This document shows, piece by piece, positions 1 to 64,000 of a DNA stretch of 64,000 nt. The position numbers were made by a program, and so were the translations under genes. The notes under the pieces were generated by a model. That model had not been told where the DNA came from. It searched no databases and was given only the letters and a program-made list of their open reading frames with translations. The first letter of the stretch is position 1; every line of letters starts with the position of its first letter. The stretch is from Planktothrix rubescens CCAP 1459/22 (GTDB lineage Bacteria; Cyanobacteriota; Cyanobacteriia; Cyanobacteriales; Microcoleaceae), in NCBI GenBank assembly GCA_904830895.1, contig LR882958.1:1854001-1918000 (forward strand). The letters are read 5' to 3'.

Positions 1-776
1 ATTTGTTCAACTGTATTCCCACTCCAAACTTCATACCCAGGAAAGCGTTGCTCTAATATTTTTTTTGCTTGTTTTTCTAAAGTATCTAAATCTTCGATTT
101 TATGAGGACGTAACGACAAACTTTCAATTGATTTTTGTCCTGTAACTGCACTATAAATTGCCATAGGAAGATAAACTAATCCTTTGGGTTCTTGCCCGCT
201 CCATAGAGGTTTAGTCACAACAATCCCAACCACCACATAAGGTCTAAGATTTAGATAAATAGTTTTTCCTAAAGGATTTGATTTTTCAAAAAGTTTATCT
301 GCTAAAAATTGATCAATAATAACTACAGGTTGATAGTTTTCAAAATCACTGGGATTAAAAGCTCGTCCAGCAATTAATTTACGTCCTGATGTGTTTAAAA
401 AATTGATTGTTGTGGCTATAGTCTCAGGATTAGCTTGCTGATTCTGAAAAATAACCTCTGTGGAATACATCGAACTTATTCCGCTAATAGATTGTAACCC
501 TTTTAACTGTTTTTGTAGGATTATAATATCTTCTAAACTCAGTTCTGCCAACTGTTTTGTAATCGGGTTCCAGGGTGAATATATGCCAACTTGTGGTGCA
601 TCTCGTTCAGCCAATTGTTGTTTAATAACCGCCGTGCTAATATTTTTAACTTGCAAGGTTGCACTCACCGCCACGACTCCCATAAATACCCCAATTCCTG
701 ATAGAAAAGAGCGAACGGGATTACCGACTAGGGAACTGCAACTTAACCGAATTAAACTTAGAATAGAAAGACCCAT
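1..776 (-). CDS. MacB/FtsX-type ABC transporter permease, N-terminal part (cut by window edge)
   Basis: The gene runs off the left edge, so only about 258 N-terminal residues are visible. The ATG at 776 opens MGLSILSLIRLSCSSLVGNP, a short amphipathic stretch leading into a first membrane segment (around residues 20-40, SFLSGIGVFMGVVAVSA). The remainder matches the MacB-like periplasmic core: a mixed extracytoplasmic domain with the GRKLIAGRAF and DQFLADKLF-type blocks of that family. Members work with a LolD/MacB ATPase to export peptides, lipoproteins or antibiotics. The ATPase gene and the C-terminal membrane segments would lie outside the window. Substrate cannot be told from sequence. Confidence 0.8.
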   Translation of the reverse strand, partial: MGLSILSLIRLSCSSLVGNPVRSFLSGIGVFMGVVAVSATLQVKNISTAVIKQQLAERDAPQVGIYSPWNPITKQLAELSLEDIIILQKQLKGLQSISGISSMYSTEVIFQNQQANPETIATTINFLNTSGRKLIAGRAFNPSDFENYQPVVIIDQFLADKLFEKSNPLGKTIYLNLRPYVVVGIVVTKPLWSGQEPKGLVYLPMAIYSAVTGQKSIESLSLRPHKIEDLDTLEKQAKKILEQRFPGYEVWSGNTVEQ

Positions 777-805
777 AATATTATTTATTAAACCTCATAA
801 TTTTG

Positions 806-896
806 GTGATTATAAAGGATGTAAGAGAGCCCTGAAGGACTCACTACGATTGTGATTATAAAGGATGTAAGAAAGCCCTGAAGGGCTCACTACGAT
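806..896. repeat. Two tandem copies of a 45-bp palindromic repeat
   Basis: Copies at 806-850 and 852-896 (period 46) differ at two or three positions. Each carries the core AGCCCTGAAGGGCT, an inverted repeat with a TGAA loop, followed by CACTACGAT; in the first copy one arm is mutated. The same core occurs at 12335-12350. It sits between the permease start and the downstream end of the uracil-DNA glycosylase gene. This looks like a dispersed cyanobacterial palindromic element; no function is claimed. Confidence 0.8.
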
Positions 897-903
897 GGCA
901 AGA

Positions 904-1599
904 TTATTCATGCAATTTATTGTAAACTTCCTGAATATCTTGCCACATTAACCATTTCGGTGATCCCTGTTCCTTAGAGGGATTTCTTAATAAATAAGCT
1001 GGGTGAAAAATTGGCATACATAATCGCCCTTCCCACTCCATCCATTGCCCTCTAATTTTACTAATTCCTCGTTTATCTCCTAATAAAGATTTAACCGCCG
1101 TTGCTCCGGTTAATAAAATAATTTTTGGATTAACTAAACGAATTTGTTCTAATAAATAGGGTTTACAGGCTTCGATTTCTTGCGGGGTAGGAGTGCGATT
1201 ATTCGGCGGACGACAGCGAATGGCATTAGAAATATAAACCTCTTTATCCGTAGTTAAACCCACGGATTCTAAAATTTTTTCTAACAGTTGTCCCGACCTG
1301 CCAACAAAGGGTAAACCCTGTTCATCTTCATTTTGCCCCGGTGCTTCTCCGATAATCATAATTGGCGCTTGAATATTACCTCTACCAATGACCGCATGGG
1401 TACGATTTTGCCCTAATTCACAACGATAACAATGATTACAATGGTTAGCAATTTCTTCTAAGGTTTGATAAGTTCCTAAAGGAATCGCAATTTTAGCATC
1501 AGTCGGAATTAAATCCCGATTCAAATTTATTAACGGAGCAGCAGGTTCAGTATTTTTAAAATCAAATAAACTCAATTGTTCGTGATCAGACATAATCAA
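904..1599 (-). CDS. Uracil-DNA glycosylase, family 4 (Fe-S)
   Basis: Removes uracil from DNA as the first step of base-excision repair. The family-4 signature is clear: GEAPGQNED at residues 84-92 followed by GLPFVGRSGQLL, and the HPAYLLR active-site block near residue 200. Cysteines C57 and C60 (CYRC) plus the ones in AIRCRPPNNR and EACKPYL fit the four ligands of the 4Fe-4S cluster. Length 231 residues is normal for the family plus a short N-terminal extension. An alternative start at the third codon (MSDHEQ) is possible. It stands alone, divergent from the phosphoribosyltransferase gene. Confidence 0.92.
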   Translation of the reverse strand: MIMSDHEQLSLFDFKNTEPAAPLINLNRDLIPTDAKIAIPLGTYQTLEEIANHCNHCYRCELGQNRTHAVIGRGNIQAPIMIIGEAPGQNEDEQGLPFVGRSGQLLEKILESVGLTTDKEVYISNAIRCRPPNNRTPTPQEIEACKPYLLEQIRLVNPKIILLTGATAVKSLLGDKRGISKIRGQWMEWEGRLCMPIFHPAYLLRNPSKEQGSPKWLMWQDIQEVYNKLHE

Positions 1600-1740
1600 A
1601 TAGAGTAGGGTATGGGGTATTAATGATTAACCGATACCCAATTTACAACTATTTTCCATCCAGTGGGAATTTATCAAGTTGCAACTCTCAACAGCAACAG
1701 TCATCATAGAGTTGATGGGATGGCAGGGGGCAAGCAGATC

Positions 1741-2394
1741 ATGTTATTCACACCAATATTTAAAGATCGGACTCAAGCGGGTGAGCAACTGGCAAAAGAA
1801 ATTTTGTTACAGATAAGTTTAGAACACCCAAATCGGGATACAAAAATAGTGGTTTATGCCTTACCCCGTGGAGGTGTACCCGTGGCTGTGCCTATTGCTC
1901 AAGGGTTGCAGGCTCCTTTGAGTGTAATTGTGGCCAAAAAAATCACCTTCCCCGATAACCCAGAATTGGCCTTGGGTGCAGTCACCTCCGATGGTCATGT
2001 ATTATGGTCGAAACGCAAACCCCTCGATCTGGAGCTTCAACAAAGGATATTAGAACAGGCTCAGACCAAAGCCCAGCAGGGTTGGGAACAGCTTTCTCCG
2101 GCTTGTCCAGATGTTAACCCCCATGGAGCTTTAGCCCTGATTGTTGATGATGGTATTGCCACTGGAATGACGATGGCTGTGGCGGCAAAGGCATTGAAAG
2201 CTCATCACCCCATGGCAATTTGGATTTGTGTTCCCGTGGCCCCGCTAGAATTAATTCCTTCTATGCAGCAATGGGGCGATCGGGTTATTGTCTTAGAAAC
2301 CCCCGATCCCTTTTTTAATGTTGGTCGGTTTTATCAACAATTTGAACAGGTAGAGACGGAAACAGCTTTATCCGATTTACAACAACAAACCTGA
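1741..2394 (+). CDS. Type I phosphoribosyltransferase (ComF/HPRT-like)
   Basis: The PRPP-binding loop VDDGIATGMT is preceded by two hydrophobic residues and followed by the usual helix. PRGGVPVAVPIA near the N-terminus is the second typical block of this stand-alone family (often annotated as predicted phosphoribosyltransferase). The open frame extends upstream to a GTG at 1663, but I choose the ATG at 1741 because AGGGGG lies at 1725-1730 and the family normally begins with the motif F.DR..AG..LA, here FKDRTQAGEQLA. An ATG at 1720 is also possible. The substrate base or nucleoside is unknown. Confidence 0.8.
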   Translation: MLFTPIFKDRTQAGEQLAKEILLQISLEHPNRDTKIVVYALPRGGVPVAVPIAQGLQAPLSVIVAKKITFPDNPELALGAVTSDGHVLWSKRKPLDLELQQRILEQAQTKAQQGWEQLSPACPDVNPHGALALIVDDGIATGMTMAVAAKALKAHHPMAIWICVPVAPLELIPSMQQWGDRVIVLETPDPFFNVGRFYQQFEQVETETALSDLQQQT

Positions 2395-2441
2395 CTACAA
2401 TAAATCTACAATAAATAGTGATTTACAGTTGATAATTAATC

Positions 2442-2735
2442 ATGATTAGACGTTGGAATTTTTGGTGGCAAACTTTAGTATTATCAACCCAATATAACCC
2501 CCCTCAATTTATTGAGTTACTGATGTTAATGTTAGGATTTTTTTTACTTTTAATTTGGATGGGGAATCAACAATGGCCCTATTTGGTACTGTCGATGAGT
2601 TATGTTGCGGGATCATCCACTTCGATTCTAGTTAGGGAAGCTATGATTCCTTCCCCCAGTTTACAACTCACCCAAAAACTGGCAATATTATTGTTAATAA
2701 TGAGCCTTTACACCCTCTTAGATTTAATGCGGTGA
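2442..2735 (+). CDS. Small membrane protein of unknown function
   Basis: A 97-residue protein I do not recognise. It has a basic, Trp-rich start (MIRRWNFWWQ) and three hydrophobic stretches: about residues 25-40 (LLMLMLGFFLLLIWMG), 46-60, and 79-95. It follows the phosphoribosyltransferase gene by 47 bp on the same strand, so co-transcription is possible. Composition and codon use resemble the neighbours. Probably a conserved cyanobacterial inner-membrane protein; no function assigned. Confidence 0.6.
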   Translation: MIRRWNFWWQTLVLSTQYNPPQFIELLMLMLGFFLLLIWMGNQQWPYLVLSMSYVAGSSTSILVREAMIPSPSLQLTQKLAILLLIMSLYTLLDLMR

Positions 2736-2744
2736 ATAATTCCC

Positions 2745-3113
2745 CTAAATTTGATATAAAATTAAACGGTTTCCCATCGGATCATAAGCATAAATTTCTC
2801 GACCGTGGGCAGCCGTAATGATTTCTCCAGGGGGAGGATATCCTAATGCTTCTAAATGGGCGATCGCTTGTTCTAAATTTGGGACTTCTAAACACAAACT
2901 CATGCCCGTTTTACCCGTCGGAGAAAATTCAGAAATATCAGTAGTTTGGGGTTTAAAAATTCCTAATTTCAAACTCGGTAACTGAAATTCTGCATAACGA
3001 TGGGGAATATAATTTAACGGTTGTATTCCCAATAGTTGAGAATAAAACTCAACCAAAATTTCCATTTTCGGATCGGCGAGGGTGACAAATGCCTGATTAC
3101 AGTGTAAAACCAT
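2745..3113 (-). CDS. VOC-family (glyoxalase/dioxygenase fold) protein
   Basis: A single vicinal-oxygen-chelate domain: HCNQAFVTLADPKMEILVEF opens the first beta-alpha-beta module and GREIYAYDPMGNRLILYQI closes the second with the usual DP.GN end. The open frame can start at 3164, but the first 17 residues there are a hydrophobic run outside the fold, so ATG at 3113 (MVLHCNQAF) is preferred; neither has a strong ribosome site. One metal ligand (H5 here) and a C-terminal acidic residue are plausible. Activity and substrate unknown. Convergent with the upstream small membrane gene. Confidence 0.75.
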   Translation of the reverse strand: MVLHCNQAFVTLADPKMEILVEFYSQLLGIQPLNYIPHRYAEFQLPSLKLGIFKPQTTDISEFSPTGKTGMSLCLEVPNLEQAIAHLEALGYPPPGEIITAAHGREIYAYDPMGNRLILYQI

Positions 3114-3170
3114 AAAGGGAATCAAAATATTTAACCTTAATATTAAACTTAAAATTGAGAGCATAAACTA

Positions 3171-4523
3171 ATGACAAGAATTTTTTTATCCGCAGGTCAT
3201 GGAGGATTTGAAAATGGTGCAAGAGACCCAGGTACGGTTGCTGGAGGGACAACCGAAGCCCAAGAAATAATTCGGATTCGGGATTTAGTCGTTGGTGAAT
3301 TGCGCTCTAGGGGTTTACAAGTGATTTCGGTTCCTGATGATTTGAGTCAAACTCAAACTATTGATTGGATTAATGCCCATTCTCGCTCAGGAGATATTGC
3401 TTTAGAATTGCAAATGGGAGGCTCATCAAACCCTCTAATTCGAGGGGCTACAGCCTTTTATATTGCGGGTAATCAATCCCGAAAACAAGACGCGGAATCC
3501 CTATTATTATCCCTGCTTCAACAAGTCCCTCAACTTCCCAATCGCGGGACAAAACCGGACACCGAAACTGGCTTAGGAAGTTTAATTTTTTGCCGTTGGA
3601 TTAGTATTCCTTCTCTCTATCTGGAATTGGGATTTCTAACTAATCCCACTGATCGGGCTTTAATTCAAAACCGACGTCAAGATATAGCGATTGGAATTGC
3701 TAATGGACTCACTAATTGGTTAGGAAATGGTTCAACAAATCCTATTCCAAATGTTCCCCCAGGTACACCCGTTTATGGTTCGATTGGAATTAATATTAAT
3801 GGCCGTCGCTATGGGGAAAATGGAATTTTAGTCAATGGAAATGCTTATATTCCCATTGATTTAGTCGATAAATTTGGCTTGAATTTATCAGAAATTTCTT
3901 CTAGGATCAGAAGAATTAGATATAATAATATTGTTTATATTCGAGCCGTTGATTTCAAAAATTTTGGAATTTCTGTGGGCTGGGATAATCCCAATCGAAG
4001 TGTGGTTTTTCGTTCTAATATTCGTCCCTATAATAGTCAAATGGATCAGATTATGGGCAATGGCTTAACCACAGAAGTTCAACTAATTATGTTTATCAAA
4101 ACTCAAGATTCTAATATGATTAATACTGTTCCTGAAATTGCTAAATTTTATCGAGAAGAATCGGCTACAGAAGGAGTGAATCACGATATTGCGTTCTCTC
4201 AAATGTGTTTGGAAACCAACTTTCTACAATTTGGCGGAACTCTCAAACCCGAACAAAACAATTTTGGAGGTTTAGGAAGTTTGGGAGGTGCTTCCGAAAG
4301 TGCTTCTTTCCCGACAATTCAAATCGGAGTTAGAGCCCATATTCAACATCTAAAAGCCTACGCGAGTTATGAACCTTTAGTCCAAGATATTGTTGATCCT
4401 CGCTTTGAATTTGTCACACGAGGAATTGCTCCTTTTGTCCAACAATTAAGCGGGAGATGGTCAGATGATTCCACCTACGGCGATCAAATTTTAGCTTTAT
4501 TAAGAAGACTTTATGAAATTTAA
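3171..4523 (+). CDS. N-acetylmuramoyl-L-alanine amidase / glucosaminidase fusion
   Basis: Three parts are visible. Residues 1-185 are an Amidase_3 domain (SAGHGG with zinc ligand H10, E29, and catalytic E in YLELGFLTNPTD). Residues about 200-280 resemble a copper-amine-oxidase-N-like stalk domain (ININGRRYGENGILVNG). Residues about 300-450 are a glucosaminidase domain with a candidate catalytic Glu in QMCLETNFLQFGG. The third zinc ligand of the amidase, normally the His of an (I/L)EIHADA-like stretch, is Gln81 here (LELQMGG), so amidase activity is doubtful. No signal peptide is seen. The two-hydrolase layout implies cutting both peptide and glycan links of peptidoglycan. Confidence 0.85.
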   Translation: MTRIFLSAGHGGFENGARDPGTVAGGTTEAQEIIRIRDLVVGELRSRGLQVISVPDDLSQTQTIDWINAHSRSGDIALELQMGGSSNPLIRGATAFYIAGNQSRKQDAESLLLSLLQQVPQLPNRGTKPDTETGLGSLIFCRWISIPSLYLELGFLTNPTDRALIQNRRQDIAIGIANGLTNWLGNGSTNPIPNVPPGTPVYGSIGININGRRYGENGILVNGNAYIPIDLVDKFGLNLSEISSRIRRIRYNNIVYIRAVDFKNFGISVGWDNPNRSVVFRSNIRPYNSQMDQIMGNGLTTEVQLIMFIKTQDSNMINTVPEIAKFYREESATEGVNHDIAFSQMCLETNFLQFGGTLKPEQNNFGGLGSLGGASESASFPTIQIGVRAHIQHLKAYASYEPLVQDIVDPRFEFVTRGIAPFVQQLSGRWSDDSTYGDQILALLRRLYEI

Positions 4524-4527
4524 GCAA

Positions 4528-4553
4528 ACACAAAGACACAAAGACACAAAAAA
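4528..4553. repeat. Short tandem octamer repeat (ACAAAGAC)
   Basis: Just after the amidase stop codon the sequence ACACAAAGACACAAAGAC runs into an A-tract. The same octamer with three units occurs at 55766-55800. Short tandem repeats of this kind are common in filamentous cyanobacteria; here it lies between two convergent genes. Confidence 0.7.
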
Positions 4554-4592
4554 AGGGAGAGAAATAATTATTTTTCCTTCTCCCCTCAATTT

Positions 4593-5369
4593 TTATGCTT
4601 CTTTTACAAATCTAATAATTTCTCTAACATGATTGAGGAATTTTCCATCGGTGGTTAATTGAGCGATCGCATTTTTTGCCTCTTTTTCTAAACGCTCATG
4701 TTCGGATAAATTAGTGGCTTTTAATGTTTCTAAATCCGCCGTTAATCGGGTGAAATCTTGACGGGTTGCTTGCCATCTTTGTTCCTGTTGAGAAGCCCAA
4801 GAATCGGCATATTTAAGGTTTAATTGGCTTTGTAATTCTTTTAAGGTTAATTCTACCGTTTCAAAACGATTTCGCAATTCTACCACGTCCTCACGGGGGT
4901 AAGAAATCTGACGTCTAACCATTGATAATCGTGCCGATAAATATTGGTAAGCCCGCACCGATGGCCGTAAAATTGTTAATAATAAAGCCGCCCCCGCACC
5001 CAAATAACCGACTAAACTAATTCCCGACCAAGCTAACCCATAAAGTCCTAAAGTAGATATTAAGTGTAAACCCAAAGCTACCCCCAGGGAACGTCGGGCT
5101 AATTTGGTTACATATTCCACTTGTTTCGGTTCAACGGGAATCCCTTTTTTTTTCGATTCTTCGGCTTCGGCTAAAACTTCTTTAGCTTCAAAATGAATAT
5201 TCCAAGGAACAGTTACAATTAATAATAACCACCAAAAAATTGCACAGGCAATTACCCAATCTAAAAAGGTTCCTGCCGAAATTTGTAACCATTGTAACAC
5301 ACTAAACAGAATTAACAAAATGATAGTTAATCCTAAACCAAAAAAACCATAATTAAACTGAACTCTCAT
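4593..5369 (-). CDS. Four-helix membrane protein with C-terminal coiled coil, unknown function
   Basis: 258 residues, not recognised. Hydrophobic segments lie near residues 9-30, 36-56, 95-115 and 118-137. The C-terminal 100 residues are predicted helical and coiled-coil-like (VVELRNRFETVELTLKELQS, then heptads to about 230). A short charged cytoplasmic loop (EAKEVLAEAEESKKK) separates the two helix pairs. AGGAT about ten bases upstream may serve as ribosome site. It stands alone between convergent and divergent neighbours. Looks like a conserved cyanobacterial membrane protein. Confidence 0.65.
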   Translation of the reverse strand: MRVQFNYGFFGLGLTIILLILFSVLQWLQISAGTFLDWVIACAIFWWLLLIVTVPWNIHFEAKEVLAEAEESKKKGIPVEPKQVEYVTKLARRSLGVALGLHLISTLGLYGLAWSGISLVGYLGAGAALLLTILRPSVRAYQYLSARLSMVRRQISYPREDVVELRNRFETVELTLKELQSQLNLKYADSWASQQEQRWQATRQDFTRLTADLETLKATNLSEHERLEKEAKNAIAQLTTDGKFLNHVREIIRFVKEA

Positions 5370-5568
5370 GGTTATTAATCCTAATTAATGATAGATGAAA
5401 TTTAGTAAGTGCTTTCTATTTAAAAGCCGGATTTCCCTGTTTCCTTTTAACCCCGATTATGGATAAAAATATTAAAATTGCGATCGCCCCTGTGACACTT
5501 CTTAAAGTTTCACACCCTGAAATTAGGATAAAATCAGATTTGAACCTTAATTTTTATGAAATTTATCA

Positions 5569-7176
5569 ATGATCAACCCAACTGGAAAAGTTTATTTAAT
5601 GGGGGCTGGGCTAGGGGAAATTGCCTATCTTACCCTACAAGCCCAACAGTTACTTTCCCAAGCAGAAGTAATTATTTATGATGCCTTAGTAGATAATTCT
5701 ATTTTAACCTTAGTTCCGGCAAATTGTTTAAAATTAGAAGTCGGAAAACGAGGTGGAAAACCCAGCACTCTCCAGACGGAAATCAATCAATTATTGGTTA
5801 AATATTGTCAAGAAGGAAAACAAGTTATCCGTTTAAAAGGAGGCGATCCTTTTATTTTTGGACGGACAACATCGGAAATTCAAGATTTAATTGAATCGGA
5901 ATGCAAATTTGAAGTAATCCCCGGACTTTCTTCGGCTTTGGCGGCTCCAACCCTCGCCCATATTCCCCTAACAGACCCGGTAATGAGTCGTTGTTTTGCC
6001 GTCCTAACTGCCCATGATTTAGAAGCCCTAGATTGGCAAATTGTTTCCCAAATAGAAACCCTAGTTATTTTAATGGGAGGACGGAATTTAGCCGAAATTG
6101 TCCATCAACTTTTACGCCATGAACGACTTCCTCAAACCTCAATTGCTATTATTCAATCGGGCGGTTGTCCCCAACAAAAAGTTTGGGTTGGCAGATTAAA
6201 TGATATTGTAGAAATAACAGCCAATCAATCCCTATCTCCCTGTGTGATTGTGGTGGGTGAAGTTGTTCGTTTACGCGATTTTATCAACCCTGATCAATAC
6301 CCTTGGCAACAGAATCAACTACCAAAAAATACTATTTTAAATCAACATATTATGAACCAACTACTATTAGGTAAAACTATATTAGTTACTCGCTCCGTAG
6401 AACAATCAAGCATCCAAAGTGACTTATTAAAAGCTCAAGGAGCAATTGTTATTGAAATGCCCGCTTTAGTGATTACACCTCCATCTAGTTGGGAAAGTTT
6501 AGATCAGGCTATTGTACAATTAGGAAGTTCATCAGAAAATCCCTTTGATTGGTTAATTTTAACTTCTTCTAACGCAGTTCAATACTTTTTTAATCGCTTA
6601 ATTACCCTAGGAAAAGATACCCGCAGTTTAGGTCAAACTAAAATCGCCGTAGTCGGTAAAAAAACTGCCGCTAGTTTGCAAGAACGTTATTTAAAACCTG
6701 ATTTTATTCCGCCGGATTTTATTGCGGATTCCCTGGTCGAACATTTTCCAGAATCCTTAGCAGGAAAAAGAATTTTATTTCCCAGAGTTGAAACCGGAGG
6801 ACGGGAAATTTTAGTGCAGGAATTGACAGCAAAAGGAGCAATTCTTGTGGAAGTTGCCGCTTATGAATCCGGTTGTCCTGATAGTATTTCTCCTGAAGTT
6901 TTAGACGCTTTACAGACCCAAAAAATTGATATAATTACTTTTGCTAGTTCTAAAACCGTCAAAAATTTCTGTCAACTGATTCAAACCCTACCGGAACAAT
7001 CTTTACCCCCCAATTATTTAGACACAATTTGGATTGCTTCGATTGGCCCCCAAACTTCTAAAAGCTGTCAAAGTTTATTAGGAAGGGTAGACATCGAAGC
7101 CCAAGAATATACCCTAGAAGGATTAACCCAAGCGATTATAGAAATATCCGGTAAGCGTAAAACTCAGTGTCTTTAG
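5569..7176 (+). CDS. cobA-hemD: Uroporphyrinogen-III C-methyltransferase / uroporphyrinogen-III synthase fusion
   Basis: Residues 1-250 are a CobA/SUMT domain: VYLMGAGLGEIAYLTL at the start, LKGGDPFIFGR for S-adenosylmethionine binding, and the PGLSSALAAPTLAHIPLTD block. Residues about 265-530 are HemD (GKTILVTRS, LILTSSNAVQYF, then TFASSKTVKNF), which cyclises hydroxymethylbilane to uroporphyrinogen III. One chain therefore makes uroporphyrinogen III and methylates it toward precorrin-2/sirohaem, at the branch point of haem, chlorophyll and B12 synthesis. In the first motif Pro of the usual GAGPGDP is Leu, a mild deviation. Confidence 0.92.
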   Translation: MINPTGKVYLMGAGLGEIAYLTLQAQQLLSQAEVIIYDALVDNSILTLVPANCLKLEVGKRGGKPSTLQTEINQLLVKYCQEGKQVIRLKGGDPFIFGRTTSEIQDLIESECKFEVIPGLSSALAAPTLAHIPLTDPVMSRCFAVLTAHDLEALDWQIVSQIETLVILMGGRNLAEIVHQLLRHERLPQTSIAIIQSGGCPQQKVWVGRLNDIVEITANQSLSPCVIVVGEVVRLRDFINPDQYPWQQNQLPKNTILNQHIMNQLLLGKTILVTRSVEQSSIQSDLLKAQGAIVIEMPALVITPPSSWESLDQAIVQLGSSSENPFDWLILTSSNAVQYFFNRLITLGKDTRSLGQTKIAVVGKKTAASLQERYLKPDFIPPDFIADSLVEHFPESLAGKRILFPRVETGGREILVQELTAKGAILVEVAAYESGCPDSISPEVLDALQTQKIDIITFASSKTVKNFCQLIQTLPEQSLPPNYLDTIWIASIGPQTSKSCQSLLGRVDIEAQEYTLEGLTQAIIEISGKRKTQCL

Positions 7177-7197
7177 ACCTGAGATATCAGCGAATCG

Positions 7198-7213
7198 TGC
7201 GGTTTTAACCGCA
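7198..7213 (+). terminator. Possible weak terminator between convergent genes
   Basis: TGCGGTTTTAACCGCA forms a short stem about 20 bp after the cobA-hemD stop and is followed by an AT-rich stretch with T runs. A second hairpin (AGCCCT...AGGGCT, 7283-7311) lies nearer the convergent gene. Neither is a strong textbook terminator. Confidence 0.3.
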
Positions 7214-7320
7214 TAAAGTTTCTTTATTTAAGAAATGACTCAACCTTTGGCTTTTTTGTACCTAATTTTTAGCGAATGAAACAGCCCTAATCTTAGTAAA
7301 AAAAGAGGGCTTATATGGAT

Positions 7321-7812
7321 CTAAAGTAACCAAGTGCTACTCGAAAAATCCTCATTAGAAGCGGGTTGAGAGGTGGAAGAATAGGGACGACGGGATAATG
7401 GATAGGCCTTGGGTTTTTCGAGTGCTTTCGGGGGTAAAGGTTGAAGTTTGGGTTCCAAGGCTGTTTTCAAGGATTCATTTTCTTGTTTTAGGGTTTTCAA
7501 TTCTGCAATTAATTTAGAATTTACCTCAGATAATTGTAAGGCTGTATCTTGAGCTTTTTGTAATTTCCCTTTTAAATCGGCTTCTTGAATTTCAGTTTTC
7601 ATTCGATCAATAAATAGATTTTTGTCGTTTAATTCCGCTTGTAATTGTAAGACTTTTTCTTGAAGCGATCGCTCCTGATTTTCAGATGTTGTGGGTAAGG
7701 CGGTTGATTCAGTCATAACCACACTTTCATCAGGTACAATTTCCACTTCAGCCATTGAACTTTTTTCTGTTTCTTGGCGTACCATATCGGAAAGACGTTT
7801 CCGCACCATCAT
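7321..7812 (-). CDS. Coiled-coil protein of unknown function
   Basis: 163 residues. The middle (about 45-115) is a continuous heptad-rich coiled coil (QERSLQEKVLQLQAELNDK onward), followed by a Pro-rich, basic tail (PPKALEKPKAYPLSRRPYSS) that looks disordered. The N-terminus is basic. No membrane segment or signal peptide. The shape would suit a scaffold or cytoskeletal adaptor, but no family is recognised. A HIP1 site lies within the gene. Confidence 0.6.
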   Translation of the reverse strand: MMVRKRLSDMVRQETEKSSMAEVEIVPDESVVMTESTALPTTSENQERSLQEKVLQLQAELNDKNLFIDRMKTEIQEADLKGKLQKAQDTALQLSEVNSKLIAELKTLKQENESLKTALEPKLQPLPPKALEKPKAYPLSRRPYSSTSQPASNEDFSSSTWLL

Positions 7813-7872
7813 TCTTCCCCTTGAATGAGTATTGATTTCCCGATCATAACCCTAATCTGCCCTTGAGAGACA

Positions 7873-7916
7873 ATAAAAAAAAGGAATCAGGAGAGACTTT
7901 AACTTTCCTCGATTCC
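7873..7916 (-). terminator. Rho-independent terminator of the L,D-transpeptidase gene
   Basis: Read on the minus strand, GGAATC (7916-7911) pairs with GATTCC (7888-7883), with AGGA/TCCT continuing inward, and the stem is followed directly by eight T residues. It begins about 29 bp past the transpeptidase stop codon. Confidence 0.75.
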
Positions 7917-7944
7917 CCAAAATCTCAATAATATCTAAACTAGA

Positions 7945-8565
7945 TTAAGGTTCCACAATCACCGGAGTTCCGACATCAACCTGTTCAAATAGGGCGACAA
8001 CATCCTCATTACGCATCCTTACACAGCCATGGGAAGCCGCCTGTCCGATGGAGTTTACCGTTGGGGTGCCATGGAATCCAATCGCATCTTTTCCATCTGT
8101 CCAGAAGCCAATCCAACGCAATCCCAAGGCTGTATTTGGCCCCGGAGAACGGACTTCTCCCGTCCAGGGATCTTGCCAAACCGGGTTTTCAATTTTTTGC
8201 ATGACTTTAAAATTCCCGGTTGGGGTTTCCCATCCCTCTTTCCCTACCGCCACTGGATAACTGGCAATTACCTGTTCTCCCTGATACAAATAAACCCGGC
8301 GTTGACCTAACCGTAAAATTACACGCTTAGGCTGTTCTAAGGAGGGCAAAAACAAGCCCGGGTTATCCAAGGGTGGAACTATGGGGTTGAGGGACTGACT
8401 GGGAATAATCGGGATAGGGGTAGAGGAAGCCGCACTGAGGTTTTCCGGGGCGGGGGCGGTTTCGGCGGTACCGGGTTGCTGTCCCCCTAAAAATAACGCG
8501 GCTATTGCGATACCAGCGCCGATTAAATATTGAGATAAACCTTGAGCGCTGACTTTGATGGTCAT
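7945..8565 (-). CDS. L,D-transpeptidase (YkuD domain), exported
   Basis: Residues about 1-35 contain a hydrophobic signal segment (YLIGAGIAIAALFLGG), then a Pro/Ser-rich linker, and a YkuD domain from about residue 80. The active site IGFHGTP...SHGCVRM is complete, with the nucleophile Cys181 and the conserved His. Such enzymes make 3-3 cross-links in peptidoglycan or attach proteins to it in the periplasm. Length 206 is typical. A strong terminator follows, so it is probably monocistronic. Confidence 0.9.
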   Translation of the reverse strand: MTIKVSAQGLSQYLIGAGIAIAALFLGGQQPGTAETAPAPENLSAASSTPIPIIPSQSLNPIVPPLDNPGLFLPSLEQPKRVILRLGQRRVYLYQGEQVIASYPVAVGKEGWETPTGNFKVMQKIENPVWQDPWTGEVRSPGPNTALGLRWIGFWTDGKDAIGFHGTPTVNSIGQAASHGCVRMRNEDVVALFEQVDVGTPVIVEP

Positions 8566-8654
8566 ATTTGACTCCTCACTTAGAAATAATATTTAGTATT
8601 TACAAAATACGACTGGGCAAAAATCAAACTGTTCCTTAATTGCAAAGTATCATA

Positions 8655-8680
8655 GCAGGGCAGCAGCGATTTACTGCCCC
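8655..8680 (-). terminator. Hairpin downstream of the TPR gene
   Basis: GGGCAG and CTGCCC arms separated by ten bases lie just past the stop of the TPR gene. No T-tract follows, so terminator function is only suggested by position. Confidence 0.3.
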
Positions 8681-8690
8681 GGTTTTCTAT

Positions 8691-9797
8691 TTACTTTTTC
8701 TTTTGCAATTCCTTTAGGACAGCTTGGGATTTTTGCACTCCTTCAGTATTTCCTTGTTGTTGATAAAGTTCCAGAGCTTTTTGGAAAAACGTGATCGCCT
8801 GTGTCTCCCGACTCCCCCGACCTTTAAGGGCCATTCCCATACCAAAATGGGCGGAAGCATCATCGGGATTATTTTCAATCACCCGACGATAACTAATAAT
8901 CGCCCCGACATAATCTTCTTTTGCTAGTTGAATTTCACCGAGGGCTGCATTGGCCGCCATCAGGGTCGGTTTTAAGGCTAAAGCCCGTTGATAGGCTTGG
9001 CTGGCGGCTTCAAAGTTCTGTTCCACCCTGAAAATTTCACCGATTTGGAATTGCACATCGCCATCCCGGGGGGCGAGTTGGGCGGCTTTTTCAAAGGCTG
9101 CAATTCCGCCATTGCGATCGCCATATTTTAATAAAGCGGCCCCTAATTTAATCTGGACACTGGCTTCATTCGGGGCTAACATCTCCGCCTGTTGCAGCAC
9201 TTCTAAGGCTTTGCTGACGTTCTCTTGCTTCAGAAAAGCCATTCCCATAGCAGAATAGGCTTGCCAATTGCGCGGATCAACGGTCAGGAGGGTTTGATAG
9301 GCTCGGATTGCCCCCGCATAGTCCCCTTTACGGAATAGGGTAGCCGCTAATCCCTGGTGAGCCGGGATGTTGTCTCGTTTGAGCATGGTGGCTCGACGAT
9401 AGGCGTCCGCGGCCGCATCATATTGTTTTAAATTGGCGAGGGTAAACCCTAAACCGTACTGAAAATCAGCATTATTCGGTTCTAGGATTAAGGCGTTTTG
9501 ATAATATTGGGCGGCCACTTGGAAGTTACCGCGTAATGCTTCTAGGTAGGCAATCCCAGAATAAATTTTAGGGTTTCTAGGATCTAAACTAACGGCCTGG
9601 GTATAGATGCTAATGGCATTTTCTACATCTCCAGAATCCACCAACTTCCGACCCTGTTCTAACAAATCGTTAAGCTGTTTGTTAGCTTGGGGGTTGGCTT
9701 GAGCTACAATTTCCGTAGCTTGAGTAATTTGGGGTGTACTTATAGCAATCACAGCCATAAATACACTACTGATTAATAATTGAGTTCGATTTAACAC
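8691..9797 (-). CDS. Exported TPR-repeat protein
   Basis: 368 residues. A signal peptide (LLISSVFMAVIAISTPQITQA) precedes about eight tandem 34-residue tetratricopeptide repeats, e.g. AISIYTQAVSLDPRNPKIYS, AAQYYQNALILEPNNADF, ALEVLQQAEMLAPNEASV and ASQAYQRALALKPTLMAA. TPR arrays bind partner proteins; this one should act in the periplasm or lumen. The partner cannot be named. Gene stands alone with its start facing rsmA. Confidence 0.85.
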   Translation of the reverse strand: MLNRTQLLISSVFMAVIAISTPQITQATEIVAQANPQANKQLNDLLEQGRKLVDSGDVENAISIYTQAVSLDPRNPKIYSGIAYLEALRGNFQVAAQYYQNALILEPNNADFQYGLGFTLANLKQYDAAADAYRRATMLKRDNIPAHQGLAATLFRKGDYAGAIRAYQTLLTVDPRNWQAYSAMGMAFLKQENVSKALEVLQQAEMLAPNEASVQIKLGAALLKYGDRNGGIAAFEKAAQLAPRDGDVQFQIGEIFRVEQNFEAASQAYQRALALKPTLMAANAALGEIQLAKEDYVGAIISYRRVIENNPDDASAHFGMGMALKGRGSRETQAITFFQKALELYQQQGNTEGVQKSQAVLKELQKKK

Positions 9798-9978
9798 GGC
9801 CTATTTTGTGTGAGAAGTTGAGCGAGTTGTCACTGGAGTTCCTAACCGATGGTTAGGGGTGAAATTGATACTGACATACTTCGGGCCATTTGTGAAGCTA
9901 TCCGGTTGATCGGATTTCCCTGATTTTAAGGGGTTGTATCTCCCCTGATAGGGGTCAATAAAATTGAACCTCGGATCT

Positions 9979-10055
9979 GATCCCCCTAAATCCCCATTAA
10001 AAAGGGGGACTTTGACTGTCCGCTCCCCCCATTAGTAAGGGGGGTTAGGGGGGTC
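9979..10055. repeat. Two G/C-run inverted repeats in the TPR-rsmA intergenic region
   Basis: The 327-bp gap between divergent genes holds two palindromes: 9979-10010 (GATCCCCCTAAATCCCC paired with AAAAAGGGGGAC) and 10022-10055 (GCTCCCCCC paired with GGGGGGTTAGGGGGGTC). This C-run/G-run type is dispersed in many cyanobacterial genomes; a related one lies inside the element at 24520-24648. A small CCCC-TGATA-GGGG palindrome precedes them. No RNA gene or small ORF was seen in the gap. Confidence 0.75.
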
Positions 10056-10124
10056 TTCCCAGGGTGCAAGTCAAATTATTGTTAGTTTCCCAGTCTATTT
10101 TTAACCTTTTATTTAATTATTTAT

Positions 10125-10961
10125 ATGCGATCGCCCCAACCCCGCAAACAATTCGCTCAACATTGGTTACGCAGTGAAAAAGCCCTGAGTAAAATTGTTA
10201 AATCTGCCTTATTATCCCCATCGGATTGTCTATTGGAAATTGGCCCAGGAACAGGCATTCTCACGACTCAATTATTATCGGTAGCTCGGTCGGTTGTGGC
10301 AGTGGAAATTGATCGGGATTTATCTCAAAATCTAGTTAAAAGATTCGGCAATCGGGATAATTTTTTATTACTAGAAGGAGATATTCTTACTTTAGATATC
10401 GACGGTCAACTCCAAGGGTTTCCTAATTTCCAAAATCCGAATAAAGTTGTTGCTAATATTCCCTATAATATTACCGGGCCGATTGTTGAACAATTGTTAG
10501 GAACCATTTCTGAGCCTAATCCTCACCCATACCAATTAATTGTACTATTAGTTCAAAAAGAAGTCGCCCAACGCATCACCGCCAATGCTGGATCTAAAAC
10601 CTTCGGGGCGTTGTCGGTGCGAGTCCAATATCTGGCTAACTGTGAATATATCTGTGATGTCCCCGCCAAGGCCTTTTATCCAGCCCCTAAAGTCGATTCT
10701 GCGGTACTGCGTTTATGTCCCCGTCCCATTGCCCATCCCGCCAATAACCCCCAATATTTGGAAACCTTACTCAAATTAGGATTTTCCAGTAAACGAAAAA
10801 TGTTAAGAAATAATTTACAAAGTGTGATCAGTCGAGATCAATTAACCCAATTACTGGAACAATTAGAGATTAACCCCCAAGTTCGCGCCGAAGACCTCAG
10901 CGTTGAACAATGGGTTAATTTAACTAACTTGATGGAAATAACTGATTTAGTCACCGATTAA
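10125..10961 (+). CDS. rsmA: 16S rRNA (adenine1518/1519-N6)-dimethyltransferase
   Basis: Dimethylates two adjacent adenines in the 3' terminal hairpin of 16S rRNA during small-subunit maturation. The N-terminus RKQFAQHWLRS matches the family's K.LGQ.FL block, LEIGPGTGILT binds S-adenosylmethionine, and NIPYNI is the catalytic motif IV. The C-terminal FSSKRKMLRNNL helix bundle contacts rRNA. Length 278 is usual. The start codon overlaps a HIP1 octamer. ispE follows after 44 bp on the same strand, a common cyanobacterial arrangement. Confidence 0.95.
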   Translation: MRSPQPRKQFAQHWLRSEKALSKIVKSALLSPSDCLLEIGPGTGILTTQLLSVARSVVAVEIDRDLSQNLVKRFGNRDNFLLLEGDILTLDIDGQLQGFPNFQNPNKVVANIPYNITGPIVEQLLGTISEPNPHPYQLIVLLVQKEVAQRITANAGSKTFGALSVRVQYLANCEYICDVPAKAFYPAPKVDSAVLRLCPRPIAHPANNPQYLETLLKLGFSSKRKMLRNNLQSVISRDQLTQLLEQLEINPQVRAEDLSVEQWVNLTNLMEITDLVTD

Positions 10962-11005
10962 AATAGTTTTTCTCCTGTCTTTTCTGTCTCTAATTCCGAA
11001 TAAAA

Positions 11006-11953
11006 ATGCGTTCCTATTCTTTAATTGCTCCGGCAAAAATCAACCTTTACTTAGAAATTATAGGCGATCGCCCCGACGGATATCACGAACTGGCGATGGT
11101 TTTACAAAGTATCAGTTTAGCCGATCAAATTGATATTCAACCGATTGGAATTGACACCATTATTGTCCGTTGTGATCATGCAGAAGTTCCCAATGATCAT
11201 ACCAATTTAGCCTATCGGGCGGCGGCATTATTAACTCAACAATTCCCCGAAGCTATGGCACAATTTGGGGGAGTAGAAATTAACATCAAAAAAAATATTC
11301 CCATTGCCGCCGGGTTAGCCGGAGGTTCCACCGATGCGGCTGCGGTTTTAGTCGGTTTAGATCTGATGTGGCAATTAGGCTTAACTCAAAGCGAATTAGA
11401 AGTATTAGGGGCTCAAATTGGTTCCGATGTTCCCTTTTGTATTCAAGGAGGAACGGCTTTAGCCACCGGACGGGGGGAAGAACTTTCTCCTTTGAAAAAT
11501 TTAGATAATTTATATGTGGTTTTAGCCAAACATCGTCACCTAGGAATTTCTACGATTTGGGCTTATCAAACCTATCGTCAACAGTTTAGCCAAACCTATA
11601 TTTCCCAAGCTCAAGATTTAGAAACCCGTCAACACCGAGTCCATTCGGGGCCGATGGTTTCTGCTATCATGCACGCAGACGGCTCGGCCATTGGTAAATT
11701 ACTGCACAATGATTTAGAGAAAGTCGCCTTACCCGAACATCCTCAAGTATTGGAACTGCGAGAGGCTTTTGAGTCTCAGGGAGTTCTGGGAACGATGATG
11801 TCCGGTTCCGGGCCAACGGTTTTCGCCTTAACAGAATCTGAAGCCGAAGCATTACGGGTTTTAGAAGCAGTTAAAACCCAAATAGCTAACCCAGAATTGG
11901 ATTTTTGGACAGCAAAATTTGTCTCCACTGGTATTCGTTTAGCCCAATCATAA
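11006..11953 (+). CDS. ispE: 4-diphosphocytidyl-2-C-methyl-D-erythritol kinase
   Basis: ATP-dependent phosphorylation of CDP-ME in the MEP isoprenoid pathway, needed for carotenoids and phytol. A GHMP kinase: APAKINLYLEI at the N-terminus, the ATP loop IPIAAGLAGGSTDAAA near residue 95-110, and GTMMSGSGPTVFAL in the C-terminal half. 315 residues is full length. It lies between rsmA and a DUF3082 gene, only 3 bp before the latter, so the three probably form an operon. Confidence 0.95.
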   Translation: MRSYSLIAPAKINLYLEIIGDRPDGYHELAMVLQSISLADQIDIQPIGIDTIIVRCDHAEVPNDHTNLAYRAAALLTQQFPEAMAQFGGVEINIKKNIPIAAGLAGGSTDAAAVLVGLDLMWQLGLTQSELEVLGAQIGSDVPFCIQGGTALATGRGEELSPLKNLDNLYVVLAKHRHLGISTIWAYQTYRQQFSQTYISQAQDLETRQHRVHSGPMVSAIMHADGSAIGKLLHNDLEKVALPEHPQVLELREAFESQGVLGTMMSGSGPTVFALTESEAEALRVLEAVKTQIANPELDFWTAKFVSTGIRLAQS

Positions 11954-11956
11954 ACC

Positions 11957-12292
11957 ATGACTAAAACTACTCCTAAAACCTCTGAAATTTCCTCAAAAAC
12001 TGATTCAGTTAATTTATTCCGTTGTATTAGTAATGCAGGGATTTATGCCGCCGTTGCCTTCGGTTTGTATAATGTAACCCATGCTATTTCTGGAAAGTTT
12101 GCAGCCAAACCTATCCATTCTGAGAATTTTACCGTGATCCAAATGTCAGCAGCCGTTCGGACTCTGGTGGTTGGTGTATTGACGATGGGAACGGTTTTAT
12201 TTTCTTTCCTGGCTGTAGGATTAATTGGATTAGCATTATACGTTAGTATTCAAAGGTTAATTAAACCTAAGATTCCTTCCTCTGATGGTTGA
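11957..12292 (+). CDS. DUF3082-like small membrane protein
   Basis: 111 residues with two predicted membrane segments (about residues 27-43 and 70-97) and a disordered Ser/Thr/Lys-rich N-terminus. Composition and position directly after ispE fit the cyanobacterial DUF3082 family, though I assign this from memory of the family rather than a search. Function unknown. The 3-bp spacing after the ispE stop suggests translational coupling. Confidence 0.65.
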   Translation: MTKTTPKTSEISSKTDSVNLFRCISNAGIYAAVAFGLYNVTHAISGKFAAKPIHSENFTVIQMSAAVRTLVVGVLTMGTVLFSFLAVGLIGLALYVSIQRLIKPKIPSSDG

Positions 12293-12303
12293 AAACCGTA
12301 GTC

Positions 12304-12387
12304 AGGCGTTCACGCCTCTAATCTAAGCTAATCTAAGCCCTGAAGGGCTTACTACCGTAGTATATTTTAGGGAGCGAGGACGCTCCC
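12304..12387. repeat. Three consecutive short hairpins (dispersed palindromes)
   Basis: AGGCGTTCACGCCT (12304-12317), AAGCCCTGAAGGGCTT (12335-12350) and GGGAGCGAGGACGCTCCC (12370-12387) follow one another between the convergent DUF3082 and WD40 genes. ACTAC/GTAGT motifs lie between them. The middle hairpin shares its core with the repeat at 806-896. They could fold into a multi-stem transcript end, but they look more like clustered insertions of small palindromic elements. Confidence 0.75.
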
Positions 12388-12429
12388 ACTACAGATCGGT
12401 TGAAATTAATTTGGGAAAGAAAATAGAGC

Positions 12430-15400
12430 CTATTGACAAACTTTCAAACGTTCTCGCTCATCTGGACGATTAACAAAGTAACTTGATAACCAATTACAAC
12501 CTCTTTCCAGTAGTTCATCTAAGTTTTGAGGAACAGACCAAACTACAACTTTATTATCTTCTCCAACAATCGCCACATATCGCCAGTCAGGACTAAAACG
12601 TGCAACAATTCCATAGTCAGGATGAGGGTTAACTTCCCATCGAGCTAATTTCCGACCGAGTAAATCATAAATTTCTACTACCCCATTTTTAGTAATTATA
12701 GCGATCCTTTGTCCATCTGGACTAAAGCTAAAATATCCTAATTGGCTGACTTTCAAAACAGTTAAAATTTTACTCGACAAGTCCCAAATATATACTATTC
12801 TGTCTTGATCTATTCCAGCAATATACTGACCATCGGGGCTTAAGATTGCATTAGAAATAGAATCATAATTTTTATCCTTTAATTTTAATAAATTTTTACC
12901 CGAACTATTATTAATCAATATTGTCCCATCTTTTTCTGTTTCAACTTTAAGGTTTTCGCCAATTTGAGGGTTACTTTGAGCCGGACTTTGATTATTAGTG
13001 TTCTCAGTGTTTAATAATTGGCCTGACAAGCTCCAAGTCTGAACATTTTTATTTGTTAAGACATCAATCGTTTTACCATCCTGATTAAAATTGACACTAT
13101 CAATGTAATCTGACTGAGTTTTGATTGAATTTAAAATCTTACCTGAAAATGTCCAAACTTGAACAATTCCATCTTTTTCAATTGTAGCAATATACTTATT
13201 GTCAGGACTAAAAATAACATCTCTAACCCTATTTTTGCTATTTTTCAGTTGAGTAGCCTGACGACCTGATACATCCCAAAGGCGAATTAGACCATCTTCT
13301 CCATAAGTAATTAAACTTTTACTGTCAGGACTAAAATAAATAGAAAGTACAGTTCCTCGATGTCCTGTCAGTTCAAGCTGTTCTTGACCTGATAAATCCC
13401 AAAGACGAATTTTACCATCAGCCCCACCTGTTGCAATGAGTTGACCATTAGGGCTAAACCTCACTGATGCAATACTTCCTCTGTGTCCTTTAAGTTCTGC
13501 TATTTGTTCACCTGAAAAATTCCAAACTCTAGCAATGCCATCTGTTCCACCCGTGACTAACTGTTTACCAGTAGGACTAAAACTGACATCCAAAACACCA
13601 GATTTATGACCTTTAAGTTCTGCCAATAATTTTCCTGATATATTCCAAAGATAAGCTTTACTATCAAAGTCAATCGTTGCAACAAACTGACTATCGGAGC
13701 TAAAAATAACTCGGTAGCCATTGAGTTTTGCTATTGGCTGACCTGACCAATTCCAAATAGTAGGCTTAGAACTATTTTCTGAAGTAACAATATATTGGTG
13801 GTTAGGAGTTGTATCAACAATTGCTGAATCTATTGTAGGAGGAAGCCAATTCAATTTTGCTAAAACTTTACCAGAAAAATTTAAAATATAAGCTTCGCTT
13901 TTTTCAACTGGATGAATCAGAAGATGTTGGCTATCATGACTAAAATCGATATTCGCAAAATCACTTTTATCGTACTTAAATTCTGTTAATTTTTTTCCAA
14001 ATTTATTCCAGACACGAACAAAACCATCTTTTCCGGCTGTTGCAATATATTGACTATTAGGACTAAAAATAATCGAATTTCCAGACCCCTTATGTGCTTT
14101 AAATTTCAGTAAATATTTACCAGAAAAGTTCCAAACATGAACAAACCCATCTTCTCCTACTGCGGCAATATATTGACCATCGGGGCTAAAAACAACTTGA
14201 TTAACCACACCTTGATGTCCTTTCAACTGAGTCAAACTTTGACCTAGCCAGTTCCAGACATCTAAATCTATACTTCCCTTTGATGATGCTGTTACAAAAT
14301 ATTGATAATCAGGACTAAAGCTTAATGAGTTTAATGCTCCAAATGTATTGCGTTCATAAATGTTATCTAAAATTTGTTGTAAGCTAAAAATAGGGGTAAC
14401 TGTAGGATAATTTTTCAAAGAATGAGTATTAGACGTTATAGGCTTGAAGTCTTTACCTGTTGTTCCATTCTCCCTGAAGATGGAAGCTTGCTTAAAGGTG
14501 GGGTTTAAATTTTTAAAATCTTTACCTATTGTTACTGCCTGCATTAAGGCTTCTATAGGTTCATTACCTGAGTAAAACTGTTGTAAAGCATTTATTCCTT
14601 CATTTTCTAGTCTATTATTTTCTCCCTGTAGTATTAGCTTAAAACCAGTAAAAAATCCTATAATTATAGACAAACTAATAAGCAAAAACAATTGTTCTTT
14701 TTGTTTATTTAATTCTTCACTTTGTTTCATAAATTTTTGAGAAATTATCATAAATTTTTTAAGATATACATATAATTCTTCATTAATTTTATTCAAATTT
14801 TTATTCTGTTTATTTAAGGAATAAACTACACTTTTATTAATAAAATCATAATCTTCATAACTAATCAGTTTTTGTTCTGACCACTTTACAGCTTTCTCCA
14901 AATATTGACCTTTCAAAAGTTTAGAATTATCTCTTTTTCCTGAATTTAACCAAGCTTGTAGTTGTTTATGAGAGTAAGGCCGTGATTGATTTAATTGTTT
15001 ATCTACCCATTCTTGATCAAAGGTAAGTTGATATATTAAATTAAACGGTTGTAAAAAATTATGATCTCTAATAACTAACCCTGATAACCTTAATTTTGAT
15101 TGTTCAAAACTACCATCTACTTCAATCTTGCCCTGTTTTAGAATGTGCTGATACAATCCTAATAAACGATGAGAGATTTTTTCATTATAAAGGATGCGAT
15201 CGCGGATTGTTTTTAAATGTTCAGGCTCATCCTGAGATTCCCAATTATTGATAATATAGGTTCGCACAATCTGCTCAATATTAGGGGTTCTATTTTCTGC
15301 TTTTTCAACAACTAGCTGGCATAACTTTTGAGTCAGAAAAGGCTGTCCGCCTGTCCAATTTAAAATTTCTTTTAATATTTCTTCAGGATTATCAACAACT

Positions 15401-16065
15401 TCCCTCAACCCTTGAGTTAAAGATGATTGTGCTTCAGAAAATTCAAAACCTTTTAACTCAATGGCTTGACCAATATTAAAAGGAGTCCGTGTTTTGTCTT
15501 GAATCAAATCAGAAGGCGTTGCGACTCCTAATAAACAAAACGTTAAACGTTTATATTCTTGATTCTCTGAACGCTGATTGTAAAATGAACGAATTACGGC
15601 GAAGAATTCATCTTTAAACTTTATTTTTATAATACTGTCGATTTCATCTAAAAAAATAATTATTTTTTCTTGTAACTGAGATAAAATAATAGTTTCAATA
15701 AACTGGTTAAATTTTTGCAACGGTGATAAATAACTACATTCTTGCAACCATAATTCAAAGTTGACTTTTTGATCTAAGATTAACCCTTGAAGCAGCATAA
15801 ACATTAGATCTCCATACCATTCTTCCGCACTGCCATAACTACTAATTTTTGTCATATCAACAGATACACATTTGAATCCTTCTTGCTTTAATTTCTTTGC
15901 CATTTTAACTCGTAAACTAGATTTACCCATTTGTCGAGAGTTCAAAACATAGCAAAACTCACCATTTTTTAAAGCATTATAAAGTTCATCATCTGCTTTG
16001 CGCTTTACATAGGTAGGGTTTTGATGGTCTAAACTTCCCCCAATACTGTATCGATATCTAGCCAT
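12430..16065 (-). CDS. AAA-like/STAND ATPase with transmembrane segment and C-terminal WD40 repeats
   Basis: 1211 residues. Residues 1-340 are the cyanobacterial AAA-like domain: Walker A variant SRQMGKSS (43-50), Walker B IIIFLDEIDS (D140, E141), and TGGQPFLTQKL, typical of STAND-type switches. A helical region follows, then a membrane segment about 459-480, then 14 or 15 WD40-like blades from about 575 to 1190 (FSPDGQYIA...VWNFSGK), enough for two seven-bladed propellers. AAGGAG at 16074-16079 is a good ribosome site. The start is 28 bp after the stop of the HTH-ATPase gene, so the two form an operon. Likely a membrane-anchored sensor; ligand unknown. Confidence 0.85.
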   Translation of the reverse strand: MARYRYSIGGSLDHQNPTYVKRKADDELYNALKNGEFCYVLNSRQMGKSSLRVKMAKKLKQEGFKCVSVDMTKISSYGSAEEWYGDLMFMLLQGLILDQKVNFELWLQECSYLSPLQKFNQFIETIILSQLQEKIIIFLDEIDSIIKIKFKDEFFAVIRSFYNQRSENQEYKRLTFCLLGVATPSDLIQDKTRTPFNIGQAIELKGFEFSEAQSSLTQGLREVVDNPEEILKEILNWTGGQPFLTQKLCQLVVEKAENRTPNIEQIVRTYIINNWESQDEPEHLKTIRDRILYNEKISHRLLGLYQHILKQGKIEVDGSFEQSKLRLSGLVIRDHNFLQPFNLIYQLTFDQEWVDKQLNQSRPYSHKQLQAWLNSGKRDNSKLLKGQYLEKAVKWSEQKLISYEDYDFINKSVVYSLNKQNKNLNKINEELYVYLKKFMIISQKFMKQSEELNKQKEQLFLLISLSIIIGFFTGFKLILQGENNRLENEGINALQQFYSGNEPIEALMQAVTIGKDFKNLNPTFKQASIFRENGTTGKDFKPITSNTHSLKNYPTVTPIFSLQQILDNIYERNTFGALNSLSFSPDYQYFVTASSKGSIDLDVWNWLGQSLTQLKGHQGVVNQVVFSPDGQYIAAVGEDGFVHVWNFSGKYLLKFKAHKGSGNSIIFSPNSQYIATAGKDGFVRVWNKFGKKLTEFKYDKSDFANIDFSHDSQHLLIHPVEKSEAYILNFSGKVLAKLNWLPPTIDSAIVDTTPNHQYIVTSENSSKPTIWNWSGQPIAKLNGYRVIFSSDSQFVATIDFDSKAYLWNISGKLLAELKGHKSGVLDVSFSPTGKQLVTGGTDGIARVWNFSGEQIAELKGHRGSIASVRFSPNGQLIATGGADGKIRLWDLSGQEQLELTGHRGTVLSIYFSPDSKSLITYGEDGLIRLWDVSGRQATQLKNSKNRVRDVIFSPDNKYIATIEKDGIVQVWTFSGKILNSIKTQSDYIDSVNFNQDGKTIDVLTNKNVQTWSLSGQLLNTENTNNQSPAQSNPQIGENLKVETEKDGTILINNSSGKNLLKLKDKNYDSISNAILSPDGQYIAGIDQDRIVYIWDLSSKILTVLKVSQLGYFSFSPDGQRIAIITKNGVVEIYDLLGRKLARWEVNPHPDYGIVARFSPDWRYVAIVGEDNKVVVWSVPQNLDELLERGCNWLSSYFVNRPDERERLKVCQ

Positions 16066-16093
16066 ATAATTAACTCCTTGATATGACCATTAA

Positions 16094-17398
16094 TTAAAGA
16101 TATTGTTGAAAATATTTATAGTATAAATCGCAACGAGCTTGAGCTAAATAACCTTGTTTTTTAATTAATCCCATACTGTGTAGTTTATAAGATTGCATAG
16201 GTTCAATTTGTATAGGTTGATCTGCATTAATAACTTGCTTAAAAGCTTCACAAAGTTCTGGTTTTTGCTGCAAAGCCTCTAAATGACGTCGCAGGTGATC
16301 ATCATAAATTCCTGCTGGAGTTGCTGCATCTTCTAACAACTGATCGAATGATAAACTGTGACGAGCAAGATGATAAAATGCTAATCGTGCTAAATAAGGA
16401 TGCCCACCTATCATGTCGTATAATAAATTAATCTCCGGTGAATCTACCTTAATGTGTAATTGATGACGTTTTGCTAAATCTATCATTTGTTCTAAGGTAA
16501 ATTCGCTTAAATTAACTGGAAATCCTATATTAAACGGTGACTGATTAATGTCTAAACGTCCATAGTCTTCTGTAGAATGGACAACTAATAATCTTAGATT
16601 TTCAAAAATTTCTAAATCTTTGGCATCTTCATACCAACTTCGTAATAATGAAAAGAAATCTTGATAGATTTCAGGATAATCAAAAATTCGATCAATTTCA
16701 TCAAATCCTAAAACTAATGGTATGTCAATTTCTTCTAATAAAAACTTTAAATAATTACTGCAACTAACTTTACTACCTCGATTCCAATATTGATCAAGCT
16801 GCTCTGTAATTTGTAAGTGATCGCTCATATCAACACACAAAAAACGTAGAAAATGATCTAAACTCTTAAATGCCTCACCATCCATCTTTTGCAAGTTAAA
16901 ACGCACTGTTCGATAACCCTGCTGTTCTGCATGGTGAAGAATTCGGTTTAATAAAGATGTTTTACCTATTTGTTTTGGTGCTTTAATCCGAATTAATGCT
17001 CCTGGTTGTTCAATTTCTTCATAACAGTCGGATTCAATAGGTAAACGCTCAATATAAAAAGGGGAGTCTAAGGGAACAACCCCTTCTGGATTGTCTAGTT
17101 TCATCTTTGGTAAAGTTCCGCCAAGATACTTAGCAATGATTTCAGGATTTACATATTCAGGCTTATACTTAGCAAATAATTCCACCAAATCATTCCGAAG
17201 ACGTTCATGTTCATTCTTTTCGTTTTTAATCCCAAATATATTGCAGGCTTTTGCAATGTGCTTTCGGATGGTAGATGAATGAACATCTCGTGTTTCCGCA
17301 GTCGTTGTATCTGAATCTCCTGCAAAAAAAGGCTTTAGTGCCTGTTTGTTCTTAGGAGTCAGTTTTTCGTATGCCGTATCGAATTCTTCTTTATTCAT
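16094..17398 (-). CDS. AAA-like ATPase with N-terminal HTH (VMAP-type)
   Basis: 434 residues. Residues about 5-60 form a LuxR/NarL-like helix-turn-helix (LTPKNKQALKPFFAG...VHSSTIRKHIAKACNIFGIKN), the version found at the N-terminus of vWA-MoxR-associated and related cyanobacterial signalling proteins. Residues 110-400 are the same AAA-like domain as the downstream protein: Walker A APKQIGKTS (140-148), Walker B LVLGFDEIDR (D233, E234), and GGHPYLARLA. The C-terminal 40 residues look like a winged helix. It heads a two-gene operon with the WD40 ATPase and is divergent from a PLD-domain gene. Role in regulation or conflict is inferred only. Confidence 0.8.
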   Translation of the reverse strand: MNKEEFDTAYEKLTPKNKQALKPFFAGDSDTTTAETRDVHSSTIRKHIAKACNIFGIKNEKNEHERLRNDLVELFAKYKPEYVNPEIIAKYLGGTLPKMKLDNPEGVVPLDSPFYIERLPIESDCYEEIEQPGALIRIKAPKQIGKTSLLNRILHHAEQQGYRTVRFNLQKMDGEAFKSLDHFLRFLCVDMSDHLQITEQLDQYWNRGSKVSCSNYLKFLLEEIDIPLVLGFDEIDRIFDYPEIYQDFFSLLRSWYEDAKDLEIFENLRLLVVHSTEDYGRLDINQSPFNIGFPVNLSEFTLEQMIDLAKRHQLHIKVDSPEINLLYDMIGGHPYLARLAFYHLARHSLSFDQLLEDAATPAGIYDDHLRRHLEALQQKPELCEAFKQVINADQPIQIEPMQSYKLHSMGLIKKQGYLAQARCDLYYKYFQQYL

Positions 17399-17576
17399 AT
17401 TCTAAGTTTAGCAAAAATCCTATAAGTCTTAGTTTTGGGAATTTTTTTTCACAAAACCATTATATACAGAGTTGCTTGTGAAAGTATGGGAAGTTTTAGA
17501 CTCATTTGCAAGTTTGAAAAAAATATATTTTATGCTGAAAACGTAATCAGAAATTTCTTATTAGGAGAAATTAACT
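17399..17576. promoter_or_regulatory. Divergent control region of the ATPase operon and PLD gene
   Basis: A 178-bp AT-rich gap between divergent genes. It holds a T8 run and, before the PLD gene, AGGAGA at 17563-17568, eight bases from the ATG. No clear -35/-10 pair could be chosen. Being the only non-coding DNA shared by both directions, it is where the HTH protein would most simply bind. Confidence 0.4.
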
Positions 17577-18392
17577 ATGTCGGCTTATAACTCCCTCAAT
17601 AATCAAAATTTTATTCAACGCCAAGCCCATTCTCTTGATCTGCGTAGCTTGTCACAACTTGACACCCGTTTAGCTCACTGTCAAAACTGCTATGCAATTC
17701 ACCCCAGCTTACAACGAAACCAACAAAAACAAATTTTCTGCCCAACTTGCGGAATTCAATATATTGTCAATAGTCCTGAACCTGCAAAAGTAATTCAATC
17801 TTATTTCCGAGATAAAAATCTCTACTTTAATGATAATGACCTTGATATTGAGCAATATAAAAAATTAGGAGCGATCGCACAACGCCTTAATACTGACCCC
17901 AATTATCCCCTCATGGCAGGTTTATTAAAAGCAATGAATCTAGCTAAAAAGTTTATCCATTTTATCAGTCTGGGGATTAGTCATCAATTTCTAGGCGCAT
18001 TAAAAACAGTATCCCAAGGGATTCCAGTTAAAGGTATTGTTTCCTTAACCTCTAGTCAAACCTATCAATTACCCGAATTATCAAACTACACCCATGAAAG
18101 CCCAAACCTAGAGATTAAACCGATGTGTGAAACTATTTTTAATTGGGATAGAATTCCTCATCAAAAACTAATTGTTATCGATGGATTAATAGCCTTTAAA
18201 GGCAGTGCAAATCTGACCCTTACCGCTTGGCGAAAGGCAGAACGCAATTTAGAAGAAATCGAATTGATCACCAATCTTGAAGAAGTAATTTATCTCCATA
18301 ATCGCTATTTTTCACCCGTTTGGGCTGATTTTAGTTCGGATGGAAAAGCCATTATTATTGATCACGATAACCTTGAGGATATGGCAGCTTAA
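17577..18392 (+). CDS. Zinc-ribbon / phospholipase-D-fold protein (putative nuclease)
   Basis: 271 residues. Residues 35-58 form a zinc ribbon (C35-x2-C38, C55-x2-C58). A single PLD domain occupies about 110-245 with a complete HKD motif (H195, K197, D202) followed by FKGSANLT. Proteins with one HKD motif act as dimers; family members are nucleases or phosphodiesterases. The zinc ribbon suggests nucleic-acid or protein binding. It has a strong ribosome site and is divergent from the paired ATPases. A short tail (DHDNLEDMAA) ends the protein. Nuclease activity is inferred, not seen. Confidence 0.75.
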   Translation: MSAYNSLNNQNFIQRQAHSLDLRSLSQLDTRLAHCQNCYAIHPSLQRNQQKQIFCPTCGIQYIVNSPEPAKVIQSYFRDKNLYFNDNDLDIEQYKKLGAIAQRLNTDPNYPLMAGLLKAMNLAKKFIHFISLGISHQFLGALKTVSQGIPVKGIVSLTSSQTYQLPELSNYTHESPNLEIKPMCETIFNWDRIPHQKLIVIDGLIAFKGSANLTLTAWRKAERNLEEIELITNLEEVIYLHNRYFSPVWADFSSDGKAIIIDHDNLEDMAA

Positions 18393-18425
18393 AAAACATC
18401 AATTCCTGTAGGGGTAACGCTCACA

Positions 18426-18470
18426 TAGATGGAATCCCCGCCCGTTTTACGGCGGGGCGGCGGATGTCAA
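18426..18470 (+). repeat. Hairpin repeat, copy A (IS200/IS605-end-like)
   Basis: From TAGATGGAATCCCCGCCCG, through a CCCCGCC/GGCGGGG stem with CGTTTTAC loop, to GATGTCAA. A second copy lies inverted at 24403-24443. The pattern resembles the hairpin ends of IS200/IS605 elements. Its last bases contain the stop codon (18467-18469) of the HD phosphodiesterase gene on the other strand. Confidence 0.7.
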
Positions 18471-20944
18471 CGACAACCTAGCACCGCTTTTGGATAAGCA
18501 ATTCGTTTGTGATTAACTTGTTCCCAAACCCTGACAAAGATTTCGGCGATTTTTGCCATTTCTGCCCTGGTTAAACCCGAATCAATTAATTGATTATCTT
18601 GCCATCGAGCCTTTAATATTTTATTAACCATATTTAATGCTTCTTCGTGGGTGGCATCCTTAAGCGATCGCAATGCCGCCTCACAGGAATCTGCTAACAT
18701 CACAATCCCCGTTTCTTTAGATTGGGGAATCGGCCCATCATAGCGAAAATCATCTTCTCGGACTTCCAATTCAGGATTTTCTTTAGCAAGTTGTTGGGCG
18801 TGATAATAGAAATAAGCAATCTGCATACTTCCTTGATGTTCAGGAATAAATGATTGAATCGCTTTTGGTAAACGATATTTTTTCGCCATTGCTAACCCCT
18901 CGCCAACGTGCTTTTTAATAATTTTGGCACTTTCCCATGGGTCATCAATTGTATCATGTTTATTCGTTCCCCCCATTTGATTTTCAATAAATCCTAAAGG
19001 GTCGTGCATTTTTCCAATATCATGATATAAAGTTCCAGTTCTGACTAATTCCACATTACAGCCCAATTCTTGAGCGGCGGCTTCGGCTAAAGTTGCCACA
19101 AACATCGTATGTTGAAATGTTCCGGGTGCTAGGGTTGCTAATTTTTTTAATAACGGTCGATTGGGATTTGCTAACTCAGCTAATCGAATCGGAGTAATTA
19201 AATCAAATAGATGTTCTAAATAGGGACTTAACCCCAAGGCGACAATACTCCAAGCCACTCCTTCTAATACTTGTAATCCTACAACCTTGAGCATAACATA
19301 CCAAATTGATCCGGCTGTTGCACTCGCCATTAAATTAAAAATTAAGTAAACAGCACCTTGAGCAATTCCCACCTCTAATCCTAGTAATGCTAATTCTTCT
19401 CGACTCCGAGATTGCCCTGCCAAAAGACTCCCAACTAATCCTCCCACGGCACTGGCCAGTAAATGAAAATTATCAATTTCCATGCCAATTGGTAATAAAA
19501 TTGAAAGTAGACCCACAACCGTTACTCCCACAGCCGAGCCATAAAAACTTCCTACTAATAACCCCACCGCAGGTAAATTAATCAGAGGTAATTTTAACAA
19601 AATAATAATCGGTGTACTTAGGGTTAGCAGTAATAATAAAAGCCGATCTCGACGACGTAAACCTCGATGAAATTTCCATTCAACCAATAAAACAATTCCG
19701 ACTCCTAGACTAACTAACCCTACTAACTTAATTAATCCTTTTGAATTAATTCCCCGTTCACTCAAACCAAAATAATCCAGTAAGACAAAATCCCGTTGAG
19801 TAATTTTTTGTCCTCTGTTAACAATAACTTCTCCCATGCTAATATTAACTAACACAGGTTCAATTTTTTGTGCGACTAACTCGGCTCGATGACGGGTTGC
19901 TTCTGGATCTTTAACTAAATTTGCTTTTAAAACTTGATTTAATAAATTAGTTGCAAATAATTGAGTTTCTAAAGGAATTGTATATTTAATATGAACTTCA
20001 ATAGCTTTTTTCAGGATTTCATCGGGTACACCAGGAGCAATCCCCTGGGCTAACATCTCTTGAGTAATTTGAGCAATTCCTGTTTGGGTTTGCAACCAAA
20101 TTTGATCAGACCAGCCAAAGATGGACTCACTATAAAAGACTGTTTGATCAACAGAGGATTTCTGGGAAAAGGAATTCAATGATGCGGCATATCGCCAACG
20201 GGCTTGGGTCACATCGGATAATAATTGTGAAAATTCAACCTCAGTGGTTCGCTGACGGTAAGCCTGTAATTGTCTGAGGGTATGTTGGCGAATTTCGACT
20301 AAGTTGGCTTCTTGCCAATCGGTAAATTTGGTCGGATTTTTTTTACTTGGGGTTTTTGATGGGGTAGTTGAGGGAATTTGTACACTCACCTGTTCAACTT
20401 GGGCAATTAAATCTTGCCATTCTCGTTCTGGAACCCCGCGCAAGTAACGCTGAACTTCCGTCGATAAAATTCCCGTATTCACAAAAGGAAAAGGTTCGGC
20501 GATATTGCGGATAGATGCCCCCTGGGCTAATACCTTTTGAATGGTTTGCTCGATATCTTGATTGACGGCATTGTCAATCACTAAAACCGGAATCGCACCA
20601 ATTTCAGCCGCTTTGCGCTTTTCATCGGTGGTTTTCAGGTCAGGAACATTGGCATCCGAGGGGGCGTTAATGGTTTCCTGGGCAATACGACCGACATCTA
20701 ATTTGGGTTGGTTGTAAAATCGAACCCCGATAACGCTAGTTAAGGAAACTACACTTACCAAGAAAAAGATTGGACTCGTCAGAGAACTCAATTTTTTTTT
20801 GACTTTTCGGGGTTTAGGATTGGATAACAATGAAGGGTTGGAACCGGATAGTTTTGTGGGTGAAGGCTGTATAGGAGGCGAGGCGGAATGGGCGCGGCTA
20901 CAAAGCCGTTCAATCTGTTGCGTCAGAGTAGGTCGCGTATTCAT
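18467..20944 (-). CDS. PgpH-like 7TM receptor with HD phosphodiesterase domain
   Basis: 825 residues. A first membrane segment near residue 50-65 is followed by an extracytoplasmic 7TMR-HDED domain (about 70-390, VGRIAQETINAPSDANVPD), a block of seven membrane helices (about 400-590), and a cytoplasmic HD domain with HTMFVATLAEAAA and YHDIGKMHDP (HD near 640). This is the architecture of PgpH-type enzymes that hydrolyse cyclic di-AMP. All metal ligands appear present (H, HD, H in FIPEHQG, D in MLADSCEAA). The final residues end inside the repeat at 18426-18470, which supplies the stop codon. Confidence 0.9.
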   Translation of the reverse strand: MNTRPTLTQQIERLCSRAHSASPPIQPSPTKLSGSNPSLLSNPKPRKVKKKLSSLTSPIFFLVSVVSLTSVIGVRFYNQPKLDVGRIAQETINAPSDANVPDLKTTDEKRKAAEIGAIPVLVIDNAVNQDIEQTIQKVLAQGASIRNIAEPFPFVNTGILSTEVQRYLRGVPEREWQDLIAQVEQVSVQIPSTTPSKTPSKKNPTKFTDWQEANLVEIRQHTLRQLQAYRQRTTEVEFSQLLSDVTQARWRYAASLNSFSQKSSVDQTVFYSESIFGWSDQIWLQTQTGIAQITQEMLAQGIAPGVPDEILKKAIEVHIKYTIPLETQLFATNLLNQVLKANLVKDPEATRHRAELVAQKIEPVLVNISMGEVIVNRGQKITQRDFVLLDYFGLSERGINSKGLIKLVGLVSLGVGIVLLVEWKFHRGLRRRDRLLLLLLTLSTPIIILLKLPLINLPAVGLLVGSFYGSAVGVTVVGLLSILLPIGMEIDNFHLLASAVGGLVGSLLAGQSRSREELALLGLEVGIAQGAVYLIFNLMASATAGSIWYVMLKVVGLQVLEGVAWSIVALGLSPYLEHLFDLITPIRLAELANPNRPLLKKLATLAPGTFQHTMFVATLAEAAAQELGCNVELVRTGTLYHDIGKMHDPLGFIENQMGGTNKHDTIDDPWESAKIIKKHVGEGLAMAKKYRLPKAIQSFIPEHQGSMQIAYFYYHAQQLAKENPELEVREDDFRYDGPIPQSKETGIVMLADSCEAALRSLKDATHEEALNMVNKILKARWQDNQLIDSGLTRAEMAKIAEIFVRVWEQVNHKRIAYPKAVLGCR

Positions 20945-21013
20945 CAGCTTGGAAACTAGATCAAGGGGTTTAGCAGCCGTTTGAATTTAATTGTATAGTA
21001 TTGTTTTGAGTTT

Positions 21014-21994
21014 TTAAGGAAAGCTAATAACCATTGGTTTTAAAGGGTGATACACCCCTGACCAAAGAGCAAATAGATTCTGGGCTAACTCTAGCAGTTC
21101 TTCCTGAGTGGGGTTGAGTTCTACAGGGTTATTTTCAATTTCTGGATCAGTTGAAGGCCAAATAGAGGGGTCTTGAAACTCCAAACGCCATTTGACTGGA
21201 ATTGCGATGTAGCCTTGATAGGCACCGGATAAAGCCCCACTGATGGCGGCTGTGATTTGGGGATGGTATCGGGTTTGTAGCGATCGCAAAACCGTTAAAG
21301 AATAGTCTTCTGGGGTGCTGAGAAAACAATAGAAGCCCAGAGCCAAGGCCGTCCAATTTTCAGGCTCGAAATGATTTGGAACAGTCGGTTGAGGAGAATA
21401 ACTGAGTTTTGAGGTTTGGGTCAGTTGACGAACGGCCGTTTCTAAGCTGGCTTTTTGCTGTAATAGGGTTTGAACTTGTTTTAATTTAGCCGTTAAAGCC
21501 GATTCGGTCGGTAACAGCTTTAATAAATTGGGAATCAGTTGATGGAGTTCTGGATTTTGAGTTAGGATCTGTGCGATCGCGGTCGCCATGACCAAAACCC
21601 CATCCCAAACACTGGGTAACTGTTCCGGGATATTCGATCTTAACTGTTTTAAAGAGATCAAATTATCGTGAAAAAATAAGGCTAGTGGGAAGCCAACAAT
21701 AGCCGCCTCACTACCTGAATTTAACCCCTGTGGGCATGGTATCGAGGGTTTTTGAGAGATTTCCAATTTTGGAGATTTTTCCCTGTGGTTCGCCACTAAT
21801 GCCCAGTAATCAATCGGATTAAATCCTTGATATTTGATTAAGCTTTGAGCGAGTTGGGGAATCAGTTCCCCCCAATTTAGGGAACAACCAGGAGATAGGT
21901 TTTCAGACCTGGGTTTAATTTGGCCTAACCGATAACCGAGGACTGTGCCTAGAAAGGCCCCTTGAAATTGGCTAGATAGTGAATATTGGTTCAT
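21014..21994 (-). CDS. ADP-ribosylglycohydrolase-like protein, probably catalytically altered
   Basis: 326 residues. The start [17 protein letters not shown] and the C-terminal [20 protein letters not shown] match the first and last helices of the ADP-ribosylglycohydrolase (DraG) fold. The acidic metal-binding motifs of active members (GDA.G near the start, DDT/D.T blocks) are not seen, so hydrolase activity is doubtful. Its ATG overlaps the aroQ stop codon by four bases (ATGA, 21991-21994), implying coupled translation with aroQ. Cyanobacteria often keep this pair together as far as I recall. Confidence 0.6.
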
Positions 21995-22470
21995 GGAGAG
22001 GATTCTAACGGTTTTTGCCCCTGCAAATGACGAACCAAAGCCTGTAGTCCCAAGCGGTAACTTTCTGCTCCAAATCCACTAATTTGTCCAATCGCCACTG
22101 CTGCAATAAAAGAATGATGCCGGAATGGTTCTCGACGGTAAATATTGCTTAGATGTACCTCAACGGTAGGAATCCCAACTCCTGAGATCGCATCTCGCAG
22201 GGCAATACTGGTGTGAGTATAGGCTCCGGCATTAATTAGCAAGCCTTGGTGTTGCCCGAATGCGGAGTGTATTGCATCCACCAAAACCCCTTCGTGGTTA
22301 GACTGGATGATTGAGAGTTTAACAGAGAGTAACTGAGCCTCCTGTTCCAACAGTCGATTGATTCCTTCTAACGTTGTTTTCCCGTAAATTTCAGGTTCTC
22401 GCTGACCCAAGAGATTCAAATTGGGGCCATGCAATACTAAAAGACTTAGCAAAGGATTAACCTTAATCAA
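21991..22470 (-). CDS. aroQ: 3-dehydroquinate dehydratase, type II
   Basis: Shikimate-pathway step converting 3-dehydroquinate to 3-dehydroshikimate. Family motifs are complete: [17 protein letters not shown] at the N-terminus (catalytic Tyr and Arg), [21 protein letters not shown], and [17 protein letters not shown]. 159 residues is slightly longer than usual because of a short N-terminal extension. It lies downstream of a 45-residue gene and overlaps the glycohydrolase-like gene by four bases, suggesting a three-gene operon. Confidence 0.95.
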
Positions 22471-22482
22471 ATGTTAAATTAA

Positions 22483-22620
22483 CTACCTCCGACGGCGGGG
22501 CTCATCCACAGGTACAGGAATTGGCTCTGCTTCGGGTTGAGCCGCCGGGCCCAATAGGGCATCAATAAGCTCCCGCGCCCATTCTTTTAACTTTTCCAGT
22601 ATTCTATCAATGTATTCCAT
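22483..22620 (-). CDS. 45-residue small protein, amphipathic helix plus Pro/Arg tail
   Basis: An ATG at 22620 opens a frame ending at TAG 22483-22485. Residues 1-24 (MEYIDRILEKLKEWARELID start) read as an amphipathic helix; residues 25-45 are Pro/Glu-rich and end in PRRRR. Ribosome site GAGGAG lies about 11 bases upstream. Codon use resembles its neighbours. It sits 12 bp before aroQ on the same strand, so is probably co-transcribed. Too short for usual gene finders. Function unknown; it could bind a membrane or a larger partner. Confidence 0.65.
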   Translation of the reverse strand: MEYIDRILEKLKEWARELIDALLGPAAQPEAEPIPVPVDEPRRRR

Positions 22621-23124
22621 TGAACAAAAAGCTCCTCGCTGTAAACTAGCTACGCAACTGGACTGGGGGTTAAGGTTAACCGAATGGTTAGCCCAATCAC
22701 CGTATAACGCTCAAAACCAATGCTTGCTATGGGTTAGCAAGTTTTATCCTTAACGGATATCTGCTCTATATTTCCTATTCTATTATATTACTCCAATTCT
22801 GGCTTAAAATTTCATAAAAGTTTCTAAAATTTTAAGCACTTGGTAATAGGACATCCTAGAATAATCTCTTTAATTTAGGGGATTTTTACACCCCCAACCA
22901 TCTCCTAGATCCATGGCATTTAGGATTAGTTGAAAATTGGTTTGATCGGGGTCGCTAATTCACAACTGCCTAACTCAAATAAACCTAGAGAGACACTGTA
23001 CTAGCTCCATCTTACCAAATTTTTCAGTTATGGTTAGGTATTTAATTGAACAACACCACCCTCAGCATAACGAATCTTTACAAGTTTAGGCAATAGCTTG
23101 ACAATTTCTTGTTTTCCCCAACCA
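22621..23124. other. 504-bp intergenic region with two inverted repeats
   Basis: No protein-coding frame or tRNA is convincing. A hairpin CTTGCT-ATGGGTT-AGCAAG followed by TTTTAT lies at 22723-22741, and a perfect 11-bp inverted repeat (GCTTAAAATTT / AAATTTTAAGC) at 22802-22837. The region separates the start of the 45-residue gene from the end of cinA, so it should contain the aroQ-operon promoter. Confidence 0.5.
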
Positions 23125-24381
23125 TTAACCTTTACCGAGAAGATGACGACGCAGAAGGTCAAGGGCCGTACTGCTGCTTACCCGCCGTATCCAGTCCCGA
23201 CTCCGTTTTTCCCCAAAACGACATTCCAGACTCTCTACTGACCCCTGGGGCGTCGCTAAACCAATGTAAACCAGTCCGACGGGTTTGGTCGTAGTACCGC
23301 CTCCTGGCCCAGCAATTCCGGTAATACTTAAGCCCCAATTGGTTTGCAAGAGATTTTTGACACCGATGGCCATTTGTTCAGCGACGACCGCACTAACAGC
23401 CCCGTATTCCTCTAAATCATCGAGGTTGACATTGAGCAGAGAAGCCTTCACCCGATTATTATAGGCAATTACACCGCCGAGAAAATATTCAGAACTGCCG
23501 GGAATTTGGGTCAGGATGTGTCCTAAACCTCCTCCAGTGCAGGATTCAGCCACACTCAAGGTAGCTTGATGTTGTTGCAATAATTCCCCCACCACTGAAG
23601 CCAAAGTTTGATCATTGGCCCCATAACAATCGAGTCCAGCAATTTCTCGCAGTTGGGTTTCAATGGGGGTAATTAATTGTTGGGCAATTTCTGGAGAGTC
23701 GGCCCGGGCAGAAATTCTTAATTTCACTTCTCCATGATTAGCATAGGGAGCAACGGTGGGATTTTTTAGATATAGGAAATCAGCAACTTTTTCGGCTAAA
23801 GTGGATTCGGCTATGCCCCAAAATTTTAGGGTACAACTTTGAATAATTCCTTGACACCAATTGTTATTTTTTAGATAGGGAATTGCCACATCTGACCACA
23901 TTTGATAAAGTTCTGCGGGAACCCCTGGAAAGGTTAAAATTGTTAATCCATCTCCCCTGGGTTTCCAGATAATTCCCGGTGCAGTTCCGGTTAAGTTTGC
24001 AAGGATTTCTGCCCCTTGAGGAATTAAGGCTTGTTTACGATTACTCGCCGACATCACCCGTCCCCGTTGATTAAATTTTTGAGTGATATCTTCAATAATT
24101 TCCGGTCTTTCTATCAGGGGAAATCCAAAAAAATCAGCGATGGTTTCAACGGTTAAATCATCGGGAGTCGGCCCCAAACCCCCGGTAAAAATCAATAATT
24201 GAGAGCGTTCAGATGCGATCGCAATTACTTTTTTTAGGCGTTCTCGATTATCTCCAACTACACTTTGATAATAATGGGGAATGCCTAATTGAGCTAATTG
24301 TTGTCCCAAAAACTGAGCATTGCTATTGAGAATATCACCCAAAAGCAGTTCCGTACCGACACAAATAATTTCAGCAACCAT
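23125..24381 (-). CDS. cinA: CinA: molybdopterin-binding-like plus nicotinamide-nucleotide amidase
   Basis: 418 residues. Residues 1-170 are a MoaB/MogA-like domain (EIICVGTELLLGDILNSNAQ, FTGGLGPTPDDLT). Residues about 255-415 are the CinA C-terminal domain, the pyridine-nucleotide (NMN) deamidase, with VAESCTGGGLGHILTQIPGS and GIAGPGGGTTTKPVGLVYIG. Full-length CinA recycles NMN and pyrophosphatase activity acts on ADP-ribose. The hairpin repeat at 24403-24443 lies 21 bp before the start and may influence its expression. Confidence 0.93.
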   Translation of the reverse strand: MVAEIICVGTELLLGDILNSNAQFLGQQLAQLGIPHYYQSVVGDNRERLKKVIAIASERSQLLIFTGGLGPTPDDLTVETIADFFGFPLIERPEIIEDITQKFNQRGRVMSASNRKQALIPQGAEILANLTGTAPGIIWKPRGDGLTILTFPGVPAELYQMWSDVAIPYLKNNNWCQGIIQSCTLKFWGIAESTLAEKVADFLYLKNPTVAPYANHGEVKLRISARADSPEIAQQLITPIETQLREIAGLDCYGANDQTLASVVGELLQQHQATLSVAESCTGGGLGHILTQIPGSSEYFLGGVIAYNNRVKASLLNVNLDDLEEYGAVSAVVAEQMAIGVKNLLQTNWGLSITGIAGPGGGTTTKPVGLVYIGLATPQGSVESLECRFGEKRSRDWIRRVSSSTALDLLRRHLLGKG

Positions 24382-24402
24382 AAGCTCAAGATAAGATAGA
24401 TT

Positions 24403-24443
24403 TTGACATCCGCCCCGCAGTAAACGGGCAGGGATTCCATCTA
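24403..24443 (-). repeat. Hairpin repeat, copy B
   Basis: Minus-strand TAGATGGAATCCCTGCCCG...GCGGGGCGGATGTCAA, the same element as at 18426-18470 but inverted and 4 bp shorter. Between the two copies lie the HD phosphodiesterase, aroQ and cinA genes (about 6 kb). Here the element falls in the cinA leader. Confidence 0.7.
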
Positions 24444-24519
24444 TTTTAGCAGGTTAACCCTTCGACCGTTCGACTGGCTCACGGCTCAGGAGATAGCTGC
24501 TGAAATTCTGGCGGGATAA

Positions 24520-24648
24520 TAAGTACCTAAACAAAATTAATTACACATCCTCCACCCTGTTCCCTCCCCCCCTAGCCCCCCGTGCACGGGGGGTTTGGGG
24601 GGGCTGTTCCCTCTCTCAACTAGGTAATTTATTTTGTGTAACTACTTA
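24520..24648. mobile_element. 129-bp MITE-like element with terminal inverted repeats
   Basis: The left end TAAGTACCTAAACAAAATTA and the right end (24625-24648, revcomp TAAGTAGTTACACAAAATAA) match at about 20 of 24 positions. Between them lies a nested G-run/C-run hairpin centred on CCCCCCGTGCACGGGGGG. It has no coding capacity and may have TA duplications at the ends, as with IS630/Tc1-type insertions. Its right end overlaps the last codons of the CocE-type hydrolase gene. Confidence 0.7.
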
Positions 24649-26284
24649 TAATTTTTGAAGAAAAATTACCTCCAGAATGAATAGTTAACGTAATAATTTT
24701 ATACTCAATTAAATGGGTTTGATTCAGAGGTTTTTCGGTTCCTGAGTTCACGGGATAAGCTGGAAAACAAGCCCCACTGATACTTAAACGCAAACAATGG
24801 TTTTGAGGAATTTTAATACAAGTAGGTTGCAATTTAATTTGATAAGAATTTATATTTTTATCTTGACTAAAATCATTATTTGTGTTAAGATTAATGGTAG
24901 TAATTCGTTGATAACCTTGACTAAAATTATAAACACTGCCATCGGGTTTAACTTCTGATAAAACCGCAGATAAATCAAACGTTGGCTGGTCTGCTGTACA
25001 ATAAATTTCTACCGCTAAATCCCCGGCTAAATGTAAATCTTGACTCAAGGGTTCCGAGGTATAAGTAACAATATCACTGCGACAATCTAAGCTAGAACGG
25101 TCAAAAGAACCCGTGGGATACATGGCATGACCTCCCAGGGCGGGAACCGGACGCCAAGGGTCATGAACAAAGATATCTTCTTGAGAATTTTCAGGACAAT
25201 TTGGCGTTAAAATTCCGGCATCTTCTCGTAAATTTGCTAGTCCATTTGTGGATAAATAATAAATCTGGGAAGGTGATGACGGCCATTGTTGAAATTGTCG
25301 CCATTCTTGACTTCCCATCTCAAATAAACAAACCTGATTTTGATTAAAAATTGGGTTTTCTTTTCCTTTTAAAAAAGTATCAAACCATTGAATTTGCAGG
25401 TTATCAATAAAGCTGGATGCGGTTAACCCATAATTCACAGACCCGACCTTTCTCCCCCAGGGAAGATGCGCCCAGGGGCCAACAATTAAATATTGGGGGG
25501 AGGAGCTACGCTTGACCATTTCTTGATAAAAATTAATTGTTCCTCTTAAATAGGTATCAAACCATCCCCCAATATGCAGCATCGGTAAGTCTAAATTATC
25601 TAATTTTGGCGATAGATTTTGCCAATATTCATCGGGTTGATTATGGGCTAACCATTGGTGATAAAATGAATCTGAATCATGGATTTTTAACACTTCTGGA
25701 CTAGCAGGAATGGGATCAAAAAAGGGTAAATTTCGAGAGGCTTGATACAGAGAATTATAGGCGGTTTTATCCCCTTTTAATCGGGCTGTTTCGGCGGCAA
25801 TTTGAATCGCCCATCCTAAGTTAGCATATAAACAAAAAGCCCCTCCTTCATAGGCCCAATCTCTATATAAATCATAACTCATCATCGCCGGACAGATAGT
25901 TTTTAATGCTTTCGGGCGACTAGAAGCGGCATAAACTTGAGTTAATCCTTGATAGGAAAATCCATACATTCCCACCTGACCGTTACTATTAGGAAGATTT
26001 GCGACCCAATTAATAGTATCTAAACCGTCTTCTATTTCATTAGTAAAAAGTTTGAATTTACCTTCTGAGGTTCCCCGTCCTCTCACATCTTGAATTACTA
26101 CAATATACCCCTGTTGAGCATACCATTTTGGATGGGCATAAACAACGGTAGATGCGATCGCTCTCCCATAGGGTTGTCGCATTAATAAAACGGGTAATTT
26201 TTCCTCTGTATCGGGTCGATAAATGTCCGCATCTAGTCGAATTCCATCCTGGGTAATTAGAGAGGCTGTTTCTTGAATAATCAT
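24629..26284 (-). CDS. CocE/NonD-family (X-Pro dipeptidyl-peptidase S15) hydrolase
   Basis: 551 residues. An alpha/beta hydrolase (residues 1-330) with [11 protein letters not shown] as nucleophile elbow (Ser in GFSYQG), [13 protein letters not shown], and [12 protein letters not shown] giving the Asp, followed by a jelly-roll C-terminal domain (about 345-545). Members cleave acyl or peptide bonds, as in cocaine esterase and glutaryl-acylases. The last eight or so residues (SSYTK region) and the stop codon come from the terminal repeat of the MITE at 24520-24648, so the native C-terminus has been replaced. Confidence 0.85.
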
Positions 26285-26320
26285 CTTTTTTAGTTATCTA
26301 TAAATAAGATAATTGATAAA

Positions 26321-26340
26321 GACGCGCCATGGCACGTCTC
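26321..26340. repeat. Dispersed palindrome GACGYGCCATGGCRCGTC
   Basis: AGACGCGCCATGGCACGTCT is an inverted repeat with one G-T type mismatch, followed by CTACA. Similar palindromes are frequent in filamentous cyanobacterial genomes. It lies 12 bp past the chemoreceptor stop and before the hydrolase start. Confidence 0.6.
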
Positions 26341-26352
26341 TACATTAACTGA

Positions 26353-27861
26353 TTATTTTGATGTTTCTTGGACAATATCTTTCAAATCAAAAGCAGCATC
26401 ACTGAGTTTTTTAATTCCGAGCTTAATTTGACCCATACCCTGACTACTATCCTGAGCATTTTTATTCAGATTATTCATCGCTACCACAACTTGTTGAATG
26501 GCTACAGCCTGTTGTTTAGAATTTAATGAAATTTGCTGAGAACTCTGAACAATGTTACTCAGTTCTGAGGACATATTATTAAAAGCAGAAGCGGTTTTTT
26601 GGGCTAAATCCAAAGTATTTTCCACACTTTTAATTCCAGCTTCAGTGACGACTCCAGTTAAATTATTAGATTGTTTAATTCCCATCACTAAGTTATTAAT
26701 TTGATGGGCAGATTTTTGGCTTTCATCGGCTAATTTTCTAATCTCTGAAGCCACGACCGAAAACCCTTTTCCATATTCTCCGGCTCTGACAGCTTCTACG
26801 GCGGCATTGAGGGCTAACATATTAGTTTGGTTAGCTAAATCACCCACCAATTGAGAGATATTCCCAATTTGATTAGTTTGTTCACTCAGACGTAAAATTT
26901 GTTCAGCAATTGCTTCAACTTTTTCTTTCATTTGGTTCATTTCTACCAAAGTTTGCTTAACTAATTCATTGCCATTTTCTGCTAGGTTTAAAACCTGTCT
27001 GGCTCCTACAGTTGAAGTTTCCGCCTGTTCGCTGGCTTGTTTTGCCGAAAATTCTAATTCATCCATAGTGCGGGTGGTTTCATTCACCGAACTTGCTTGA
27101 CTACTGGTAATTTTTTCCTGTTGGTCAACGGCAATATTAATTTCTAAGGAAGAATTATCAATGGCGTCAATGGCTTGAGTAATTTTACGACTGACTAAGG
27201 AAGAAATTAACCAAGCAATAATAAAAGCAGTTAACGCTGAAATAATGGAACCAAAAACTAATAGGTTGATTGCATTTTGCAGGGTATTTCTAGCTTGAGT
27301 ATTTTCTGCATTGAGTCTTTTTATTTCTGTGGCGTTAAATTCAGAATTAAGAGTTAAAAAATCTGAAAGAAGTTTACTACCTATACCAGCTTTAAAAAGC
27401 TCTACACCTTCTTTTCTCTTTCCATTTTCTAACAAACTAGCTAACTTATTGTGATGTTGATTATAGTTTTTTGCAATTTCATTCATTTGTTCAAATCGTT
27501 TTCTTTGTTCGTCAATAGTAATCGTATTATCCACATTATTACTGGCTTCTTGGAAACCCTGCCAACTTTGTTGATATAACTCTAAAAATTTCGATTCTTC
27601 AGAAATAAGATAACCCCGACTATTGGCGACCATATTACTCCCAGACAACGCCATTGTATCCGTTTCAATAATATTTTTTTGGACATTTTCTACCTGATTA
27701 AATGCCTCAAATACCTTATTCGCATTGCTATAAACAATATAGGTAGAACCCGCAAACATAAAAACGGGAATTGCATAACCAAAAAGCATCTGAGTTCTAA
27801 GTTTAAATTGACTCAATAAACGCTTTTTATCTCCGAAGTTTTTGTCAAAACTATTAGCCAT
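26353..27861 (-). CDS. Methyl-accepting chemotaxis protein
   Basis: 502 residues. Two membrane segments (about 28-46 and 193-218) bracket a four-helix-bundle sensor domain (CHASE3-like, about 50-190). The cytoplasmic half is a long coiled coil with the signalling tip [37 protein letters not shown] (only the block is listed in pieces: [26 protein letters not shown]). Val replaces the second Ala of the usual EAARAGE. No CheA/CheW gene is near, so the receptor would join a distant pathway, perhaps for gliding or pili. No clear HAMP domain was recognised. Confidence 0.88.
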
Positions 27862-27997
27862 GTTTTTAACTCCTAATCTATAATGATTTTTAGAATAATT
27901 TGATTGACTATAGATTACTATATTTTTATGATTAGCAACCTAAATTTTATGGGTCTTGAAAAATATCCTATTTTAGAAAGATTCAATCGGAAAATAA

Positions 27998-28435
27998 TCA
28001 ATTTTCTCGACTTAAAATGTTTAAATCTTCTTCATCCAGTTCTATTCGTGTACCACTGCGAATTAACTCTACAAAATTTTCATTGGGAACCATAATACAA
28101 AGAACATACAAGCGAGTTGAGCCAGTATTTTTAATAATATGTGTTCCGGTAGGAGGAACTAAAATACTGTCTCCCGCTCTAATTTTAACTGTTTTTCCAT
28201 CACAACTTGCCACTCCTTCTCCTTTAATTACAAAAAACATTTCTACGGCGAGTTGATGACGGTTAGGAGGCGTTTTTCCCTGAATATCAAAAATTTCTAT
28301 ACAAACCGTTAAAGAGGCATTAGCCGCATCAGGATCAAAAACAATGGCTAATCGATTAGTGTCTTGAGGACTAATCCGATAAGCTGGATAGTCTTTAGGA
28401 GATTTGACAATCGGAATCATACAATGCTCTATCAT
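27998..28435 (-). CDS. Cupin-domain protein
   Basis: 145 residues forming one small beta-barrel: motif 1 around NRHQLAVEMFFVIKGEGVAS and motif 2 around GDSILVPPTGTHIIKNTG. Metal-ligand His and Glu are present in both motifs (H, E in motif 1; H in motif 2). Start MIEHCMIPIVKS could also be at M6. It lies 39 bp downstream of larE on the same strand and may share its transcript. Substrate unknown. Confidence 0.8.
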   Translation of the reverse strand: MIEHCMIPIVKSPKDYPAYRISPQDTNRLAIVFDPDAANASLTVCIEIFDIQGKTPPNRHQLAVEMFFVIKGEGVASCDGKTVKIRAGDSILVPPTGTHIIKNTGSTRLYVLCIMVPNENFVELIRSGTRIELDEEDLNILSREN

Positions 28436-28474
28436 TTTACCTCTTTTATCGGGTTCATAATTAGGGTTTAGGGT

Positions 28475-29308
28475 TCAGGGTATTGAGGTGCTAATTAATT
28501 CCGAAGGTAAGACTTGATTAAGTTTTCCGCTTCGATATCCCTCCAAATCTAAAGTAACATAAATAAACCCAAATTCTTGGAAGGTTTTCACTAATTTAGG
28601 CAGTTCAATAATTAATACAAAGTCTTTAATTTCTTCTGGAGATAATTCGATGCGGGCCGTATCTCCTTCTGAACGAACTCGTAGATTTTTCCAGCCTAAT
28701 TTTTTTAAATACACTTCGGCTCTACCAACCCGTTGTAATTTAGAAATTGTGATTTCTTCTCCATAGGGAAATCTGGAACTTAAACAGGGTTGAGCGGGTT
28801 TATCCCAAGCTTTTAAACCGAGATATTTAGAAATTTCTCGGACTTCAGTTTTGCTAATCCCTAATTCCGCTAAAGGTGAACGGACTCCCCGTTCTTTTGC
28901 TGCTTTAATTCCTGGGCGATAGTCGCGTAAATCATCGCTATTCACTCCATCAATAATATAGGGATAACCCCAGGTTTGAGCCAGGGGTTTTAGAGTATCA
29001 TGGAGTTCACTTTTGCAAAAATAGCAACGATTAACTGGGTTTGATGTATAATTAGAATTAGCCATTTCTTGGGTTTGAATTTCTTGGTGTTGAATCCCAA
29101 TTTCGGCGGCTTGAATTCGAGCATCTTCTAAGTCTTCGGGTAATAGGGAGGGAGAAACGGCGGTTACGGCTAAAGATTGATCTCCTAATACATCATAGGC
29201 AATTTTAGCGACTAGGGTACTATCTATTCCTCCAGAATAAGCGATTAATGCCCGTTCCATTTCTTGAAATAGGGCTTGGAGTTGTTGTAATTTTTCTGTG
29301 ATGATCAT
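28475..29308 (-). CDS. larE: ATP-dependent sacrificial sulfur transferase LarE
   Basis: 277 residues. The PP-loop AYSGGIDSTLVAK activates the carboxylate of pyridinium dicarboxylic acid mononucleotide; the Cys in PAQPCLSSRFPYGE is the sulfur donor of the LarE type that sacrifices its own cysteine. NRCYFCKSELHD adds the second conserved Cys pair. The product is the nickel-pincer cofactor of lactate racemase and related enzymes. larB and larC are not in the window. It follows fraE by 31 bp and precedes the cupin gene. Confidence 0.9.
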   Translation of the reverse strand: MIITEKLQQLQALFQEMERALIAYSGGIDSTLVAKIAYDVLGDQSLAVTAVSPSLLPEDLEDARIQAAEIGIQHQEIQTQEMANSNYTSNPVNRCYFCKSELHDTLKPLAQTWGYPYIIDGVNSDDLRDYRPGIKAAKERGVRSPLAELGISKTEVREISKYLGLKAWDKPAQPCLSSRFPYGEEITISKLQRVGRAEVYLKKLGWKNLRVRSEGDTARIELSPEEIKDFVLIIELPKLVKTFQEFGFIYVTLDLEGYRSGKLNQVLPSELISTSIP

Positions 29309-29339
29309 AGTGTAGATGAAACCTATTTTTATAATTTAA

Positions 29340-30113
29340 CTAAAATTCTCTCTGCCAAAAAACTGCAATGGACAGGGATAATATAAGAACCATATAAATG
29401 ATAGCATAAATCCCATTAGTTATTAACACTGAAGATGGGGGTAAGTAACCATAAACAGCCTCATTTTTCAAATCCAATCTTGCTAAATCGGGTAAGATCA
29501 TATAGGTGACTTTCATCATTTGTTCTAAGGTGGGGTTTTCGCTAATTTTTCCTAATGCGAGTAAGTCACGACTGAGACTTCCCATTGCATAAACACCTAG
29601 GGTTAATAAACTCGCGAGGAGGGAACTGGTAAATACTCCTAATAAAATACCGACCGCCGCCACTAAAGATAATTGTAGCCACATAAATATAAAAGCAATA
29701 CTTAGGGAGGTGAAGGGGTAGGGAATTTTATTGAAACTGAGAATGCCAAAAAATAGCAGGGTCATCACCAAGATTAAAACTGCAATAAAAGCCGAGATAC
29801 CAAAATGTTTTCCGATAATTAATTCCGCCGGACTGACGGGTTTAGAAACCAGGAGATAAACGGTTTTTTTGTCAATTTCTTTGTTAATCAGATTAGCACT
29901 CACAAAAACTGTAATCAGTAAGCCCAATAAGCTAATCATGGCGATGCCAAAATCTAGGGTTATTTTGTTTTCTAACCCGGCGGAAACTTCAGGAAGTAAA
30001 CGAATAGAACCCATCAAAAACACAGCAAAAATGCCAATAATATAGAGAATGCGGTCACGAACGACTTCTAAGAAAACGTTACTGGCAATAGTAAAAATTC
30101 GGCTGAAATTCAT
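29340..30113 (-). CDS. fraE: FraE-like ABC-2 type permease
   Basis: 257 residues with about six membrane helices, beginning with the family's cytoplasmic amphipathic start MNFSRIFTIASNVFLEVVRD. VFVSANLINKEIDKKTVYLL and KPVSPAELIIGKHFG are the ABC-2 permease blocks. In Anabaena the third gene of the fraC-fraD-fraE operon encodes such a permease, required for filament integrity and heterocyst maturation; the same order here supports the name. No ATPase gene is adjacent. It lies 54 bp after the fraD-like gene. Confidence 0.75.
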   Translation of the reverse strand: MNFSRIFTIASNVFLEVVRDRILYIIGIFAVFLMGSIRLLPEVSAGLENKITLDFGIAMISLLGLLITVFVSANLINKEIDKKTVYLLVSKPVSPAELIIGKHFGISAFIAVLILVMTLLFFGILSFNKIPYPFTSLSIAFIFMWLQLSLVAAVGILLGVFTSSLLASLLTLGVYAMGSLSRDLLALGKISENPTLEQMMKVTYMILPDLARLDLKNEAVYGYLPPSSVLITNGIYAIIYMVLILSLSIAVFWQREF

Positions 30114-30167
30114 CTTGATTTCCAGATTATTATTGTGATCAGGTTTGACATAAAATAAGCAATATCC

Positions 30168-30749
30168 TTATTCCTGTTTCATTCCCAGAAATAAATAGGA
30201 TTGAAACTCTGGGTTGATTTTAGCAGAATCCGGCTGCAAAGTCTCTGGTGTAGGAAGAATATCTGGAACTTTTCTTACCCAATTTTCCACGCGCAAAGAA
30301 AATTCTATCCAACAGTAAATATTAATGTGAATTAGGAAAACAATAATAAACCCCATACGAACTAAAGGCGGGGGAGAATGAATTTTAAATTTATCTTTAA
30401 TAAATTCCAGAATAAAGATTAAACAAGCTGCGATGATTGGCCAAGATTTTAAGGCAAAATTAGGTTGATTTATTTCTGTATTTTGATATATGATTAGACA
30501 TAGTAAGAATGAAGTAATCCAAGGACTTAAAGAAATATTTCCCATTATAAATGGAGGTTTATTCGTTCGGATACTAATAGCAACAGTTAGCATTAATAAA
30601 CTCAGAAATACCAAACCATTTCTAGTATATTCATTGTTAATTACAAAAAAAGATGCCATCCAAATAGCAATACCAATCAATATAAACGTTCTCCAGTCTA
30701 AGGGATGAGAGGGTTTAATTATATTTAAAAAATTAATTAGTTTTTTCAT
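30168..30749 (-). CDS. fraD: FraD-like membrane protein, short form
   Basis: 193 residues with five membrane segments near 20-38, 41-58, 73-90, 104-120 and 132-150, then a short periplasmic tail. Position between fraC- and fraE-like genes and the five-helix layout match FraD, a septal-junction protein of filamentous cyanobacteria. In heterocyst formers FraD is about 340 residues, carrying a long coiled-coil domain after the helices; that domain is missing here. It starts one base after the fraC stop, implying coupled translation. Assignment rests on context and topology. Confidence 0.65.
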   Translation of the reverse strand: MKKLINFLNIIKPSHPLDWRTFILIGIAIWMASFFVINNEYTRNGLVFLSLLMLTVAISIRTNKPPFIMGNISLSPWITSFLLCLIIYQNTEINQPNFALKSWPIIAACLIFILEFIKDKFKIHSPPPLVRMGFIIVFLIHINIYCWIEFSLRVENWVRKVPDILPTPETLQPDSAKINPEFQSYLFLGMKQE

Positions 30750-30750
30750 T

Positions 30751-31293
30751 TTATTTTAAAATTAATAATGTAAATGCTAACCCTAAAAACAGAGAATAAC
30801 TGAAAGTATGTGCTAGTAATATTACTCTAAAATCCTTATATTTTTCTGACATTTGAATCTGGTCTTCTGAATTTCCTGAAAATACTTTACTAAAATTAGT
30901 AAAGTCTGTGCTTGATAAAAACCGTAGGGTTTCAAAGCCTATCCATTTAATTAATAGTAAGAAAGTAAAATTAAAAACCGTTAATAAAAAAATAACGAAG
31001 GAGGTTGTATCAAGCTGTTCTACCAATAAATAATTAATTAATTGTGTTCGAGCTTTCAATGGTAATATTGCTTCTGCATTTACAACAATCATCCATTCAC
31101 AGGCACTTGCTAATAAATTGAGAGCCATGGTATATTGTACACTCAATTTTGGGGAGATATTGAAACTTTTTTTGAAAATCCAGGCTTCAATAGTAATAGA
31201 CATTAAAAGCCGAATAATTCTTAATAAAATAACTCTTAATATAGTCCTGACTGGCATATATAGTAGGGAGATTAGGTAAGAGGCAAGAGACAA
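30751..31293 (-). CDS. fraC: FraC-like filament integrity protein
   Basis: 180 residues with three membrane segments (about 25-42, 50-68 and 100-118) and a fourth near the C-terminus. The length (Anabaena FraC is about 179), hydrophobic pattern and operon position suit FraC, which localises to intercellular septa and is needed to keep filaments together. Its presence points to a filamentous host. First gene of a fraC-fraD-fraE-larE-cupin run on the minus strand. Confidence 0.65.
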   Translation of the reverse strand: MSLASYLISLLYMPVRTILRVILLRIIRLLMSITIEAWIFKKSFNISPKLSVQYTMALNLLASACEWMIVVNAEAILPLKARTQLINYLLVEQLDTTSFVIFLLTVFNFTFLLLIKWIGFETLRFLSSTDFTNFSKVFSGNSEDQIQMSEKYKDFRVILLAHTFSYSLFLGLAFTLLILK

Positions 31294-31505
31294 AAAGCAA
31301 TAGGGATGAAAACCAGATTATATTTTTAAGCATACTCTGATTTTAACGGATTAGAAACCATTTGAGGATCACCAAGCCCCTAAGCTAATTTTAATCACGG
31401 GGGATTTCCCTGTTCCGTTCCCTGTGCTATCTGAATATCCATTTGAGTTTCAATTTTTTGTGCTACAATTCACCCTAAAATCAACAGTTAACTGATAACT
31501 GATAT

Positions 31506-31739
31506 ATGAATCATCCCATTCCCACAAGCCCCCAAGAAATGATGGCTCTGCGACAACAACCTGTTACTGATGATTTAGTCGTAACGGCGTTGGCAGGAGT
31601 CGTAAAAATTGCGCGTTCTCGTCAACAATCTTTAGAAGATCTTAAGGCTGAGGTTTTAGCCGATGATAGTCTACTCAATCGAGAACAGCGAGTCTGGTTA
31701 AGTGAATTAGTCACCCATGCTTGGCAATCTTTACCCTAG
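31506..31739 (+). CDS. Small conserved soluble protein, unknown function
   Basis: 77 residues, helical, no membrane segment: QEMMALRQQPVTDDLVVTAL then a charged helix to WLSELVTHAWQSLP. Not recognised. Two AACTGAT heptamers sit just before the start codon (31484-31498), and no strong ribosome site is seen. Flanked by divergent fraC and convergent GGDEF-EAL genes. Confidence 0.6.
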   Translation: MNHPIPTSPQEMMALRQQPVTDDLVVTALAGVVKIARSRQQSLEDLKAEVLADDSLLNREQRVWLSELVTHAWQSLP

Positions 31740-31785
31740 GAAAAAATTTAGGATTTTTAGAAAAATAGAGCATAGGAATTGATTA

Positions 31786-33588
31786 TTACCATTGAGGATG
31801 GGAGAAAAGTAGAGTTTCTGCGGCTTCTACATCCAAAGGTTGAGCGAATAGATAACCCTGAGCTAATTCGCAACCTAAAAGCCTCAGAAGGGATAATTGT
31901 TCTGGTGTCTCAATGCCCTCAGCTACAACACTCATTCCTAAATGATGGGCGAGATTGAGAATGGCTTGAACCACTTCTAAATTTTTTCCAATCAAATCTA
32001 AGTTACTAATAAAAGAGCGGTCAATTTTAATAATATCTAAAGGAAATCGGTGTAAATAACTTAAGGAAGAATATCCCGTCCCAAAGTCATCTAAACTTAA
32101 CTGAATGTTGCGCTTTTTGAGTTGTTCAAATAGCTGTGATGCTAATTCAGAATTATCCATAATGGCACTTTCTGTAATTTCTAATTTTAGATTTTTGCTA
32201 TCTAATTTTAAATTCTCAAGAACTTGATCAATTTGTTCAATTAAATTGGGTTGAGAGAACTGTTTAACAGATAAATTAACACTCATCGTAACATCAAAAA
32301 CTTCCCCTCGTTGGGCTGATTTTTCTTGCCATTGTTTCAGTTGACGACAGGAGTTTTCTAACACCCAAAATCCCAAGGGAACAATTAAACCGGTGGCTTC
32401 AGCAATAGGAATAAAATGATCTGGTGGAACTAAGCCCCGTTGGGGATGTCTCCAACGAACTAAGGCTTCAAAACTACTAATTATTCCCGTTGATAAACAA
32501 ACAATTGGTTGATAGTAAACAATAAATTCTTGACGTTCAATCGCACGTCGGAGGTCATTTTCTAACTGTAAACGAGTTAAAGCACGGGTGTGCATCTCTC
32601 GATTGAACACCTGATAACGGGCTTTTCCTAGAGTTTTAGCCTGATACATTGCCGTATCTGCATCCCTGAGCAAATATTCTGGCTGTTCGTAATCAGAATT
32701 TCCTAAAACAATCCCAATACTGGTATTAATAAAAACTTCATGTTCATGGAGTAAAAAAGGTTTAGTTAAAGCCTGTTGAATTGTTTCCGCTAATTGGGTA
32801 GCTTCATCAACGGATTCAATCTTTTCTAACAGGACAGTGAATTCATCCCCTTCAAATCGAGCCAAGGTATAATTAGGATTAATACAATTGCTTAATCTTC
32901 TCGCCACCGCCTTTAAAAGTTGATCTCCAGCTAAATGTCCCAAAGAATCATTAACAACTTTAAAATCATCACAATCGAGAAATAATACCGCAAATTGAGA
33001 GCTAGAACAGGTGTGGGTATAAGCCAAAACTGTCATCAATTGTTCCATAAAAAACACTCGATTCGGTAAACCCGTAAGTGCGTCATGGGATGCCATGTAT
33101 AATAATCGTAAATTAGCTAGTTCTAGTTCCTCAGTGCGTTCTTTAGCCCGTTGTTCCAGTTCGGTATTGAATTTTTTAATTTGTAATTTTGCCTCTTGTA
33201 AATTTAATTGATTTTTGATTCTAACTAAAACTTCTCGAATTTCAAAAGGTTTAGTAATATAGTCTAAACCGCCCACTTCAAAGGCTTGAATTTTATCAAA
33301 AACTTCATTTGATGCACTTAAAAAAATTACAGGAATATCTCGGGTGCGTTCGGAAGATTTTAACTTTTTGCAAACATCATATCCACTCATTTGAGGCATC
33401 CGAATATCTAATAAAATTAAATCCGGTGGGTCAGAAATCGCCACCATAATCGCAGATGAACCATTAATAACACAGCGAACATTATACCCCTGTTCTGTTA
33501 ACATCGCTGACAAAAGATATAAATTATCGGGTGTATCATCAACAATCAAAATACTGTTGAGTGAGTGATTTGGTTGAGCGTCATTCAT
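31786..33588 (-). CDS. Response regulator with GGDEF and EAL domains
   Basis: 600 residues. Receiver domain 1-125 (VDDTPDNLYLL, phospho-acceptor in LILLDIRMPQMSG, conserved Lys in YITKPFE), a coiled-coil linker, GGDEF domain about 165-325, and EAL domain about 340-595. The cyclase motif reads ARFEGDEF, i.e. EGDEF in place of GGDEF, a change sometimes compatible with activity. The EAL residues are intact (SSFEALVRW, ITESAIM, LDDFGTGYSSLSYL). Probably controls cyclic di-GMP, more likely as a phosphodiesterase. The partner kinase is not nearby. Confidence 0.92.
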   Translation of the reverse strand: MNDAQPNHSLNSILIVDDTPDNLYLLSAMLTEQGYNVRCVINGSSAIMVAISDPPDLILLDIRMPQMSGYDVCKKLKSSERTRDIPVIFLSASNEVFDKIQAFEVGGLDYITKPFEIREVLVRIKNQLNLQEAKLQIKKFNTELEQRAKERTEELELANLRLLYMASHDALTGLPNRVFFMEQLMTVLAYTHTCSSSQFAVLFLDCDDFKVVNDSLGHLAGDQLLKAVARRLSNCINPNYTLARFEGDEFTVLLEKIESVDEATQLAETIQQALTKPFLLHEHEVFINTSIGIVLGNSDYEQPEYLLRDADTAMYQAKTLGKARYQVFNREMHTRALTRLQLENDLRRAIERQEFIVYYQPIVCLSTGIISSFEALVRWRHPQRGLVPPDHFIPIAEATGLIVPLGFWVLENSCRQLKQWQEKSAQRGEVFDVTMSVNLSVKQFSQPNLIEQIDQVLENLKLDSKNLKLEITESAIMDNSELASQLFEQLKKRNIQLSLDDFGTGYSSLSYLHRFPLDIIKIDRSFISNLDLIGKNLEVVQAILNLAHHLGMSVVAEGIETPEQLSLLRLLGCELAQGYLFAQPLDVEAAETLLFSHPQW

Positions 33589-33645
33589 CAGAAAAGACTA
33601 TAAATACAAGAAAAGATAGGTGGTAAGTGCTGGTTGAGTTAAGGT

Positions 33646-34533
33646 TTAGCGCAAAATTTCTTCAATCATCTGATTAGCTTGTCTACCATAGCTCCCTCCA
33701 AATAAGTTAAAATGATTTAGGATATGGTAAAGATTATAAATCATTTTACGACGCGCATAACCAGAATTTATCGGAAAAATCGTCTGATAACCTTGATAAA
33801 AACGGGGAGGAAACCCGCCAAATAATTCCGTCATAGCTAAATCAACTTCTCGATCTCCAAAATAAATAGCCGGATCAAAAATTACTGGTTCTCCTGCTGA
33901 AGAAATCGCCGCATTTCCTCCCCATAAATCTCCATGAACTAAGGAAGGTTTAGGAGTATAATTAGCTAATAACTCTGGGATTTTTTTTAGTAATTTTTCT
34001 TCCTGTTCAAAATAGCCTCCTCGCTGTTTAGCTAGTTTCAATTGATAGCCAATTCTATGTTCTTGCCAAAATTCTACCCAATTATTTGTCCAGGTATTGA
34101 TTTGAGGTGTAGAACCAATTGTATTATTAATTTCCCAGCCAAAGTTTTCAAACCCAGGATAATTTTGTTCTGGTGTCCAGTCATGGAGTAAAGCTAAGTT
34201 TTTTCCCATTTCTTCCCAGGCTGAAGGATCATTTTTTCCATCTAAATTCAGCCATTCTAAGACTAAATAAGCGGAATTTCCCAACCCTCCCCAACAAATG
34301 ACTTGAGGAACTCGAATAGTCTGGGTTTTCCCAATTTGTTGAACCCCTAAAGCCTCAGCTTCAAACATTCCCACTTGACTAATTTTATTCAGTTTAATAA
34401 AATAGTGACGGGAACCTTGGCTAATTTGATATCCTTGATTGATACATCCTCCACCGACGCCATGGCGATCGCAAATTTTAAACGGTTCTCCCGTAGCCTG
34501 TGTAATTTCTTCAGCAATTTCATCCCACATCAT
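33646..34533 (-). CDS. Fructosamine-3-kinase family protein
   Basis: 295 residues. An aminoglycoside-phosphotransferase-like fold: VGGGCINQGYQI as nucleotide loop, YFIKLNK with the ATP-binding Lys, SLVHGDLWGGNAAI with catalytic Asp, and PVIFDPAIYFGDREVDLAMTEL for metal binding. Members phosphorylate ketosamines on glycated proteins, which then break down (deglycation). Full length. Alternative start at the second Met. Divergent from msrA. Confidence 0.9.
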   Translation of the reverse strand: MMWDEIAEEITQATGEPFKICDRHGVGGGCINQGYQISQGSRHYFIKLNKISQVGMFEAEALGVQQIGKTQTIRVPQVICWGGLGNSAYLVLEWLNLDGKNDPSAWEEMGKNLALLHDWTPEQNYPGFENFGWEINNTIGSTPQINTWTNNWVEFWQEHRIGYQLKLAKQRGGYFEQEEKLLKKIPELLANYTPKPSLVHGDLWGGNAAISSAGEPVIFDPAIYFGDREVDLAMTELFGGFPPRFYQGYQTIFPINSGYARRKMIYNLYHILNHFNLFGGSYGRQANQMIEEILR

Positions 34534-34661
34534 ATCTGAGTTTTTTATTCTTCTAACTGATTATATCAAATTTTAAAAACTCAATTATAATTATTATATT
34601 TCAGCAAAAATCCCGATAAAAACGCTAAAATTAAGATATAGCAATCCTAAATAACTCAATT

Positions 34662-35300
34662 ATGCACATTTTTGGACTGGGTAAAAAACTAAAAATGCCT
34701 TCAGCTTCCGACGCCTTACCCGGACGGAAACAAGCCATATCCGTACCCGACAAACACTATGTCAATGGTAATCCCCTGAAACCCCCCTTTCCCCCAGGAT
34801 TAGAAATGGTGGTGTTTGGGATGGGTTGTTTTTGGGGTGCAGAACGTCGATTTTGGCAGCAAGAAGGCGTGTTTAGCACCTCCGTGGGCTACAGTGCCGG
34901 ATTTACTCCCAACCCCACCTATGAAGAAGTTTGTAGCGGGCTAACGGGACATAATGAAGTCGTGTTAGTGGTTTATGATCCAAAAGTCATCAGTTATGAA
35001 CAATTGCTAAAAGTCTTTTGGGAAAGCCATAATCCGACTCAGGGAATGCGCCAGGGTAACGATGCTGGGACACAATACCGTTCAGGAATTTATGTTTATT
35101 CCGAGCAACAACGGGAATTAGCAGAAGCCTCACGGGACATCTATCAAATCGCCCTGAAAAAAGGAGGTTATGAAACCATAACCACAGAAATTCTGCCCGC
35201 ACCAGAATTTTATTATGCCGAAAGTTATCATCAACAATACTTAGCCAAAAACCCCAATGGCTACTGCGGTTTAGGGGGAACAAAAATCAGTTATCAGTAA
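34662..35300 (+). CDS. msrA: Peptide methionine sulfoxide reductase MsrA
   Basis: 212 residues. Reduces the S-sulfoxide of methionine. Catalytic Cys56 lies in [33 protein letters not shown] and [17 protein letters not shown] complete the family pattern. An N-terminal extension of about 45 residues precedes the domain, as in many cyanobacteria. The last residues (KISYQ) and stop codon are written in the ATCAGTT heptamer repeat, so the original C-terminus, which often carries resolving Cys residues, may have been altered. Confidence 0.93.
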
Positions 35301-35324
35301 TCAATTAGTTATCAGTTATCAGTT
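35286..35324. repeat. Heptamer tandem repeat (ATCAGTT), left flank of the HNH pair
   Basis: Units ATCAGTT, ATCAGTA, ATCAATT, then AGTT and two more ATCAGTT. They start inside the msrA 3' end. This is the reverse complement of the AACTGAT units at 36210-36258, so the HNH gene pair is framed by inverted heptamer arrays. Confidence 0.8.
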
Positions 35325-35369
35325 ATCATCAAGATATCCAGAAATCTAAAATAAAAGTGTTGTAAGATC

Positions 35370-35771
35370 ATGCCCACTGTCAAAATTGAAGCCCAAATAT
35401 CAGCCTTAGATTTACTCCAAGCTGTTCAGCAATTAAATCAAGCTGAATTAGAGCAATTTATTGAGCAAATCCTACAAGTTAAAGCTCAAAGAATTGCTCC
35501 TAGTCTATCAATAAATGAGTCTGAATTATTGATCAAAATTAATCAAGATTTACCTCAAGAATTACGACATATATATCAAACTTTGATGGAGAAACGCAAT
35601 CAAGAAATTTTAACAGAATCAGAGTATCAGCAACTTTTAGAATTAACTGAGCAAGTAGAAAAATATCAAGCTCAACGCTTAGAATATTTAACTAAATTAG
35701 CTCAAATGCGTAAACTCTCTCTCACCAATTTAATTACACAAATGGGGCTTCAACCAATTAATAATGACTGA
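35370..35771 (+). CDS. Helical protein paired with HNH endonuclease, unknown function
   Basis: 133 residues, almost all helix and rich in Gln, Glu and Leu (ALDLLQAVQQLNQAELEQFI at the start; LLELTEQVEKYQAQRLEYL near residue 85-105). No catalytic motif. Its last codons overlap the HNH gene by 8 bp, so the two are made together. The layout resembles small two-gene modules of partner plus toxin-like nuclease, but no inhibitor function is shown. Confidence 0.65.
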   Translation: MPTVKIEAQISALDLLQAVQQLNQAELEQFIEQILQVKAQRIAPSLSINESELLIKINQDLPQELRHIYQTLMEKRNQEILTESEYQQLLELTEQVEKYQAQRLEYLTKLAQMRKLSLTNLITQMGLQPINND

Positions 35772-36189
35772 TAACAAACTCACCTCTCAACTTAAACAAG
35801 AAGTTAGATTAAGAGCAAAAAGTTGCTGTGAGTATTGCCATTCTCAAGAAAAATTTGCTACCCATAGTTTTTCTGTTGAGCATATTCAACCTTTAAGTAA
35901 AGGTGGCGACAGTAATCTTGATAATTTAGCCTTATCCTGTCAAGGATGTAACAACTATAAATACAACAAAACTGAAGGGAAAGATCCCATTACTCAATCA
36001 ATGGTTTCTCTTTATCATCCTCGACAACAAAATTGGCAAGAACATTTGAGTTGGAATCAAGATTATACTCTAATTATTGGTTTAACTCCCATAGGAAGGG
36101 CTACTGTTGAAGTTTTACGCTTAAATCGAGAAGGTTTAGTTAATCTACGATGTATTCTCTATATAATGGGGGAACATCCTCCTTTATGA
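35764..36189 (+). CDS. HNH endonuclease
   Basis: 141 residues. The zinc-binding and catalytic pattern is complete: CEYCHSQEKFATHSFSVEHI (first Cys pair and catalytic His in VEHI), PLSKGGDSNLDNLALSC and GCNNYKYNK. Such small HNH proteins nick or cut DNA. Overlaps the upstream gene by 8 bp. The pair lies between two inverted heptamer arrays and between msrA and a caspase-like gene, suggesting an inserted cassette. Confidence 0.88.
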   Translation: MTDNKLTSQLKQEVRLRAKSCCEYCHSQEKFATHSFSVEHIQPLSKGGDSNLDNLALSCQGCNNYKYNKTEGKDPITQSMVSLYHPRQQNWQEHLSWNQDYTLIIGLTPIGRATVEVLRLNREGLVNLRCILYIMGEHPPL

Positions 36190-36209
36190 AAATGAATTTT
36201 TTTCAATTT

Positions 36210-36258
36210 AACTGATAACTGATGACTGATGACTGATAACTGATGACTGATAACTGAT
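36210..36258. repeat. Heptamer tandem repeat (AACTGAT / GACTGAT), seven units
   Basis: Seven contiguous units: two AACTGAT, two GACTGAT, AACTGAT, GACTGAT, AACTGAT. It reaches the end of the caspase-like gene. Short tandem heptamers of this sort are typical of filamentous cyanobacteria. Inverted relative to the array at 35286-35324. Confidence 0.85.
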
Positions 36259-38054
36259 TACTTATTCGTTTTCCAGTCAGCGATCGCTTTCTGAGCCGCA
36301 TCATAGGCCGATGTATTTTCGGGAACTAACTTAGCCGCTTCAATAGCATTAACATATTGCTTTTTCTTAGCACGGGATTGAGCAATTTCCCAGATTTGAT
36401 TTCCCCATTGATTGATTAATTTTTCCGCCTCCAAATATCCAGGCTGATCCGCCGGAATTTTTTGGACAAGACCGATGGCATCACTATAGGATGAAGCTTG
36501 ACCGGGCTTAATTAAAGCCTTAGCCTGGCTCAAAATTCCTTGATTATTTTTCAGGATGCTTAACTGAGCCTCCCACTCCTCAAGTTGTTTTTGTCCCTGT
36601 TGATAAATCTCAGGATTAGCGTCAGGGAGCAACTTGAGCGCATCAACGGCTGCTGGTAAATTTTGACTCAGGGCGCGTCCTTGGGCAATCACCAAGATCG
36701 TTTTACTCCATTGTTCAATATCCCCTTGGGCTTCCTTGTACTGGGGATCGCTCGCCGGAATTTGTCGAATGATGGCGATCGCTTTACTAAAATCAGAAGC
36801 GGAAGCATCTTTTAATAGGAGTTTCGATTCATCTAACAATTGAACCGGACTTGCAGGAGTTGGAGTCGGGGGTGTGGTTTCCGGTTTTGTGGTCGCGGGC
36901 AGTGGTTTGGGAGTTTTAACCACCGTTGAAGTCTCAACAGAAGACTTAGCGGTTTTTTGACCTAAAAATATTGGTTTATTGGTCAGAAACACACCCAGTA
37001 ACAGTACCAGCGCCGTTGCGCCACTCCAAAGAATTAACCGTTGTAAAAATGAACTTTCTGTCATAGTGTCCTCTGTTGAACTTGCAGGCGGTTGGGAGTT
37101 CATCTGAACTACAGAAGCTGGAGAATTTGGGGGTAAATTCCCAGGTTCGACGGGTTCACCTGTCGCAGAACCCCGATCTCCATTTCCTTGATCAGAGGAT
37201 AGGGATAATTTCAGGGGATCTTCCGATATCGGAGCAGTCCCATTTTGATGAGATTCTACAGTTGCCATATTTATTTCTCTAATACCGTTGGAAAGATTAA
37301 TAGCCACCTGACGAATTTCAGGTAAAAGTACCTGCTGGAGTTTAGAGGCTGGATAAACTGCAAATACGGGGTTTTGTCGGGGTCTTAAATGTTGTTCCGT
37401 CACTTCCGGTAAACGTTTCTCCAGTCCATGAATTAATCGGTCTAAGGTTGAAAACTGTCCGGCTTTCAACCCTTCCAATAATACCGAAGTAAAGAATCCT
37501 TGGCGCAAAGCCGAAGTTTCCCGGGACAACTGTTCGGGCTGACAGGATAAAATCGTCGGAATTTTTAATTTTCGGGCGATTTCAGCCGTTTGAGTTCCCA
37601 CACTTTCCCCCGCGTGTGCCCCCTGAGCGCGGTTAATATCCAGCAACACCAAAATTTTATCGGTTGCCGCGGCTTTAAAATAGTCAAATAACTCTTGAAT
37701 CGGAATTCCCGTTGTTTCTAACTGAGTCGGGTTCCCATCAATCGGCAATAGATAATCCCGCCCATCCTTGGCAAACCCATGACCACTAAAGAAAAACCAG
37801 AGGACATCCTCCGGGCCGAGTTGCTCTTTACAGAAAGACTCCACCCAATCTACAATATTTTCCCTGTTGGGATAGGTGGACATCCTCGACATTTGGGGGG
37901 ACTTATCGGTGATCAATAAACTCTGATCGCGAGGAAACCCGGCAACATCAACCAAATATTCATAAATAGCCTCTGCATCCTTTTGGGCATAATTCAAGGG
38001 TTGCAGATATTGATATTGATTAATGCCAATGGCAATACAAATATAGCGTTTCAT
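36258..38054 (-). CDS. Caspase-like (orthocaspase) protein lacking the catalytic Cys, with TM and helical repeats
   Basis: 598 residues. Residues 1-240 form a C14 caspase-hemoglobinase fold: IAIGINQYQYLQPLNYAQKD, FFFSGHGFAKDG with His92, then VLLDINRAQG. The catalytic cysteine of the usual D-x-C-R motif is Asn141 here, so this should not be a protease. A Ser/Pro-rich linker, one membrane segment (about 337-358), another Pro/Thr linker, and three helical repeats (SDAIGLVQKIPADQPGYLEA type, about 400-598) follow. Related cyanobacterial paralogues with altered dyads are known. May act as a regulator or scaffold. Confidence 0.85.
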   Translation of the reverse strand: MKRYICIAIGINQYQYLQPLNYAQKDAEAIYEYLVDVAGFPRDQSLLITDKSPQMSRMSTYPNRENIVDWVESFCKEQLGPEDVLWFFFSGHGFAKDGRDYLLPIDGNPTQLETTGIPIQELFDYFKAAATDKILVLLDINRAQGAHAGESVGTQTAEIARKLKIPTILSCQPEQLSRETSALRQGFFTSVLLEGLKAGQFSTLDRLIHGLEKRLPEVTEQHLRPRQNPVFAVYPASKLQQVLLPEIRQVAINLSNGIREINMATVESHQNGTAPISEDPLKLSLSSDQGNGDRGSATGEPVEPGNLPPNSPASVVQMNSQPPASSTEDTMTESSFLQRLILWSGATALVLLLGVFLTNKPIFLGQKTAKSSVETSTVVKTPKPLPATTKPETTPPTPTPASPVQLLDESKLLLKDASASDFSKAIAIIRQIPASDPQYKEAQGDIEQWSKTILVIAQGRALSQNLPAAVDALKLLPDANPEIYQQGQKQLEEWEAQLSILKNNQGILSQAKALIKPGQASSYSDAIGLVQKIPADQPGYLEAEKLINQWGNQIWEIAQSRAKKKQYVNAIEAAKLVPENTSAYDAAQKAIADWKTNK

Positions 38055-38203
38055 CCCTTATGCCCCATAAATTTCTATTTTAGTCATACTCAACTTAAAA
38101 CCCCATCATACATCATTACAGCAATATCTATCGCAGTGTGCAAAGAAATTAGGACATCAACAAGATCGTTAAATTCGCTCCTGAAAAATGACTTTCCATG
38201 AAG

Positions 38204-40493
<2,290 letters not shown>

Positions 40494-40601
40494 ATCTTGA
40501 CCTTTTAGAGCATACCACTTTTCATTGTCTGATTCTTAAGAGTTTAAATATTATCAGGAGAACATTTTTAACCGCTTAAAGTATGATTTGGTCTTGTCTT
40601 T

Positions 40602-42119
40602 TCATGATATTTTAGCACCATATACATCATAAAAGTATTCATTCAATTTTTGCAAATCTTGATCATTAATAATATTAGACTTAGATAATATAACCAGCCG
40701 CCCCACTTCTTTTAATATAGTTTCTAATAACTGTTTTTGTGGTATAATCAAGGGTATTTTCTTGATATAATTAGCGGAATTATTGGTGCTTATATTGATA
40801 GTTCTAATCAGATCATTACAAGCTTTACTATTAAAAAAACCCAGTAAATAGTAAATTAAATCCTGGTAATCTTGGCGGGGAAATATTCCCACAATAGACT
40901 GATCAAATAATCTACCATCAAGCAATGATCCCGTAATTGAGGAGGAGGATATCATCGGTACAGCAATTCCTTGACGGAAATAAAATTGAGAATTCTGAAA
41001 TCTAGCTTTTTGCTTATTAGTAACTTTATAATCATGAACTGCTTTTTCTCCCCAGTCCATAAACCATTCTGATTGTTTGTAGAATCTTTGATTACCACCC
41101 TTGACAATAGGAACCCAATAACAATCATTTTTGATGCCATTCAGGGGCGGATTAATAGAAAGATTATCCCTACATATCTTATTATTCTCTACAATAGCAT
41201 ACTTTTTAGTCCCCCTAGTAACAGAGGGCGATCGCCTTAAATACTTACCATCATTACCCGAATAAAAACCCGTTACCACAAAACAAATATCACCTATTGT
41301 TAGATTATCGGAACTCAGAATTTGAGAAATCCAGTCTTTTGAAGACAGAAAAAAAGCCTGGGATGGATTGTTAATAAGCTGATGGTAGGAAAGTCTACAA
41401 ACTTCATAATTTTTCTTGGTTTTGGTTAATAATTCTGTCAACTCTGACGGTGAATGCAGACCTTTATAAACAGGAAAATTATAGTCAATATTTGGTTTTT
41501 CCTTAACAATAGATATTATACTTAAACCCGCATAGCCAAAGTTGACACCCGGGAAAAAATCAGAAGGAAAAAGCGTGATTGATTCTATTTTATAATTACT
41601 AATAATTTCTTTTCGCAAACCTTGATGATGATGGAGTGATAAATAGGTATCTGGAATAATAAAAACCAGTCGTCCGTCCTGTTTCAATAATTCCAGCGTT
41701 TGAATTAAAAATAAACCGTAGGTTTCCTTAGCATATATATGGGGATATGCTTTTTTTAATTGTTTTCTTTTTTCCGGTGATTGATATGCTCCATAAGGGG
41801 GATTGGCAATCACTCTATCGAATTTTTTGTTAGTGTTTGCCAGGATAAAATCTTGATGTATAATCTCAATATTTTTTAAATCATTATATTTAATATTCAA
41901 CTGATTTACAGCATCAATATTTAACTCATAGGCAGTAATTTCTGGAGTTAATTCCTGTTTTAATAACTCGTCAATAAACACACCCTCACCCGCACAAGGT
42001 TCAAGCACAGACATATTATTATCACATTCGAGAAGTCCTACCATATAGGAAGTAATATGATCACAATTCGTGTAATAGGATTGAAATTTATCTTGCTTTC
42101 TATTTGTGGGAGCTACCAT
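40602..42119 (-). CDS. N6-adenine DNA methyltransferase with target-recognition domain
   Basis: 505 residues. Motif I VLEPCAGEGVFIDELL (about 38-53), motif IV VIANPPYGAY (about 105-114), and DGRLVFIIPDTYLS give a gamma-class N6-adenine methyltransferase like Eco57I/TaqI. The C-terminal half (about 250-500) resembles a TaqI/HsdS specificity domain (PMISSSSITGS, YLLGFFNSKACNDLI, IPLIIPQKQ). Start MVAPTNRKQDKFQSYYTN is conserved-looking. First gene of a methyltransferase, nuclease-helicase, methyltransferase run; the middle gene is broken. Confidence 0.9.
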   Translation of the reverse strand: MVAPTNRKQDKFQSYYTNCDHITSYMVGLLECDNNMSVLEPCAGEGVFIDELLKQELTPEITAYELNIDAVNQLNIKYNDLKNIEIIHQDFILANTNKKFDRVIANPPYGAYQSPEKRKQLKKAYPHIYAKETYGLFLIQTLELLKQDGRLVFIIPDTYLSLHHHQGLRKEIISNYKIESITLFPSDFFPGVNFGYAGLSIISIVKEKPNIDYNFPVYKGLHSPSELTELLTKTKKNYEVCRLSYHQLINNPSQAFFLSSKDWISQILSSDNLTIGDICFVVTGFYSGNDGKYLRRSPSVTRGTKKYAIVENNKICRDNLSINPPLNGIKNDCYWVPIVKGGNQRFYKQSEWFMDWGEKAVHDYKVTNKQKARFQNSQFYFRQGIAVPMISSSSITGSLLDGRLFDQSIVGIFPRQDYQDLIYYLLGFFNSKACNDLIRTINISTNNSANYIKKIPLIIPQKQLLETILKEVGRLVILSKSNIINDQDLQKLNEYFYDVYGAKIS

Positions 42120-42158
42120 GATTAAAAACTGCTATATTGATATTTTATAATAAATTCA

Positions 42159-42198
42159 GGACTTACGCAGGCACACTATATATAGTGTGCAGTAAGCC
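42159..42198. mobile_element. Palindromic miniature element, degenerate copy
   Basis: GGACTTACGCAG then a perfect 20-bp palindrome GCACACTATATATAGTGTGC and a partly deleted right arm (AGTAAGCC). Same family as the element at 42251-42294, 53 bp away. Confidence 0.65.
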
Positions 42199-42250
42199 AG
42201 CGAACGCTGCCAATTGTTCAAGTATCTGCGCCAGCAATATAAAATTTACA

Positions 42251-42294
42251 GGACTTACGCAAGTACGCTATATATAGCGTGCTTGCGTAAGTCC
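42251..42294. mobile_element. 44-bp near-perfect palindromic element
   Basis: GGACTTACGCAAG at the left and CTTGCGTAAGTCC at the right, with ACGCTATATATAGCGT in the centre; 21 of 22 base pairs match. GGACTTACGCA ends are typical of cyanobacterial miniature elements. It abuts the broken adhesin fragment beginning at about 42296. Confidence 0.75.
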
Positions 42295-42295
42295 C

Positions 42296-42690
42296 GTGTT
42301 ACTAATGTTAATGACTTACCGACAGGAATAGTTAATATTACGGGTACAGCAACACAAAACCAAACCTTAACTGCAACCAATACCTTAGCCGATATTGATG
42401 GTTTAGGAACATTAAATTATCAATGGCAAGAGTCAGCAGATAATGGAGTTACCTGGACTGATATTAGTGGAGAAACTAATGATACTTTCACCTTATCTCA
42501 AGCACAAGTCGGGAAAAAAGTACAGGTAAAAGTTAGTTATACCGATGGACTAGGAACACAAGAAATCGTTAATAGTAGTCCAACTTCTGTTGTTACTAAT
42601 GTTAATGATGCTCCTACAGGAACAGTTAATATTACAGGAACACCCGAACAAAACCAAACCTTAACTGCCACAAATACCTTATTTGGGTAT
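42296..42690 (+). pseudogene. Detached fragment of the adhesin's 98-residue repeat domain
   Basis: Translates as VTNVNDLPTG then [20 protein letters not shown]...[17 protein letters not shown] and a second partial unit ending TATNTL, matching the three tandem 98-residue repeats of the giant protein (49355-50236), with most bases identical. It lacks any start, signal or flanking domains. An open frame runs 42214-42795, but its ends are unrelated sequence and it passes through the palindromic element. I read it as a broken duplicate or remnant of an earlier adhesin gene. Confidence 0.75.
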
Positions 42691-42805
42691 AGTCTTACCT
42701 TGAGAGAATCCAACATTGCCGCTGTACTTTTAAAAAAATCTTGTTTTAAGATAAGATTTATTTGGTTTTTGTGCAACCTCTATCTACATCAATAAGCAAT
42801 AACCT

Positions 42806-45800
42806 ATGAGCACTCCCAAAACCCTAACTGTTCCTTACTCACGACACTTTCTGGAATGGCTGCACCAACACCAAGTCAGCGTCGCCCTGACTACCTACCA
42901 AACAAACCGCCTTTGTTTGATCGGAGTCCAACCTAACGGCCAAATTTCCACCCCCGTTTGGGAATTTGAGCGACCGATGGGACTTTATGTGACATCAGAA
43001 CGCTTTTACCTCGCCACCCGCTATCAAATTTGGCGGTTTGAAAATATCCTCGAAAACGGGGAACTTTTACAGGATAAATATGATCGCGTCTACGTTCCTC
43101 GCGTTGCCTACACCACCGGAGATGTAGACGTACATGACCTTGTAGTTGATCCTCAAGGTAACATCATCTTTGCTAACACCGAATATAGCTGTTTAGCGAC
43201 GCTCCATCCTCAACACAGCTTTACTCCTGTATGGCAACCGAATTTTATCAGCAAACTCGCCCCGGAAGATCGCTGTCACCTTAACGGGTTAGCCGCCCTT
43301 AACGGTATTCCCCGCTATGTAACGGCGGTTAGTCATTCGGATGTAGCATCCGGTTGGCGACATCGACGCAGTGATGGGGGAGTGGTGATTGATATTCAAA
43401 CCAACGATATCATCGCTAGGGGTTTATCCATGCCCCACTCTCCCCGATGGTATCAAGGGAAATTGTGGTTACTCAACTCAGGAACAGGAGATTTTGGATA
43501 CATCGAAAACGGGGAATTTGTTGCGGTTACATTTTGTCCGGGGTATGGACGGGGGTTAGCCTTTGTCGGAGATTTTGCCGTTGTGGGTTTATCTAAACCC
43601 AGAGATTATCATTTTTCCGGTTTATTACTGGGAGAAAAGCTGCAACAAAAACAAGCCGAAGCCCGTTGTGGCATCCTAATTATTGACATAAAAACCGGAA
43701 ATATTGTCGAATGGCTAGACATGGATACCGAAGCCACAGAACTTTATGATGTGGCTATTTTTCCCCAAGTTCAATGTCCGATGTCCTTGGGTTTTAAAAG
43801 TGGGAATATTGCTAAATTAGTTACTATTGGGGGCTTTAAAAAAGTCAACAATAATTATAGTAATTATACTTCAAAAACCACCAATAAAATCAGATATGAT
43901 TTACCCTTATTTTTGAGATTATTTCGCTCAGTTAACTGGCGAGAAGGGGAAAGATTAAGTGAAGCGATCGCCTGGATTTATATTCAGTTAAATAAACCGA
44001 TAGAATTAGGACAAAATCAGCTTAATTTTTCCCATAAAAAAACTTCTAATAAAGAACAAGCCATTGCTAATTTTAATCAAGGTCAAGACTGGAAAAAGCA
44101 AGGAAAATTTGAACAAGCGATCGCTTGTTTTCAAAAAGCCATAGCAGCCGACCCAAATTATATTCCTGCCCATAATAATTTAGGAACCTTACTGCAACAG
44201 CAAAATCGCTTATCTGAAGCCATAACTTGTTATCAAAATGCTCTAAAAATTAACCCAAATTCTGCGTTAACCTTAACAAACTTGGGGTCAATCTACCTAA
44301 TTGAAGGTCAATTAAATCAAGCTGAGGAGTTATTAAAACGCGCCTTGGAATTAAACCCTGAGCTTGTTCCAGCTTTATATAATTTAGGTTTATTGTATAA
44401 ACAACAAGCCAAATTAGACGAAGCCATTCAGCTATTCCAAACCGCAGCTAAACACCAACGGAACTACGCGGATGCCTATTTTGAATTAGGGCAAATTTGG
44501 GAATTTCAGAGTCAATTTACCCTAGCGAAACTAGCCTATGAACGAGTGCAAAAACTCAACCCTAATGCTCAACATTTATTATCCCATATTGGTTTTGTGA
44601 AACTCAATCTTTGCGACTGGGAAAACTATGATAGTTTCATAGAACAATTAATTGATTCTACGACCCAATATATTCAGGAAGAAAACGGCGGTGTCACCCT
44701 CGCACCCTTTCAGTTAAACGCCCTTCCTATTCCTCCAGAATTATCTCTAGCAGTTGCTCAAAAACACGCCACCGCCATTGAGAAATCTGTTAACTCGAAA
44801 AAACCTCAATTCATCTATTCTCAAAAAAACGATAAATTGCGGGTGGGTTATGTTTCCCCAGATTTATGCAGTCACGCCGTCGGACGCTTAATTTCCCAAC
44901 TCTTTGAAGCTCACAACCGAGACCAGTTTGAAATCTTTGGCTACAACCTATTAAATGTCAACGATGAAGTCACAGAAATGATTAAAAATGGCTGTGATCA
45001 ATTTCGAGATATTTACCAACTTTCTGCCGTCGATGCGGCTCGCCAAATTAATGCTGATGGCATTGATATTTTAATAGATTTAGCGGGTTATACAGGTTAC
45101 AGTAAAACGGAAATATTTGCTTATCAACCTGCACCTGTACAGGCGAGTTTTCTGGGATATCCCAATACAATGGGAGCGAATTTTATCCCCTACTTGCTAA
45201 CGGATGAATGGGTTGTACCAGCAGATTTAGCTAAAAATTATAGCGAGTCAATCATCTATTTACCCCATCAGTTTATCTGTTCACCGATGGAGATTTCCAA
45301 CAAACAAGTTAGTCGGGCTGAATTCGGGTTGCCAGAAGATAGTTTTGTCTTTGTTTGCTGCAACCGACACTTTAAAATTACGCCAGATTTATTTGCCGTT
45401 TGGATGGGGATATTACAGCAAGTTGAAGGCAGTGTTTTGTGGTTATCTTTGGCAGTAGAAGAGACCATGCAAAACCTCCGTCGCCGTGCTGGGGAAATGG
45501 GGGTAGCACCCGAAAGACTAATTTTTGCCCCCAAAATTCCCCATCCCGAATATTTAGCCCGCTTGCAGTTAGCAGATTTAGCCTTAGATACATGGATATA
45601 TAGCGGGGGTTCCACCACTGTAGCAGCGTTGTGGGCGGGTGTACCCGTACTGACAAAACCTGGTTTGACCAACGCTTCCCGCATGGGGGCGAGTATTTGT
45701 GCCAGTGGCGGACTCCCAGAAATGATTGCTCACAGTGGGGAGGAGTACCAACAAAAAGCGATTGACTGGGCCAGCCATCCCCAGGAGTTGCAACAGTTGC

Positions 45801-45895
45801 GTCAACGGTTAAAGGCACGAGATGCGCCGTTATTTAACGTATCAGGGTTTGTCAGCCACTTAGAATCGGCATTTCGACAAATGGGAAACCGTTAA
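42806..45895 (+). CDS. TIGR03032 - TPR - SPINDLY-type O-GlcNAc transferase fusion
   Basis: 1029 residues. Residues about 1-340 are a TIGR03032 domain, a beta-propeller-like domain of unknown function (VDVHDLVVDPQGNIIFANTE, RYVTAVSHSDVASGWR). Residues about 420-600 hold five TPRs (AIACFQKAIAADPNYIPAHN and others). Residues 680-1029 are a GT41 catalytic domain: RVGYVSPDLCSHAVGRLI (catalytic His), DILIDLAGYTGYSKTEIFAY, FLGYPNTMGA, CCNRHFKITPDLF (UDP-binding Lys), and DTWIYSGGSTTVAALWAGVPVLT. Expected to transfer GlcNAc to Ser/Thr in the cytoplasm. The gene ends 72 bp before the giant Ser/Thr-rich protein, the likely substrate. Confidence 0.88.
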   Translation: MSTPKTLTVPYSRHFLEWLHQHQVSVALTTYQTNRLCLIGVQPNGQISTPVWEFERPMGLYVTSERFYLATRYQIWRFENILENGELLQDKYDRVYVPRVAYTTGDVDVHDLVVDPQGNIIFANTEYSCLATLHPQHSFTPVWQPNFISKLAPEDRCHLNGLAALNGIPRYVTAVSHSDVASGWRHRRSDGGVVIDIQTNDIIARGLSMPHSPRWYQGKLWLLNSGTGDFGYIENGEFVAVTFCPGYGRGLAFVGDFAVVGLSKPRDYHFSGLLLGEKLQQKQAEARCGILIIDIKTGNIVEWLDMDTEATELYDVAIFPQVQCPMSLGFKSGNIAKLVTIGGFKKVNNNYSNYTSKTTNKIRYDLPLFLRLFRSVNWREGERLSEAIAWIYIQLNKPIELGQNQLNFSHKKTSNKEQAIANFNQGQDWKKQGKFEQAIACFQKAIAADPNYIPAHNNLGTLLQQQNRLSEAITCYQNALKINPNSALTLTNLGSIYLIEGQLNQAEELLKRALELNPELVPALYNLGLLYKQQAKLDEAIQLFQTAAKHQRNYADAYFELGQIWEFQSQFTLAKLAYERVQKLNPNAQHLLSHIGFVKLNLCDWENYDSFIEQLIDSTTQYIQEENGGVTLAPFQLNALPIPPELSLAVAQKHATAIEKSVNSKKPQFIYSQKNDKLRVGYVSPDLCSHAVGRLISQLFEAHNRDQFEIFGYNLLNVNDEVTEMIKNGCDQFRDIYQLSAVDAARQINADGIDILIDLAGYTGYSKTEIFAYQPAPVQASFLGYPNTMGANFIPYLLTDEWVVPADLAKNYSESIIYLPHQFICSPMEISNKQVSRAEFGLPEDSFVFVCCNRHFKITPDLFAVWMGILQQVEGSVLWLSLAVEETMQNLRRRAGEMGVAPERLIFAPKIPHPEYLARLQLADLALDTWIYSGGSTTVAALWAGVPVLTKPGLTNASRMGASICASGGLPEMIAHSGEEYQQKAIDWASHPQELQQLRQRLKARDAPLFNVSGFVSHLESAFRQMGNR

Positions 45896-45967
45896 CCCCC
45901 AACCATCAGAAACATCTTGATACCCATTAGGGATAAACCGACTACCCAATTAAAGGAAATTAAGAAA

Positions 45968-48900
45968 ATGACTTCTAGTTTTAACTTTACCGAAAACACG
46001 AACATCTCCCTCACCGGTGTTTTCAGAAGTTCCGTCACCACAGCCGACTTTGACAAAGATGGGGACACCGATATCCTGCTCACGGGCTTGGATAGTTCTA
46101 GTAACCCCATCAGCAAAATCTATAGCAACAACGGCAGTGGCGGTTTTAGCGAAAACACGAACATCTCCCTAACTCGTGTTTCCTTTAGTTCCGTCACCAC
46201 AGCCGACTTTGACAATGATGGGGACACCGATATCCTGCTCACGGGCCGGGATAGTTCTAATAACCGCATCAGCAAAATCTATAGCAACAACGGCAGTGGC
46301 GGTTTTAGCGAAAACACCAACGTCTCCCTCACCGGTGTTGCCGATAGTTCCGTCACCACAGCCGACTTTGACAAAGATGGGGACACCGATATCCTGCTCA
46401 CGGGCCGGGATAGTTCTAATAACCGCATCAGCAAAATCTATAGCAACAACGGCAGTGGCGGTTTTAGCGAAAACACCAACGTCTCCCTAACTGGTGTTGC
46501 CTATAGTTCCGTCACCACAGCCGACTTTGACAAAGATGGGGACACCGATATCCTGCTCACGGGCCGGGATGGTTCTAGTTCTAATAACCGCATCAGCAAA
46601 ATCTATAGCAACAACGGCAGTGGCGGTTTTAGCGAAAACACCAACGTCTCCCTCACCGGTGTTTCCAGTAGTTCCGTCACCACCGCCGACTTTGATAAAG
46701 ATGGGGACACCGATATCCTGCTCACGGGCCAGGATAGTTCTAATAACCGCATCAGCAAAATCTATAGCAACAACGGCAGTGGCGGTTTTAGCGAAAACAC
46801 CAACGTCTCCCTCACTGGTGTTGCCTTTAGTTCCGTCACCACAGCCGACTTTGACTCTGATGGGGACACCGATATCCTGCTCACGGGCCAGGATAGTTCT
46901 AATAACCGCATCAGCGAAATCTATAGCAACAACGGCAGTGGCGGTTTTAGCGAAAACACCAACGTCTCCCTCACCGGTGTTCGCTATAGTTCCGTCACCA
47001 CAGCCGACTTTGACAATGATGGGCACACCGACATCCTGCTCACGGGCCAGGATAGTTCTAGTAACAGCATCAGCAAAATCTATAGCAACACCCTCAACCC
47101 CCCCACCTTCAGCAGTTTTGCTGGCCCGGTTGACACTACCAACGAAGATACAGAAGTCGAACTCACCTTTGCTGACTTCGCTGCCCAAGGAAATGAAGCG
47201 GATAATGGGGGGACGGTGGATGCCTTTGTTGTGAAAGCCGTCAGTAGTGGTACGTTAAGAATTGGGAGCGATGCCACCATCGCCACAGCTTGGGTTGCCG
47301 GGAGTAATGATACGATAGATGCCACGAAAAGAGCTTATTGGACACCGGATGCCAACGTTAACGGCACGGTCAATGCGGTTCAAGTGGTGGCTAAAGATAA
47401 CGATCGTTTGCAGTCTCCTACCCCAGTCACTGCCCAAGTCACGGTCACGGCCGTTAACGATGCACCCGTATTAGCTAATACCAACTTCACCTATACCCTC
47501 ACCACCATTAACGAAGATGATAGCACCTCTATTGGGGATGTTATCAAAGATATAATTCCATCTGGAAGTATTAAAGAAAACACCAACATCTCCCTCACCG
47601 GTGTTCGCTATAGTTCCGTCACCACAGCCGACTTTGACAATGATGGGGACACCGATATCCTGCTCACGGGCTCCCCTAGTTCTGGCCGCATCAGCAAAAT
47701 CTATAGCAACAACGGCAGTGGCGGTTTTAGCGAAAACACGAACATCTCCCTCACCGGTGTTGCCAGAAGTTCCGTCACCACAGCCGACTTTGACTCTGAT
47801 GGGGACACCGACATCCTGCTCACGGGCCAGGATAGTTCTGGTAAACCCATCAGCAAAATCTATAGCAACAACGGCAGTGGCGGTTTTAGCGAAAACACCA
47901 ACATCTCCCTAACTGGTGTTGCCTATAGTTCCGTCACCACAGCCGACTTTGACAAAGATGGGGACACCGACATCCTGCTCACGGGCTACGATAGTTCAGG
48001 AAACACCATCAGCAAAATCTATAGCAACAACGGCAGTGGCGGTTTTAGCGAAAACACCAACGTCTCCCTCACCGGTGTTGGCTTTAGTTCCGTGACCACC
48101 GCCGACTTTGACAAAGATGGGGACACCGACATCCTGCTCACGGGCTCCTCTAGTTCTGGTAAACCCATCAGCAAAATCTATAGCAACAACGGCAGTGGCG
48201 GTTTTAGCGAAAACACGAACATCTCCCTCACCGGTGTTGCCTTGAGTTCCGTCACCACAGCCGACTTTGACAATGATGGGGACACCGACATCCTGCTCAC
48301 GGGCTTCGATAGTTCATTTAACCCCATCAGCAAAATCTATAGCAACAACGGCAGTGGCGGTTTTAGCGAAAACACCAACGTCTCCCTCACCGGTGTTTCC
48401 AGTAGTTCGGTCACCACAGCCGACTTTGACTCTGATGGGGACACCGATATCCTGCTCACGGGCCGGGATAGTTCTAATAACCGCATCAGCAAAATCTATA
48501 GCAACAACGGCAGTGGCGGTTTTAGCGAAAACACGAACGTCTCCCTCACCGGTGTTTCCTTTAGTTCCGTCACCACAGCCGACTTTGACAAAGATGGGGA
48601 CACCGACATCCTGCTCACGGGCTCCTCTAGTTCTGGCCGCATCAGCAAAATCTATAACAATCTTATCCCCATATCCGATGTAGACACCACCACCATCACC
48701 GAAGCCATTGCAATTACAGCCGCCGACAATAACGGCACTTGGCAATATTCCACCAACAACGGCACAACCTGGACAAACTTCCCCTCCGTCAGCGACAGTA
48801 ACGCCCTATTATTAGATGCAGGGAATAAAGTTCGTTTCCAACCCAACACCAACTACAACGGGACTATTACCAATGCCCTCACCTTCCGGGCTTGGGATAA

Positions 48901-51900
48901 GTCCACAGGTACAGCCGGAAGTACAGCCGACACCAGCACTAACGGCGGGACAACAGCCTTTAGCAGTAACACCGCCACCGCCTCCATTGTGGTAACGGCC
49001 GTTAACGATGCACCTACCGGCACGGACAAAACCCTAACCTTTAACGAAGACAGTAACTATACCTTTGCTGCCACGGACTTCGGTTTTAGTGATGTAGACA
49101 CCGGAAACACCCTAGCTTCGATAAAAATCACTCAACTGCCCACCGCCGGGACATTAAAACTCAACAGCACTGCTGTCACAGCTAACCAAGTGATCACTGC
49201 TGCGAATATTCCTAACCTACAATTTACCCCAGTTGCCAATGCCAACGGTAGCGGTTATGCCAACTTCAAGTTCACCGTTAATGACGGCACTCTTGATAGT
49301 GTGGCAGCTAATACTATTACTATTGATGTCACGGCCGTTAACGATGCACCCACAGGTAATGTTAGTATTACAGGGACAGCAACACAAAACCAAACCTTAA
49401 CCGCAACCAATACCTTAGCAGACGCAGATGGTTTAGGAACATTAAATTATCAATGGCAAGAGTCATCTGATAATGGAGTTACCTGGACAGATATTAGTGG
49501 AGCAACTAATAATACTTTTGCCTTATCTCAAGCACAAGTCGGGAAAAAAGTACAGGTAAAAGTTAGTTATACTGACCTATTAGGGACAGTAGAAACCGTT
49601 AATAGTAGTCCGACTTCTCTTGTTGCTAATATTAACGACTTACCCACAGGTAATGTTAGTATTACAGGGACAGCAACACAAAACCAAACCTTAACCGCAA
49701 CCAATACCTTAGCAGACGCAGATGGTTTAGGAACATTAAATTATCAATGGCAAGAGTCATCTGATAATGGAGTTACCTGGACAGATATTAGTGGAGCAAC
49801 TAATAATACTTTTGCCTTATCTCAAGCACAAGTCGGGAAAAAAGTACAGGTAAAAGTTAGTTATACCGACCTATTAGGGACAGCAGAAACCGTTAATAGT
49901 AGTCCGACTTCTCTTGTTGCTAATATTAACGACTTACCCACAGGTAATGTTAGTATTACAGGGACAGCAACACAAAACCAAACCTTAACCGCCACAAATA
50001 CCTTAGCAGATGTTGATGGTTTAGGAACCTTAAATTATCAATGGCAAGAGTCATCTGATAATGGAGTTACCTGGACAGATATTAGTGGAGCAACTAATAA
50101 TACTTTTGCCTTATCTCAAACCCAAGTTGGGAAAAAAGTACAGGTAAAAGTTAGTTATACTGACCTATTAGGGACAGTAGAAACTGTTAATAGTAGTCCG
50201 ACTTCTGTGGTTACTAATATTAACGATGCTCCCACTGCGACTCCTATCGGCAACCAAACCGTTAACGAAGATAGCAGTTTCAGTCTCAATATTACTAATA
50301 ATTTCAGTGATATTGATGCAGGAGATAGTTTAACCTATACCGCCACCTTAGCCGATGGTACAACCTTACCCAGTTGGTTAACATTTAATAGCACAACCGG
50401 AGCCTTTACCGGAACACCGACTAACAGTGATGTTGATGCGTTGACTATTAATGTTACTGCTACCGATAAAAGTGGGGCAAGTATTAGTGATAGTTTCCTG
50501 TTGAGCATTATACCCACGCCAACACCGGAACCGACACCGGAACCGACACCAACACCGACACCAACACCGACACCAACACCGACACCGGAGCCAACACCGG
50601 AGCCAACACCGGAGCCAACACCGGAACCGACACCGACACCGGAACCGACACCGACACCAACACCGACACCAACACCGACACCAACACCGACACCAACACC
50701 GACACCAACACCGACACCAACACCAACACCAACACCAACACCAACACCGACACCAACACCGGAACCGACACCGGAGCCAACACCGGAACCGACACCGGAG
50801 CCAACACCGACACCAACACCGACACCAACACCGACACCAACACCGACACCAACACCGACACCGGAGCCAACACCGGAGCCAACACCGGAACCGACACCAA
50901 CACCGACACCAACACCGACACCAACACCGGAACCGACACCGGAGCCAACACCGGAGCCAACACCGACACCAACACCGACACCAACACCGGAACCGACACC
51001 AACACCGGAACCGACACCGGAGCCAACACCGACACCAACACCAACACCGACACCGGAGCCAACACCAACACCAACACCGGAGCCAACACCGGAACCCACA
51101 CCCACGTCAACACCGGAACCAACACCCAACTCCACTCGTGATTTTTATGAGCCTAGCAATTTCATTAAAACCCTTGATTTTCCTGCTTTAAAAACTAACA
51201 CAAACTCCCCATCCCAGGTTTCCAGTAATGGCAATGAGGAGATCTCAGGTACAGCCGAATCTGATCAAATCTTTGGTAAAGACGGTGACAATAACATTGA
51301 AACCGGAGATGGCAACGACGAAATTAACGGCAATCAAGGGAACGACTATATCAATGCGGGCAAAGGCAAAGATCTAGTTTTCGGTGGCAAAGGCAACGAC
51401 CAAATCGACGGCGGCGATGATGATGATGACTTGTTTGGCAACCTTGGTAACGATACCATTGCTGGAAATACTGGCAATGACTCGATTAATGGGAATCAAG
51501 GAGATGACCTGATTGATGGTGGTGATGGCAAAGATGAACTGTTCGGAGGTCAGAATAATGACTTTGTTAAAGGTGGTAATCAAGATGATATCATCTTCGG
51601 CAACCAAGGAACAGACCGACTCGAAGGAAACGACGGTGACGATACCCTCTTTGGGAACCAAGATAGTGATACAATCTCTGGTAACTCCGGTCAAGATCTA
51701 ATCTATGGTGGTGCTGACAACGACCTGCTCGACGGCAACGACGGTGACGATACCCTTGGTGGCGGAGGAGGTAACGATACCCTTGGTGGCGGAGGAGGTA
51801 ACGATCTTCTCACCGGAGGCCAAGGCAACGATATCTTAGTGGGGGCTGAAGGTGCTGATACTCTGACCGGAGGCGAAGGTAGTGACCGCTTTGTTCTGGT

Positions 51901-52108
51901 TTCGGGATTTGGCCCTGATACGATTACCGACTTTACTTCTGGGGTGGACATGATTGTCCTTGATGGCGGTCTCACCTTTGAACAACTAACTCTCACCCTG
52001 GTCAATGGTTCCACTCAAATTCAGGTCAATAATCAAATTCTCGCCACCCTGAATAACGTTAACCCTAACTTATTGACCTCTGATAACTTTACAACTTCTA
52101 TCTTCTAA
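45968..52108 (+). CDS. Giant secreted repeat protein: twin FG-GAP propellers, cadherin-like domains, PT/PE spacer and RTX repeats
   Basis: 2046 residues from ATG 45968 (AAGGAAA ribosome site; the frame opens earlier at TTG 45917, which lacks one). Order: seven FG-GAP/VCBS repeats of 53 residues, a cadherin-like domain, seven more FG-GAP repeats, two or three cadherin/VCBS-like domains ([12 protein letters not shown]), three identical 98-residue Ig-like repeats, a He_PIG-like domain ([18 protein letters not shown]), about 200 residues of PEPT/PTPT, and nonapeptide RTX repeats (GGxGxD) with a C-terminal secretion-type end ([16 protein letters not shown]). No N-terminal signal peptide, consistent with type I secretion. 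Likely calcium-dependent surface adhesin. No transporter gene is nearby. Confidence 0.88.
45992..47096 (+). repeat. First block of seven FG-GAP repeats (about 159 bp each)
   Basis: Each unit encodes a calcium loop DFDxDGDTD and the strand [16 protein letters not shown]. Copies are nearly identical in DNA except at two codons after LTGV, at one codon in the calcium loop, and around LLTGxDSSxxx. Seven repeats would close one integrin-alpha-like seven-bladed beta-propeller. The last unit is truncated ([12 protein letters not shown]). Confidence 0.85.
47576..48663 (+). repeat. Second block of seven FG-GAP repeats
   Basis: Same 159-bp unit as the block at 45992-47096, separated from it by a cadherin-like domain (about 47100-47570). 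Again exactly seven copies with two hypervariable codons after LTGV; the last ends [10 protein letters not shown]. Near-identity at DNA level shows recent expansion or gene conversion. Confidence 0.85.
49355..50236 (+). repeat. Three tandem 294-bp (98-residue) Ig-like repeats
   Basis: Copies begin at 49355, 49649 and 49943. Each encodes [20 protein letters not shown]...[17 protein letters not shown]...[13 protein letters not shown]. Copies one and two differ at a handful of bases. A fourth, diverged copy lies outside the gene at 42296-42690. Confidence 0.9.
50513..51127 (+). repeat. Low-complexity Pro-Thr-Glu spacer
   Basis: About 615 bp of imperfect hexanucleotides (CCAACA, CCGACA, CCGGAA, CCGGAG) encoding PT and PE dipeptides. 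Always in frame multiples of six, so changes in copy number would lengthen or shorten a stiff stalk without frameshift. The reverse strand gives long spurious frames. Confidence 0.9.
51229..51900 (+). repeat. RTX nonapeptide (hemolysin-type calcium-binding) repeats
   Basis: About 25 GGxGxDxLx-like nonapeptides ([46 protein letters not shown]). They bind calcium after export and are typical of type I secretion substrates. The following about 70 residues form the usual C-terminal signal region. Confidence 0.9.
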
Positions 52109-52169
52109 AAAAGCTTTAAGTTGTTTTCAATATTATTAGGCCATTAATTAATCAACTCAAGAGAAAACC

Positions 52170-52364
52170 ATGAAAAAGCAACCCCCGATGAATCAAAAAT
52201 CCCTTCTCTGGGTACTATTTCGTCGGTTGAAAATCAACCTTATTTTGCCAAATCAGGGATACTCAAATGGGGGAATTGATGAACATAATTCGGTTCAAAG
52301 CCATAAACTTCGATATTTACCCTTCTGCCTAACTGAAGAATATAGTCATCTATTTTATCTGTAA
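52170..52364 (+). CDS. Doubtful 64-residue open frame downstream of the adhesin
   Basis: Begins MKKQPPMNQKSLLWVLFRR, basic with a short hydrophobic patch, and ends HLFYL. Not recognised. The surrounding 378-bp gap (52109-52486) otherwise shows only short imperfect palindromes. It might be the remnant of a longer gene or not coding at all. Confidence 0.25.
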   Translation: MKKQPPMNQKSLLWVLFRRLKINLILPNQGYSNGGIDEHNSVQSHKLRYLPFCLTEEYSHLFYL

Positions 52365-52486
52365 TGTCAATATTCTCCCACCGTCCAACCTGCTCCTAAG
52401 TCAGAGGAATCACCTTCGGTGGGTGCCAACACCCTCGAAACCAAATACAATAATTGATCAGAAAGTGATTCTAGGATGGAAAATTA

Positions 52487-53269
52487 ATGAAAACTGCGTT
52501 AATTACAGGAGCGTCTGTTGGGATTGGGGCGGCGTTTGCAAAGGAATTAGCCTCTCGGAAAATTGATGTGGTTTTAGTGGCCCGTTCTCAAGACAAATTA
52601 GAAAAACTTGCTGAACAATTGCGATCGCAATATAATATTAAAGCATATCTAATTCCTCAAGATTTAACCCAACCCGATGCCACACAATCGGTTTTTGATG
52701 CTATCTCTCAACAGGGATTAACTATTGATTTACTAATTAATAATGCGGGATTTGGAGATTATGGAGCTTTTGCAGATCGTCCCTTAACTAAACAAGTGCA
52801 AATGATTCAGTTAAATATTACAGCCTTAGTTGAACTGACTCATTTATTCTTAACAGATATGAAAAAACGGGGTTCAGGTGCGATCGTTAATGTCGCTTCT
52901 ATTGCGGGTTATCAACCCTTACCTTATTGTTCGGTTTATGCGGGAACAAAAGCCTTTGTTTTGAATTTTACCGAGGCTTTATGGGCGGAAAATAAAGACT
53001 CTGGGGTGAGGCTTTTAGTGGTCTGTCCTGGCCCTACCGAATCTAACTTTTTTGTCGCAGCAGAATTTCCTCAAACCCTTTCCGGCGTTGGACAAAATTA
53101 TGCCACGGCGGAGGAAGTTGTTCAAGACACATTAACAGCCTTAGAAAAAGACTTTTCAACTTTAGTAACGGGAGGATTTAGTAATCAATTTATTGTGAAT
53201 TTACCTCGATTTTTCCCTAGGGATACGATTGTTAGTTTAGTGGAAAAACAGTTTAAACCTAAAAAATAA
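52487..53269 (+). CDS. Short-chain dehydrogenase/reductase
   Basis: 260 residues. Classical SDR with TGASVGIGAAFAKEL for NAD(P) binding, INNAGFGDYG, catalytic Ser in VNVASIAGYQPL, and Y-x3-K in YAGTKAFVL. The ARSQDKL segment after strand two suggests NADP preference. PGPTESNFF closes the cofactor site. Length and pattern resemble the SDR subfamily often annotated as YqjQ/DltE-like. Substrate unknown. Ends in a strong hairpin shared with argC. Confidence 0.9.
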   Translation: MKTALITGASVGIGAAFAKELASRKIDVVLVARSQDKLEKLAEQLRSQYNIKAYLIPQDLTQPDATQSVFDAISQQGLTIDLLINNAGFGDYGAFADRPLTKQVQMIQLNITALVELTHLFLTDMKKRGSGAIVNVASIAGYQPLPYCSVYAGTKAFVLNFTEALWAENKDSGVRLLVVCPGPTESNFFVAAEFPQTLSGVGQNYATAEEVVQDTLTALEKDFSTLVTGGFSNQFIVNLPRFFPRDTIVSLVEKQFKPKK

Positions 53270-53272
53270 ATT

Positions 53273-53319
53273 GTTGTTGGGCTTTAGCACAAAAATTAGG
53301 AGGGCTAAAGCCCAACAAC
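53273..53319. terminator. Perfect 16-bp inverted repeat between convergent genes
   Basis: GTTGTTGGGCTTTAGC (53273-53288) pairs perfectly with GCTAAAGCCCAACAAC (53304-53319). It fills the space between the SDR gene and argC, ending on opposite strands, so could terminate both. No T-tract follows, and the core GGGCTTTAGC is also a known dispersed palindrome type. Confidence 0.6.
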
Positions 53320-53326
53320 ATAAAAC

Positions 53327-54388
53327 TTAAGGATAGAAACACAATTGGGGTAAACCCAAGGTTTCTTCCCAACCCATCATAATATTCATGCACTGCACTC
53401 CTTGTCCGGCTTGACCTTTAATTAAGTTATCAATAGCAGACATAACAATCACTCGTCCGGTGCGCTGATCAACTTCAATTCCTAAGTAACAAAGGTTAGT
53501 TCCACAAGCCCATTTTGTTTGAGGATAGGTACCACCAGGTAATATTTTAACCAGGGGAGAATTGCGATAAAAGGCTTTATAAATAGTAATTAAATCCTCT
53601 CTAACTAACCCTGGATCTCGTAAAGTTGCATAAACCGTGGCTAAAATTCCCCGTACCATTGGCATTAAATGGGGAGTGAATTGAACTAAAATATCATGTC
53701 CGGCTAAGTCACTACAAACCTGTTCAATTTCTGGGGTATGGCGATGATGACCTCCGACACTATAGGCCCCGATTGAACTATCAGCTTCGGCTAATAACAT
53801 ATTAACTTTAGCCTGTCTTCCTCCTCCAGAAGTGCCGGATTTGGCGTCAATAATTGTGGTATGGGGATCAACTAATCCCTGTTTTAATAGGGGAGAAATT
53901 GCTAATAAACTTGCTGTTACATAACAACCCGCACAACCAACTAATTGAGCCGTAGCTAGGCGATCGCGATACAATTCAGGTAAGCCATAAACGGCCGTTG
54001 CTGTGATCGCTTGATCCGTGCGTTCTCCCCCATACCATTTTTTATAAATGTCTAAATTAGAAAACCGATAATCTGCCGATAAATCTAATACTTTACATCC
54101 TTTTTCTATTAATTGAGGCGCCATTGTATAGGCTAAATTATTAGGTAGGGATAGAAAAACAATTTGACATTTAGAGGCTATTTTATCAATATCAATAGGT
54201 TCGATCACTAAATCCACGCATTCATTCAAATGGGGATAGAGACTACAAAAGGGTTTTCCGGCGCTACTATCCCCGCCCAAATAAGCAATTCTGACCAGGG
54301 GATGATCCTGTAACAAACGCACCAACTGCACACCACCATAGCCCGAGGCTCCAACAATACCGACGGGAATCCGTTCTGCATTAACCAT
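53327..54388 (-). CDS. argC: N-acetyl-gamma-glutamyl-phosphate reductase
   Basis: 353 residues. NADPH-dependent third step of arginine synthesis. [18 protein letters not shown] binds [20 protein letters not shown] holds the catalytic Cys, and [12 protein letters not shown] the catalytic His. [13 protein letters not shown] is the type 1 signature. Full length. Stands alone; the intergenic DNA upstream has no clear promoter. Confidence 0.95.
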
Positions 54389-54520
54389 ATTACCTAACTC
54401 CTAGAAAAATGACCTAATCTGTTTGACAATCCTTCGACAAGGCTCAGGATAAGCTTTTGCTGCATGATAGCTGATTATGGAAAAATTTGGAAAAATGTTT
54501 TGAAATTTATCTGGGCTCTC

Positions 54521-55714
54521 TCAAACTCGAAAACCCATTTCCCCGAGTTCCTGACGTAAACGTTGGGCTTCTGGGGAGTTATTTTGTTCGTGTAATTCTA
54601 TGGCGGCTTTAAACATCATTGAGCTATCGCTGAGTTGACCAATTTGTAGTAAGAGAACTCCTAAATTTTGGAAGGTTTCGGCTGAGTTGGGATTTAATTC
54701 TAGGGCTTTTTGATAGGCGGCGATCGCTTCTCGATAGGCTCCCATTTCTCTCAAGGTCATACCTAAATTATAATAGGCGATCGCTAAACTAGGATCAATT
54801 TCTATGGCGGTTTGATAGGCAATTTTTGCGGATTCTAGTTCTCCTTCTTGTTTGAAAATATTGCCTAAATTATTATAGGCTCCTAGCTTTAATTGTGGTA
54901 TAATATTAATACCAATGGCGGTTTGATAATGATATTTTGCTAGGATAAATTGTCCTTGTTTACTATAGGCTATGCCCAAATGATAATGGAGTTCATATAA
55001 AACCCCATCTTCTCCATTACTCTCTTGAGATAATCCTGATTTTAATAGTTCAATTCCGCGCTCTAAGTCGCCAATTTCAACGTACAAAGCCCCCAATTTA
55101 CTAGCAGCATATCCATCAGTTGGATGTTCTTCTAAGTAACGCTCCATTGATGTTTTTGCCAGTTGCCATTTATTCCGTTTCGCGATCGCTTCGGCTTGGT
55201 ATCCATAATGTAAAATAGAAACTTGGGGTAATGTTCCAATTTGCCATTGCGGTTTTTGGCGGATTAATTCAGTTACACTATCATCTACCATGGCATGATA
55301 GGGACGGGAAAAACAGATTTGGGGATGATTTCTAAATAGTCGAGAAACTAAGGAATAAGGAGACTGACTGGCGCCGATTTCCTGTCTAATTAAGTTAACT
55401 ACAATTAAATTACGATTTTCCATAATTTGATGCAGTTGTGGCCCAATTTCAGGGTCTAAAATTTCATCTGCATCTAATACTAAAATCCACTGTCCGGTTG
55501 CATAACTTAACGCGGCATTTCTAGCTTTAGCAAAGTCATCACACCAATTAAAGGAATGAACTTTTGCCCCAAATTGTTGAGCAATTTTTGGGGTTTTATC
55601 CGTTGACCCCGTATCAACAATAATCATTTCATCAACAATTCCTTTAACACTATTTAAACATTTTGCTAAAGTTTCTTGTTCATTCTTAACAATCATGCAA
55701 AGGCTTAATTTCAT
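54521..55714 (-). CDS. Family 2 glycosyltransferase with C-terminal TPRs
   Basis: 397 residues from ATG 55714 (MKLSLCMIVKNEQETLAKCL, the conserved start; the frame extends 11 codons upstream). Residues 1-190 are a GT-A domain with VDTGSTDKT and LVLDADEILD (DxD metal site). Residues about 195-390 hold six TPRs (KYHYQTAIGINIIPQLKLGA, AIAAYQKALELNPNSAETF). Such proteins glycosylate peptides or sugars in the cytoplasm. Another TPR glycosyltransferase is encoded at 42806. Acceptor unknown. Confidence 0.85.
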   Translation of the reverse strand: MKLSLCMIVKNEQETLAKCLNSVKGIVDEMIIVDTGSTDKTPKIAQQFGAKVHSFNWCDDFAKARNAALSYATGQWILVLDADEILDPEIGPQLHQIMENRNLIVVNLIRQEIGASQSPYSLVSRLFRNHPQICFSRPYHAMVDDSVTELIRQKPQWQIGTLPQVSILHYGYQAEAIAKRNKWQLAKTSMERYLEEHPTDGYAASKLGALYVEIGDLERGIELLKSGLSQESNGEDGVLYELHYHLGIAYSKQGQFILAKYHYQTAIGINIIPQLKLGAYNNLGNIFKQEGELESAKIAYQTAIEIDPSLAIAYYNLGMTLREMGAYREAIAAYQKALELNPNSAETFQNLGVLLLQIGQLSDSSMMFKAAIELHEQNNSPEAQRLRQELGEMGFRV

Positions 55715-55765
55715 AAATAGGAAATTGAAAATGGGATATGTTGACAATGATAAAGCCTAATTTAA

Positions 55766-55800
55766 CCACAAAGACACAAAGACACAAAGACACAAAAAAG
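55766..55800. repeat. Tandem octamer repeat (ACAAAGAC), three units
   Basis: Same octamer as at 4528-4553, again running into an A-tract. It lies just upstream of the glycosyltransferase start and downstream of the fasciclin pair. Confidence 0.75.
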
Positions 55801-55883
55801 TTGTAAATACTAACCTGTTCATTTCTATATTTTAGACATGAGATGCACCTATTTTTTTTCTATTGCCTATTCCCTATTTTAGC

Positions 55884-56489
55884 TTATTTAGGTAGAATTA
55901 AAATTTGATCAATAACATGAATTACTCCATTACTCGCCGGAATATCAGAATCAATTATCGTGGCATTTCCGACTTTAATTTGATTTTTCTTTGTCTTAAT
56001 AGTAACAGAATCTCCTTCTAAAGTTTTGAGTTTTCCTGATTTTAAATCTGTTGTTGTAATTTTACCAGGAATTACATGATATTGTAATAGTTCGGTAAAT
56101 TGGTTGAGGTTTTGGGATTTTAGAATAGCATCTAAAATTTGCTGCGGTAATTTAGCTAGAGCTTCATCTGTTGGCGCAAAAATGGTAAAATCTCCCTGTT
56201 TTAAGGCATCTAATAATCCAATAGATTGTAAAATCATCCCTAGGATTTTAAAGCGTTCATCGGCTAAAATAACCGTGGCTAAATCTCCAACAACACCTTG
56301 AATCACTTTTGGAGAAATAGGCATTTGAGCCAAATCTTGGCTGGGTTGGCGACAAATTAGTTCGGAATTGACAGACATTTGAACTTCGGCGGCGACTACG
56401 GGGGAAATAGTTCCTAATGTTAATAAACTCAAAATACTGATAATTCCTAAACTTTTACCTTGATTTTGATTTTCTATTAAACTATTCAT
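55884..56489 (-). CDS. Exported fasciclin-domain protein
   Basis: 201 residues. A signal peptide (SILSLLTLGTISPVVAA, about 17-35) and one FAS1 domain (about 65-200) with the H1 block FTIFAPTDEALAKLPQQILD and the H2 block NGVIHVIDQILILPK; YHVIPGKITTTDLKSG lies between. FAS1 domains mediate adhesion to cells or matrix. It follows a paralogue by 27 bp, probably in one transcript. Confidence 0.88.
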   Translation of the reverse strand: MNSLIENQNQGKSLGIISILSLLTLGTISPVVAAEVQMSVNSELICRQPSQDLAQMPISPKVIQGVVGDLATVILADERFKILGMILQSIGLLDALKQGDFTIFAPTDEALAKLPQQILDAILKSQNLNQFTELLQYHVIPGKITTTDLKSGKLKTLEGDSVTIKTKKNQIKVGNATIIDSDIPASNGVIHVIDQILILPK

Positions 56490-56516
56490 GGTTTTATCCT
56501 CTTGAAATAATTAAAA

Positions 56517-57071
56517 TTATTCGGGTAAAATCACCGCATCAATTACATGAATTACACCATTTCTAGCAGGAACATCGGCTTTAATTACCGTTGCGTTATC
56601 AACTTTTACCGATGAACCTACTTGAATATTAACCGTATCTCCTTCTACGGTTTTAATTTCTCCAGATTTTAGGTCAGTTGATAATACCTTTCCCGGGACA
56701 ACATGATAGGTCAAAATTTTAACTAATTGGGCTTTATTTTCCGGTTTCAGTAAGTTTTCTAAAACTCCTGGGGGAAGTTCGGAAAAGGCTTTATCTGTTG
56801 GTGCAAATAGGGTAAATGGCCCTTCTGCTTTAATCGTATCAACTAAGTCCGCCGCTTGTAATGCTTGGGTTAGAATTCTAAATTCACCCGCGCTAACAAT
56901 AGTATCAATAATATCCAGGGAAGTTGTAGCCGGAATTTGAGTAATTTGGGTTGAGTTTATTAAGGTGTAATTATGCAGTTGAGCTTGAACGGGTAAAATC
57001 CCGAATAGCGTCAACCCAACAATACCTACAAACCCAGCGATTAATTTTTGCGAGTGATTTTGAATGGTCAT
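56517..57071 (-). CDS. Exported fasciclin-domain protein (paralogue)
   Basis: 184 residues. Signal peptide about 10-30 (AGFVGIVGLTLFGILPVQA) and a FAS1 domain with GPFTLFAPTDKAFSELPPGV, LTYHVVPGKVLSTDLKSGE and NGVIHVIDAVILPE. Closest relative in the window is the next gene, indicating tandem duplication. Probably periplasmic or cell-surface adhesion. Confidence 0.9.
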   Translation of the reverse strand: MTIQNHSQKLIAGFVGIVGLTLFGILPVQAQLHNYTLINSTQITQIPATTSLDIIDTIVSAGEFRILTQALQAADLVDTIKAEGPFTLFAPTDKAFSELPPGVLENLLKPENKAQLVKILTYHVVPGKVLSTDLKSGEIKTVEGDTVNIQVGSSVKVDNATVIKADVPARNGVIHVIDAVILPE

Positions 57072-57195
57072 AATAGTTATAAAACATCAATAGGGATACT
57101 AACCTTAACTGTCTATTTTGCCCTATATCAAAAGGAATAAGAATATATTTTTTTAAAAGGGGATAGACAGTCAAAATTATTAAGGGAACTTTCAG

Positions 57196-57999
57196 TTAAC
57201 TTTTAGGAGTTACATCAAAGTTATAACTTAAGACGTTAATTATCGGCCCTTGTTTCGGTAAATCATCTGCGGTTAATCTCAGTGTATCGGTTTGTTTAAT
57301 TTGTATTGATGTTCCCGCCATTACGGATAAAAAATTATCCACAGGTTCGATATCACAGGCCGTTACATCCGCCGCCAAGGTGCGATAATGGGTGGGGATA
57401 ACAATTTTAGGGTTGAGAAATTCAATCGTCTTTCTGGCTTCTTCTGGAGTATAGGATTTCGCCCCACCTCCCACCGGAATCAACATTAAATCTGGACGAC
57501 CAATTAAAATCCGTTCTTCCATTCCTAATGGCCCAGCTAATCCACCTAAATGTAAAATTTTAATTCCCGCTTGTTTCCACAACCAAGCTACATTTACCCC
57601 AAATTGTCGGCCATTAAATCTATCTTTAATGGTGCGAATTCCTTGAATTTGATTACCATTAAATTGATAAACCCCGGGTTCATATAATAAGGATGGATTT
57701 CCTGTAAATCCTTCGGTCACACCCTCATCTAAAAGACGGCTACTAATTAAGATTAAATCGGTTTGAATTTGTTGAGGATTTCGATAACCTGCGGTACATC
57801 CAATTGGGCGAAAAGGATTAACTAAAATTCTTAATCCTCCCCCGGTAAATAAAAAGGAAGTATGTCCTAACCATTGGACAGTTAAGGTATTTTCAGAAGT
57901 AGATTGTGCGGAAGAATTTTGCCATTGAGACGTTAACCCAGTCGCTAAAGTGGTTAATAATGTTGTAGTTGTTAATTGAATTAATTTGCGCCGTTTCAT
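57196..57999 (-). CDS. Metallo-beta-lactamase-fold protein with missing metal motif, Tat-like signal
   Basis: 267 residues. The start MKRRKLIQLTTTTLLTTLAT looks like a twin-arginine signal. The fold matches the UlaG/UPF0173-like family: VQWLGHTSFLFTGGGLRILV, then ILHLGGLAGPLG and IVIPTHYRT. However, the HxHxDH motif expected after LILISS is replaced by RLLDEG, and the Asp of the usual HLGD is Gly, so several zinc ligands are gone. Likely a non-catalytic exported family conserved in cyanobacteria, or an enzyme with altered metal use. Confidence 0.78.
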   Translation of the reverse strand: MKRRKLIQLTTTTLLTTLATGLTSQWQNSSAQSTSENTLTVQWLGHTSFLFTGGGLRILVNPFRPIGCTAGYRNPQQIQTDLILISSRLLDEGVTEGFTGNPSLLYEPGVYQFNGNQIQGIRTIKDRFNGRQFGVNVAWLWKQAGIKILHLGGLAGPLGMEERILIGRPDLMLIPVGGGAKSYTPEEARKTIEFLNPKIVIPTHYRTLAADVTACDIEPVDNFLSVMAGTSIQIKQTDTLRLTADDLPKQGPIINVLSYNFDVTPKS

Positions 58000-58037
58000 A
58001 AGTATTTAGGTTGACGTATCAATGGATTAAAGGACAA

Positions 58038-58625
58038 TTATATTCGTTCTAGGAAGTTTTTTAGAAGTTGTTTGCCATTCTGGGTCAAAACGCTTTCCGG
58101 GTGAAATTGTACCCCTTGAATGTGGGGATAGTCCCGATGACGAACCCCCATAATTGTCCCATCTTCTACCCATCCGGTAATTTCTAAACTATCGGGACAG
58201 GTTTCTCGTTCAATCACTAAACTATGATAGCGAGTTGCTGTTAATGGATTATCTAAATTTTTAAACACACCAACGCCTGTATGATGGATAGGAGATGTTT
58301 TTCCGTGCATTAATTCCGGTGCCGAAATAATATTTCCCCCAAACACCTGGCCAATACTTTGATGACCTAAACATACTCCTAAAATGGGTAAAGTCGGCCC
58401 CAATTCTCTAATTAATTCTAGGGAAATTCCAGCATCTTCGGGACGACCTGGCCCTGGAGAAATAACCACGGCGTCGGGTTTCATTTGACGAATTTCTTCT
58501 AGGGAAATCCGATCATTTCTAAACACCTGAACTTCAGCAGCAATCGGTAATTCTTGCCCTAGTTCGCCTAAATACTGAACAATATTGTATGTAAAACTAT
58601 CGTAATTATCAATAACAATAATCAA
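58038..58625 (-). CDS. trpG: Anthranilate synthase component II (glutamine amidotransferase)
   Basis: 195 residues. Supplies ammonia from glutamine to TrpE for tryptophan synthesis, or to PabB for folate. A class I glutaminase: IDNYDSFTYNIVQYLGELG, VISPGPGRPEDAG, nucleophile Cys in LGVCLGHQSIGQVFGG, and catalytic His/Glu in VQFHPESVLT. trpE/pabB is not adjacent, so the name trpG over pabA is a convention. Starts 3 bp after the diacylglycerol-kinase stop; probably co-transcribed. Confidence 0.93.
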   Translation of the reverse strand: MIIVIDNYDSFTYNIVQYLGELGQELPIAAEVQVFRNDRISLEEIRQMKPDAVVISPGPGRPEDAGISLELIRELGPTLPILGVCLGHQSIGQVFGGNIISAPELMHGKTSPIHHTGVGVFKNLDNPLTATRYHSLVIERETCPDSLEITGWVEDGTIMGVRHRDYPHIQGVQFHPESVLTQNGKQLLKNFLERI

Positions 58626-58628
58626 GGG

Positions 58629-59144
58629 TTAAACTCCTGAAACTATAATTTGAATCCAGGTGAACAGAGGAGGTAAAAGTAATATTCCAGCTACCAATAA
58701 TGCCACGAAAGCGGAAATTAAAACCGCCGCCGCCGCACAATCCTTCGCAATTCTGGCTAAATCATGGTAGGACTGACCAACGCTTAAGTCAACCACCGAT
58801 TCTATGGCTGTGTTCAATAATTCCATGGTCATCACCGCACCGATAGTCAGGCCAATAATTGCGATTTCCACCCGGGTTAACTGCAAAAAAAGACCCAAGC
58901 CAATTGCTAGGGTTCCTATGATAGTATGAATCCGAAAGTTTCTTTGAGTTATAAAAGCATAACTAATTCCTGTCCAAGCATATTTAAAGCTAACTAATAA
59001 ATTAGAAGCGATTTTCCACGATAATTCTCGGTCATATTTTTTACCCATAGTCTCGGAAAGATTAGACTTAGATAAAGTTGTTGTTTGAGGAATAGGAATT
59101 GACGGTGTAGGAAATGTTGAAAGAGAGGGTTTTTCTACATTCAT
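58629..59144 (-). CDS. dgkA: Diacylglycerol kinase / undecaprenol kinase (DgkA family)
   Basis: 171 residues from ATG 59144, chosen because AAGGA lies about nine bases upstream; the frame extends 21 codons further to 59207. Three membrane helices (about 80-97, 100-125, 140-160) and the family motif AVMTMELLNTAIESVVDL. RNFRIH and KDCAAAAVLIS complete it. A disordered Ser/Thr/Pro-rich extension of about 45 residues precedes the enzyme, common in cyanobacteria. Recycles diacylglycerol or undecaprenol in the inner membrane. Confidence 0.9.
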   Translation of the reverse strand: MNVEKPSLSTFPTPSIPIPQTTTLSKSNLSETMGKKYDRELSWKIASNLLVSFKYAWTGISYAFITQRNFRIHTIIGTLAIGLGLFLQLTRVEIAIIGLTIGAVMTMELLNTAIESVVDLSVGQSYHDLARIAKDCAAAAVLISAFVALLVAGILLLPPLFTWIQIIVSGV

Positions 59145-59285
59145 TTCTAAGTCCTTCGCTGAATAAGTTTTCACTACCAGCAGTTTTAGGTCTGTTATAG
59201 GAAGCAATTTATCACAGTTTTCTTGATAATTTGTTTATTGAGTTACTAGAATTTATGGCTATTTTGGATTAATCTAACTCACCTG

Positions 59286-59840
59286 TTAAACTCCTAAATT
59301 AACTATTTCTAGTAGTACCCGTTGTTGCTCCAACATTTCGGTTAAACTTTGATCATCGGGATGATCCCAACCTAAAAGATGTAGTAAACCGTGAGTTGCT
59401 AACCATCCTAGCTCGATTTTTAGGGAATGCCCTTGTTGTTGAGCTTGAAGGTTAGCCGTTTCCACCGAAATTACAATATCACCAAGATACAGCGATTCAG
59501 CAGAAAATTCTTCTGGAGGTTGGGGACAATCGACCTCTAATGTAGCAAAGGCTAACACATCGGTTGGTTTATCTTGAGAACGATACTGAGTATTTAAGAG
59601 TTTAATTTCATGATCATCAGTTAGACGTAAACTTAACTCGTAACTGGATGCCAATGGTAGATAGGACTCTAAATAATTTAACCAACTTTGGAACCAATAT
59701 TCCCATTCTGTGATAGTCAAGGGACAGTCAATTTCCCGGGGAGAAGACTCTAGCGCATCATTGGGAATGGTGTTATTTTCGGAGTTTTCTAACTGTTCCC
59801 AAAAACAGTCTTGTATACTAACTTCAACCTGTACAGTCAT
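59286..59840 (-). CDS. ybeY: Endoribonuclease YbeY (rRNA maturation factor)
   Basis: 184 residues. The zinc motif H-x3-H-x5-H reads HGLLHLLGWDH (about 150-160). LNTQYRSQDKPTDVLAFATL and LGDIVISVETANLQAQ are the other conserved blocks. An N-terminal extension of about 30 residues (SIQDCFWEQLENS) precedes the domain. Processes 16S rRNA 3' end and assists ribosome quality control. Upstream of dgkA and trpG on the same strand. Confidence 0.93.
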   Translation of the reverse strand: MTVQVEVSIQDCFWEQLENSENNTIPNDALESSPREIDCPLTITEWEYWFQSWLNYLESYLPLASSYELSLRLTDDHEIKLLNTQYRSQDKPTDVLAFATLEVDCPQPPEEFSAESLYLGDIVISVETANLQAQQQGHSLKIELGWLATHGLLHLLGWDHPDDQSLTEMLEQQRVLLEIVNLGV

Positions 59841-59871
59841 TAATAAAAAATCTAATCAGAATTTAAAGGAT

Positions 59872-60063
59872 TTAGCGGGTTAGATAAGCCATTCCAACTA
59901 GAAATCCGACTAAACCCACTGTGGTTAAGGCAAAGTGAAATAGGGATTTTCCGCCCTTGCGAACCATATTCCGCATCGCTAATTTAACATAGCTGGGTTT
60001 GGGTTCGTTGGGTTTAACTTGGGGTTCTAGTTCTGGGGTAGAGGGGGAAGATGGGGTATTCAT
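59872..60063 (-). CDS. DUF3285-like small membrane protein
   Basis: 63 residues: a Pro/Ser/Glu-rich start (NTPSSPSTPELEPQVKPNE), then a basic SYVKLAMRNMVRKGGKSL block and one membrane helix (about 44-61). Pattern and length fit the cyanobacterial DUF3285 family next to ybeY, from memory. Function unknown. It lies 31 bp before ybeY and may be translated from the same transcript. Confidence 0.75.
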   Translation of the reverse strand: MNTPSSPSTPELEPQVKPNEPKPSYVKLAMRNMVRKGGKSLFHFALTTVGLVGFLVGMAYLTR

Positions 60064-60175
60064 TTAGGCGATGAGGATGGGAAAGTAGGCCGACTGAATC
60101 GATCATAACAAAAATGTTACATTTTATGAAGCGATCGCCCGGTCGAATCTATATTCGGTCATCTCCCGCAGATAT

Positions 60176-60793
60176 TTACTTCTGGGTTGGAACTAACTCC
60201 GTGTTAAATTCATTGAAGGAACGACGCCGTAATTCCACGGATTCATTACGAGGTAATAAATTAAAGACTTGGCGAAACCCATCATCAACGGTTTCAAAGG
60301 CGACCTGTCCCGGTTTATCTAAAACGACTTTCCCCGACTGGTTAATTAATACGGTTTGGGGAACATAGCCTTTGTAATAATAACCCGGTTCCTGGGGGGA
60401 ATTTTTGGCATCGGGTAATAGGGTATCAACATTTACCGGAATAAAGTCTGCCTCCCTTCCGTAAAAACGCTGAAGTTCTGATACTGTGGTGACAAATTTT
60501 TTACAATCTTTACTATCATCCAAAAAGAATACTAATAATGAGGGTCTACCTTGGTTCATGGATTCTGTTAAGGTGACTCTAGGGGGAACCAAGGAACCAT
60601 TCCCAGCATACAGCGCAAAAATATTACCATCAAAGCGATCATCATCCAAACCCGCTAATGCCGAAGGAGTAATGGTCAAAAAGAATACACAAATGATCAC
60701 CAAGGTAGTCAGCAGGGTTTTGAAACCCCTAAAACCCTGAAAGCAAGGTTGCCGGACATTGAACTGGGGAGAATGCCATCGAGTTAAACGCAT
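60176..60793 (-). CDS. Thioredoxin-fold thylakoid protein (PSI accumulation factor-like)
   Basis: 205 residues. A membrane/signal segment (about 26-47, TLLTTLVIICVFFLTITPSALA) leads to a thioredoxin-like domain (LLVFFLDDSKDCKKFVTTVS, FIPVNVDTLLPD, GYVPQTVLINQSGKVV). The CxxC pair is reduced to a single Cys (KDCKKF), so it is not a normal disulfide oxidoreductase. It resembles the cyanobacterial family described as thylakoid membrane photosystem I accumulation factor; I assign this from memory. Divergent from apcA. Confidence 0.65.
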   Translation of the reverse strand: MRLTRWHSPQFNVRQPCFQGFRGFKTLLTTLVIICVFFLTITPSALAGLDDDRFDGNIFALYAGNGSLVPPRVTLTESMNQGRPSLLVFFLDDSKDCKKFVTTVSELQRFYGREADFIPVNVDTLLPDAKNSPQEPGYYYKGYVPQTVLINQSGKVVLDKPGQVAFETVDDGFRQVFNLLPRNESVELRRRSFNEFNTELVPTQK

Positions 60794-60812
60794 ATTATGG
60801 GGAAAGCCATTG

Positions 60813-60830
60813 AGATTCTAAACAGAATCT
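60813..60830. promoter_or_regulatory. Inverted repeat AGATTCT-AAAC-AGAATCT upstream of the PSI-factor gene
   Basis: A perfect 7-bp dyad with a 4-bp spacer, 20 bp upstream of the thioredoxin-fold gene and in the 593-bp divergent region with apcA. Could be an operator or a hairpin; no regulator can be named. Confidence 0.35.
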
Positions 60831-61295
60831 ATTGTTACATTTTTGGGTTTACTTTACCCCAGTGAAGGGAGGGGAAAACGAGCTTGATATCGGTTCTAAA
60901 ACATTAATATTTCAACTGTCAACACCTCAACCGTCAACCCGCGATTTCGGTGGTAATGTTAAAAACTATTACAATATCGCTCAGAATGTGTACTCCATGC
61001 CTGAAAATACAAGCGATAGGTAGTGACGGTGTTGGGCAAATTAATGTCCAAAGCTAGTTACCCCATCGACTGTGGCCCCAAGGGGAGCAGTTTGGGAATC
61101 CATTGCCTAAAAGCCAGTGGAGGATGTCGAACTTGTGGATTGTCCCCTAAAAATCTCAAAAATTTTTGAGGGTACAAAGCAGCAAGAAGTGAAGCAGTAG
61201 AAATCTCAAACCGATAGATTTGATTGCGGATCAAAAACACAGATGCACTCTATGTCATCACCTGACCCAGACTGTATCTGAACCAGCACCGAACG

Positions 61296-61347
61296 CTCAT
61301 CGGTAACGATGAGGCTCTCCGACTCAGTTAATGGGTTTCGGGAGAGC
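61296..61347 (+). promoter_or_regulatory. Two hairpins in the apcA leader
   Basis: CTCATCG-GTAA-CGATGAG (61296-61313) is a perfect stem closed by a GNRA-type loop; GCTCTCC...GGAGAGC (61314-61347) follows directly. A 16-bp palindrome CTCAAAAATTTTTGAG lies further up at 61155-61170. The gap 60794-61386 has no convincing ORF, so these may be parts of a long apc leader that affects stability or translation. The apcA start lacks a clear ribosome site. Promoter elements were not located. Confidence 0.5.
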
Positions 61348-61386
61348 GTCAATCAGGAAAACGTTAGCTAAACGCTTTTGTAGAAA

Positions 61387-61872
61387 ATGAGTATCGTCAC
61401 AAAATCCATTGTTAATGCCGACGCCGAAGCGCGTTACCTCAGCCCTGGTGAGTTAGACCGGATCAAAGCCTTTGTTACCTCTGGTGCAAGCCGCATTCGT
61501 ATCGCCGAAACCGTGAGCGGTGCCCGTGAGCGGATCATCAAAGAAGCTGGAAACCAATTGTTTCAGAAACGCCCTGATGTGGTCTCCCCTGCTGGTAACG
61601 CCTATGGCCCGGAAATGACCGCTACCTGCTTACGCGACCTTGACTACTACCTGCGTCTGGTCACCTATGGAGTCGTTGCGGGTGATATTACCCCCATCGA
61701 AGAAATTGGGATTGTTGGCGCACGGGAAATGTACAAATCTCTGGGTACTCCCGTTGAAGCCGTTGCCGAAGGAATTCGTGCGCTGAAGAGTGTTGCTACA
61801 GGTCTGTTATCTGGTGAAGATGCAGCCGAAGCCGCAGCTTACTTCGACTATGTGATCGGTGCGCTCTCATAA
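61387..61872 (+). CDS. apcA: Allophycocyanin alpha subunit
   Basis: 161 residues. Core phycobilisome protein passing light energy to the photosystems. Cys81 in [14 protein letters not shown] binds phycocyanobilin; the N-terminal [20 protein letters not shown] and C-terminal [12 protein letters not shown] are characteristic. First gene of the apcA-apcB-apcC cluster; apcB follows after 68 bp. Strongly expressed genes of this type normally have long leaders, and two hairpins are seen upstream. Confidence 0.98.
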
Positions 61873-61940
61873 GTCCGATCGCCTTATCACATTTTTTAAA
61901 CGATTCCTAGATTCAGCGACTACAAGGAAATAGAACAATC

Positions 61941-62426
61941 ATGCAAGACGCCATTACTTCCGTAATTAATTCTGCTGACGTTCAGGGTAAGTACCTGGAT
62001 GCCAACTCCCTGCAAAAGTTAAAAGCTTACTTCGCCACCGGCGAACTGCGGGTTCGTGCTGCTTCAACCATTAGTGCTAATGCAGCCAGCATCGTCAAAG
62101 AAGCAGTAGCCAAATCCCTGCTGTATTCTGACGTGACTCGTCCCGGTGGCAATATGTACACCACCCGTCGCTATGCTGCTTGCATCCGCGACTTAGACTA
62201 CTACCTGCGTTATGCCACCTATGCTATGTTAGCTGGCGATCCTTCCATTCTCGATGAGCGTGTTCTCAACGGTTTGAAAGAAACCTATAACTCCCTGGGT
62301 GTTCCCATCGGTTCTACCGTGCAAGCCATCCAAGCCATCAAAGAAGTTACCGCTAGTTTAGTGGGTGCTGATGCTGGCAAAGAAATGGGTATTTACTTAG
62401 ACTATATCTCCTCTGGCTTAAGCTAA
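61941..62426 (+). CDS. apcB: Allophycocyanin beta subunit
   Basis: 161 residues. Forms the alpha-beta monomer of the phycobilisome core with ApcA. Cys81 in [13 protein letters not shown] is the bilin site and Asn71 (RPGGNMYTT) is the residue that is N-methylated in this family. AAGGAAA lies ahead of the ATG. Followed by a 225-bp gap before apcC that shows no coding frame. Confidence 0.98.
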
Positions 62427-62651
62427 AACCAAGGTTAGGTTTGTGAGGGCAGTCACTCAGTTTGATTCCCCATCCCCAATCTAAACGACCTTCAAGGCCA
62501 GGGAAGTCTGGAGTGAATGCTAGACCGCCAAAGGCTTGTCTGTTTTCGGTGATAAGTTTTAGCGAGCTAGGATTAACTCCCGACTCCCGGCCTTTGAGCA
62601 TTTTAAAATTGATGTAAAACTTGTTAAATTTGCCTAGGAGAGACGAACCTC

Positions 62652-62855
62652 ATGCGGATGTTTAAAGTAACAGCTTGTGTTCCAAGCCAAAGCCGGATTC
62701 GTACCCAACGGGAATTACAAAATACCTACTTTACTAAGTTAGTTCCCTATGACAGTTGGTTTAAAGAACAACAACGGATCATGAAAATGGGCGGTAAAAT
62801 TGTCAAAGTGGAACTGGCAACGGGCAAGCCCGGAACTAACGCCGGATTGCTGTAG
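62652..62855 (+). CDS. apcC: Allophycocyanin core linker (Lc 7.8)
   Basis: 67 residues, full length. Small CpcD-like linker that caps and stabilises allophycocyanin core trimers. MRMFKVTACVPSQSRIRTQR and KIVKVELATGKPG are diagnostic. AGGAGA lies ten bases before the ATG. Third gene of the apc cluster; apcE is not in the window. Confidence 0.97.
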   Translation: MRMFKVTACVPSQSRIRTQRELQNTYFTKLVPYDSWFKEQQRIMKMGGKIVKVELATGKPGTNAGLL

Positions 62856-62910
62856 AAGACAGGAGGCTGGGGACAGAAGGTAGAAAGAACACCGAAAAAA
62901 AGAAAAAAGA

Positions 62911-62974
62911 TTAATTCTTAATTCTTGATTCTTGATTCTTAATTCTTCCTGCCTCCTGCCTCCTGCCTCCTGCT
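62911..62974. repeat. Low-complexity tandem repeats after apcC
   Basis: An imperfect ATTCTTGATTCTTA stretch (62911-62947) followed by a CCTGCCTCCTG stretch of about four 7-bp units (62948-62974). Probably slippage-prone non-coding DNA between apcC and the next gene. Confidence 0.8.
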
Positions 62975-63042
62975 GTTTTGCTGCCATCCAATTCCGCTAT
63001 CATATTGGAGAAACGAAAAACCACCTAATATAGAGGCGGGAA

Positions 63043-64000
63043 ATGGCAAGTTGGGAATTTTTACTGCAAAAAGAAGGGGACAATAGTTGGTTGACCTTAG
63101 AATCCCCGGATGTTGAGATTTTAGAAGGACGCTACCGGATGGTAGCCCGGTCTGGATATAAAAACACTTCAATTGATGTTCGGATTATTTATCAAGATTT
63201 TGATGCGGTTCCACCTGTCCAACAGGTTCAAACTCGGACACTAACCACAAATGCCGAGGGTTTGATGGTGGTTATGCCTTATACTTCCCTGAAACCTGGG
63301 AATTGGCAATTTTCTTGTGCGCCTCAACTGACGTCTGGGTTATTAGCAACCGTGGGTAAAAAAACCATACAATTAAGGGTTCTCAACTCGGAAGCAGAAG
63401 AATTTGATCAATTTTTTGGGGATACGGAACCACCGACGGCTGATATTACCTCCCCAGAGCCCCCGACTGTTGAACCGCAAACGGATCAGTCTTCTAAGGT
63501 TGTACAGTTCCCAACCGATCGCCTCTATGTTGTGCCTGAACCGACTCGGCCACCACTTTCGGTTCTGGAGACTCCCGAAGCATCCCCACAACCCCTTGAT
63601 CCGCTAGAAACGTTACTCAATTCTCTGCATATCTTCCTAGAACAAGATACCTTTGTTGGCCGTTTAGGAGAAGCCTTAGTTGTTTCGGGACGGGTGGAAT
63701 TGCCAACCCCTAACCCATCTTCTACTTACCCAATTCTGACTGACGGACAATTGCAATTTCGCTTACGCGACCCCCAAAGCTCAGAACCCTTATTTGAGGT
63801 TAACCAAACCCTTTCTTCCTGCGACTTCCCGCTATTTTTTTCCGGTGTGGTTTATATTCCCTTTGAATGTAAAACCCGTTTAATTTTAGGGGAAGTGATT
63901 TTTTCTCATGATGGGGCTTTGGTGACGACTCAATCCTTTAATGTTGTTACCCAGGTTGAACATCTTTTAGAAGCTATAGATCAGGGTTTTAGTCCAGAAT
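63043..64000 (+). CDS. Conserved cyanobacterial protein of unknown function, partial (C-terminus beyond window)
   Basis: An ATG at 63043 (AGAGGCGGG just upstream) opens a frame that runs uninterrupted to the window end, at least 319 residues. The first 110 residues look like a beta-sandwich (MASWEFLLQKEGDNSWLTLE, then VEILEGRYRMVARSG). A Pro/Thr-rich linker follows (about 125-190), then a second beta-rich domain (LEQDTFVGRLGEALVVSGRV, DGQLQFRLRD). I do not recognise the family; it has no signal peptide. Codon use is like the neighbours. Confidence 0.75.
   Translation, partial: MASWEFLLQKEGDNSWLTLESPDVEILEGRYRMVARSGYKNTSIDVRIIYQDFDAVPPVQQVQTRTLTTNAEGLMVVMPYTSLKPGNWQFSCAPQLTSGLLATVGKKTIQLRVLNSEAEEFDQFFGDTEPPTADITSPEPPTVEPQTDQSSKVVQFPTDRLYVVPEPTRPPLSVLETPEASPQPLDPLETLLNSLHIFLEQDTFVGRLGEALVVSGRVELPTPNPSSTYPILTDGQLQFRLRDPQSSEPLFEVNQTLSSCDFPLFFSGVVYIPFECKTRLILGEVIFSHDGALVTTQSFNVVTQVEHLLEAIDQGFSPE

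Follow-up and report, generated by a model that had tools for sequence, protein, structure and literature searches.

Two adjacent ATPase genes and a divergent gene for a zinc-ribbon PLD protein lie together in a 64-kb stretch of DNA from Planktothrix rubescens, which as a whole is referred to here as the window. Do the three genes belong together, which part of the arrangement is constant among genomes, and how might the encoded proteins be wired to each other?

The three genes were inserted as a single unit

All three reading frames are open, with the limits given in a first-pass annotation of the window: gene 2 at 12430..16065 and gene 1 at 16094..17398, both on the minus strand, and the PLD gene at 17577..18392 on the plus strand. 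AAA_35, WD40 and PLD are the main Pfam domains shown in the three products. The AAA-like domain said to be common to the two adjacent genes is Pfam AAA_35 in both (459 bits in gene 1 and 106 bits in gene 2, cut-off 27). In gene 2, which encodes 1211 aa, it occupies aa 10-349 (15019..16038, minus strand) and contains Walker A (GKS), Walker B (DE) and GGQP. The membrane segment and WD40 sensor ascribed to this protein were recovered as well, the former as a hydrophobic, predicted membrane segment at aa 461-479 (14629..14685, minus strand; Kyte-Doolittle 2.26 over 19 aa) and the latter as WD40 repeats (238 bits, Pfam) in a region at 12511..14337 on the minus strand, the limits of which are approximate and drawn in part by eye. 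In gene 1 (434 aa) the AAA_35 domain spans aa 104-432 (16103..17089, minus strand), with Walker A (GKT), Walker B (DE) and GGHP.

The N-terminus of gene 1 had been assigned an HTH. Pfam HTH families match it below threshold only, and a LuxR/GerE-like HTH at about aa 1-75 (17174..17398, minus strand) was found with a profile of five relatives (E = 4e-17; about 1e-17 in a repeat run, in which the best other sequences were a Nostoc HTH-TPR protein at 0.04 and an unrelated protein at 0.2). The profile was built from the HTHs of G007, G001, G008, G042 and G049, each of which passes some Pfam HTH cut-off: Sigma70_r4_2 in G007, G001, G008 and G042, and GerE in G001, G042 and G049. The gene 1 HTH is best read as a predicted DNA-binding output on the promoter that it shares with the PLD gene (17399..17576, the gap between the two reading frames).

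The PLD protein (271 aa) matches PLDc_2 at 36 bits (Pfam, cut-off 27). Its HKD motif, H195-x-K197-x4-D202-x6-G-S-x-N212 (18159..18212, plus strand), is preceded by the cysteine pairs C35-x2-C38 and C55-x2-C58 (17679..17750, plus strand), and C35, C38, C55, C58, H195, K197, D202 and N212 are invariant across the 11 full-length family members described below. The description as a divergent HKD PLD protein with a zinc ribbon stands for the PLD domain, the HKD motif and the cysteines, although zinc-ribbon Pfam families match the protein only below cut-off.

The same genus offers an empty site. In G003 the convergent genes that flank the module are only 38 bp apart, stop to stop, and the bases 12296..18470 of the window are missing; DNA identity between the window and G003 runs to 12295 and picks up again at 18471. 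Thus, the three genes make up the entire insertion of about 6.2 kb. By eye, the junctions in the alignment of the window and G003 showed neither a target duplication nor a terminal inverted repeat. Between genomes, including those of one genus, the unit sits at different genomic sites.

Partners of the rare zinc-ribbon PLD family

The zinc-ribbon PLD family is rare. Counting the window's own genome wherever it is part of the set, any PLD match at E<=0.001 was present in 7 of 59 relatives. A profile of five PLD sequences matched 22 of 388 genomes of the order, 11 of them strongly and at full length; in the phylum set 25 of 386 genomes matched, with strong and full-length matches only in G000 (the window), G008 and G292. 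At E<=1e-15 the family was found in 8 of 61 genomes of the window's family, in 1 of 217 of the family of G292 and in 1 of 20 of the family of G174. Among plasmids, a single family member was found, carried by a Nostoc plasmid, together with a 27% match from Aliarcobacter, the neighbours of which differ from those in the window. Searches of phages and of viral contigs found no PLD family member, and a phage or viral origin of the unit was rejected on this ground.

The 11 full-length members come from G000, G204, G007, G008, G001, G010 (Lyngbya aestuarii), G350, G243 (Microcoleus), G174, G292 (plasmid of Nostoc sp. TCL26-01) and G106 (Argonema); the sequence records read for G350, G243, G106 and G292 were L094, L093, L095 and L126, respectively. 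In 11/11 the PLD gene and the adjoining reading frame are divergently oriented, the latter being the start of a sensor gene or operon; five kinds of sensor are represented. Five members are from one genus, so that the independent contexts number about six. An intact pair of HTH-AAA_35 and AAA_35-WD40 genes lies beside the PLD gene in five loci (G000, G204, G007, G001, G106), and in G008 the sensor is a fused, internally deleted remnant of this pair. The other five loci have sensors without the ATPase pair: an XRE-type HTH with a NACHT-like ATPase, followed by a WD40 gene, in G010; a NACHT protein with NCH2 in G174; a GerE-type HTH with TPR in G292; and an XRE gene with a PIN gene in G243, to which G350 was likened from a similar second reading frame. 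By profile the partner carries an N-terminal HTH in 9 of the 11 (G000, G204, G007, G001, G008, G292, G010, G243, G350); in G174 and G106 the HTH was seen by eye only and no Pfam HTH matches. Such partners are absent beside a more distant zinc-ribbon PLD protein of 247 aa with a weaker match (G109) and beside a truncated one (G301). Inspection of about 1.5 kb on each side of eight weak PLD matches (L016, L017, L109, L112, L114-L117) revealed none, and neither did inspection of the reading frames seen in G286.

As a control, Pfam (E<=0.01) was applied to the N-termini of 54 proteins, the members of 27 further divergent pairs that lie in the window and in 14 other loci. No HTH occurs among the best 25 of the 76 Pfam families matched, which include all families with at least two members. 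The remaining 51 families match one member each, hence the HTH base rate is low, zero not being established. The same yardstick counts 7 of the 11 PLD partners and misses four, including that of the window. A chance neighbourhood was rejected on the divergent geometry of the 11 loci and on these control pairs.

Consequently, the expectation that relatives of the PLD gene lie near the ATPase pair holds for the five intact loci and, as a deleted remnant, for one more, while the rest adjoin other HTH-sensor genes. The exact trio, which the first-pass annotation had put forward as a candidate module, is likewise upheld in part: in the window the three genes are one unit, but the constant unit among genomes is a divergent HTH-sensor gene plus a zinc-ribbon PLD gene.

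Analysis of the divergent promoters revealed a shared inverted repeat. CACAA-N12-TTGTG and/or CACAA-N21..24-TTGTG occurs in 6/6 loci with a LuxR-type HTH and in 0/5 others, the pattern and its spacings having been picked after inspection. The spacing is N21 in G000 and G204, N12 and N23 in G007, G001 and G008, and N12 and N24 on the Nostoc plasmid (G292); the motif is absent from the divergent promoters of G010, G174, G243, G350 and G106. With a PLD protein 46% identical to that of the window, the Nostoc locus counts as a partly independent case. Shuffled sequences hold the motif in 0-0.2% of cases for the six LuxR-type regions and in 0-0.4% over all eleven. In the window the repeat reads TTTCACAA-N21-TTGTGAAA (17447..17483) and is the sole match to CACAA-N21..24-TTGTG in the 64 kb. 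The sites were not found at four gene 1 relatives without a known PLD gene (L171, L019, L172, L173). Bare inverted repeats are ordinary in most of the promoter regions, that of the window included: shuffles as good as the best repeat numbered 85 of 200 in G000, 86 in G204, 98 in G292, 42 in G010, 17 in G001, 16 in G007, 15 in G174 and 9 in G008, and none of 200 in G243 and G106. The CACAA/TTGTG motif shared by the LuxR-type loci is regarded as a candidate operator.

The paired ATPases and the exchange of parts

Uniqueness of the ATPase pair to this locus was rejected, as 57 of 59 genomes, counting that of the window, match gene 1 and 18 of the 23 pairs found lie outside PLD loci. The two AAA_35 domains do not show the independent phylogenies that the first-pass annotation had considered as evidence against a joint module. 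They co-diverge, with a Mantel r of 0.85 on 16 non-redundant pairs of the 23 (0 of 2000 permutations as high, species relatedness being uncorrected), and they have been exchanged jointly between two genomes of one species, as described below.

Walker A, Walker B and a GxP motif form the STAND signature, and all three are present in both ATPases of the window. The gene 2 set is found in 9/9 sequences, with Walker B as DE in each. Walker A and GxP are found in 10/10 gene 1 sequences; Walker B there is DE in four (window, L095, L165, L172), DN in three (G204, G007, G001) and unmatched by the pattern in three. The DN of gene 1 against the constant DE of gene 2 hints that the partners may be unequal. 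Among solved structures gene 1 has only a weak relative, 2fna (E 0.004).

G204 is of the same species and has the module at the same site. Compared with it in bins of 150 bp, the window has a DNA identity of 89-99% over 17000-18499 (HTH, promoter and PLD gene) and of 77-99% over 12350-14449 (WD40), but of 28-74% over 14450-16999; the bin at the edge (12200-12349), in part made up of non-coding repeats, is at 73%. The swapped block (14450..17000, minus strand) covers all of the gene 2 AAA_35 domain, the membrane linker and the gene 1 AAA_35 domain minus its first ~30 residues. That both ATPase domains were exchanged in one block between genomes of a single species speaks for their working as a pair, and it points to a part of the unit that may hold specificity and signalling. 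G007 and G001 differ in another part: in windows of 50 aa, their identity is 73-100% in gene 1 and 92-100% in residues 1-350 of gene 2, followed by 34-78% up to about residue 1050 and 92% in the last full window. By these identities, the WD40 part has been replaced and the ATPases kept. The window and G007 are close only at the PLD gene (17631-18424, 96% DNA identity) and in the left flank up to 12495, other matching stretches being at 69-73%. As judged from these alignments, the unit is a mosaic whose parts appear to have been exchanged separately.

A WD40 remnant 91% identical to that of the window was also observed in G002, at another site and without a PLD gene.

A possible transcriptional output and its alternatives

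What could such a unit do? The reading that we favour, at slightly less than even confidence, is a mobile two-ATPase signalling module of STAND type with DNA binding as its output in place of a fused toxin and the PLD protein as its effector. We infer that a ligand is sensed, that DNA is bound and in which direction regulation runs, that the PLD protein is a nuclease and that the module has a role in conflict, as follows. The membrane-anchored AAA_35-WD40 protein would sense a trigger through its propeller and change state jointly with the AAA_35 domain of gene 1. The LuxR-type HTH of gene 1, occupying the inverted repeat as its operator in the promoter between gene 1 and the PLD gene, would then boost or derepress production of the zinc-ribbon PLD protein. 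The latter, a single-HKD enzyme and presumably dimeric when active, would damage the nucleic acid of either host or invader. Among solved structures, the PLD profile comes nearest to the nuclease NucT (E 5e-6). The window's genome also holds AAA_35 pairs in which gene 1 carries TIR (E 9e-13) or CHAT (E 5e-11). These siblings suggest a conflict role, and the module probably acts in conflict. With TIR or CHAT at gene 1 in the siblings, the HTH beside a divergent PLD gene looks like an alternative output.

The main rival to this transcriptional model is direct recruitment of the PLD protein by the HTH-bearing protein. Here the HTH-like domain would be an adaptor, and the activated ATPase assembly would recruit and activate the PLD protein, by way of the zinc ribbon of the latter or on DNA, with transcription only loosely controlled. 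We consider this unlikely, at about one chance in four, though it accords with the cis TIR and CHAT domains of the siblings, which make the gene 1 N-terminus the usual output position, and with EAD systems, in which adaptor domains are proposed to recruit separate effectors through homotypic contacts (accessible text of PMC10907252 and PMC7159879). Against it, the HTH is recognisable as LuxR/Sigma70_r4 type in G007, G001 and G008, and the CACAA/TTGTG motif tracks the LuxR type; moreover, the HTH type varies (LuxR-type, XRE) while the PLD protein is constant, which is hard to reconcile with an HTH that contacts it.

Could unrelated defence genes merely have come together by chance in a genomic hot spot and recombined there? 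The ATPase pair is common and multi-copy, the PLD gene is rare and the genomic sites vary among genomes, all of which would fit, but the identical divergent geometry of the full-length members, the clean ends of the inserted unit and control pairs without any HTH family of two or more members make this association improbable. More improbable still is a small mobile element that uses the PLD protein as its mobility enzyme and carries the sensor operon as cargo. That the PLD protein is the constant part of a unit found at different sites in one genus would agree with such a role; the junctions as inspected and the exchanges inside the unit, which end within genes, do not, and we know of no transposase of the PLD family.

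MalT combines a STAND ATPase, a C-terminal LuxR-type HTH and a TPR repeat sensor on one chain. It is described as a STAND transcription regulator (accessible text of PMC10427625) and shows that transcription can be regulated by a STAND protein. The unit resembles MalT in the fusion of a STAND-type ATPase to a LuxR-type HTH and in the repeat sensor, but here the HTH is N-terminal, the WD40 sensor lies on a second, membrane ATPase, and the target would be the divergent PLD gene, that of MalT being sugar genes. LypABC is a two-ATPase immune-like system, the expression of which is repressed by an XRE protein; CARD-NLR/LypABC systems share with the unit a third protein and two different ATPases, of which the first bears an effector-type domain at its N-terminus and the second a repeat region (accessible text of PMC13236601). 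They differ in that here a DNA-binding domain is fused to the ATPase, the ATPases are of the AAA_35 family and the third protein is a PLD protein. Neither CARD nor trypsin-like peptidase appeared in the Pfam results for gene 1 and the PLD protein, nor among the best 25 of 62 families for gene 2. According to the accessible text of PMC7159879, NTP-dependent conflict systems (MoxR-vWA/VMAP, iSTAND, beta-propeller) are enriched in multicellular bacteria and combine NTPases with variable effector and sensor modules, in which the unit resembles them. No MoxR or vWA partner is among the three genes of the unit, and none of the terms PLD, phospholipase D and Planktothrix turned up in the text of that paper.

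DISARM DrmC, PbeA and NucT share the PLD fold by profile (DrmC 20.5 and PbeA 21.8 bits with PADLOC, NucT from the PDB). The window's PLD protein differs from DrmC in its N-terminal zinc ribbon, and the unit lacks DISARM partner genes. DISARM was rejected as an identity of the unit, DrmC scoring 18.3 bits against an NCBIfam cut-off of 133 and the three genes including no Drm partners. Gene 1 has no match to PADLOC defence models at E<=1; for gene 2 the WD40 repeats account for a match to HEAT-ARM_XIII (3e-29), and PDC-S01 reaches no better than E 0.056, so that neither ATPase has a qualifying match to a model of Avs or another PADLOC-modelled defence system. PLD proteins are described in other settings (accessible text of PMC11090510 and PMC3710099), and no description of an AAA_35 pair with a divergent PLD gene was found in the literature searched, in which subscription titles are thinly covered.

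AAA_35/WD40 proteins, HTH-STAND regulators and PLD nucleases are known kinds already; the new element is the wiring and the cassette exchange. To our knowledge, the effector in described bacterial NLR-like systems is mostly fused to, or recruited by, the ATPase. It is possible, and we put it forward tentatively, that the loci represent an undescribed NLR-like class with a transcriptional, resistosome-type output, in which swappable HTH-STAND, WD40 or TPR receptors serve one zinc-ribbon PLD executioner from a shared divergent promoter and parts are exchanged as cassettes. With a single paired-ATPase chassis bearing TIR, CHAT or an HTH beside PLD, one genome provides a natural comparison of effector wiring. 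If the tentative reading is true, the operator with its HTH, the ATPase pair and the propeller would recombine as separate cassettes, and the sensed target could be quickly respecified with the killer unchanged.

Inverted repeats at the insertion edge and in PLD promoters

By inspection, the interval from the edge of the insertion to the WD40 gene (window 12296-12400) holds short inverted repeats which look like an interspersed repeat or a terminator; similar ones occur in G204, a genome of the same species, and in the related genome G007. Inverted repeats were also observed at two loci encoding full-length members of the zinc-ribbon PLD family. At the Microcoleus EPA2 locus (L093, 7839-7976), a repeat of 21 nt (90% complementary) occupies the promoter separating an XRE+PIN operon from the PLD gene. 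At the Argonema locus (L095, 7434-7961), the interval that separates gene 1 from the PLD gene carries, immediately upstream of the latter, a long, imperfect inverted repeat with 38-nt arms, equalled in none of 200 shuffles.

A separate gene pair in the window

Elsewhere in the window (42806-52108), two genes lie side by side. One encodes a DUF4915/TPR/glycosyltransferase-41 protein of 1029 aa, the other a 2063-aa protein with FG-GAP/cadherin/RTX repeats. Together they possibly represent a glycosylated surface protein pair.

Related genes and remnants at other loci

The window genome contains two more paired operons of the AAA_35 / AAA_35-WD40 type (L165, 4590-10045, and L166, 3806-9057), in which gene 1 bears a TIR or a CHAT domain. 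In the related genome G002, a WD40 remnant (L080, 6096-7502) with 91% identity to the window propeller was found without ATPase or PLD, adjoining a 159-aa ORF that also occurs left of the module in G001, another relative; this remnant may be what is left of a degenerated copy that occupied a second site of insertion. In genome G049 (L172, 7751-13241), a LuxR-type HTH-AAA_35 gene sharing 44% identity with window gene 1 immediately follows two genes, one for a TniB-like ATPase and one whose product has TnsA-like and integrase-core domains, and hence is located within or next to a Tn7-like transposon.
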